Positions 1 to 27,874 of a DNA stretch of 27,874 nucleotides are shown one piece after another. Made by a program: the position numbers and the translations under genes. The stretch covers positions 1 through 27,874 of the IMG/VR virus record IMGVR_UViG_3300021364_000131; one strand, written 5' to 3'. The notes beneath the pieces were generated by a model. It searched no databases. It was not told the origin of the DNA and saw nothing but the letters and a program-made list of their open reading frames with translations. Positions within the stretch are counted from its first letter, which is position 1; the number at the start of each line of letters is the position of its first letter. Origin of the DNA: a virus.

Positions 1-620
1 TTAATTGCTTTTACAACCTGTCTTGCTATGTTATAGTGATTAACCTCACTTAAGTGTCCAGGTCTCTTATCAAACTGAAACCTAAAGTTTTCAGGTAAAT
101 GTACCCACTCGTTGTCTGAAATCTCAACAAAAGTTTTTCCTTTTGACATAAATAAATTTGAAAAGTTATCAATATGTGGTCTGGGATAGCCTTGTAAGAC
201 ATAACCATTCATATTTTTTTCTACCAACCAACTATTTAATTGGCAGTAGTGTGCTTGTAAATGGAAATGCTCAAGTTCTTCATTATATATTTCAGTAAAC
301 CACTTAAAACAGTAATTTTTATCTTCATCAGATAATTTACCACTTCTGCTAATACCGCCTGGTCCTGATAATCTGGGGTTGTCTTTGAAAAACCATTTGT
401 TGATTAGCATCTGTTCACTAAACAACAGGGTATCACCTTCAGCCCACTCTTGTTTTGTTTTCTGAATATTAAAAAGTGACCACTCAATACTAGTACCGCC
501 TAAAGAATAGTTTTTAGTCGTATCACGAAGACTGTTACGAACTAGTTTAGGCCATACTAAAGTAGAAGGTTTTTCTTCTTGTGCTTTACAGCCCCAAGAA
601 TCTCCATAAATCCAAATCAT
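1..620 (-). CDS. SGNH/GDSL-like hydrolase, 3' end outside window
   Basis: An open frame starts at the ATG at 620 and runs off the left edge with at least 206 residues and no stop. It opens MIWIYGDSWGCK, which is the SGNH block I (GDS with the nucleophile Ser). Near the visible end is DKRPGHLSEVNHY, where D..(P)GH fits the block V catalytic Asp/His. Gly-Gly-Thr-Ser around residues 45-50 could be the block II glycine. The start overlaps the stop of the upstream gene by ATGA, which indicates translational coupling. Members of this superfamily are esterases or acyltransferases, and the substrate cannot be told from sequence. It is one of four such genes in the window. The fold call is fairly secure; the function is not. 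Confidence 0.72.
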   Translation of the reverse strand, partial: MIWIYGDSWGCKAQEEKPSTLVWPKLVRNSLRDTTKNYSLGGTSIEWSLFNIQKTKQEWAEGDTLLFSEQMLINKWFFKDNPRLSGPGGISRSGKLSDEDKNYCFKWFTEIYNEELEHFHLQAHYCQLNSWLVEKNMNGYVLQGYPRPHIDNFSNLFMSKGKTFVEISDNEWVHLPENFRFQFDKRPGHLSEVNHYNIARQVVKAI

Positions 621-850
621 TGATTTACAAATCTACTTTCCCAATGAGCAACAAAAGACTGTGCATCTAGTCTGTGTTCAAATCTCCAAGTGTCTTCGTA
701 AACATTAGTATAATGTTTAACATCCCATTGATGTTTCATCATCTGTACTTTACAATAATCAGTAGCCTTCATACGAAGATCAGAGTGTAGTCTGACTTCA
801 TAACCAGGAGCCCAATTTCTTTTATACTCAAATATCTCAATTGGTGTCAT
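617..850 (-). CDS. small conserved-looking phage protein, unknown function
   Basis: A 77-residue soluble protein rich in aromatic and charged residues (WDVKHYTNVYEDTWRFEH). It has no signal peptide, no membrane segment and no cysteine pair. The ATG at 850 lies only 5 nt after the encoded CCA end of the tRNA-Arg at 856-932, and no Shine-Dalgarno sequence fits in that space. The message would therefore be nearly leaderless once the tRNA is cut out. The stop overlaps the next gene's ATG (ATGA). I do not recognise a named family. Confidence 0.7.
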   Translation of the reverse strand: MTPIEIFEYKRNWAPGYEVRLHSDLRMKATDYCKVQMMKHQWDVKHYTNVYEDTWRFEHRLDAQSFVAHWESRFVNQ

Positions 851-855
851 GTGTT

Positions 856-932
856 TGGTGATTCCGGGAGGACTCGAACCCCCAACCTACTGATTAGAAG
901 TCAGTTGTTCTATCCAGTTGAACTACGGAACC
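856..932 (-). tRNA. tRNA-Arg (anticodon TCT), CCA encoded
   Basis: Cloverleaf read on the minus strand. Acceptor GGTTCCG pairs with CGGAATC, with one G-T pair, followed by discriminator A and an encoded CCA. The anticodon stem ACTGA/TCAGT encloses loop CTTCTAA, so the anticodon is TCT and reads AGA. The T-loop has the normal TTCGAGT. AGA is a favoured arginine codon in AT-rich phages, so the tRNA plausibly supplements the host. Its first base directly follows the stop codon of the upstream gene, and a gene begins 5 nt after the CCA. Confidence 0.95.
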
Positions 933-1175
933 TTAATCCTCTTTTTTTCTTTCTTCGATTTGACGAGTTAGAGCATCTAAAATCACTTGGTTTACAACCT
1001 TACCAAGTTCACTACCATCTACCTCATCCTCATGATATAGTTCATAAGTTAAAATACCGCCCCCTGACCCATCAGGATGATCATCTATCTTAATGTCTGA
1101 TATTTGAAACTCTGTACCTGCCATATCATAACCGTCTGGCACCTTAAAGGTTTCTTTCTCTGAAATGTTAGTCAT
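933..1175 (-). CDS. acidic small protein, unknown
   Basis: An 80-residue acidic protein with a Gly-rich centre (HPDGSGGGILTYEL) and a charged, helical C-terminus (RQIEERKKED). The ATG at 1175 overlaps the stop of the 43-residue gene upstream. The TAA stop at 935-933 abuts the first base of tRNA-Arg at 932, so 5' tRNA processing would trim the message right at its stop codon. No family is recognised. The conserved-looking GxEFQISDI segment could be a beta strand pair. Confidence 0.72.
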   Translation of the reverse strand: MTNISEKETFKVPDGYDMAGTEFQISDIKIDDHPDGSGGGILTYELYHEDEVDGSELGKVVNQVILDALTRQIEERKKED

Positions 1176-1303
1176 TTGTATGTTCCATCTAGTTTATAGT
1201 GTTTGTAGTTGTAAATAGCAGAGTCAAAAGATATAATCCTACCATATCCCTTTTTACGTAACTGTATATACCATCTATAAAAATGAATAAAGTTATCAAT
1301 CAT
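1172..1303 (-). CDS. 43-residue basic aromatic protein, starts at tRNA 3' end
   Basis: Minus-strand frame from the ATG at 1303-1301 to the TGA at 1174-1172, giving a peptide beginning MIDNFIHFYRWYIQLRKKGY, rich in Tyr and Lys. The ATG follows the encoded CCA (1304-1306) of the upstream tRNA with no base between. The only SD-like bases (AGGA) lie inside the tRNA acceptor stem. The stop overlaps the next ATG (ATGA). The overlap and the amino-acid composition support a real gene. The function is unknown. Confidence 0.6.
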   Translation of the reverse strand: MIDNFIHFYRWYIQLRKKGYGRIISFDSAIYNYKHYKLDGTYK

Positions 1304-1397
1304 TGGTAGTCCTGACAGGATTCGAACCTGTATCGCTCTCTAATCTGGAGACTGTGCTGAATATAAACCAGGTGTTTTACCATTAAACTACAGGACT
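1304..1397 (-). tRNA. tRNA with long variable region, tentative anticodon TAT (Ile)
   Basis: Acceptor AGTCCTG pairs perfectly with CAGGACT, then discriminator A and an encoded CCA. The D stem GTTT/AAAC and the T arm ACAGG-TTCGAAT-CCTGT are normal. The best anticodon arm is CTGG-TTTATAT-TCAG (four pairs, the fifth a C-C mismatch), which gives anticodon TAT. About 24 nt then remain in the variable region, able to form TCTC/GAGA. Long variable arms normally mark Leu, Ser or Tyr tRNAs, not Ile. A second candidate loop (CAGATTA) lacks U33. The tRNA call is firm, the isotype is not. Confidence 0.75.
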
Positions 1398-1399
1398 GT

Positions 1400-1475
1400 T
1401 GGTACTCGGTGAGAGATTCGAACTCCCGACAACTCCGTTATGAGCGGAGGGTTCTAACCACTGAACTAACCGAGT
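1400..1475 (-). tRNA. tRNA-Met or tRNA-Ile2 (anticodon CAT), CCA encoded
   Basis: Acceptor ACTCGGT pairs with ACCGAGT, followed by A and CCA. The anticodon stem CTCCG/CGGAG holds loop CTCATAA, so the anticodon is CAT. The T arm is GGGAG-TTCGAAT-CTCTC with one G-T pair. CAT can be elongator Met, or Ile2 if C34 is converted to lysidine. The sequence alone does not decide. It is separated by 2 nt from each neighbouring tRNA. Confidence 0.93.
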
Positions 1476-1477
1476 GT

Positions 1478-1563
1478 TGGTACGAGCGGGGGGACTTGAA
1501 CCCCCACGACCTATGGTCAACGGATTTTAAGTCCGTTGCGTCTACCGATTCCGCCACGCTCGC
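1478..1563 (-). tRNA. tRNA-Leu (anticodon TAA), CCA encoded
   Basis: A class II tRNA with acceptor GCGAGCG/CGCTCGT (terminal G-T), anticodon stem ACGGA/TCCGT around CTTAAAA giving TAA, a medium variable arm (GACCATAGGTC), discriminator A and an encoded CCA. It reads UUA, the Leu codon favoured in AT-rich genomes. It is first in transcription order of the four clustered tRNAs and lies 6 nt after the stop of the gene at 1570-1809. Confidence 0.95.
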
Positions 1564-1569
1564 TCTGTA

Positions 1570-1809
1570 TTAGCAACCGTGGTAATCAGAATCATGTAGA
1601 TATGGAACAGCCTCGTTCTGAACACTCGAATTACTAATTACTACAGCATCATGTGTTTTCATAAGTTGAGAGATACGATTTTCAAGAGTGCTAATAGTAG
1701 TATGAATATGACCTGTGTCATGAGGTTGTAGCTGGGTTTTAAGATAGTCTACCTCACGAATCAAATGAATGATATGTTCCATGTCATATTTTTTGCCTCG
1801 TAGATGCAT
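1570..1809 (-). CDS. small helical protein, unknown
   Basis: A 79-residue protein from the ATG at 1809, which overlaps the upstream stop as TGATG. A long amphipathic segment (IIHLIREVDYLKTQL, then TISTLENRISQLMKTH) predicts a coiled coil. The tail is His/Asp-rich and ends in Cys. An internal Met (MEHIIH) is a possible alternative start. It is the last gene of a three-gene unit that reads into the tRNA cluster. No family is recognised. Confidence 0.6.
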   Translation of the reverse strand: MHLRGKKYDMEHIIHLIREVDYLKTQLQPHDTGHIHTTISTLENRISQLMKTHDAVVISNSSVQNEAVPYLHDSDYHGC

Positions 1810-2006
1810 CAGTCGATCTCCATAGTTGAATATTCAGATAGGTAATCAGTGAGCGTGTCCAGGTCAGGACAAAGAACTGTAATACTTTTCCAGTCGTCGT
1901 TATGCGAACGGCCAGAAAATTCTACAATCCAACCATTGCCTGCAATTTTAATGCTAATATCTTGGTGAACTTTTGCAAGTTCTTTTGAAAGGTCAATTTT
2001 GTGCAT
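1809..2006 (-). CDS. 65-residue hypothetical protein
   Basis: A soluble acidic protein whose centre looks like a beta hairpin (IKIAGNGWIVEFSGRS), followed by a helical part (LDTLTDYLSEYS). It sits between two equally small genes: the upstream stop is 3 nt away and the downstream ATG overlaps its TGA. It was probably made from the promoter at 2226-2254. No family is recognised. The operon position and overlap support it as real. Confidence 0.62.
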   Translation of the reverse strand: MHKIDLSKELAKVHQDISIKIAGNGWIVEFSGRSHNDDWKSITVLCPDLDTLTDYLSEYSTMEID

Positions 2007-2009
2007 AAT

Positions 2010-2204
2010 TTATCCTATGAATTTTGAAGTGCTTGAATCTACGTAGTCATCATCAAAGAATCTACGTTGTACTGAATGTTGATAAATATTACCATCTTTA
2101 CGATATGTAGTGACAAGTTCCTGTTCTATCAAACCTTCTACTGGTTGTGACATTATCCTATCATAATCGTAAGAAGCATCGTTAATTTGTTTTTGTTTGA
2201 TCAT
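2010..2204 (-). CDS. 64-residue hypothetical protein
   Basis: The ATG at 2204 is chosen over the in-frame TTG just before it because AGGAG lies 6-9 nt upstream. The protein is charged and aromatic, with DASYDYDRIMSQPVEG and RRFFDDDYVDS, and has no signal peptide or membrane segment. It is the first gene after a sigma70-type promoter at 2226-2254 and leads a run of three tiny genes ahead of the tRNAs. The function is unknown. Confidence 0.65.
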   Translation of the reverse strand: MIKQKQINDASYDYDRIMSQPVEGLIEQELVTTYRKDGNIYQHSVQRRFFDDDYVDSSTSKFIG

Positions 2205-2225
2205 CAATTTCTCCTAATTTTCAAT

Positions 2226-2254
2226 AATATAACAAAAACTAGGGCACAAAGCAA
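2226..2254 (-). promoter_or_regulatory. sigma70-type promoter TTGCTT-17-TATATT
   Basis: On the minus strand the -35 TTGCTT (2254-2249), a 17-bp spacer and the -10 TATATT (2231-2226) lie just upstream of the gene starting at 2204. The -35 box directly abuts the stem of the terminator at 2255-2282, so one unit ends and the next begins within 60 bp. Confidence 0.6.
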
Positions 2255-2282
2255 GAGAGGAGCTGTTTTACCAGCTCCTCTC
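2255..2282 (-). terminator. hairpin terminator after the 2305-2643 gene
   Basis: An 11-bp perfect stem (GAGAGGAGCTG and CAGCTCCTCTC) with a 6-nt loop sits 22 bp after the stop at 2305. On the minus strand it is followed by TTGCTTTG, a broken T-run. The stem is strong and the tail mediocre, so termination is probable but may be partial. Confidence 0.65.
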
Positions 2283-2304
2283 GTAAAAAGTATTTAAGCT
2301 ACGA

Positions 2305-2643
2305 TTAGAAGCTGATCTTACCACCAATAACTGTTTCACTGTGCTTAAGATCGTCATTAAAGTCGTTCTTCATATACAGAGTAACAGCGCCTAACGGCTG
2401 TGATATGTCGATTTCATATTTAGTAATATTGAAAGAACCGCTTGAGGTAGCAGTATCTTTCGCAGTTGTTCCCACGGAAATGGGTCCGAGGGAGGCTGAG
2501 GTGTAAAGAGAATTCACTTCTGCTTCTAACTCTCTTTCAGCGCCTACGGTTATTTCAGGCCACTCAATGGTGGGAGCAGTCTCTGCAAGAGCAGGAATAG
2601 ATAAAGCAGCTAAGGCTGCTGATAAAATAATAGTTTTAGTCAT
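2305..2643 (-). CDS. exported small protein, outer-membrane-like
   Basis: A 112-residue protein with a clear signal peptide: MTKTIILSAALAALSIPALA, with cleavage likely after ALA. The mature part is about 92 residues of alternating polar and hydrophobic strands (SASLGPISVGTT, GSFNITKYEIDI, AVTLYMKNDF) and ends in Phe (GGKISF). A C-terminal aromatic residue is the recognition signal for outer-membrane beta-barrel assembly, but there are too few strands here for a full barrel unless it oligomerises. AAGGAAT precedes the ATG. It stands alone between two hairpins. The function is unknown; export is well supported. Confidence 0.72.
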   Translation of the reverse strand: MTKTIILSAALAALSIPALAETAPTIEWPEITVGAERELEAEVNSLYTSASLGPISVGTTAKDTATSSGSFNITKYEIDISQPLGAVTLYMKNDFNDDLKHSETVIGGKISF

Positions 2644-2667
2644 AGTAATTCCTTAAGGTTTTAGATT

Positions 2668-2694
2668 ATAAAGACGGCACTTGGCCGTCTTTAT
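2668..2694 (-). terminator. 11-bp hairpin, possible terminator
   Basis: The stem ATAAAGACGGC/GCCGTCTTTAT has a 5-nt loop. It lies between the tiny genes ending at 2696 and the ATG at 2643. The minus-strand T-run is poor (TTTATAATCT), so it may end the upstream unit only partly, or act as a processing site. Confidence 0.45.
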
Positions 2695-2695
2695 T

Positions 2696-2737
2696 TTAAT
2701 TTAAGTAGTCGTTTTCTTCTTCAGTGTAAGGCCACAT
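2696..2737 (-). CDS. 13-residue micro-ORF MWPYTEEENDYLN
   Basis: A 14-codon frame starting at a TAATG overlap with the stop of the preceding gene and ending just before a hairpin. The composition is strikingly non-random: Trp, Pro, Tyr and five acidic residues. The TAATG coupling and the position as last member of a run of equally coupled small genes argue for translation. At this length chance cannot be excluded. Confidence 0.35.
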   Translation of the reverse strand: MWPYTEEENDYLN

Positions 2738-2895
2738 TATATGTATCTCGCACTGTTTTCTTTATAAACAAGCTCACGCTGTCTACGCTCAAGATCTACT
2801 AAATCAATAGATTTAGCGAGATAAGCTTCTTCACGGCGTCTCTGTGTTTCAAGAGCAGAGGGAAGTCTGAATAAGGTTAAAAAGCTCTTAATCAT
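2737..2895 (-). CDS. small protein resembling the DUF3563 family
   Basis: 52 residues starting MIKSFLTLFRLPSALETQRR and continuing to IDLVDLERRQREL. The segment YLAKSIDLVDLERRQRELVY matches what I remember of DUF3563, a short helical family of unknown role found in bacteria and phages. The ATG at 2895 overlaps the previous gene's end and the TAA overlaps the micro-ORF start. The whole protein is predicted helical and amphipathic. The family name rests on memory and needs a profile search. Confidence 0.6.
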   Translation of the reverse strand: MIKSFLTLFRLPSALETQRRREEAYLAKSIDLVDLERRQRELVYKENSARYI

Positions 2896-3031
2896 TTTTT
2901 ACTCGTTTCATTTCGAGCATTAAGTTTTTAGCTTCTTCATAGTATCCTGCAGTGGCTAGTCTACTAGCAGCCATAGCATACCCTGTTCTTTCAACCCAGT
3001 TCCACATTGATTTTTTAATCTTATTTGCCAT
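2888..3031 (-). CDS. 47-residue basic helical protein
   Basis: Starts at 3031 with AAGGAG about 10 nt upstream. The sequence is helical and basic (KKSMWNWVERTGYAMAASRL, then GYYEEAKNLMLEMKRV). Its last eight bases overlap the next gene. It contains no membrane segment. It is part of a three- or four-gene run of tiny proteins downstream of hsp20. The family and function are unknown. Confidence 0.58.
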   Translation of the reverse strand: MANKIKKSMWNWVERTGYAMAASRLATAGYYEEAKNLMLEMKRVKND

Positions 3032-3191
3032 GAGTCATTCTCCTTATGTCTTCATAAGAAGAACCATTCATGATATTTTGATAAACCCAATCAGCGTCGT
3101 TTTTGTATTCAGTACGACACAATTGCCACATAGCTTCAGCGTTAGCACGACTATTACGTGATTTGTTAATCCATCTGAAAAAAGATTTCAT
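3021..3191 (-). CDS. 56-residue hypothetical protein
   Basis: Begins MKSFFRWINKSRNSRANAEA and continues with WQLCRTEYKNDADWVYQNI. It is positively charged at the N-terminus, mixed later, and probably helical. The GGGAGA ribosome site sits at the 3' foot of the stem-loop at 3200-3225, so translation could depend on that fold. Its last 11 bases overlap the following gene. No family is recognised. Confidence 0.58.
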   Translation of the reverse strand: MKSFFRWINKSRNSRANAEAMWQLCRTEYKNDADWVYQNIMNGSSYEDIRRMTHGK

Positions 3192-3199
3192 TTGATTCT

Positions 3200-3225
3200 C
3201 CCATTGTTGTGATTTTTACAATGGG
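3200..3225 (-). promoter_or_regulatory. stem-loop at the ribosome site of the 3021-3191 gene
   Basis: An 8-bp stem CCCATTGT/ACAATGGG with a 10-nt loop lies between the hsp20 stop and the next start. The 3' arm supplies GGG of the GGGAGA ribosome site, and no T-run follows on the minus strand. A translational control element or an RNA processing site is more likely than a terminator. Confidence 0.4.
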
Positions 3226-3233
3226 ACGCAGAT

Positions 3234-3644
3234 TTAGTTAATACTAATCGTTCTAGGTAGTTTTTCGTCAGGGACTCGAACTTCGAGTGTAACGACCAAA
3301 ATACCATCGACTAAATCAGCTCCAGTGACTTCAGTGTACTCGCTTAAGCGATAACTCTTTATAAACTTACGATTTGATATACCCTTATGGATATATTGCT
3401 CCTGCTCACGTCTTTGTTCACGCTCACCTCGCACAGTCAAGACATGATCTTTTACTTCAATAGTGAGATCACTCTTTTTGAAACCAGCGACAGCAAGTTC
3501 AACAATGAACTTTTTATCGTCAACTTTTACAACATTGTGGGGAGGATACGCATCCATAGCGTGTTTTGAAATACGCTCAAGATCGTTAAGAATATGATCG
3601 AAACCTAAAAATGAGTTTCGAGGAAATGCTAATGTACCAGTCAT
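3234..3644 (-). CDS. hsp20: small heat-shock protein (Hsp20/alpha-crystallin)
   Basis: A 136-residue ATP-independent holdase that binds unfolding proteins in oligomers. It starts at the ATG at 3644 because AAAGGAG lies 7 nt upstream; an upstream in-frame codon lacks this. The N-terminal arm (TGTLAFPRNSFLGFDHILND) is followed by the alpha-crystallin domain from about residue 40 to 128. That domain has the strand pair KFIVELAVAGFKKSDLTIEV, the motif LTVRGERE, and the terminal strand DGILVVTLEVRVP that includes the usual dimer-edge signature. The IxI-like tail is TISI. Hsp20 genes are common in T4-type cyanophages and pelagic phages, where a role in virion assembly is presumed but not proven. 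A sigma70-type promoter lies 60 bp upstream. Confidence 0.95.
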   Translation of the reverse strand: MTGTLAFPRNSFLGFDHILNDLERISKHAMDAYPPHNVVKVDDKKFIVELAVAGFKKSDLTIEVKDHVLTVRGEREQRREQEQYIHKGISNRKFIKSYRLSEYTEVTGADLVDGILVVTLEVRVPDEKLPRTISIN

Positions 3645-3703
3645 GGTTAACTCCTTTTCTAGCAAGTTAAATGAACAAACCCCTATTGGGCATTTGCAAC
3701 GAC

Positions 3704-3732
3704 ATTATAAAACTTAATTAATGAATGTGCAA
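3704..3732 (-). promoter_or_regulatory. sigma70-type promoter TTGCAC-17-TATAAT for hsp20
   Basis: The -35 TTGCAC (3732-3727), a 17-bp spacer and a perfect -10 TATAAT (3709-3704) precede hsp20 with a leader of roughly 53 nt. The same TTGCAC-17-TATAAT arrangement occurs at 27710-27738, which supports both calls. Confidence 0.7.
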
Positions 3733-3734
3733 CC

Positions 3735-4004
3735 TCAATCTTCTTCCATGTAGAGCTGAACATCAACTAATTCTTTAAAAAATTGGTAGTCACCCCACCA
3801 AAAACCTAACAACAACCATCCGAGGTGATACTGTCCGGTAACAAAAACCGCAGTTAAAAACCAAAAGAAGATTGATTTTGCTAAATATAAAAAGTAGGTA
3901 GATACTAAACCGTTTGGTACTTGAAAATCAATTCCATTTGTAAAATATATGATCGTCGATCTCAACTGTTTTTTCCTTTGATGCTGCCCACTCTGGATAA
4001 ACAT
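3735..4004 (-). CDS. small membrane protein, start uncertain
   Basis: The frame ends at 3735. Its convincing part is the last 60 residues: a hydrophobic stretch (YFLYLAKSIFFWFLTAVFV), a second one (YHLGWLLLGFWWG) and an acidic tail (VQLYMEED). This indicates two membrane segments with the tail at the surface. The N-terminal part lies inside the upstream hydrolase gene and looks like its shadow. The Met at 4004 is the nearest ATG, without a ribosome site. A non-ATG start nearer 3930 is possible. A holin-like role is conceivable next to a cell-wall hydrolase, but this is only an inference. Confidence 0.5.
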   Translation of the reverse strand: MFIQSGQHQRKKQLRSTIIYFTNGIDFQVPNGLVSTYFLYLAKSIFFWFLTAVFVTGQYHLGWLLLGFWWGDYQFFKELVDVQLYMEED

Positions 4005-4464
4005 AATCTGCGTGGTAATGGGTCGCCCCTTTAGTAAAGTCATAAAAAACTATGTTGTCATTCAATAACAAATCAGCTATGTCATATGCAGAGTTAATAG
4101 CTGTAGTATCACCTTTAGGCCACTCATCAGACTTGCCATCACAGTACCAAGAAAAATGACAGCGATTTTTTATCGGATAAGAAATATATGGATTTTTCCA
4201 AGACTGCTTACGCGGACCTTGTTTAACAACTCCACATATCGTATTAGGAAATCTAGGGTCTTTTACTCTGTTCATAGTAACTAATCCTATAGCTATCTGC
4301 CCTGCCCAAGATTGGTTTCTTGCTTCCCAATAAATATTTTTTGCTAAACATTCTAAATCTGTATTAGCTATCTGTGCTGGGACGGGGTTTCCGCAAAATG
4401 TCAGACTCAACACAATTGGAACCATACTGAATTTCAATGATCGATAGTACAGTGTCTTGCTCAT
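3928..4464 (-). CDS. exported SleB-type cell-wall hydrolase
   Basis: A 178-residue protein, counted from the Met at 4464, with a basic N-region and hydrophobic core (KFSMVPIVLSLTFC) ending near VPAQ. The domain that follows matches hydrolase_2 (SleB/CwlJ): ECLAKNIYWEARNQSW with the catalytic Glu in YWEAR (residue 47), then IAIGLVTMNRVKDPRFP and CHFSWYCDG. Such enzymes are lytic transglycosylase-like peptidoglycan hydrolases, so this is a candidate endolysin or secreted wall enzyme. The signal peptide suggests Sec release rather than holin dependence. A Met at 4425 is an alternative start. It overlaps the upstream cupin gene by about 100 nt and the downstream membrane gene by about 77 nt. Confidence 0.85.
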   Translation of the reverse strand: MSKTLYYRSLKFSMVPIVLSLTFCGNPVPAQIANTDLECLAKNIYWEARNQSWAGQIAIGLVTMNRVKDPRFPNTICGVVKQGPRKQSWKNPYISYPIKNRCHFSWYCDGKSDEWPKGDTTAINSAYDIADLLLNDNIVFYDFTKGATHYHADYVYPEWAASKEKTVEIDDHIFYKWN

Positions 4465-4786
4465 TGACCAGTTGATGCCATTTGTTAGCCAAAAGAGTGA
4501 AGTTTTGGTATCTATCAATCTTTTTAACATGAACCTCTTCTCCTTCTACATCTGATGAATAGTAAACTGTAGCCATACCCTCACGAACAAACCACAACTC
4601 ATTTCTTTGACGATGCTTTTGCCAAGACAGCGACTGACCAGGAAGAACATAAAGTTCTTTAACTTTGCAAGGTGTATAAGGTAACTTTTCTTTTGTTTGC
4701 ACTAAATTTACTTGTCTAAAATCAGCCTCATTATACTCTTGCAGAACAGTCCAATGTCCCCAAGGTCGGGTAGTTATATCTCCCAT
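4364..4786 (-). CDS. cupin of the ManC / phosphomannose isomerase type II C-terminal kind
   Basis: 140 residues, starting at the ATG at 4786 with GAGGT 9 nt upstream. It begins ITTRPWGHWTVL and continues VLPGQSLSWQKHRQRNELWFV, then GMATVYYSSD. This is the pattern of the C-terminal cupin of bifunctional GDP-mannose pyrophosphorylase/PMI, with the metal-binding HR..E positions (KHRQRNE). The guanylyltransferase half is absent. The expected reaction is fructose-6-P to mannose-6-P conversion or binding of a sugar nucleotide, but a stand-alone cupin can differ. Its last 100 nt also encode the start of the hydrolase in another frame. Confidence 0.75.
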   Translation of the reverse strand: MGDITTRPWGHWTVLQEYNEADFRQVNLVQTKEKLPYTPCKVKELYVLPGQSLSWQKHRQRNELWFVREGMATVYYSSDVEGEEVHVKKIDRYQNFTLLANKWHQLVNEQDTVLSIIEIQYGSNCVESDILRKPRPSTDS

Positions 4787-5004
4787 TGCCAAATTACCTC
4801 TGCACTGTCATTAAAAATTAATCCTACTGGGCATCCCAAAGACTCCCACTTATCTACCATGCGAGAGTGTTTGCAATTTTTAGTACGAGCAGGGCAAGAA
4901 CACCCTCTACTAGTAAAGGAGTACACATCCAAGGGCTGATTTGATTCGTTAAATTTAGCCACTTCTGGAGCATATTTACCTTTTCGAACATAATACTCTG
5001 ACAT
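4774..5004 (-). CDS. SWIM zinc-finger protein
   Basis: 76 residues from the ATG at 5004, with GGAG 8 nt upstream. After a short N-terminal part (SEYYVRKGKYAPEVAKF) the motif CSCPARTKNCKH fits the SWIM finger CxCxnCxH, followed by a helix (SRMVDKWESLG). SWIM domains bind DNA or proteins in Mu transposases, SWI2/SNF2 proteins and others. Here the finger is almost the entire protein, so it is probably an adaptor. It ends 13 nt inside the cupin gene and is the first gene behind the promoter at 5027-5055. Confidence 0.72.
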   Translation of the reverse strand: MSEYYVRKGKYAPEVAKFNESNQPLDVYSFTSRGCSCPARTKNCKHSRMVDKWESLGCPVGLIFNDSAEVIWQWEI

Positions 5005-5026
5005 CCTTATCTCCATAATTTTACTT

Positions 5027-5055
5027 ATAATACAAGAAAAAAGACGACTATGCAA
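5027..5055 (-). promoter_or_regulatory. sigma70-type promoter TTGCAT-17-TATTAT
   Basis: The -35 TTGCAT (5055-5050), a 17-bp spacer and the -10 TATTAT (5032-5027) precede the SWIM gene start at 5004. The -35 begins 2 bp after the end of the terminator at 5057-5097. Confidence 0.6.
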
Positions 5056-5056
5056 A

Positions 5057-5097
5057 CAAAAAGAAACACAGGTAAGTCTTTAACTGTACCTGTGTTT
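5057..5097 (-). terminator. rho-independent terminator
   Basis: Stem AAACACAGGTA/TACCTGTGTTT (11 bp) with a 12-nt loop, followed on the minus strand by CTTTTTG. It closes the unit that ends with the SGNH gene at 5164. A weaker GACTC/GAGTC hairpin lies at about 5113-5126. Confidence 0.75.
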
Positions 5098-5163
5098 CCC
5101 GTTCCCCTCTGTGACTCTCTCGAGTCTTTTATAGTATAGAAAAGTAATAATGAAAAAGCAAGA

Positions 5164-5886
5164 TTAAATTAACTTATTTACCTGTATGTACTCGCTCAAA
5201 TAGTTAGCAAACCAATCTTGAGCATCTTCTCCGTAGTGTCCCCATTTAGCGTATGGAGAATGCTTAAAACCATTTGCTTCTAATAAATCCACATAAGAAA
5301 ACTGTTCTTCTAAAATAAAAGGGAATCTTTTGTGATTTAATTCGTTGTAATACTGAAATAAATTATTATCAGAAATAGTCTTGCAAGAGTTCCAAAAGAG
5401 ATATTTAATTTTATTAGCTATAAGAAGGTTTTGGAGCAATAAAACATTAGAGTAAAATTTTATACTTGCTTGAAGATTATTCTGTCTTATAACCCACATT
5501 TTGTAGTAACTAAAGGCTGATTTACTAGATTGTTTTTTGTAGGTTTCTTCATTACCAGAAACTAGAGGCATCCAACCATTATCCCAGAATCCTCTCTCAT
5601 CTCTAGTAGTTTTAAAAAGCTCGGTTCTATGAAGTCCTGGCCAATTTATGATAACAAATAAGTTTGAAGGATCGTAGTCAGATTTTTGCTTGAGTTTAGC
5701 TATGTATTCTATAGTAGTTCTGACAACCCTATCGTCTGATGCTCCAGATATAGATAAGTTTTTATGCTGAATTCCTAAGCTGTTTGCTAGTTTTAGAGGC
5801 CATGCCTTGTTATAGCACTCACCTTGAAGAGAAAACTCAATCTCTGCTCCTGCTGTATGAGAGCAGCCATTAGCTAACAAAAGCAT
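5164..5886 (-). CDS. SGNH-like hydrolase
   Basis: 240 residues. The N-terminal MLLLANGCSHTAGAEIEF is a block I variant (GCSHT in place of GDSxT). Block II/III is present as NLSISGASDDRVV, a strand VIINWPGLHRTE occupies the usual block III position, and WGHYGEDAQDWFANYL near the end may hold the His. The nucleophile would be the Ser of GCSHT. Homologous phage proteins usually sit beside glycan or tail-fibre genes, but no substrate is known. The start overlaps the preceding gene by 17 nt, and the gene is last in the radical SAM unit, just before a terminator. Confidence 0.72.
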   Translation of the reverse strand: MLLLANGCSHTAGAEIEFSLQGECYNKAWPLKLANSLGIQHKNLSISGASDDRVVRTTIEYIAKLKQKSDYDPSNLFVIINWPGLHRTELFKTTRDERGFWDNGWMPLVSGNEETYKKQSSKSAFSYYKMWVIRQNNLQASIKFYSNVLLLQNLLIANKIKYLFWNSCKTISDNNLFQYYNELNHKRFPFILEEQFSYVDLLEANGFKHSPYAKWGHYGEDAQDWFANYLSEYIQVNKLI

Positions 5887-6202
5887 TGGCGGTGATATTA
5901 AAATCTAGGGCAGCAGGACTACTCTCATCATATTCACTATCATAAGTTAAAAGCTTATTATAAATATAATTCATCCCACCTGCAGTTTCATATTCAGTTA
6001 GCGTGTTTGCTTTTGGTATATCATCAAAAGCTACAGAAACGTCAGTAGTAAGCGGGTAAACTCCTATCGGAAATCTTTGAATAGAAAACAAATAGGCTCT
6101 TTCTATGTCTACGGAGGTTTCTGGATTTCCTCCTAACTGTGCTTGTGATGTAATGTTTACTGATGTAATACCAAATTCAGAGTTTTGCCATAAATAACTC
6201 AT
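5870..6202 (-). CDS. 110-residue hypothetical protein
   Basis: Starts at a TAATG overlap with the radical SAM gene and ends inside the SGNH gene. It opens MSYLWQNSEFGITSVNITSQ, is beta-rich and Thr/Ser/Asn-rich, and has no cysteine, signal peptide or membrane segment. It might be a small virion or fibre-associated protein, or the substrate or partner of the radical SAM enzyme it is coupled to. Both ideas rest on position only. Confidence 0.65.
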   Translation of the reverse strand: MSYLWQNSEFGITSVNITSQAQLGGNPETSVDIERAYLFSIQRFPIGVYPLTTDVSVAFDDIPKANTLTEYETAGGMNYIYNKLLTYDSEYDESSPAALDFNITANAFVS

Positions 6203-7353
6203 TAAATCTCCTTTATATACTTCTCATACATAGGAAAAGTATCAAAAAAATTAGTGCCTCTGTGTTTATCTAACATAAGGTTAAAAGAAACCATCTGCTC
6301 TCTGATCATATCCAAGCTGTAAAACTCTGGAATAGCACCATAGTCAGTCATATGATACCCCTTATCAAGATCTTTGTCTATAAAATTTTTAAAAACGTTT
6401 ATTAGTTCTGGGTAAGGTTGATACATTTTTAACAGCGTCTGTTTATCTTCCCTGTATAAAAGTTGCGGATTAGTATGAATTGGTAAGTAACAAGGAGAAT
6501 ATACAATGTTTTTTCCATACTTTTTAAACTTTTCTATCTTCGGTAAAGTCCAAACACTAAATATATTTACAACACAGTTAATAGTATCAATGTAGTCGTA
6601 TGCCTTTATAAAATTTTCTTTAAAAACCTCCAAGTTAAATCCTGACCTGCCATACTCAACATGCTCGCCCCACCCGTCACAACTAGCTTCTAAAGATACT
6701 GAATTGAATTTATTCCATAAAGGAAGTAAGTCAATACCTTTATAGTCAAGTTTTGATAGATTTGTAGAATAACCTAATGAAACATTAGTGAGACCATTAT
6801 CAATCAAAAAGGAGAGCAAAGTATAATGCGCATCAGTAATAAGAGGTTCTCCTCCAGATATACTTAAGTGATTTAAATTTCCTGCAGAGATCTCTTTTTT
6901 AAGGAGGGGGAATAAATACTCACTCGTAGTGCTGAAAGCATCTTTATAAACAGAATTATTCTCAAATACAAAGTGATTATGTTTTTTGTTTTCTATCGCC
7001 CAACTTGAAGAGAAAGCAGGTCCGCACATTCTACACTTAAAGTTGCAAACATTGTTTAGTCTAATGTGGATTGAGTGCAATCCAGATGAGCGTTGGTGGT
7101 TAATTCTATGAGTTTTTAAGTTATTATCTTCATTCTTCCAACACCAATCACAACTAGGGTGTTTAGTATTAGACAACAGGGATTGTTTAAGATCAGCTAA
7201 TGCAGACCCTGAAGAGTATTCAGCCAAATTTTTTCCCATTGGGAATCTATTTGAAGGCATAACACAGCAAGGAGTAACGCTGCCATCCTCCTCAATGTGA
7301 AGTTCTGTCCAAGGTCTATCACAATATGTCTTACTTTGATGCGGCTCGTGCAA
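6202..7353 (-). CDS. radical SAM protein with twitch/SPASM-like cysteines
   Basis: 383 residues. The N-terminal CDRPWTELHIEEDGSVTPCC and the pair CDWCW (residues 68-71) look like a twitch/SPASM-type auxiliary segment placed ahead of the core. The canonical [4Fe-4S] motif CxxxCxxC is CNFKCRMC (103-110), and SGGEPL follows around residue 166 (SAM-binding GGE). Enzymes of this type cut SAM to a 5'-deoxyadenosyl radical and modify peptides, sugars or other small molecules. Twitch-domain radical SAM proteins are known in marine T4-type phages without assigned substrates. It overlaps the SprT-like gene by 23 nt and the next gene by TAATG. Codon use looks like its neighbours. Confidence 0.9.
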   Translation of the reverse strand: MHEPHQSKTYCDRPWTELHIEEDGSVTPCCVMPSNRFPMGKNLAEYSSGSALADLKQSLLSNTKHPSCDWCWKNEDNNLKTHRINHQRSSGLHSIHIRLNNVCNFKCRMCGPAFSSSWAIENKKHNHFVFENNSVYKDAFSTTSEYLFPLLKKEISAGNLNHLSISGGEPLITDAHYTLLSFLIDNGLTNVSLGYSTNLSKLDYKGIDLLPLWNKFNSVSLEASCDGWGEHVEYGRSGFNLEVFKENFIKAYDYIDTINCVVNIFSVWTLPKIEKFKKYGKNIVYSPCYLPIHTNPQLLYREDKQTLLKMYQPYPELINVFKNFIDKDLDKGYHMTDYGAIPEFYSLDMIREQMVSFNLMLDKHRGTNFFDTFPMYEKYIKEI

Positions 7354-7873
7354 TTAAAGGCTCTCTCTTGATACCAGTAATCTCGTCTTTAATACGTTGG
7401 TATTCCTCAGCCATCTCACGTTGATTTTCGAGAGTGTCATTAAGAAAAGCAATCCTGAGTCTACTGTAAAAATTTTTCCAAACAGGACCGTGAGGTTTAC
7501 ACCTAAAACGATTTATCTTATATGAATAGTACTGTAATGCGTGTGCTATCTCATGCAAAATTACCATATCTAGTCTATCATAAGTTCTGCGAGTATAAAA
7601 GCCCCCAATAGCAGGATGATCATCAAAAGATTTATATTCATACACTCTGTAAATTTCACCCTTATAGTCACGACAAAGATGATTCATAGCAATATTAATT
7701 CCAGGACCATCGGCATACATTCCTCCACGAGAGGAACGACGTTTAGGATCCCAATCTAGTTTTACACTACCAAGTTTGAAGTTTTTATATATCTCTTGCT
7801 GACAATACTCCTCGACTTGACGAATGTAGTCATTAGCGTATTTATTCCACTTTGCACGTTCAATACTATTCAT
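7331..7873 (-). CDS. SprT-like zinc metalloprotein
   Basis: 180 residues. The zinc-protease helix HEIAHALQ appears at about residue 107, and the third ligand is likely the His in KPHGPVWKNFYSRL, as in SprT/Spartan peptidases (HExxH...H). A basic KRRSSRGGMYADG segment precedes it. SprT-like proteins act on DNA-bound proteins in eukaryotes, and in bacteria and phages the target is unknown. There is no zinc ribbon at the C-terminus. The ATG overlaps the apt stop (ATGA), and the gene's end overlaps the radical SAM start. Confidence 0.82.
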   Translation of the reverse strand: MNSIERAKWNKYANDYIRQVEEYCQQEIYKNFKLGSVKLDWDPKRRSSRGGMYADGPGINIAMNHLCRDYKGEIYRVYEYKSFDDHPAIGGFYTRRTYDRLDMVILHEIAHALQYYSYKINRFRCKPHGPVWKNFYSRLRIAFLNDTLENQREMAEEYQRIKDEITGIKREPLIARAASK

Positions 7874-8376
7874 GATATGTGCCTCAATGCTATAACATTG
7901 TCTAAAGAGTTTATTTGAGTAAGATTTAAGATAGTAACATAACCCACTACTTTTGCTCCTGATTTTTCGACTAATTTTTTTGCTGCCTGTATACTGCCAC
8001 CTGTAGCAATTAGATCATCTGCAATTAAAACTCGACTTGTGTGACCAAATATACCTTCCTGCAAAACTAACGTATCAGAACCATACTCAAGTTCGTAGGG
8101 TTCTTCAATAAGATCGCCAGGATATTTGGCACCTTTTTTACGAATCATAGTGAAAGGAAGACTCATAGCATGAGATAGTGCTGCTCCAACTACAAAGCCT
8201 CTACTTTCGAGTCCCGCTATATTAGTGAGATGACAATGTTTTCTTTCACATTCATTAGCAAGTTGTTCAATATAGTAATTCCAAGCAGGACTGCTGAATA
8301 GGCTATTTAAATCATAAAAATCAATCCCAGGTTTTGGATAATCAGGTATTACTCTAATATAGTCTAAAATACTCAT
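7870..8376 (-). CDS. apt: adenine phosphoribosyltransferase
   Basis: 168 residues, slightly shorter than cellular Apt (about 180). The reaction is adenine + PRPP to AMP + PPi, a cytoplasmic purine salvage step. The PRPP-binding motif VLIADDLIATGGSIQAA is intact (acidic pair DD, then ATGGS). Upstream are PGIDFYDLNSLF, AGLESRGFVVGAAL and the flexible-loop region MIRKKGAKYPGDLI, all in the family order. The start overlaps the preceding stop (ATGA). Salvage of host purines would feed phage DNA synthesis. Confidence 0.93.
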   Translation of the reverse strand: MSILDYIRVIPDYPKPGIDFYDLNSLFSSPAWNYYIEQLANECERKHCHLTNIAGLESRGFVVGAALSHAMSLPFTMIRKKGAKYPGDLIEEPYELEYGSDTLVLQEGIFGHTSRVLIADDLIATGGSIQAAKKLVEKSGAKVVGYVTILNLTQINSLDNVIALRHIS

Positions 8377-8657
8377 CGACGTTTCCCTGTTGCTGAATCT
8401 GATGCTTCTTTAGAAGATAAAACTACAAGATTTCCCTTGTTATAAGCCTGCCCAATATGTACACCATCGCCAGAGTAACGTTTATTACCCTTAACAAAAC
8501 CATTACCAACACGATCAGATGTTGGAGCGGTAACAATATCAGTTTTATAATTAGGAAAGGATGCTCTTGCTTTAGGTTTTTGTGCAAGTTGTTGTGGATG
8601 AACTCCCATACGTCGGAGCCATTTTTCATGGTAGTCTTTTTGCTGTGTTTTAGACAT
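8373..8657 (-). CDS. small conserved marine-phage protein
   Basis: 94 residues from the ATG at 8657, preceded by AGGAGATAAT. An upstream in-frame Met lacks a ribosome site. It opens SKTQQKDYHEKWLRRMGVHP, then FPNYKTDIVTAPTSDRVGNG, YSGDGVHIGQAYNKGNLVVL and a basic end TGKRR. I recall a family of similar length and layout in T7- and T4-type marine phages (SLNTG, then an IAxxHKSNxVPV motif and a terminal Arg pair) with no known function, and this looks like a divergent member. It is coupled to apt. Confidence 0.7.
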   Translation of the reverse strand: MSKTQQKDYHEKWLRRMGVHPQQLAQKPKARASFPNYKTDIVTAPTSDRVGNGFVKGNKRYSGDGVHIGQAYNKGNLVVLSSKEASDSATGKRR

Positions 8658-8711
8658 ATTATCTCCTGTTATTTTATACATAATAACAAAAGACAAGGCT
8701 TTAGGCAACTA

Positions 8712-8948
8712 TTAAGTGGGATTTCCTATTAGTTTGTAGAAGTCAGACTCTTTAATACAGAGGGGTGGGTATTGCATGTCTTTAGTCCCTTGACCCTTAT
8801 TCACTTTATCTTGAAACTCCCAGTAAAAATTCTGAACTAATTCCCTACAGTTGCGTTCAGAATCAAAAGGTAGTTCTGGAAAAGCATATAAATCAACTGA
8901 ATTAGTTTCTGGCACAGTAGCAATAAAAAATACTAATATCCATTTCAC
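8712..8948 (-). CDS. small exported or membrane-anchored protein, GTG start
   Basis: 78 residues from a GTG at 8948 with AAGGAG 6 nt upstream. The N-terminus MKWILVFFIATVPETNSV is a short hydrophobic segment, either signal peptide or anchor. The rest has two Cys (RNCRELV and PPLCIKESDF) that could form a disulfide outside the cytoplasm. It is preceded by the good promoter at 9001-9029. No family is recognised. Confidence 0.6.
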   Translation of the reverse strand: MKWILVFFIATVPETNSVDLYAFPELPFDSERNCRELVQNFYWEFQDKVNKGQGTKDMQYPPLCIKESDFYKLIGNPT

Positions 8949-9000
8949 AATGAACTCCTTAAAATCTCGTAGATAATCAAAGATGATTTCTGTGAGATGG

Positions 9001-9029
9001 ATTATATGACGTAACTAATAGTATGTCAG
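9001..9029 (-). promoter_or_regulatory. sigma70-type promoter CTGACA-17-TATAAT
   Basis: The -35 CTGACA (9029-9024), a 17-bp spacer and a perfect -10 TATAAT (9006-9001) lie 52 bp upstream of the GTG at 8948. A second TATAAT at 9071-9066 has only a weak -35. The 134-bp gap also holds a GGAC-GAAA-GTCC hairpin with a GNRA-type loop at about 9036-9047. Confidence 0.72.
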
Positions 9030-9082
9030 ATGAAAGGACTTTCGTCCAAATAACTTTCGTAGAAGATTATAAGAGTACCAAA

Positions 9083-9949
9083 TTATTTTTGAACCTTTGG
9101 TGACCAAAAAGTAGTTCGTCCATCATTTAGTTTAACTCGCTCAACAGGATTACCGTATATGTCAACTTTTTGGTTGTAAACCATAACATGTCCTCCTCTA
9201 GCTTCTACTATTTCATTAGGATTAGATGCAAACCGAGTGTACTTCCCATGATTATTATATAAATCAGAATAGTTACGAATAGTTGCCCCACCAGACTCAT
9301 ACGATGCTGATAGTACCTTACACACTGCGTAATAAAGTTTTTCAAGTTCTTCATCAGTGCAACTCTCAAGCAATCTGTCAGGTCGTATACCTGCTAAAAA
9401 TAATGATTCAGACTTGTAGATATTTCCAACACCAGATATTTGAGACTGATCCATAAGCCACTTAACCAGTGTCCATCGGGGCTTGCGACGAGCAATGTGA
9501 AGAAAGTCGGATAGAGTGCAAGGATTATTAAGCATATCAGGGCCAATAGAATCAAGTTTCTTCTGATGATCCTTATGATTAAATACAAACTTAACAGTAC
9601 CAAAATTACGTTGATCATTATAGTATATTGCCGAATCATCATCAAAGTAAAACGCAATACGCGTGTGCTTTGATGGTTGAAGTTTAAAATTACCACTCAT
9701 ACCAAGAGTAGTATACATGTAGCAAATCGGAAGAAGATCTCCGAACTCCCACCAAATGAATTTACCTTTATTAAAAACACCTTTAACAGGCAGGTGTTTT
9801 TCGTCGAGAGCAAGGTAAAAATCTGCAAACCCTGTTGGTAAATTCTTAACATACCTACCAGAAACAAAGTTAATGTTGACTAACGACTTATATTGTACAG
9901 CACGGTTTACTTGCCGTGCTGTACGAGTGCATTCTGGACCTTCAGGCAT
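9083..9949 (-). CDS. Fpg/Nei-family DNA glycosylase with zincless finger
   Basis: 288 residues of a bifunctional base-excision enzyme that removes oxidised bases and nicks the strand. The mature N-terminus PEGPECTRTARQVNRAV supplies the catalytic Pro2 and Glu3. FNKGKFIWWEF gives the conserved Lys (about residue 61), LGMSG (82-86) and NFGTVKF follow. The helix-two-turn-helix is ISGVGNIYKSESLFLAGIRP (171-190). At the C-terminus the beta-hairpin arginine is kept in GRTTFWSPKVQK, but the four zinc Cys of typical Fpg/Nei are absent. That resembles the zincless finger of NEIL1 or viral Nei. The start follows the preceding gene by TAATG. Nei versus Fpg cannot be settled here. Confidence 0.92.
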   Translation of the reverse strand: MPEGPECTRTARQVNRAVQYKSLVNINFVSGRYVKNLPTGFADFYLALDEKHLPVKGVFNKGKFIWWEFGDLLPICYMYTTLGMSGNFKLQPSKHTRIAFYFDDDSAIYYNDQRNFGTVKFVFNHKDHQKKLDSIGPDMLNNPCTLSDFLHIARRKPRWTLVKWLMDQSQISGVGNIYKSESLFLAGIRPDRLLESCTDEELEKLYYAVCKVLSASYESGGATIRNYSDLYNNHGKYTRFASNPNEIVEARGGHVMVYNQKVDIYGNPVERVKLNDGRTTFWSPKVQK

Positions 9950-10212
9950 TAACGCATCCGTAAGTTAGCTGTGCGGGGAAAACCCCAAACATCAATAGCC
10001 GGAACACGTATCATTCGTTCTTTAGTGTTCTTCTTATCGGGGTTTGGGATAGTAATCATGACATTCTTTCCAGCACGCCACGCTCTCACTTGATTAGTGA
10101 TACGAGCGTCAGACTGCATATAAGTACGACGCACGTCTTTAAGAAGACTTCTATTAACGCTATCACGTTCACCTTTAGAAACCTGATGAGCTCTTGATCT
10201 TTTCTTTCCCAT
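9949..10212 (-). CDS. small basic protein behind a late promoter
   Basis: An 87-residue, strongly basic protein: MGKKRSRAHQVSKGERDSVN, then VRAWRAGKNVMITIPNP and a tail FPRTANLRMR. It has no cysteine and no membrane segment. The AAGGAG ribosome site is 6 nt upstream of the ATG and a perfect T4-type late motif lies at 10235-10242. Late expression plus high charge suggests a nucleic-acid-contacting or virion-internal protein. Similar short basic proteins occur in marine phages, without known role. Its stop overlaps the glycosylase ATG. Confidence 0.7.
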   Translation of the reverse strand: MGKKRSRAHQVSKGERDSVNRSLLKDVRRTYMQSDARITNQVRAWRAGKNVMITIPNPDKKNTKERMIRVPAIDVWGFPRTANLRMR

Positions 10213-10234
10213 TGCTTTCTCCTTATTGAAATAT

Positions 10235-10242
10235 TATTTATA
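10235..10242 (-). promoter_or_regulatory. T4-type late promoter TATAAATA
   Basis: A perfect TATAAATA on the minus strand lies 22 bp upstream of the ATG at 10212 and in an intergenic gap, with AAGGAG between. T4-group phages use this octamer with gp55 as late sigma factor. It would drive the 10212 gene and the glycosylase. Confidence 0.65.
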
Positions 10243-10253
10243 ATAAGAAAAAA

Positions 10254-10937
10254 TTAAGGAAAAGACAAGGACGTATTTAAATCATATAGGATGTAGTCAA
10301 CAATCATATTAGCAGTTTTTTCACCAAAATGATAGCCGTCTCTTCCATAGTCTAAAGTAGGAAAATTTGCGAAAAGGTTTAACTCCTTACTTAATTTTTT
10401 GTCGATACGTTGTTTAGGTATTAATAGGTTTGTAATATTAGGATAGTTAAAATTTATTTTATGATAATTATGTAAAAAATTGTTAAGATTGTCCTGATCA
10501 GAAGCCTTTTGATCAAAATATATATGTGTATAATGATCTTCATGCCTTCTGTGAAAAAAAGACCACATTATGACAATATGTTTGGGATTATATTGAGATT
10601 GAATTTGAAGAGCCATTTTTGATATATAATCGTTAGACAATCCGTCCATACCAAGATTTAAGCACCTAATGGTGCTTCGTGTTTTAAGCACGTAGGGCCA
10701 TGTATGTTCTAGTGGGACGGAAATTCCGTGAGTGAAGCTATCGCCAAGGCACCATATTACGCTACTTAAGTCTTCTGGCCACTCATTATCTCTGAATCCC
10801 CTAGAGTTGTGGTAATACGTAACATCAAAAGGGTAATTTAAATACCAATGTTTAGAAACACAATGCTCAAGTGAATCCATAGAACCGGGATAAAGACCCT
10901 CTTTATTTTTAAAAGAAGGGCATATCAAGTAGTCCAA
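10254..10937 (-). CDS. SGNH-like hydrolase
   Basis: 227 residues. Block I is IWCLGDSFTHGISV (about 82-95, Ser nucleophile) and block II is NLGMDGLSND. Block III is replaced by VIMWSFFHRRHED, and block V is GRDGYHFGEKTANMI with Asp-x-x-His (DGYH). The extra N-terminal 80 residues contain FDVTYYHNSRGFRD, seen in other phage and bacterial SGNH acyltransferase-like proteins. It overlaps the sulfotransferase-like gene by 13 nt, suggesting a shared substrate. Esterase or O-acetyltransferase are both possible. Confidence 0.82.
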   Translation of the reverse strand: MDYLICPSFKNKEGLYPGSMDSLEHCVSKHWYLNYPFDVTYYHNSRGFRDNEWPEDLSSVIWCLGDSFTHGISVPLEHTWPYVLKTRSTIRCLNLGMDGLSNDYISKMALQIQSQYNPKHIVIMWSFFHRRHEDHYTHIYFDQKASDQDNLNNFLHNYHKINFNYPNITNLLIPKQRIDKKLSKELNLFANFPTLDYGRDGYHFGEKTANMIVDYILYDLNTSLSFP

Positions 10938-11809
10938 AAATCTCTCTCTTTTTGCATCCTTTCTCTAACTTCAAATTTGGATACCTTTTCAAGTAAATTC
11001 GAAGGATAATTATTATATGTGTCTAAAAGATCAAAAAAATTTGTTAGTGTTTTTTGTTTTTCTTGGAGAGTAGTTTTTTTATAAGGCAAGGATGTTGTCA
11101 TAAGATTTCTCTGATTTAAGCTATTTATAAAGTCAGAAATCTCGTGAAAGTGAATTAGTTCTTGTGGAGTATAGTTAGAAAGATCTTGATTTCTCAACAT
11201 TTTAAAATGAAACTGATTATATTTAGTTAAGTTAAAGTTTGTTGCTGGCAAGGAAAATAATTTTGACAAAGTGCCTTCAGTATCTTGAATTAAATCAAAA
11301 TAGTCTACTTTTGTGTGCTTTGGAAAATGTTCTTCAACCCAAAGGTAAAATTTTTCAAAATGACGAATTCCTTCAAGAAACGATTTCTCTGGAAGTGTGT
11401 AAGGTGAGTTTGCAGCTATGTTATCATATGCCTTTTTAGAGTATACATTTAAGCTAGGTTCTTGGTTAAAAACTCTCATTGAGTGGCTTAATATAGACTC
11501 AAAAGGGCATCTTTTTATAATAATGATATTATTGAAAAAATTTTTACAGAAAAATAAATATTTTTGTTGCTGCTTTGGATTAAGTTGCCTAGTTCTATAG
11601 TGAGAGGCTCTCGCAACAATTGAGTTTTTTGAAGAGAGTAGAGTTTGAAATAAGAATTGATCAGATTTAGGTAGAATATGATTAGTTAATTCATGAAAGT
11701 TTTCAGTAGTAATACCAACAGAGTTTAAATAAATAGTGAGAGTACGTTGAAAAAAAGTACTTCCAATAGCGTCGGGAGTTATTATAAGTATCTTTTTTAA
11801 GTCATCCAT
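10925..11809 (-). CDS. sulfotransferase-like protein
   Basis: 294 residues. The N-terminal ILIITPDAIGSTFFQRTLTI occupies the place of the PAPS 5'-phosphosulfate loop, with GSTFFQR at the usual GxxRS/T site. The 3'-phosphate-binding segment is IIIIKRCPFESILSHSMRVF. The rest is helical, Lys-rich and ends RMQKERDFWTT. The assignment is to a sulfotransferase-like P-loop fold; PAPS use is not shown. It overlaps the zinc-ribbon gene upstream by 8 nt and the SGNH gene downstream by 13 nt. Confidence 0.6.
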   Translation of the reverse strand: MDDLKKILIITPDAIGSTFFQRTLTIYLNSVGITTENFHELTNHILPKSDQFLFQTLLSSKNSIVARASHYRTRQLNPKQQQKYLFFCKNFFNNIIIIKRCPFESILSHSMRVFNQEPSLNVYSKKAYDNIAANSPYTLPEKSFLEGIRHFEKFYLWVEEHFPKHTKVDYFDLIQDTEGTLSKLFSLPATNFNLTKYNQFHFKMLRNQDLSNYTPQELIHFHEISDFINSLNQRNLMTTSLPYKKTTLQEKQKTLTNFFDLLDTYNNYPSNLLEKVSKFEVRERMQKERDFWTT

Positions 11810-12008
11810 AGCTACTGATAAAACTAGAAGATACAGTGGAATTCTGTCTTAACTCAATAAAAGAAGAGATAAAGTTTTGTGGTTCATAAATTTGTTCACA
11901 TTTTGAACACTCAATCAAATCAAGAGGTTCTATCTTACCATTTTGAAACCATACCTCTTCTTCTTGAGAACAGATAGGACAGCTACTTCTGGCTCTGTGT
12001 ATATACAT
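11802..12008 (-). CDS. small zinc-ribbon protein
   Basis: 68 residues with two Cys pairs, SCPICSQEEEV and IECSKCEQIYEP, about 20 residues apart. This is a zinc-ribbon layout as in HNH-linked or transcription-factor ribbons. The C-terminus is Ser-rich and flexible. The gene begins inside the lipase 3' end (26 nt overlap) and ends inside the sulfotransferase-like gene. A DNA-, RNA- or protein-binding adaptor is the cautious call. Confidence 0.68.
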   Translation of the reverse strand: MYIHRARSSCPICSQEEEVWFQNGKIEPLDLIECSKCEQIYEPQNFISSFIELRQNSTVSSSFISSYG

Positions 12009-12735
12009 TTTGAACTTTTTCGTAGTAGAGACCCATAGAGTGATCGAAGATTCCGTCGAAAAGTTGTCCTTTAGCTATTGCACGAGCACGACCTCTCCAA
12101 CGGTCTTTAACACGCTGCCAGGGGGTCATCTTTCTAATATTACCATAGTGATTAATATAAACTAACTCACCATGATGACGATAAATAATTGGAAATGGAA
12201 CTTTAGTAACAATGTCGTTATTATTAACAAAACGCCAGTGTTTAATTCCATCATTTTTCATTTCTTTGACGAAGGCGCGATTACCTACACGGGGGGAACC
12301 GAATGTATAGAGTTCGTGTGCGTCCAACCGACTAGCACATATGGTAGCTAATGCAGCTCCTAACGAATGCCCCGTACACGTAATTTTATACCCATCGTCA
12401 AGTTTTTGTTCGTCTATCCAACGAACAATATTATCATAGACTTTATCGAGAGCTTGTGCAAATCCAAAATGAACTAAACCCTTTTCTCGTGCAGGTTTTC
12501 TCCAAGCCTTTGCATCAGCTAAAATATCTTTCATCTCTTCAGGTTCGGTTCCTCTAAATACGATGAAGATTTCATTTGCATTGCTTTTACGACAAACAAA
12601 AGCCTGAGTACCGTCTTTATCGAACCAAGCCCATTCATTATATCCAATGTCTTTTAATAATTTTTCAACTTCGTCTCGGTCTCTATATACACCAAGAGCG
12701 AAACCTGCTGTGAGAGCAGCTTTTTTATAATCCAT
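11983..12735 (-). CDS. class 3 lipase (alpha/beta hydrolase)
   Basis: 250 residues. The nucleophile elbow is ITCTGHSLGAALATICASRL (Ser124). FIVFRGTEPEEMKDIL carries the oxyanion-side motif of class 3 lipases, then YTFGSPRVGNRAFV, the Asp in NNNDIVTKVPF (174) and the His in YRHHGELVYI (187 or 188). The triad is thus complete. There is no signal peptide, so it acts in the cytoplasm or after lysis. Triacylglycerol or phospholipid esters are the usual substrates. AAAGGAG precedes the ATG. A complete lipase is unusual phage cargo; membrane phospholipid attack at lysis or lipid scavenging are possible roles. Confidence 0.92.
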   Translation of the reverse strand: MDYKKAALTAGFALGVYRDRDEVEKLLKDIGYNEWAWFDKDGTQAFVCRKSNANEIFIVFRGTEPEEMKDILADAKAWRKPAREKGLVHFGFAQALDKVYDNIVRWIDEQKLDDGYKITCTGHSLGAALATICASRLDAHELYTFGSPRVGNRAFVKEMKNDGIKHWRFVNNNDIVTKVPFPIIYRHHGELVYINHYGNIRKMTPWQRVKDRWRGRARAIAKGQLFDGIFDHSMGLYYEKVQNVYTQSQK

Positions 12736-12751
12736 GAGGGGAACTCCTTTA

Positions 12752-13339
12752 TTAAATTGCTTTGAAAACAGCTACCTGTGAAGGCACTCCTTCAATATAA
12801 TAAACTTTTTCTAGTTGAATTAATCCTTCTTCTTCAAGAGTTAACGTAGCGTGTTTTACTCCATTAGAACCTTTATGTTTTGTATCTTTTTCATGCCAGT
12901 CATCATATAGTAAAACATTAACACCAAGGTCAATTGACATTTTACTATCAGCAATCACCCCCTCATAACTGTGATCACCGTCTACAAAAGCCATATCAAA
13001 AGATTTTCCCTCTAAAAGAGGTTTTGCTTTTTTACTATCAGAACCAAAAAACCTAAATCTATCACCATAACGTTCTTGTACAGTTTGAGAAGCCGGGACT
13101 GTGGCTCCGTGTTTGCAAATATCTACTGCTGTTAGAGTGACTTTTTGAGTCTTGTCCCATTCTAACCACATAGAAGCAGAACAGCCAATATTAAATCCTA
13201 TCTCAAGAATAGATTTGATTTCGTAAGTATCATAAACACCCTCAATAATATGACGAAAGATTTCAGGGTCTTGTCCGTTACAACCCCAAAATCCTTCTCC
13301 TGATTTATGAGTATTTAAGATATAGTTTAGCCAACTCAC
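12752..13339 (-). CDS. class I SAM methyltransferase (Methyltransf_24 type)
   Basis: 195 residues from a GTG at 13339, which overlaps the upstream stop (GTGA). Motif I is SILEIGFNIGCSASMWL (43-59), an acidic strand end follows (TAVDI), and the family signature FDMAFVDGDHSYEGVIAD (about 114-131) with DGDHSYE is typical of methyltransferases linked to glycan and secondary-metabolite modification. It has no DNA-recognition domain, so a small-molecule or glycan substrate is more likely than DNA. It is followed after 16 nt by the lipase. Confidence 0.85.
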   Translation of the reverse strand: MSWLNYILNTHKSGEGFWGCNGQDPEIFRHIIEGVYDTYEIKSILEIGFNIGCSASMWLEWDKTQKVTLTAVDICKHGATVPASQTVQERYGDRFRFFGSDSKKAKPLLEGKSFDMAFVDGDHSYEGVIADSKMSIDLGVNVLLYDDWHEKDTKHKGSNGVKHATLTLEEEGLIQLEKVYYIEGVPSQVAVFKAI

Positions 13340-13467
13340 TTTGACTTCATTTTCTTCAAAATAGCAGCCTGAAGAGCTGGTGGAAGTTTCTTTTGCGCAG
13401 GTGTAAGTCCATCAGTCTTCCTCTGCATCTTTCCATTCATTGCTTTTTTATTTTTTTGCATCGGCAT
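13336..13467 (-). CDS. 43-residue very basic protein
   Basis: Frame from the ATG at 13467 (second ATG at 13461), inside the end of the preceding gene, to a TGA overlapping the methyltransferase GTG. It starts MPMQKNKKAMNGKMQRKTDG and ends AILKKMKSK, with more than a quarter Lys/Arg. The middle (LTPAQKKLPPALQAAILKKM) is a short amphipathic helix. It belongs to the set of small cationic proteins in this region. The function is unknown. Confidence 0.58.
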   Translation of the reverse strand: MPMQKNKKAMNGKMQRKTDGLTPAQKKLPPALQAAILKKMKSK

Positions 13468-13816
13468 TTTTTCTTCCTTTTCTAGCTTTAGTTAATATCT
13501 CTAAATCTTGTTGAATTAAAACTGGAACTGGAGTTGAATTTTCTTTAAAGATTGGATGGCTAAATAACCACTCTTCTTCAGGTCTTGTTTCATTCATGCG
13601 TTCCATGATTTTTTTAAGTTGTCTTCCGCTAGCATGTTTATGTATATACATTCTAGCTACATAATCTTCAAGGGGTAGGATTTCACTTCTCCATATTTGA
13701 ACATCAATCTTTTGTTTATGCCAGTATGCCCTACTCCAAGGACATACTGACACTATTGACGCAAAATAAGAAGTCCAGTCAACGTTACTTACGCTTACCT
13801 CCGCCTCTTTTTCCAC
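13448..13816 (-). CDS. hypothetical protein with unclear start
   Basis: Up to 122 residues. The recognisable body begins at NVDWTSYFASIVSVCPWSRAY (about residue 12) and continues WRSEILPLEDYVARMYIHKH and a helical, basic tail. The CPWS segment recalls marine-phage proteins I cannot name. The only start in frame is a GTG at 13816 without a ribosome site. A strong GGAGGT lies within codons 5-7, but no start codon follows it in this frame. See the finding on the micro-ORF at 13785-13835. Confidence 0.62.
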   Translation of the reverse strand: MEKEAEVSVSNVDWTSYFASIVSVCPWSRAYWHKQKIDVQIWRSEILPLEDYVARMYIHKHASGRQLKKIMERMNETRPEEEWLFSHPIFKENSTPVPVLIQQDLEILTKARKGRKNADAKK

Positions 13817-13835
13817 CTTTTTTCTTCATCATCAT
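13785..13835 (-). CDS. 16-residue cationic micro-ORF
   Basis: ATGA overlap with the preceding gene and a GAGAGGAAA ribosome site 4-5 nt upstream. It encodes MMMKKKGGKRGGGKRK, which is only Met, Lys, Gly and Arg. It ends inside the 5' part of the next gene, in another frame. The coupling and good ribosome site support translation. It could be a free peptide or the front of a frameshifted product. Confidence 0.45.
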   Translation of the reverse strand: MMMKKKGGKRGGGKRK

Positions 13836-14017
13836 GACTTTCCTCTCTTTCCTAGATCTATTTTTTTGCCCCTATGAGGCCCTGATTTTCTAGCAATTAG
13901 CCCACGAGCGACAAGGCGGGCACGATTAGTAGAGCCAATCGACTTACCCGCCTTGTGCTTACGCAAAAGTTCCGAAATATTTATCTTTGGTTTTTTGCGA
14001 CTTTTAGTTTTTGGCAT
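13832..14017 (-). CDS. 61-residue basic protein
   Basis: MPKTKSRKKPKINISELLRK, then STNRARLVARGLIARKSGPH and a tail KKIDLGKRGKS. About one third is Lys/Arg, with no Cys. It resembles ribosomal-protein-like or DNA-compacting small proteins in composition only. It is coupled to the micro-ORF downstream by ATGA and lies 3 nt after the membrane gene upstream. Confidence 0.62.
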   Translation of the reverse strand: MPKTKSRKKPKINISELLRKHKAGKSIGSTNRARLVARGLIARKSGPHRGKKIDLGKRGKS

Positions 14018-14020
14018 ATT

Positions 14021-14182
14021 TTAACCTTTTTTAACGATGTTCCAAACACCCCAAATAAGGGCGCCCCACATGATTATATCCATGAGAGCGAAGCCACCCC
14101 AAATTACTGCAACTGCAGCACCTGCTACAACTACACCATTATGGGTAGAGTTTTCTGAAATACGGTTTGTAATCCAGCTCAT
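14021..14182 (-). CDS. 53-residue membrane protein
   Basis: Starts at 14182 with AAGGAG 7 nt upstream and an ATGA overlap. After MSWITNRISENSTHNG come two adjoining hydrophobic stretches (VVVAGAAVAVIWGGFAL and IIMWGALIWGVWNIV) and a basic end KKG. The size and topology fit small phage membrane proteins, including holin-like ones, but nothing proves that role. It is embedded among basic proteins. Confidence 0.65.
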   Translation of the reverse strand: MSWITNRISENSTHNGVVVAGAAVAVIWGGFALMDIIMWGALIWGVWNIVKKG

Positions 14183-14442
14183 CCTCCGACTCCTTTCCTA
14201 TGCGCTCGAGTTTTGGCTGCAATCTTTTTAGGTTGCTTTACAAACTGTTTACCAGCTTTTGAGCCTTTTCTCTTCGCACGATTTGTCGCTGCTTTTTCTC
14301 CGGACGATAAACTCGCCCAAGCAGCTTTCGGAAGGTAGCGACCACGTTTTTTACGAGGTTTCTTTTGCTCCTTCTCGTTTGAGTATTGCCATTCTTGTCT
14401 AGTCCAATTGACAAGCGACTGTTGAGTTGGTTTGCGGGCCAT
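14179..14442 (-). CDS. 87-residue Lys/Arg-rich protein
   Basis: It has SLVNWTRQEWQYSNEKEQKK, RGRYLPKAAWASLSSGEKAA and TNRAKRKGSKAGKQFVKQPK in order. The segment YLPKAAWxxLSxGEKAATNRxKR followed by GKQFVxQPxxIAxKT is one I have seen in small phage proteins from marine samples, in the neighbourhood of DUF5872-type proteins. The role is unknown. It has ATG/stop overlaps on both sides. A head-internal or DNA-binding role is a composition-based guess. Confidence 0.65.
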   Translation of the reverse strand: MARKPTQQSLVNWTRQEWQYSNEKEQKKPRKKRGRYLPKAAWASLSSGEKAATNRAKRKGSKAGKQFVKQPKKIAAKTRAHRKGVGG

Positions 14443-15113
14443 TAAATCTCCGTTTTGTGAAATACTTTAATTGTGCTGTAAGCAGTATTTTCTCTGGTAA
14501 TGTGATTAGATAGAGCAGAAATGTGCCTATCAATTAAATATTCTTTAACTTCTATTTCAGTAGGTTCTCTGTTATATATAGCATAACCAAACTGATCAAG
14601 ATGGGCATCTCTAGTCTCAGGATCGTCTGAACCATAAGCACCCCTTGTTGGTGCTCCAAAAATTACAGCTGTCGAATGAATGTAATTACCATGACGATCA
14701 TACCAAAATCTTAATCCATATTTTTGTAAAAATTTTGCAGGTTTGTTATAAAACCTATTAGGGTCTTGTAAGTCTATTAACCCTCGTTGATTGCTAACAA
14801 GCACATCCTTATATTTTTGCATAAACCTGTCTTTATCATCTACTAATTCTTCTGGGTACCCTCTATCTTTACATCTAAAAATAAATTGTATGTCTCGGTG
14901 TTCTTTGTCCAAAGTAGCAGCCTGTACTCCAAAATAGGTATTATTAGTATAAAGTTTTAAGACATTTAATAAATAATGGTTTTCATCTTCGTATAAAACT
15001 TGATCTTTTAAAAAGCAGCTAGTGTCAAACTTAAAAACATGTTCATCTACCACAGCCTTTTCAACAATTTGCAATTTATTTTTTATAGCCACCACCTTTA
15101 GCCTTATATTCAC
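14442..15113 (-). CDS. hypothetical protein, about 210-223 residues
   Basis: A soluble protein of mixed alpha/beta character (HYLLNVLKLYTNNTYFGVQA, FWYDRHGNYIHSTAVIFGAP, EVKEYLIDRHISALSNHITR). There are no obvious catalytic motifs. The longest frame begins at a GTG at 15113 inside the preceding gene without a ribosome site. A TTG at 15074, just after that gene's stop, is an equally good start. It is followed by the basic protein with an immediate start. The function is unknown. Confidence 0.65.
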   Translation of the reverse strand: MNIRLKVVAIKNKLQIVEKAVVDEHVFKFDTSCFLKDQVLYEDENHYLLNVLKLYTNNTYFGVQAATLDKEHRDIQFIFRCKDRGYPEELVDDKDRFMQKYKDVLVSNQRGLIDLQDPNRFYNKPAKFLQKYGLRFWYDRHGNYIHSTAVIFGAPTRGAYGSDDPETRDAHLDQFGYAIYNREPTEIEVKEYLIDRHISALSNHITRENTAYSTIKVFHKTEI

Positions 15114-15267
15114 GAGCTAACATCTGCGCCTTACGAGCTGACCACTGTCCTGGGGCTCCGCCCTTGCCTTCCCGCATAATCTTGTTAAATATTCTTTTGC
15201 GCAATGTAGGTTTAGTGTAAACTCCTGCTTGATTAACTTTAGATTTAGTTTTCTTTTTAGCGGGCAT
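15076..15267 (-). CDS. 63-residue basic protein, DUF5872-like
   Basis: ATG at 15267 with GAGGAG 6 nt upstream. MPAKKKTKSKVNQAGVYTKP is followed by KIMREGKGGAPGQWSARKAQ and AREYKAKGGGYKK. The GGxPGQWSARKAQ...EYKxxGGGY block matches my memory of DUF5872, a short domain common in phages with unknown role. A TATAAATA motif at 15306-15313 could give it late expression from inside the upstream gene. It overlaps that gene by 11 nt. Confidence 0.68.
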   Translation of the reverse strand: MPAKKKTKSKVNQAGVYTKPTLRKRIFNKIMREGKGGAPGQWSARKAQMLAREYKAKGGGYKK

Positions 15268-15886
15268 TTTTTCTCCTCTTCTCACCTTTTATCAAACGAT
15301 CATAGTATTTATATTCGTATCTTAAATAGTAATCAATCATCTTATTAATACTAGGAGTAAAGTTTTTAGATAAACTTTTATGGTCAACATAACTAGTGTA
15401 AATATTTGTTCTATCTTTAATCTCAAGTAAATCACAAAGATAGTTAATATTATTAAAGTCAATGACTGATACAGAATCTAGTCCTTTATTTTTAACTGCA
15501 TATGCTATATGAAGCCAAGGCGCAACATGAGTTGGATCATGTCTACAAACTGTATCAAGTAAAGTACTTGCAATATATCTATTAAAAGATTTAGATATAA
15601 CTTCTATATCTCTCTTTAACTTCGCGTAGTGAATAGTAGGCCAAACAACATCATACCATTCTTGAGCTAATCCTGATACTAATCTCTCTCTTGGTTCTCT
15701 TACAAAAATTATTATTTTTTGACTAAAATCAATTTCTTCTAAAAAGTTAGCTTGTAAATCTACGGCCTCTAAACATTTACTAGTCAAAAACTCATTTGCA
15801 TGTTTACCTGTTGTAATCACATGATACTTATCAAATTTAAACAAACGAAGCGGGATTCTTCTAAATCTTTCTAAAATATCATACAC
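15257..15886 (-). CDS. sulfotransferase-like protein
   Basis: 209 residues from a GTG at 15886. The 3'-phosphate-binding motif typical of sulfotransferases is visible as IIIFVREPRERLVSGLAQEW (about 61-80), with R-P-R and Ser in register. The N-terminal P-loop region VITTGKHANEFLTSK is degenerate. The rest is helical. No ribosome site is clear; the start is 2 nt from the preceding stop. It belongs to the sulfotransferase superfamily by one motif, so it may be an inactive or different transferase. Confidence 0.6.
   Translation of the reverse strand: MYDILERFRRIPLRLFKFDKYHVITTGKHANEFLTSKCLEAVDLQANFLEEIDFSQKIIIFVREPRERLVSGLAQEWYDVVWPTIHYAKLKRDIEVISKSFNRYIASTLLDTVCRHDPTHVAPWLHIAYAVKNKGLDSVSVIDFNNINYLCDLLEIKDRTNIYTSYVDHKSLSKNFTPSINKMIDYYLRYEYKYYDRLIKGEKRRKNAR
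15306..15313 (-). promoter_or_regulatory. T4-type late promoter motif TATAAATA, intragenic
   Basis: A perfect octamer on the minus strand lies inside the end of the sulfotransferase-like gene, 38 bp before the ATG of the DUF5872-like gene. Placement is right for a late promoter, but AT-rich coding DNA can produce this by chance; another copy in mid-gene at 11122-11129 shows this. Confidence 0.4.
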
Positions 15887-15888
15887 AG

Positions 15889-16110
15889 CTAGTAACTACG
15901 AATTACCTTACCTTTAAAAGGAGTCTTATCAGCACACCAGTCTTCTGGGTGCATATGTCTAGGACGCCTACCTGCTGGTTTTGAAACCATTCTACCTTGA
16001 GGGGTATAAAAAGCACACCAATCTTGACGAGGACGACGTTTAACGGAAGAACTCATTGATTTCCACATTTTCTCGCCAGAAGAAGACTTTACATATTTAC
16101 GAACTGCCAT
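15889..16110 (-). CDS. 73-residue basic protein with duplicated DWCA motif
   Basis: ATG at 16110 with GGAGA upstream. After MAVRKYVKSSSGEKMWKSMS, two related units appear: PRQDWCAFYTPQGRMVSKP (residues about 28-46) and HPEDWCADKTPFKGKVIRS (about 54-72), joined by AGRRPRHM. Each has acidic-Trp-Cys-Ala, then T-P and Lys/Arg. The Cys residues could bind metal or pair. It is the first gene behind a very good promoter (16151-16178). No family is recognised. Confidence 0.68.
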   Translation of the reverse strand: MAVRKYVKSSSGEKMWKSMSSSVKRRPRQDWCAFYTPQGRMVSKPAGRRPRHMHPEDWCADKTPFKGKVIRSY

Positions 16111-16121
16111 AATTTCTCCAT

Positions 16122-16150
16122 AAAAAAAGAGGGTATATCTCTATACCCTC
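16122..16150 (-). terminator. strong rho-independent terminator
   Basis: Stem GAGGGTATA/TATACCCTC (9 bp) with a 4-nt loop, then seven Ts on the minus strand. It ends the uvsE-SGNH unit 38 bp after the stop at 16188. The promoter at 16151-16178 directly abuts its 5' arm. Confidence 0.9.
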
Positions 16151-16178
16151 ATTATACGTTAACGGTGTTTAGTGTCAA
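16151..16178 (-). promoter_or_regulatory. consensus sigma70 promoter TTGACA-16-TATAAT
   Basis: Perfect -35 TTGACA (16178-16173) and perfect -10 TATAAT (16156-16151) with a 16-bp spacer. The expected start site, near 16144, falls inside the left arm of the terminator hairpin, so its own transcripts would lack that hairpin while upstream transcripts carry it. It serves the gene at 15889-16110 and those after it. Confidence 0.85.
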
Positions 16179-16187
16179 AATAAAATT

Positions 16188-16745
16188 TTATCTTTTATTT
16201 ATTAGCATACCTTCTATAACCGTGATGATGTCTTGAGATAAACGAAAATTGTTTCCATCACTTAAGTGATGGAGTGAATCTACTTCTTCACTGATAGGAG
16301 GATCTAGAGGATAAGAGCAAATTAATGTTTTACCATTAGTAAAGCTATATAAGCTTTCGGACCAATACAAATGAAGACAAGGAAAAGTAATTAACTCATC
16401 CCATTTCTTATAAAAGGACGAATTCATTGGTAAATTATGAAGTCCGAAAAATTTATCTGTTCTGCTAGGATGAGAATGAAAAATTATAGTGAAATCTCTA
16501 TCTTCATTTTTAGTCTTAAAAAAAGTATAGAAAATAGACTGCTCTGAAGCACCAGGAATGCCCCAGTTATATTGAGTAGCACTAAAATGATCACACACTT
16601 TTACAGTCCAGCTGGGTGAAGCATAGTCAGATAAAGCAGCAAAGCTATCACCAAATATAAAAAACTTTAAAGGCTTATTATTACCGTAAATTTTAGGTAA
16701 GGTAGTTAAGTTAAAATTATTATGCTGATAGCTTATTTTTATCAT
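16188..16745 (-). CDS. SGNH-like hydrolase
   Basis: 185 residues. Block I is LKFFIFGDSFAALSDYASPS (about 26-45, Ser nucleophile in GDSF). YNWGIPGASEQSI is block II with the oxyanion Gly, FTIIFHSHPSRTDKFF is in the block III place, and DSLHHLSDGNNF near the end may supply the His. This is the shortest of the four SGNH proteins. The ATG overlaps the uvsE stop (ATGA). The substrate is unknown. Confidence 0.78.
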   Translation of the reverse strand: MIKISYQHNNFNLTTLPKIYGNNKPLKFFIFGDSFAALSDYASPSWTVKVCDHFSATQYNWGIPGASEQSIFYTFFKTKNEDRDFTIIFHSHPSRTDKFFGLHNLPMNSSFYKKWDELITFPCLHLYWSESLYSFTNGKTLICSYPLDPPISEEVDSLHHLSDGNNFRLSQDIITVIEGMLINKR

Positions 16746-17815
16746 AACCTTTTAGTGATTACTACTTCTCCACTATAATTCTGTTCTTGTTTGATAAAGT
16801 CATAAAAACCTTGAACAGCTACTTCTTTGAACTTTGCTTCAACGTCAAAATCAGCATACTCAAGCATAGGTACATGATTAGCCATTAAATGCTCATCCCA
16901 GTATGTTTCAGAGTGTGCGTTAGGCTTCATCCAATAGTCTGAATTGTCGGGGTGGAAGGATTGAGATTTGTGGAACAGCGGGCGTACTCCTCGCCAGCTT
17001 TTGACAGCTTCAATGAAGTAGTCACTTGTGTGGGTGATATGATCCACGTCTCGAACTTTCCGATTGACTGTTTTCTCTCCCAATTTAACCTTTTCCGTTT
17101 CAACCATTCTATGGCAGGCATAGTGGTGTGTGTCAAGTGTGCAGCGTATGGGGATACGCTGGGCAAGTTCAAGTGTGTGGCGGATGTCATAGCCATTGGG
17201 TTTATCTTCGTTTTCAACGGATAAGCAGCCTTGGGCATAATCGGAAAGGTATGGGAAGTGGGTGGCGAACCGTTTAATACCATCTTCGTGTTTTCCTCCA
17301 TAGAGTCCTTGTAAGTGAATATTCATAGAAAAATCTTCAGCAGGAAGTTCCATATACTGACCGTAAAGAGCATGATACTCTAAATCTTCAATAGACTTCT
17401 CTACCACATCCGGTTTATTTGATGCAAGCACAGTGTACTGACCTGGATGAACTGATAGACGAACAGAGTGTTTTTTAGCTGCGCGACCAGCTCTAGCAAG
17501 AATTTCTTTAAGCTCATCTCTGATTTCATCATACCAATCGTTAGTAAAATCAAGAGTATAACAAGGAAAGAGTTCAGAAGAAATTCTGAAGGCTCTTAAA
17601 TTGATAGGTTGATGAGGAAAGTAGTTTTCTAGAGCGTCAACAAGTTTATTTACATTTGATAAAGCTTTAGACTGAACACGTTCTTTGCCTCCCTCTTTCA
17701 AGGCGTAGGTTTTTGTAGTAGTTCCGATATTATAACGTTTTGCTAAAGCTTTGTCATGCCATTGACAACATTGAGCGATACGCCAATCGGTTTGTGATTG
17801 ATTGAAATATTCCAT
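16742..17815 (-). CDS. uvsE: UV damage endonuclease UvsE
   Basis: 357 residues, close to cellular UVDE. It nicks DNA 5' to UV photoproducts and starts alternative excision repair. The TIM-barrel metal-binding motifs are in order: RISSELFP (77-84), SVHPGQYTVL (121-130, the HPGQY signature), NIHLQGLYGGK (165-175), SVENED (199-204), CTLDTHHYACHR and PLFHKSQS. All are intact, so it should be active. Surface-ocean phages and others carry uvsE, presumably to repair packaged or intracellular phage DNA. The promoter and inverted repeat upstream are described separately. Confidence 0.95.
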   Translation of the reverse strand: MEYFNQSQTDWRIAQCCQWHDKALAKRYNIGTTTKTYALKEGGKERVQSKALSNVNKLVDALENYFPHQPINLRAFRISSELFPCYTLDFTNDWYDEIRDELKEILARAGRAAKKHSVRLSVHPGQYTVLASNKPDVVEKSIEDLEYHALYGQYMELPAEDFSMNIHLQGLYGGKHEDGIKRFATHFPYLSDYAQGCLSVENEDKPNGYDIRHTLELAQRIPIRCTLDTHHYACHRMVETEKVKLGEKTVNRKVRDVDHITHTSDYFIEAVKSWRGVRPLFHKSQSFHPDNSDYWMKPNAHSETYWDEHLMANHVPMLEYADFDVEAKFKEVAVQGFYDFIKQEQNYSGEVVITKRL

Positions 17816-17861
17816 AGAAACTCCGATGATTTTCTATATTCTAACTCATCACAAACCGATT
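17785..17861. repeat. 14-bp inverted repeat bracketing the uvsE start
   Basis: AATCGGTTTGTGAT at 17785-17798 (early uvsE codons) and its exact complement at 17848-17861. The centres are 63 bp apart, about six helical turns. The upstream arm lies in the spacer of the candidate uvsE promoter. It could be a paired operator or, in read-through RNA, a stem that encloses the ribosome site and start codon. Confidence 0.75.
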
Positions 17862-17866
17862 AGCAA
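17838..17866 (-). promoter_or_regulatory. candidate sigma70 promoter TTGCTA-17-TAGAAT for uvsE
   Basis: The -35 TTGCTA (17866-17861), a 17-bp spacer and the -10 TAGAAT (17843-17838) precede the uvsE ATG at 17815 by about 22 bp, with CGGAG between. The spacer contains one arm of the inverted repeat. Confidence 0.5.
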
Positions 17867-17873
17867 TAAATAG

Positions 17874-18194
17874 TTACTTTTTCTTGAGAGCGTCAGCTCC
17901 AAAGAAGGCTGATACTAATACTGCAATTGACGCAAAGTATGTAGGTGCAATATCAGCAATTAATCCTGCAGCTGTGTCTAACCCTAGTAAAGAAGTTACT
18001 GCGATACCGATAGGATAAACTAGTAAGCCAGCAAGAGAGAACCATGCCATCTTACGAATAGCGTCTCTTTGAGCGTCAGCATCTTCCATTTCTTTACGTT
18101 TGAACTCAAGATACATCTTGTGTTCTTCTTGAGATACAACTCCATCACCGTTTGAATCGGCAGGGTGAAAGCCTTGAGGGGAATCTTCGGCCAT
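17874..18194 (-). CDS. EF-hand membrane protein
   Basis: 106 residues. HPADSNGDGVVSQEEHKMYL (about 8-27) is a canonical EF-hand loop with D-x-N-x-D-x-V-x-x-x-E ligands. A charged helix follows (KEMEDADAQRDAIRKM), then two membrane segments (AWFSLAGLLVYPIGIAVTSL and TYFASIAVLVSAFFGA) and KKK at the end. Calcium binding is predicted, and a single EF-hand often needs pairing by dimerisation. Proteins of this design occur in T4-type marine phages without known role. It is TAATG-coupled to the Ala/Pro-rich protein before it. Confidence 0.75.
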   Translation of the reverse strand: MAEDSPQGFHPADSNGDGVVSQEEHKMYLEFKRKEMEDADAQRDAIRKMAWFSLAGLLVYPIGIAVTSLLGLDTAAGLIADIAPTYFASIAVLVSAFFGADALKKK

Positions 18195-18538
18195 TACTTA
18201 CTCACTTTTGGGGCTGCTTTTGCAGCAGGTTGTGGAATAGTTTTTGGTTTTGGAGCAGGAGCAGCCTTAGCAGCTTTAGCTGGTTCTGCTTTTGGAGCAG
18301 GAGCAGCTTTTACTGGTTCTGGCTTAGGCTCTGGTTTTGGGGCTGGAGCAGCTTCTGCAGCTAACATTTCTGCCTCACCAACACCATATCCTTGACGCAT
18401 CAAAGCAGCTTTTTCAGCAGCATTTGGGTCAGCTTCTGGGGCAACATTGAGAATTGCATCAATCTCACCAAGTCCGTAGCCATGTTTCATGAGCCATTTA
18501 CGTGCTTCATGGTCTGACATTCCTTTAATTTCTTCCAT
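18194..18538 (-). CDS. protein with two helical repeats and Ala/Pro/Lys tail
   Basis: 114 residues. Two related segments are seen: RKWLMKHGYGLGEIDAIL (13-30) and KAALMRQGYGVGEAEMLA (43-60), each with GYGxGE. From about residue 62 the chain is built of AAPAPKPEP-like repeats, a stiff, extended, cationic linker as in TonB-type proteins or peptidoglycan-spanning linkers. The low-complexity tail creates spurious long frames on the opposite strand. Linker or cell-wall spanning is an inference. Confidence 0.65.
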   Translation of the reverse strand: MEEIKGMSDHEARKWLMKHGYGLGEIDAILNVAPEADPNAAEKAALMRQGYGVGEAEMLAAEAAPAPKPEPKPEPVKAAPAPKAEPAKAAKAAPAPKPKTIPQPAAKAAPKVSK

Positions 18539-18549
18539 TAGTTTCTCCT

Positions 18550-18861
18550 TTAAAAAGCGTCTTGATAGCTTTTTTCATCACTATCTGTAGCTCTTGTTTT
18601 TTCTAGTTGTTCTATACGAGCTTCAAGCTCATCAATCTTCTTTGTGACATATGGATACTTTTTTCTCCATGCATCGGTCGGTTGTTCTAACCAAGTCCAA
18701 CCATATCTCTCTACAAGATAATCAAGTGTTTGATCTAGTTTAGCATAACACCACAGACCAGCACGGGTATCTTTAAAGTATGCTAAAAAGGCTGCGCCAA
18801 GAAGTGAGCCTCCTATGGCTGTATAAATCCACAGGGTATCTTCGAACATTCTCGCAATCAT
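18550..18861 (-). CDS. membrane-anchored coiled-coil protein
   Basis: 103 residues. One membrane segment (IYTAIGGSLLGAAFLAYF, about 12-29) is followed by an aromatic region and a helical coiled coil (KIDELEARIEQLEKTRA). Its ATG overlaps the stop of the 41-residue membrane gene upstream (ATGA). A holin or antiholin role could be imagined for such a protein, but there is no direct sign. No family is recognised. Confidence 0.62.
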   Translation of the reverse strand: MIARMFEDTLWIYTAIGGSLLGAAFLAYFKDTRAGLWCYAKLDQTLDYLVERYGWTWLEQPTDAWRKKYPYVTKKIDELEARIEQLEKTRATDSDEKSYQDAF

Positions 18862-18983
18862 ATGTTTTTCCTAATCCATCTAAAAGCAGCGTAAGCAACA
18901 AGTAAAACTATGATTGTTCCGATACCGTCTACCCAAGATGTTTCATTCATAGCATAGATAAGATCTGCTGTAAACCAATCCAT
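18858..18983 (-). CDS. 41-residue membrane protein
   Basis: Frame from the ATG at 18983 to a TGA overlapping the next ATG. It starts MDWFTADLIYAMNETSWVDG, has one membrane segment (IGTIIVLLVAYAAFRWI), and ends RKNI, so the basic end is inside. The overlap and the clean hydrophobic segment support it as real. The function is unknown. Confidence 0.6.
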   Translation of the reverse strand: MDWFTADLIYAMNETSWVDGIGTIIVLLVAYAAFRWIRKNI

Positions 18984-18986
18984 TAT

Positions 18987-19157
18987 TTAAACTCTACTTT
19001 TAATTTTCTTGCGAGCATCTCTGTCATTTTTAATCCTATCTTTTAGTTTTGATACACCATAATCTTCATGCTTGACGTGCATCAACTGAGGTTGTGCCAT
19101 TGCATTAGCAAGAGGACTATTCGGTAGGACACCAAGAGGTTTTTGTTCCGCCATCAT
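18987..19157 (-). CDS. 56-residue hypothetical protein
   Basis: Starts at one of two ATGs (19157 or 19154) with GAGG upstream, inside the last 41 nt of the exported nuclease gene. Sequence: MMAEQKPLGVLPNSPLANAM, then a basic end KDRIKNDRDARKKIKSRV. There is no signal or membrane segment. A small virion-associated or scaffold peptide is possible. No family is recognised. Confidence 0.55.
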   Translation of the reverse strand: MMAEQKPLGVLPNSPLANAMAQPQLMHVKHEDYGVSKLKDRIKNDRDARKKIKSRV

Positions 19158-19542
19158 AAGGCCTCGCAAGCCCAGAGTTGATTATTTCATCTCTGTAAGA
19201 TTTTCCATCTAAATACACATCAACCAACACTCTGCCACCGTATTTATCCCACTGTAGATTCGCAAACTCTATAGTTTCCGCTTCGCGGAACATACGATTG
19301 GCAAACTCTCTGCCCTCATACGCTAGTCGCTTTTCATCGTCACACTTTGCACGAATCTCTGGAGTATCAATGCCTAATATTCTTACACTCATTTTTTGAA
19401 GAGGTTCTGGGAGTGAAGGGGCTATAACGTAACAAGTATCGCCGTCATAGCATACGTTATCACGAAACTCTCTCATCTGTAAAAAATCATCAGCGACAGC
19501 AGGAAGTGTAAAAAAGATCAACGGTACGATATATTTAATCAT
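19117..19542 (-). CDS. exported staphylococcal-nuclease-like enzyme
   Basis: 141 residues. The signal peptide is IKYIVPLIFFTLPAVADDF. The SNase OB-fold follows: CYDGDTCYVI (metal Asp33/35), VRILGIDTPEIR (catalytic Arg54, Asp59, Glu62) and WDKYGGRVLVDVY (second catalytic Arg104). All active residues are present. Extra Cys (31, 37, 67, 138) suggest periplasmic disulfides. The enzyme cuts DNA or RNA with calcium. Possible roles are attack on incoming or released DNA in the periplasm, or nucleotide recycling at lysis. It begins TAATG-coupled to the likely virion gene upstream. Confidence 0.88.
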   Translation of the reverse strand: MIKYIVPLIFFTLPAVADDFLQMREFRDNVCYDGDTCYVIAPSLPEPLQKMSVRILGIDTPEIRAKCDDEKRLAYEGREFANRMFREAETIEFANLQWDKYGGRVLVDVYLDGKSYRDEIINSGLARPYDGGTKTSWCPTE

Positions 19543-20318
19543 TAGTCAACTCCTGTACCTGGTTCTACAGTGTCTTGTCCGTCTATTAAAACTAAATCAA
19601 ATAAGGCTCCACAAGCTGGAGCTGATGCTGTACCTATGGCTCTAATTTCAATATCAGTATTAGACGCGAGTCTAATAGGACAGTTATATTCATACTGTGT
19701 TGGTCCGTCCATTTGACCAAACTGACCTATAGTTCTAAACGGTCCTTCATTAGCAGGATTACCGTCAGCTATTCTTGAAAGAATACGAAATACTGCTGGT
19801 TGACCAGTTTTGTTAGAAGTAAATTGAACTTTTTGAAGATATCCAGTTTTATTAGCTGGAATTGTGTACAGAGCCATTAAAGTTTGCCCTTGTCCAGCTG
19901 AAATCCGAGCAATGGTATTGCTATGAGTTTTGATATCAACCGCGTTCACATTTGTAGTACCTGTGTTAGCGGTAGTCATATAAGCTCTAAAAATTCGTGA
20001 ATATTGATTAGCTGACGCAGCTCCATCAACTGTGATAGTATCTGTTGCTAAAAGAAAGTTTTCATCTAAACCTTGAATTGTTACAGTAGAAGCCGAGTCT
20101 GCAGCATTTGTAGTGGAGTGAGCGGTTGCTGTGCCTGTTGCGGAATAAGAATAAACATTAGATCCGTCCCAGACAGTTTCTTCAGAGACACCTACCCCAG
20201 TATTCCAACCAAATTTGTGTACAGATGAGTGATTTGAAATATGCCCACGAGCCAACTGAAGATGAAAATCTTCAGTTTTACCTGTATCAGTGGCAGAGGG
20301 GTTTTGGAATTGAGCCAT
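19542..20318 (-). CDS. probable virion structural protein
   Basis: 258 residues, rich in Thr, Ser, Asn, Ala and beta strands, with no signal peptide: TVTIQGLDENFLLATDTITV, YTIPANKTGYLQKVQFTSNK and NCPIRLASNTDIEIRAIGTA. This composition and strand pattern resemble phage capsid-decoration or fibre proteins, and I recall marine-phage proteins with the IPANKTGYL-like segment annotated as structural. A late-type motif TATAAAAA and ribosome site precede it. Not proven; it could be a surface fibre or head decoration protein. Confidence 0.6.
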   Translation of the reverse strand: MAQFQNPSATDTGKTEDFHLQLARGHISNHSSVHKFGWNTGVGVSEETVWDGSNVYSYSATGTATAHSTTNAADSASTVTIQGLDENFLLATDTITVDGAASANQYSRIFRAYMTTANTGTTNVNAVDIKTHSNTIARISAGQGQTLMALYTIPANKTGYLQKVQFTSNKTGQPAVFRILSRIADGNPANEGPFRTIGQFGQMDGPTQYEYNCPIRLASNTDIEIRAIGTASAPACGALFDLVLIDGQDTVEPGTGVD

Positions 20319-20340
20319 TAGTCGTCCTTTACAAGTTAAT

Positions 20341-20376
20341 TTTTTATAGAATAACCTTTATTTTAATGTGTGTCAA
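20341..20376 (-). promoter_or_regulatory. late-type TATAAAAA motif, overlapping weak sigma70 promoter
   Basis: TATAAAAA (20348-20341), one base off TATAAATA, is 22 bp upstream of the ATG at 20318. A perfect -35 TTGACA (20376-20371) with a poor -10 TATTCT (20353-20348) overlaps it. A late promoter would fit a virion gene. Confidence 0.45.
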
Positions 20377-20377
20377 A

Positions 20378-20977
20378 TTAGTTTGCTAAAGGATTGTCAA
20401 GTGCTCTTTGAAGCTTTTTTGAGATGCGATCATCTAGCTCATTTAACTCACGTTCAACCTTTGCTTCAAGATCATCCATTCTATCGGTGCTAGATTCTTG
20501 TAGTCTATTAGCTTTTTCGTCATAATCATTCTGTAGAGCATCTCTTTTATTCTCAAAACGTTCTTCTGCGTTTTGGACTATTGCGCGAACTTCAGATTCT
20601 ACTTTCCTTACTTCATCTTCTACTCGATCAGCAGTCTTTTCAATAGAAAGAATATCATCCCGTAAATCACCCTTAATATCACGTGTGTAATCAACAGCTT
20701 CTTCTAGTTTTGTTTCAATTACTTCCATACGTTGTTCAAATGCTGCAATTTTTTCTTCATACTCTTGCTGCTGTTCGACAAACTCAATTGCTTGTTCTAC
20801 CTTCTGATACATAAGGAAGCCGCCATAGAGTGCGCCTATTACAGATCCAAGAACAGCAACAAGTGCTGAAACAGTCATAAAGGTTACTTTGATACCAAGA
20901 ATACGAAACTCTTTGTTTTTAAGGTTCTCGATACCTTCTTCCATGTTTTCAAGTTCTTGCCCTAGATCTTTAGTCAT
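20378..20977 (-). CDS. membrane-anchored long coiled-coil protein
   Basis: 199 residues. An acidic N-terminus (LGQELENMEEGIENLKN) is followed by one membrane segment (TFMTVSALVAVLGSVIGALY, about 30-50). Then comes a coiled coil of about 135 residues with heptads and very high charge (EEKIAAFEQRMEVIETKLEE, AKVERELNELDDRISKKLQR). AGGAGA precedes the ATG. It might form a rod from the inner membrane into the periplasm or cytoplasm. Spanin-like, scaffold and superinfection-exclusion roles are all open. No family is recognised. Confidence 0.68.
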   Translation of the reverse strand: MTKDLGQELENMEEGIENLKNKEFRILGIKVTFMTVSALVAVLGSVIGALYGGFLMYQKVEQAIEFVEQQQEYEEKIAAFEQRMEVIETKLEEAVDYTRDIKGDLRDDILSIEKTADRVEDEVRKVESEVRAIVQNAEERFENKRDALQNDYDEKANRLQESSTDRMDDLEAKVERELNELDDRISKKLQRALDNPLAN

Positions 20978-20986
20978 ATCTTTCTC

Positions 20987-21100
20987 CTAAAAACACATTG
21001 ATAAAAAAGATTGCATTGTTTGTAATCTTACAACGAACGGAAGTGCTACTATTGAAATGATAACAATTATACCATATATTATCCATAAAGAGCTATCCAT
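20987..21100 (-). CDS. 37-residue membrane peptide
   Basis: ATG at 21100 directly after the TAA of the upstream gene. One membrane segment (LWIIYGIIVIISIVALPFVV) is followed by RLQTMQSFLSMCF. The next gene's AGGAGA comes straight after the stop. Conserved spacing and hydrophobicity support a real small membrane peptide. Confidence 0.52.
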   Translation of the reverse strand: MDSSLWIIYGIIVIISIVALPFVVRLQTMQSFLSMCF

Positions 21101-21505
21101 TTACTCTGAACTTTCCTGCAAAGCTTGAAGCTTTGCCAGTTCAGCTTCAAGTCTTAAAATTTCTAATCTTTTCTTTTTAAGTTCTAACTGATAAAGAGTA
21201 TTACAATTAACACGCTCTTTAGGTCCGTCTAAAGGAACTATAACTCTCGCATACACGCCAACATCTCTGGAACTATCACCAGAACCACCTGCCAAAGGTG
21301 ATTGGTAGTTATCAATAATACCTGTAACGCCAAACTCAAATTGAGTAGATCCTCCAATTGCGTTTGAACAATCTAAATCTCCAGCACGAAATTTGTCAGA
21401 AGCATAGTTGCCCTGAGCATTGGGTAGTTGAAGATTTAAAGAACTACTTTCTGCAAGCACTTGTGTAGCAAAAAGCAGATAGAAGAGTGTAAAAACAACT
21501 CTCAT
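21101..21505 (-). CDS. exported protein with C-terminal coiled coil
   Basis: 134 residues. The signal peptide is RVVFTLFYLLFATQVLA. The mature part begins with SSLNLQLPNAQGNYASDKFR, has two Cys (DCSNAIGG and VNCNTLY) and a beta-rich core (VGVYARVIVPLDGP). It ends in a helix LKKKRLEILRLEAELAKLQA, probably a coiled coil. The start is TAATG-coupled to the preceding exported protein. It is presumed periplasmic or surface exposed. No family is recognised. Confidence 0.68.
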   Translation of the reverse strand: MRVVFTLFYLLFATQVLAESSSLNLQLPNAQGNYASDKFRAGDLDCSNAIGGSTQFEFGVTGIIDNYQSPLAGGSGDSSRDVGVYARVIVPLDGPKERVNCNTLYQLELKKKRLEILRLEAELAKLQALQESSE

Positions 21506-21891
21506 TAATCATCTTTCTTAAACTTTGAACAGATAGTTGACGAAATCATAGTTGTCGGACCTGGGTTCTCTCGGGTACGTGATTTAGTGCATACATAGGT
21601 AGCACGGCTCTCGTCTTTATTTCTAATATACACTGAAAATCTAACACGTTCAAGATACTCTAACTTAATTATTTTATAAGAAGTGACAAAAGGGACAGGA
21701 TTGAAATCAGAATCAAAAACCCCGACCTCATAATACTTTACATCGTTTCTTTTATTAAATACTTCAAGCTCTGTAACCAAGACTCCATCAACATAAGACC
21801 GCTGTAATTCTGGATATGTTGGAGTCATATCATGAGCATTTACAGCGGTGCTTAATAGTATTGCTAAAAAAGAAACTAAATATTTTTTCAT
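21505..21891 (-). CDS. exported protein resembling a pilus-chaperone N-domain
   Basis: 128 residues from the ATG at 21891 (TAATG overlap). The signal peptide is KKYLVSFLAILLSTAVNA. The mature chain YVDGVLVTELEVFNKRNDVK, then KYYEVGVFDSDFNPVPF and LEYLERVRFSVYIRNKDESR, resembles the immunoglobulin-like N-terminal domain of PapD-type chaperones (strand, N-K, Y-E-V-x-V-F-D, basic R on a strand). Two Cys (CTKSR, STICSK) may pair. It is much shorter than a true chaperone, since the second domain is missing. The resemblance is suggestive, not decisive. Confidence 0.6.
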   Translation of the reverse strand: MKKYLVSFLAILLSTAVNAHDMTPTYPELQRSYVDGVLVTELEVFNKRNDVKYYEVGVFDSDFNPVPFVTSYKIIKLEYLERVRFSVYIRNKDESRATYVCTKSRTRENPGPTTMISSTICSKFKKDD

Positions 21892-22394
21892 TATTGAGCT
21901 ACACAAACAGCCTCTACAACAGCAGTATATGTACCACCAGGAAACGCTTTATTTCCTCCATTTGTGACAGTGGACGAAGACTCAAACCAAGTTGAACCAG
22001 TCGCGGTTAAATCATATTGAGTAGTTTGTCCAAAAGTAACTTTGTTAGTTTCATATGAACCCATATTAGTAGAGTCACTCATAGCGCTCACAGAAGTAGA
22101 GCCAGTCCATGTAGTAGTTTCAGTTAAGGACGGGCTTTGTGAAAACGACGTTGGGGTAGTAATTTGAGCATAATAAGCATCTGCCAATGTTACGTCGTAT
22201 CTTACGATCGGTTTTACACCCCCATCAGCAGGGGTCGTAGTCAGAGTATAAGCATTTGGGTTACCGTATACACCAGGAGTATCTGTCGTGATTACGCATC
22301 TCGACTGAACACTACCAGTTATAGGTACATCCTCTGCGTATGCACATATCGATGTTAACAAAAATGTGCTAGTTAAAAGTAATTTTTTATACAT
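21891..22394 (-). CDS. exported pilin-like protein
   Basis: 167 residues with AGGAG upstream. The signal peptide is YKKLLLTSTFLLTSICAYA. The mature chain starts with PITGSVQSRCVITTDTPG and ends in GGTYTAVVEAVCVAQ, with paired Cys near the two ends. Ser/Thr/Gly-rich beta strands lie between. A Cys after the first strand and a terminal beta-strand ending in an alternating pattern is the layout of fimbrial subunits of the CsuA/B or FimA sort. With the chaperone-like neighbour it suggests a phage-borne surface fibre or decoy, by inference. Confidence 0.62.
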   Translation of the reverse strand: MYKKLLLTSTFLLTSICAYAEDVPITGSVQSRCVITTDTPGVYGNPNAYTLTTTPADGGVKPIVRYDVTLADAYYAQITTPTSFSQSPSLTETTTWTGSTSVSAMSDSTNMGSYETNKVTFGQTTQYDLTATGSTWFESSSTVTNGGNKAFPGGTYTAVVEAVCVAQ

Positions 22395-22402
22395 TTTTTC
22401 TC

Positions 22403-23299
22403 CTAGTTGTACTGCGAGTCTATCATTTTTTCATGCAGTAACTGCTGGGCTAATCCATTTCTTAAGCCTTGATTATTATCTTTTATGTCTCTGTCCACTA
22501 GTTTTAAGTTGTCTTCATAAACTCCACCAGGGATAGTAGTTTTAAGATAAGTATTATTAAGCGCTGTTTGCATTGCATTATTCATAGCGAATAACTGTAA
22601 ATCTTGTGCGATTAGCAGTGCAGCGTTAGTGTCCGCCAAAGCCTGTAGTCGGTACTCTCTTTTACGCTTTTCTTCTTCCTCTTCTGCTTCTTCGTCAATC
22701 TCTTCTATTGTTTCTTCATTCTGCTCTATAGTTACTTTTTCTTCACTACTTAAGCTAACATATTCATCTTCTGTCGCATCATAAATTGTAGAAACATCAA
22801 TTTCAGGTATATCAGGTATGGGGGTTACATAGCCTGGACAAAGAGGACTATGTTGAGGATCATAACAAGGATCTACTTTATAGGAATAAAGAACGGTAGG
22901 ATCCTGTACTGACACATCGCCCTCGGTTTCAATAGAACCGTCACCCCAAGCTGCTCTAGGTATGTTTGGAATAACAGGAACTACTTTTCTAATCTCTTGT
23001 CCGCCAAGAGAACCTGCGTTCCACTCATCTGTCTCTCTAAAAATATAACCAGTACCATCGGCATTTTCGTTTTGTACATGAACTTTGCCGGAGTCATTTA
23101 CATCTTTTTGAATGGTATAGTTATAAATGATTGTGTTTATATCTAATCCAGGAGGTTCAGGTAACACATTATCCATACTCCAAGTATTACCATTTGTCGC
23201 AGCGTTACCTGTCACTCCAAAGTATGGCGTTACAGTTTCAGAGTAAGAGTAAGATGGAGAGAATACCAAGCCCGCCATAAGTAACAGTCTCTTTAACAT
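22403..23299 (-). CDS. exported protein with acidic coiled coil
   Basis: 298 residues from the ATG at 23299, which has GAGGAG 7 nt upstream and is inside the preceding gene (62-nt overlap). The signal peptide is LKRLLLMAGLVFSPSYSYSE. A beta-rich front (TPYFGVTGNAATNGNTWSM) and a motif YSYKVDPCYDPQHSPLCPGY with two Cys follow. Then comes a very acidic stretch (EEIDEEAEEEEEKRKREYRL) and a helical end. The architecture is globular exported domain, disulfide, charged coiled coil. The function is unknown. Confidence 0.68.
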   Translation of the reverse strand: MLKRLLLMAGLVFSPSYSYSETVTPYFGVTGNAATNGNTWSMDNVLPEPPGLDINTIIYNYTIQKDVNDSGKVHVQNENADGTGYIFRETDEWNAGSLGGQEIRKVVPVIPNIPRAAWGDGSIETEGDVSVQDPTVLYSYKVDPCYDPQHSPLCPGYVTPIPDIPEIDVSTIYDATEDEYVSLSSEEKVTIEQNEETIEEIDEEAEEEEEKRKREYRLQALADTNAALLIAQDLQLFAMNNAMQTALNNTYLKTTIPGGVYEDNLKLVDRDIKDNNQGLRNGLAQQLLHEKMIDSQYN

Positions 23300-23780
23300 C
23301 TTCTTGCTCCTCGGCCATATATTTATCTTTTTTAGTATCCTCATGAGATTCCCATCCTATTTTTGCTTCAGCGCCGATTTTACCGTCATAAGGACAAGGA
23401 GTCCCAGCCATCATCATTGCATTAAATACGTTTTCATCCTGGCACATAATAGAGACAGCAGCAACTTTCATACCCATATCATACATAGTCTTTGCATTTT
23501 TAAGTCTTAAACAGTTCTCTTCTGTAAAGGTTGTCCCAGCAGAGATACCAAGAATCTGTGTTTGCACAGCCCCAGCAACACCGATTGTACACAGATCACT
23601 ATTACTATTAGCTCCGAGTTGTGGAGAAATAGCAGAGGGAGGAGGAGACTTCACAGTAGTAGTCATTTCACCATTTGTTGTGACAGTGCTGTTAGTAGTA
23701 GACTCTGTTACTACAGTCTGTGCTGTAGCAGAAGAAGTCATAATCGAAAGTAGTATAATTAATTTAAATAAGTTTTTCAT
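23238..23780 (-). CDS. exported protein with C-terminal membrane segment
   Basis: 180 residues from the ATG at 23780 (GAGAGAT upstream). The signal peptide is MKNLFKLIILLSIMTSSATA. A Thr/Ser-rich linker (VVTESTTNSTVTTNG) follows, then four Cys in a central domain (DLCTIGVAG, ENCLRLK, SIMCQDEN, GTPCPYDG). The C-terminus YGGLGILSILLLL is a short hydrophobic anchor. It is first of the four coupled exported genes, and its 3' end encodes the next signal peptide in another frame. Confidence 0.66.
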   Translation of the reverse strand: MKNLFKLIILLSIMTSSATAQTVVTESTTNSTVTTNGEMTTTVKSPPPSAISPQLGANSNSDLCTIGVAGAVQTQILGISAGTTFTEENCLRLKNAKTMYDMGMKVAAVSIMCQDENVFNAMMMAGTPCPYDGKIGAEAKIGWESHEDTKKDKYMAEEQEDVKETVTYGGLGILSILLLL

Positions 23781-23787
23781 ATATCTC

Positions 23788-24018
23788 TCAATAAACATTT
23801 AAGTTATTTTCTTTGTTAATGTATTTAGGAATACAATAAGCAGTAACTCTATCTTTCGGATTTATAGACTCTATTGAACCAAAATTACCAAATCTTTTTG
23901 ATAGCTCATTAGCAAAAAAGTTACAATCAACAACATTGTAAAAATACATGTCTTTTGAAATAACCCTACGATCATCACCTGTGCCTAAATAAACCATAAG
24001 TAAAAATACGTGTATCAT
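23788..24018 (-). CDS. 76-residue protein with hydrophobic N-terminus
   Basis: Starts at the ATG at 24018, which overlaps the upstream stop (ATGA). A longer in-frame extension is unlikely. MIHVFLLMVYLGTGDDRRVI could be a short signal sequence. The mature part has two Cys (NVVDCNFFANEL, VTAYCIPKYI) and aromatic residues, compatible with a disulfide in the periplasm. It precedes the exported gene cluster. No family is recognised. Confidence 0.6.
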   Translation of the reverse strand: MIHVFLLMVYLGTGDDRRVISKDMYFYNVVDCNFFANELSKRFGNFGSIESINPKDRVTAYCIPKYINKENNLNVY

Positions 24019-24491
24019 ATTGTCAAAGATTTTAAAAAGAATACAAACAATACGATCAAAGATAATCCTACGACACTTGCTAGTGATATAGCTGCCCATT
24101 CTATGAATTTTTGTCTTCTTTGGGCTTGATTATATAAAGTTTCTTGGCGTTGCTTTCGAATCTGTCCTTCCATTCGAATCAACTGGTCCCATGCCGATTG
24201 ACCCATAGTCCAAGAAATATGCTGTCGTAATTCTTCACGCATCTGCTCTGCCTTCTTTTTAGCAGCAAATATTTCTATTGCCTCTTGTTCGACAGATTTT
24301 CCAGCAAATAGTTTTTTAAATATAGGAGGATTTTTAGCGAGTCGCTCTGCTTCAGATAGATCAGACATAGCACCCATCCACCTACTTAGGTCACCTGCCA
24401 TTTGTTCAATGTCTCTACCTACTTCAAAGCCTTTTTTAATGACTTTGAAGGCTGCAGAAGCAGTTGCTACAGCAGTCATTGGATCAAGCAT
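24015..24491 (-). CDS. helical phage protein with C-terminal membrane anchor
   Basis: 158 residues. The N-terminus LDPMTAVATASAAFKVIKKG is small-residue rich. Long helices follow (LSEAERLAKNPPIFKKLFAG, EIFAAKKKAEQMREELRQ), and GQSAWDQLIRMEGQIRKQRQ is a segment I have seen in marine T4-type phages. A single membrane helix (SVVGLSLIVLFVFFLKSL) ends the protein. It would sit in the inner membrane with most of the chain cytoplasmic. The role is unknown. Confidence 0.68.
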   Translation of the reverse strand: MLDPMTAVATASAAFKVIKKGFEVGRDIEQMAGDLSRWMGAMSDLSEAERLAKNPPIFKKLFAGKSVEQEAIEIFAAKKKAEQMREELRQHISWTMGQSAWDQLIRMEGQIRKQRQETLYNQAQRRQKFIEWAAISLASVVGLSLIVLFVFFLKSLTI

Positions 24492-24516
24492 TCTCTACCT
24501 TTCTAGGAGAGAGTAC

Positions 24517-24933
24517 TTATGGATTTTCTTTATCTGATGTTTCTTCATTTGGGGAACTCTCATCACTCACAGCTTTTTCATAGTAGACAATAATTTCTTC
24601 CTGTTGATTCAAGAATCTTCGTATATCAGCTATGTTAAGCGCTAGATTTTCGTAATCTTTCATTGAAAGGGCGACAAAAGCTAAATTACCATATTTTTCT
24701 TCATACCAAGTCAAAAACTCATCAACGTTTTCTTTTGTGACTACGTGAACTTGAGTATCAACTAGTTGGAGCGGTTTCGGTCTCGCTACTGTTGGTATCT
24801 GGACTTTCTCCACCTTGGTCACTACTTTCACTTCCGGTTCCGGTTTCCCGCTGCAACCACTCAGGAAGAGGGTAGTCAGTAGTGTTGCCAGAATCATCCA
24901 TGAAGCCGCGCCATAGTTTTGCAGTTGCGCCAT
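24517..24933 (-). CDS. outer-membrane spanin lipoprotein (Rz1-like)
   Basis: 138 residues. The signal sequence ends in a lipobox TTLFLSGC, so the Cys would be lipidated and the protein sent to the outer membrane. KPEPEVKVVTKVEKVQIPTV is the Pro-containing linker, then comes a helical part (MKDYENLALNIADIRRFLNQ). The ATG at 24933 lies inside the i-spanin gene in another frame, sharing 176 nt, the classic Rz/Rz1 arrangement. Together they would fuse inner and outer membranes at the end of lysis. It is longer than lambda Rz1. Confidence 0.85.
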   Translation of the reverse strand: MAQLQNYGAASWMILATLLTTLFLSGCSGKPEPEVKVVTKVEKVQIPTVARPKPLQLVDTQVHVVTKENVDEFLTWYEEKYGNLAFVALSMKDYENLALNIADIRRFLNQQEEIIVYYEKAVSDESSPNEETSDKENP

Positions 24934-25255
24934 TCATCTTTCCTTCTAAAGTTTTAGCATCTTTCAATGCCTCTACAATTAAGTTCATGCGACTTAATTT
25001 ACCGCGAAGCTCATCGCTATAAGCCTCTGCTTTCTGTAAATCAGCTTGAAGTTGGTTATTAAGTTCCCCTACTTTAGCCATCTCACCCTGAACAAGAGCA
25101 AGACTAGATTCTGCTGTGTCAACAGCTACTTCAAGTTTAGCATTATTTTCACGAAGCACAGCAATACGTGCTTGAGAGTCTTGGTAATACCAATAAAAAA
25201 CTCCCGACAACGCAGCCATTAAAAGTGTCATAAGAATTGCTAATTTAAGTCCCAT
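24758..25255 (-). CDS. inner-membrane spanin (Rz-like)
   Basis: 165 residues from the ATG at 25255. Upstream Met codons fall in the terminator at 25329-25354 and are unlikely. The N-terminal anchor is LKLAILMTLLMAALSGVFYW (3-22). A periplasmic coiled coil follows (RENNAKLEVAVDTAESSLAL to LQADLQKAEAYSDELRGKLS), then a Ser/Glu-rich tail. The out-of-frame overlap with a lipobox gene is the key evidence for i-spanin. The ribosome site is weak. Confidence 0.82.
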   Translation of the reverse strand: MGLKLAILMTLLMAALSGVFYWYYQDSQARIAVLRENNAKLEVAVDTAESSLALVQGEMAKVGELNNQLQADLQKAEAYSDELRGKLSRMNLIVEALKDAKTLEGKMNGATAKLWRGFMDDSGNTTDYPLPEWLQRETGTGSESSDQGGESPDTNSSETETAPTS

Positions 25256-25328
25256 AACATTAATATATGCTATTAAAATTTGTTTGGCAAATAAATTTAA
25301 CTCGAATGCTGCAAGATGACAAAAAATT

Positions 25329-25354
25329 GGCACTGTCAAAATTTTGACAGTGCC
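25329..25354 (-). terminator. terminator after the pstS unit, 26-bp palindrome
   Basis: A perfect 26-bp palindrome centred on AAAATTTT with GGCACTGTC arms. On the minus strand it is followed by AATTTTTTG. It lies 24 bp after the stop at 25378 and separates the pstS unit from the lysis block. Confidence 0.85.
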
Positions 25355-25377
25355 GTTAGTCATAATATTGACGTGGT

Positions 25378-25590
25378 TTATAACGATTTACCGCAGTGAG
25401 GGCAGGACGAAAAGGAAGTTGATTCTTTTTCCATATCCTTAAGGATATTACGAAGTTTTTTTGTTCGCTTAAGTTGGTCTTTTAACCAATCTTTACGTCT
25501 GTCAGATTTAGCTCGTTTAAGTTCTTTTTTTATAGCTTCTTTTTGTTTTGCAAGCTTTTCTGCGAATACCCCACTGTATGACGTAATCAT
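25378..25590 (-). CDS. 70-residue basic protein with CxxC end
   Basis: The ATG overlaps the pstS stop (ATGA). A long Lys/Arg helix (KQKEAIKKELKRAKSDRRKD, then KDQLKRTKKLRNILKDMEK) leads to SSCPHCGKSL, half a zinc ribbon that would need a partner to bind metal. It is cotranscribed with pstS, so phosphate-controlled expression is expected. The function is unknown; nucleic-acid or phosphate contacts are only suggested by charge. Confidence 0.65.
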   Translation of the reverse strand: MITSYSGVFAEKLAKQKEAIKKELKRAKSDRRKDWLKDQLKRTKKLRNILKDMEKESTSFSSCPHCGKSL

Positions 25591-26633
25591 TTTAAATCAG
25601 CTGCTGTTAGTGCAGGGAGATTTTTCATCCGAGACTTCATCTCATTCATTTCAGCTTCTGGAAGTGGGATCATACCTGCATCCGCAAGCATACCATCTTC
25701 ACCCCAATGCTTTGTCCACTCGGTCATATATTCCTTAACACCAGGAACAACATCGACATGTGCATGTTTTACATAGAAATAGAGTGATCTTGAAATTGAG
25801 TAGTCACCATCAGCAATTGCGTCAAAGGTGGGTGCACTACCATCAACAACGGCACCTTCAAGTACATCACTGTTCTGATCAAGATAAGAGAAACCAAAGA
25901 TACCATATGTGCCTGTATCCTCTTGCAGTTTCTGAACAATTAAGTTGTCCTGCTCACCGGCTTCGATGTAGGCACCGTCAGTGCGCATTGCACGACAAAC
26001 TTTAGCCTTTTCACCGGCAGCTTTTAGAGCTGCTTTAGCTAAAGCATCTTTTTTACAGTATCCTTTTTCATTAACCATTTCTACGAATGAGGCACGAGTA
26101 CCAGAAGTAGTCGGAGGACCCATTACACGAATTGGAATGTTTGGAAGATCTGGATTGATTTGATTCCAATGTGTGAACGGATTATCAATCCATTCAGTAG
26201 TGTTCCAATCTCTAATCTCACCAGCAGGCACTTTTGCTGTTAGTGCTTTACCTAAGTCTGCTTTAGAGATGTTAAGAGGTTGTGCGTCTTTTGCGTAAGC
26301 AACGACAATACCGTCATAACCAACTTTGATTTCGGTAACGGCAATACCATTTGCTGTACAATACTCAAGTTCTTTTACTTTCATACGTGAAGAAGCATTT
26401 CCAATATCAATATATTCAGTGCCTATACCTTGACAGACGCCTTTTTTACCTACAGAGGATCCTCCTGATTCCACAACAGGTGTATTAAAAGAAGGATTAT
26501 TTCCTAATTGCTCTGCTACGATAGTAGCAAAGGGCAGGACAGTAGAAGATCCTGCGATTGAAACATATTCTCTAGCATAAGCGGCGCTAGAAACCAATGA
26601 AGCAGCTACAGCTGCAAAGATAAGTTTTCTCAT
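25587..26633 (-). CDS. pstS: phosphate-binding periplasmic protein PstS
   Basis: 348 residues. The signal peptide is RKLIFAAVAASLVSSAAYA. The phosphate-contact motif IAGSSTVLPFATIVAEQL (26-43) and ESGGSSVGKKGVCQGIG are intact, as is MGPPTTSGTRASFVEMV. It feeds inorganic phosphate to the host PstCAB transporter, and no phage permease gene is visible here. Marine cyanophages and pelagic phages carry pstS as an auxiliary metabolic gene. A PhoB-type box and -10 lie upstream, indicating host control by phosphate starvation. Length and layout are normal for the family. Confidence 0.96.
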   Translation of the reverse strand: MRKLIFAAVAASLVSSAAYAREYVSIAGSSTVLPFATIVAEQLGNNPSFNTPVVESGGSSVGKKGVCQGIGTEYIDIGNASSRMKVKELEYCTANGIAVTEIKVGYDGIVVAYAKDAQPLNISKADLGKALTAKVPAGEIRDWNTTEWIDNPFTHWNQINPDLPNIPIRVMGPPTTSGTRASFVEMVNEKGYCKKDALAKAALKAAGEKAKVCRAMRTDGAYIEAGEQDNLIVQKLQEDTGTYGIFGFSYLDQNSDVLEGAVVDGSAPTFDAIADGDYSISRSLYFYVKHAHVDVVPGVKEYMTEWTKHWGEDGMLADAGMIPLPEAEMNEMKSRMKNLPALTAADLK

Positions 26634-26653
26634 TTTTATCTCCCTAATAAAAT

Positions 26654-26676
26654 GTGAGGACGTTGATCGTCCTCAC
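26654..26676 (-). promoter_or_regulatory. 5' leader hairpin of pstS mRNA (possible terminator)
   Basis: Stem GTGAGGACG/CGTCCTCAC with a 5-nt loop. It begins 7-8 nt after the -10 box, so it would be the first structure of the transcript. It is followed by ATTTTATTAGG on the minus strand and TTTTT on the plus strand. It might stabilise the 5' end, or stop read-through from the upstream tRNA unit. Confidence 0.7.
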
Positions 26677-26683
26677 TTTTTAA

Positions 26684-26717
26684 ATTATAGCAAAAATATG
26701 TTACAATTTTATGACAT
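26684..26717 (-). promoter_or_regulatory. pstS promoter with Pho box
   Basis: On the minus strand ATGTCAT (26717-26711), four As, then TTGTAAC (26706-26700), 10 bp, and TATAAT (26689-26684). Against the E. coli two-repeat box CTGTCAT-N4-CTGTCAT this keeps TGTCATAAAA and TGT, 14 of 18 bases to the E. coli pstS form as I recall it. The 10-bp distance to the -10 is right for PhoB replacing a -35. Confidence 0.78.
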
Positions 26718-26727
26718 TTAAAAAATT

Positions 26728-26812
26728 TGGCTCTGGGAGAAGGACTCGAACCTCCACGCCTCACGGCACACGAGAAACAATCGTGCGTGTCTGCCATTTC
26801 CACCACCCCAGA
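26728..26812 (-). tRNA. Leu-shaped tRNA with Asn-type anticodon GTT, CCA encoded
   Basis: An 85-nt cloverleaf. Acceptor TCTGGGG/TCCCAGA (first pair T-A, last G-T), discriminator G, CCA. The D arm GTGGAAATGGCAGACAC is the usual tRNA-Leu form. The anticodon stem CACGA/TCGTG has loop TTGTTTC, so positions 34-36 are GTT. A long variable arm GCC-GTGA-GGC is followed by the T arm GGAGG-TTCGAGT-CCTTC. T1-A72, G73 and GTT are features of tRNA-Asn, whereas the D arm and the variable arm are Leu-like. Position 37 is T, although a purine is the rule. It begins 7 nt after the stop of the synthetase-like gene. The tRNA fold is clear; the isotype is open. Confidence 0.85.
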
Positions 26813-26819
26813 GTTGTAA

Positions 26820-27659
26820 TTAAGCAGCTTTTGCTAATTCAAGAGTGTCTAAGGCAGCTATCATACGGGTCATTCCAATACCTCCTCCAACGCGAGGGAA
26901 GAAGTCAAACTCTAAAAACTTTTCTAATTCAGCTTCAACTCGCTCTTTGGTAAAAAGTTTATACAGTAGTTCACTGTACTCACCGTTAGTAATTGTATGG
27001 AAAGTATCTCGCATCATGTCAACATCAGTGCTTCTCTCTGCTGACCCAATTGTTTCCATGCCTCCAAGAATTACATCAATCTTTTTAGAGTGAACTCCGT
27101 CTTCATAACGACTCATGTTCCAGAAGGGAGAGGTCATCTCAGGAAAGTCCGTAATCATTGCAGAACCAAACTGCTTATACATAGCAGTTTCGTGTTCAGC
27201 TTCCATTTCGGTATCTGCACTAATACCAAAATGTTCCTGCCATTCTGCATATGTTTTCTCTGTTGGTTTATCAAACCCAAGATAATCACACAGCTCATAT
27301 TCCATGGCCTTAAGATCATCAATCGTACCAGGGAATTCAAATTCAAACATTGGAAAGATTATATCATGCCTACCAGGAATTGCGTTTGGCTCCTGTCTGT
27401 ATGAAGTCGAGACACAAAAAAAGCCCTCTGAATCGGGCTGGGATAACAGTTCATGTTCTAACCACATCTGGCCAGTTTGGGGAAGAGGCCAAACTTCTCC
27501 TGCGTAGTTATATGTGGCTACGTTAAAGGGGTCTTCACAAGCTGCAAGAATAGAGAGTCGATTTTGGGTGTGAACCTCTTTAAAACCTTTATCCATAAAA
27601 AAAGACCTTAAAAGGTCTACAGAGTGAGTGAATTTTGTGGGAGAAATTAGTTGAGTCAT
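26820..27659 (-). CDS. stand-alone class II aminoacyl-tRNA-synthetase-like core
   Basis: 279 residues from the ATG at 27659 with AAGGAAA upstream. The order is that of the Asp/Asn/Lys class II core: early helix and strand FFMDKGFKEVHTQNRL (20-35), PLPQTGQMWLEHELL (58-72, like PQSPQ of AspRS/AsnRS), and motif 2 STSYRQEPNAIPGRHDIIFP (84-103) with Arg88/Glu90. Then VILGGMETIGSAERS (196-210) and motif 3 RVGGGIGMTRMIAAL (256-270, Arg265). The N-terminal OB anticodon-binding domain is missing. Such truncated relatives include AsnA-type asparagine synthetases and other ligases, so the product may be a free amino acid or an aminoacylated acceptor. A tRNA gene follows directly. Confidence 0.85.
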   Translation of the reverse strand: MTQLISPTKFTHSVDLLRSFFMDKGFKEVHTQNRLSILAACEDPFNVATYNYAGEVWPLPQTGQMWLEHELLSQPDSEGFFCVSTSYRQEPNAIPGRHDIIFPMFEFEFPGTIDDLKAMEYELCDYLGFDKPTEKTYAEWQEHFGISADTEMEAEHETAMYKQFGSAMITDFPEMTSPFWNMSRYEDGVHSKKIDVILGGMETIGSAERSTDVDMMRDTFHTITNGEYSELLYKLFTKERVEAELEKFLEFDFFPRVGGGIGMTRMIAALDTLELAKAA

Positions 27660-27709
27660 ATTGTTTCCTTTCAACAGTTAAGATTGATTTATTGCACACA
27701 AATTAACCA

Positions 27710-27738
27710 ATTATAGTTGAAAGATGAGCATAGTGCAA
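27710..27738 (-). promoter_or_regulatory. sigma70-type promoter TTGCAC-17-TATAAT
   Basis: The -35 TTGCAC (27738-27733), a 17-bp spacer and a perfect -10 TATAAT (27715-27710) give a leader of about 45 nt for the synthetase-like gene. An inverted repeat GCATAGT/ACTATGC (27728-27734 and 27753-27759) overlaps the -35 and may be an operator or the upstream gene's terminator stem. Confidence 0.7.
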
Positions 27739-27761
27739 ATTTATTTAATAAGACTATGCTA

Positions 27762-27874
27762 TCATTCTCTATCAGTTCTCTCTGGCATCGTGAACAGTGC
27801 TTTTACAAAATCGTTTTCATAACTCGGATTTCTAGCAAACACTACCCATCTATAACCCATACCCTTTGTCCAAG
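27762..27874 (-). CDS. 3' end of an unrecognised gene
   Basis: One frame is open from the window edge to a TGA at 27764-27762: WTKGMGYRWVVFARNPSYEN, then DFVKALFTMPERTDRE. The other two frames have stops. The fragment is basic and aromatic, without a named motif. The product lies mainly outside the window. Confidence 0.55.
   Translation of the reverse strand, partial: WTKGMGYRWVVFARNPSYENDFVKALFTMPERTDRE

Follow-up and report, generated by a model that had tools for sequence, protein, structure and literature searches.

In this study, we identified X, a 279-aa AsnRS-like class II catalytic core encoded directly upstream of a type II tRNA-Asn-like gene in IMG/VR record IMGVR_UViG_3300021364_000131, which was analyzed over its full length of 27,874 nt and is referred to here as the window. 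We consider, with slightly less than even confidence, that X is an AsnRS-derived, Asn/Asp-activating ligase of pyrimidine synthesis and that the tRNA serves X. The components of this explanation carry different weights. A role of X in pyrimidine synthesis is likely, action on Asn rather than Asp is an even call, and the balance is just as level for the tRNA working with X rather than in decoding. X probably bypasses the CarAB-PyrB-PyrC steps.

The gene for X lies on the minus strand at 27659..26820 and was defined by its ORF, Pfam and PHROG matches, an AF2 model, and fold comparison. Its stop codon (26820-26822) is followed by a 7-nt spacer (26813-26819, minus; sequence and ARAGORN) and then by the 85-nt tRNA gene, including the encoded CCA (26728-26812, minus; ARAGORN, Rfam, and family comparison). 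The earlier note on this DNA had described a 279-residue class II core without an anticodon-binding domain that stops 7 nt before an 85-nt tRNA, and the ORF, Pfam, and ARAGORN results confirm this description. It had also placed the pair behind its own promoter, a claim that was not supported: promoter-like hexamers upstream of X (TTTGCA-18-TATAAT, 27710-27739, minus) are not above chance, as the promoter scan of the X-tRNA region gave four sites against 3.8 expected. A probable terminator past the X-tRNA transcript, a 9-bp hairpin with T runs that would work on either strand, was located at 26654-26676 by a terminator scan that found five terminator-like sites in the region against 1.2 expected by chance.

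X matched the Pfam domain tRNA-synt_2 (class II D, K, and N synthetases) at 58.8 bits against a cut-off of 25, with no other domain, and is a member of PHROG 29758 (437 bits; function not annotated). It consists of the core only, without the N-terminal OB-fold anticodon-binding domain, and its alignment to AsnRS begins past that domain. At E 1e-3, the X of the window matched neither the NCBIfam AsnRS model nor the curated AsnA models; its best NCBIfam match was aspartate--tRNA(Asn) ligase, at 31.9 bits against a cut-off of 353. The best fold match of the AF2 model (pLDDT 94) was AsnRS (Z 26.9, 2.1 A over 247 residues), followed by AspRS (Z 25.6) and archaeal AsnA (Z 23.3). The class II motif residues R88 and E90 (motif 2) and R265 (motif 3) are invariant. 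E68 and E106 are of the AsnRS type in all X proteins compared, whereas AspRS has Q and D at these positions, and Q64 and E106, pocket residues expected to hold a free alpha-amino group, are retained. Judged from its sequence and predicted structure, X is a stand-alone core that originated within the AsnRS/AspRS branch of the class II synthetases.

X thus resembles the class IIb enzyme AsnRS, the source of its best PDB matches, in catalytic fold, motifs 1-3, and E68/E106 type. Besides lacking the OB-fold domain, it differs from AsnRS in having only about 20% identity, an EDP sequence in place of EGG/EGA in the flipping loop, and new residues N181 and K193, and X genomes often have a separate AsnRS. 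The residues invariant in X relative to AsnRS and AspRS are E42-D43-P44 of the flipping loop, N181, K193, and R256, the last occupying the place of the His before motif 3. These residues are common to phage and cellular X; therefore, the small-molecule chemistry of the two groups is probably the same.

ARAGORN called the RNA gene of the window as tRNA-Asn(GTT). The Rfam tRNA model scored it at 39.2 bits in a local scan (gathering score 29); a fast whole-window Rfam scan did not detect it, and its single-sequence MFE fold was no better than those of shuffles (z = -0.43). Its sequence is TCTGGGG-TG-GTG-GAAATGGCAGA-CAC-G-CACGA-TTGTTTC-TCGTG-TGCCGTGAGGCGT-GGAGG-TTCGAGT-CCTTC-TCCCAGA-GCCA. The acceptor stem TCTGGGG/TCCCAGA provides U1-A72, and A72, the discriminator G73 (26731), and the encoded CCA (26728-26730) were read directly at 26728-26732 (minus). 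The D arm (GTGGAAATGGCAGACAC) is of the Leu type, and the variable arm has 13 nt. The anticodon loop UUGUUUC contains the anticodon GUU (26776-26778, minus; ARAGORN and direct reading) and U at position 37 (26775, minus; direct reading). Reading of the sequence and the Rfam match bear out what had been claimed for this RNA, namely a Leu-type D arm, a long variable arm, U1-A72, G73, GTT, and a pyrimidine at position 37. Compared with bacterial tRNA-Asn, it has the expected cloverleaf with GUU, G73, and U1-A72 but lacks the short type I variable loop (the arms of its family have 11-39 nt) and carries U37 instead of A37 (t6A37). tRNAs that read ANN codons have A at position 37.

A family of 94 distinct X-linked tRNAs was parsed with no anticodon filter applied; counting distinct RNAs is preferable because some contigs are near copies. 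G73 is present in all 94, U1-A72 in 93, and GUU in 92, the remaining two looking like misparses, while 18 different acceptor strands occur and the variable arm ranges from 11 to 39 nt. At position 37, 71 of these RNAs have U, 6 have C, and 15 have A, so that a pyrimidine is found in 77 (~80%), compared with 126 purines and 3 U in the other tRNAs of the same phage loci. Comparative pairing established the cloverleaf: in an alignment of 39 sequences, every one of the 780 pair cells holds a standard pair, and 13 of the 20 pairs show two-sided changes. The closest tRNAs outside the family, counting ARAGORN-mislabelled members as part of it, are tRNA-Leu, which supports a body of apparent Leu type. 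A Leu tRNA with a misread anticodon, or a normal Leu anticodon reached by another fold, is ruled out by the covariation-fixed fold and the invariant G73. ARAGORN calls of Asp(atc), Glu(ctc), Ile(aat), and '???' for relatives with variable arms of 26-39 nt are misfolds, for which the structural parse gives GUU. In bacteria, Asn identity is determined by the anticodon and G73, with G73 also serving as an antideterminant against LeuRS (PMC9976931); amidation of Asp-tRNA-Asn is directed by U1-A72, according to work cited in that paper (PMC9976931). In two X-linked tRNAs (loci L033 and L053), C33 replaces the near-universal U33.

X relatives and their tRNAs are common in marine viromes, with at least 596 related stretches found by a protein search in one scan of a viral collection. 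A GUU type II tRNA lies within 700 nt downstream of X in 170 of 185 phage-type loci; the pair is a recurring unit, and homologues of X do sit beside a tRNA. The cultured cyanophages P-SSM2, P-SSM5, and P-SSM7 also carry it, with X annotated as 'tRNA ligase' (PSSM7_129 in P-SSM7), and the pair is therefore directly testable. In the P-SSM2 RefSeq record, tRNA-Asn PSSM2_199 is placed at L082 8825-8910 (NC_006883.2 164094-164179), about 2 kb from the X-linked tRNA, which is found in the sequence directly behind X at L082 6814-6899; these tRNA coordinates look stale because two genome versions differ by ~2 kb in coordinates. A search for the tRNA only, with a pattern built from the main clade that divergent tRNAs may escape, returned 80 contigs. 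X is directly upstream on the same strand in 78 of them, mostly 13-98 nt away; in the remaining two, the contig extends just 372 and 96 nt further upstream, too short to tell. In a maximum-likelihood tree of X relatives, tRNA-bearing X occupies three separated places, one of them a distant clade (L177, L213, and L275) with A1-U72 and no encoded CCA. X from Pasteurella, Rhodospirillaceae, and Midichloriaceae forms the sister group of the main phage clade at modest support.

X is found in the absence of the tRNA as well. Several phage sublineages (L004/L022, L038/L067, and L031/L050/L054/L080) have no tRNA beside X; their larger records contain no type II tRNA-Asn, and a 187-kb and a 117-kb phage record carrying tRNA-less X contain no tRNA-Asn of any kind. 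No X-adjacent tRNA was found in bacterial and archaeal relatives, save in contigs resembling phage in bins. In 27 cellular X genomes searched for the special tRNA, the top model matches were tRNA-Leu (ARAGORN) with at most 71 bits, compared with about 113 bits for X-linked tRNAs. The dependence is one-sided: the tRNA needs X, and X does not need the tRNA. Since tRNA-less X is common, the tRNA is not needed for the basic function of X, and the one-sided dependence fits the role of an accessory partner. The proposal of an enzyme with its dedicated acceptor RNA therefore stands in part, with the tRNA tied to X and Asn determinants kept over 18 acceptor stems, yet X does not share this dependence. 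Charging outside translation, which had also been suggested, fits the pyrimidine at position 37. The huge phages L084 and L085 (LR756501 and LR756508) encode a diverged X (44-51% identical) with no linked tRNA and have many tRNA genes of their own.

The tRNA might instead be a passenger, either an ordinary phage tRNA-Asn in a heritable cassette with X or a signal for 3' processing of the X mRNA. Clustering and mobility are common among phage tRNA genes, and X persists without the tRNA. This reading is nevertheless very improbable. No copy of the tRNA was found away from X, its stems show compensatory pairing, and its identity elements stay nearly invariant across 18 acceptor stems. It also follows X in distant clades that differ in their acceptors, and neither GUU nor G73 would be needed in a processing signal. 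Phage-encoded tRNA-Asn likewise has GUU, G73, and U1-A72, whereas the X-linked tRNA has a type II body, an 11-39 nt arm, and mostly a pyrimidine at position 37, and is found only beside X.

In the main rival explanation, X would act in protein synthesis as a miniature AsnRS and load Asn onto its own tRNA, forming with it a self-contained Asn decoding cassette that could, for example, resist host anticodon nucleases or host control. The AsnRS-like fold and pocket, the obligate tie of the tRNA to X, and the retention of G73, GUU, and U1-A72 agree with such an enzyme, and many cassettes sit in tRNA arrays. On the other hand, X has no anticodon-binding domain despite the invariant GUU, and position 37 differs from that of the other tRNAs of the same loci. 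X is also present in the two large phage records without any tRNA-Asn, and cellular X always lacks the tRNA; a full AsnRS scoring over the cut-off is encoded by half of these cells. The link to pyrimidine genes described below would be left unexplained. We regard a translational AsnRS as rather unlikely.

The relatives of X in bacteria and archaea are about 50-68% identical, and 19 of the 72 cellular loci covered by a homology search have a pyr gene no more than 5 kb from X. The gene order is pyrD, X, pyrF, pyrE in Pasteurella atlantica, X-pyrF-pyrE-pyrD in Midichloriaceae, and X-pyrE-pyrF in gammaproteobacteria; in Chitinophagaceae and Myxococcota, pyrD and UMP synthase are beside X. CarAB-PyrB-PyrC are generally regarded as the opening steps of de novo pyrimidine synthesis. 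Among 30 X genomes, most of them MAGs whose completeness is not known (and biosynthesis is often missing from CPR genomes), ATCase was found over the curated cut-off in 5, CarB in 3, dihydroorotase in 4 (TIGR00857) or 0 (TIGR00856), and PyrD in 22, with no PyrD match over the cut-off in the other 8. ATCase, CarB, and PyrD were over the cut-off in all 14 control genomes. In a Chitinophagaceae sample, ATCase was matched in 241 of 246 genomes, and the sole X genome is among the five without a match. X thus has the profile of a functional stand-in, with later pyr genes nearby and the usual early genes mostly absent.

ATCase is absent from all 81 Pasteurellaceae sampled, and P. atlantica is therefore at most a gain of the gene set and not a replacement; the order pyrD-X-pyrF-pyrE in an ATCase-less family would be sensible if these genes complete a route. 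Apparent ATCase remnants in P. atlantica and L102 are actually OTCase adjoining arcC or argC. In many CPR genomes, X is flanked by dus (dihydrouridine synthase) and dnaX and not by pyr genes (e.g., L093, L098, L103, L108, L111, L113, and L133). In L117, L118, L150, and L151, X adjoins an argininosuccinate lyase-like gene, and two of these loci also have an uncharacterised amidohydrolase.

These gene contexts bear on two uses that had been suggested for the pair, recoding and plain asparagine supply. The former is unlikely and the latter not the best reading because X is tied to pyr genes and to the absence of CarB, PyrB, and PyrC; recoding was also rejected because 92 of 94 distinct anticodons are GUU, a sense anticodon. 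In the supply reading, X would be an AsnA-type asparagine synthetase (Asp + NH3 + ATP -> Asn), and the extra tRNA-Asn would raise the Asn-tRNA supply of the phage. Archaeal AS-AR (PDB 3P8T/3REU) and bacterial AsnA are, like X, stand-alone class IIb-type cores of ~290 aa with small-molecule chemistry, and archaeal AsnA is known to be related to AsnRS and has no anticodon-binding domain. Some members of the X family match the NCBIfam asparagine synthetase A model, weakly, below their AsnRS/AspRS matches and far under the cut-offs. The fold match of X to these enzymes is weaker than that to AsnRS and AspRS, and X differs from them in its pyrimidine-synthesis setting and in its tRNA partner in phages. 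For asparagine supply, an ordinary type I tRNA-Asn would suffice. An asparagine synthetase is therefore improbable, as it leaves the pyr-gene neighbourhood and the missing early enzymes unexplained.

In phages, homologues of PyrE, PyrD, PyrB, or PyrF are near X in 33 of 193 loci. The order X-tRNA-PyrE occurs in L003, L013, L019, L199, and L235, and X-PyrD in L050. A marine phage operon (L067 5132-10117) brings purine and pyrimidine genes together in the order ATCase-X-purF-purB-purE homologues, where ATCase beside X fits a later, PyrC/dihydroorotase-like step better. Short divergent PyrE-like (125-159 aa) and PyrD-like (~235 aa) proteins accompany X in phages and alphaproteobacteria (e.g., L105 6416-7567, L050 6857-7549, and L038 5510-5884), and standard annotation may miss them because their Pfam scores are low.

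The L067 operon raises the possibility of an ATP-driven dihydroorotase substitute, in which X would adenylate the beta-carboxylate of N-carbamoyl-aspartate for closure to dihydroorotate and the tRNA would be unrelated to the chemistry. Activation of a beta-carboxylate is AsnA chemistry (PMC3532385), most X genomes have no dihydroorotase, and an additional carboxylate could be bound by K193 and R256, two positively charged residues specific to X. X has a synthetase-like fold without homology to the CarB, ATCase, or dihydroorotase folds (tRNA-synt_2 being its only Pfam match). Against such a substitute, most X genomes also lack ATCase and CarB and would have no supply of carbamoyl-aspartate, the pocket residues Q64 and E106 for a free alpha-amino group are retained, and no reason is given for the linked tRNA-Asn. 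We consider this alternative quite unlikely.

We propose an asparagine-based pathway for X. X would activate asparagine (or aspartate) with ATP and would replace the first three steps of pyrimidine synthesis (CarAB, PyrB, and PyrC), after which PyrD, PyrE, and PyrF would complete UMP. The simplest one-enzyme chemistry would be L-Asn + HCO3- + ATP -> L-dihydroorotate, as both ring nitrogens are already present in Asn and insertion of a carbonyl is all that is required. Such a route needs no carbamoyl phosphate, ATCase, or dihydroorotase, which, together with the Asn-type pocket, suggests conversion of Asn to dihydroorotate; this exact reaction is offered tentatively and is doubtful in its details. 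In most phages, X is coupled to its own tRNA, which looks built to receive Asn because it retains G73, GUU, and U1-A72. The tRNA may receive Asn from AsnRS or by Asp charging and GatCAB amidation, and G73 should keep its Leu-type body from LeuRS. It has given up the purine at position 37, a feature for good decoding, and may carry Asn to X or report Asn charging to X rather than mainly serve the ribosome.

Several observations stand against this explanation: 8 of the 30 X genomes have no PyrD match over the cut-off and 5 keep ATCase, U33 and GUU, which are useful for decoding, are retained, and 15 of the 94 tRNAs have A37. The frequent location of X-tRNA cassettes inside tRNA arrays suggests translation. 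In its most specific form, a dihydroorotate synthetase making the ring in one step from Asn, bicarbonate, and ATP would take the place of carbamoyl phosphate synthetase, ATCase, and dihydroorotase in phages, bacteria, and archaea of scattered occurrence, and a private non-decoding tRNA-Asn would supply or gate Asn in phages, coupling charging to nucleotide synthesis; we regard this full version as rather unlikely.

Stand-alone synthetase paralogues with metabolic roles are already known (AsnA, HisZ, and EpmA), whereas we know of no earlier case of a paralogue that is linked to early pyrimidine steps and coupled to a private tRNA. EpmA (GenX/PoxA), HisZ, and GluQRS are, like X, synthetase paralogues without an anticodon domain that perform other chemistry; they differ from X in their amino acids, partners, and gene contexts and have no dedicated linked tRNA gene. 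PylRS and tRNA-Pyl likewise unite a synthetase-type gene and a dedicated tRNA of unusual shape, but X exists without its tRNA, so that the two partners are not always together as in a PylRS-type pair, and X is tied to pyrimidine genes and its tRNA has a sense Asn anticodon. We found no literature on X, on such an enzyme-tRNA pair, or on an Asn-based route to dihydroorotate, with coverage of subscription journals being incomplete.

If X replaces the early steps, it would fill a gap in UMP synthesis for CPR bacteria, symbionts, and genomes with only late pyr genes and would provide phages with a one-gene nucleotide boost. Phage tRNAs are usually explained by codon usage or defence, and a tRNA dependent on a metabolic enzyme would represent a new role for them. 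Together, the enzyme and its tRNA hint that asparagine, tRNA, and pyrimidine synthesis are connected in a way not yet described.

Two other regions of the window were noted. An adenine phosphoribosyltransferase-like gene, read by eye at 7870-8376 (minus), is another nucleotide-salvage gene in the same phage. A four-tRNA array (Arg-TCT, Ile-TAT, Met-CAT, and Leu-TAA) lies at 856-1563 (minus), and its tRNA-Ile-TAT has an unusually long variable region of 24 nt.
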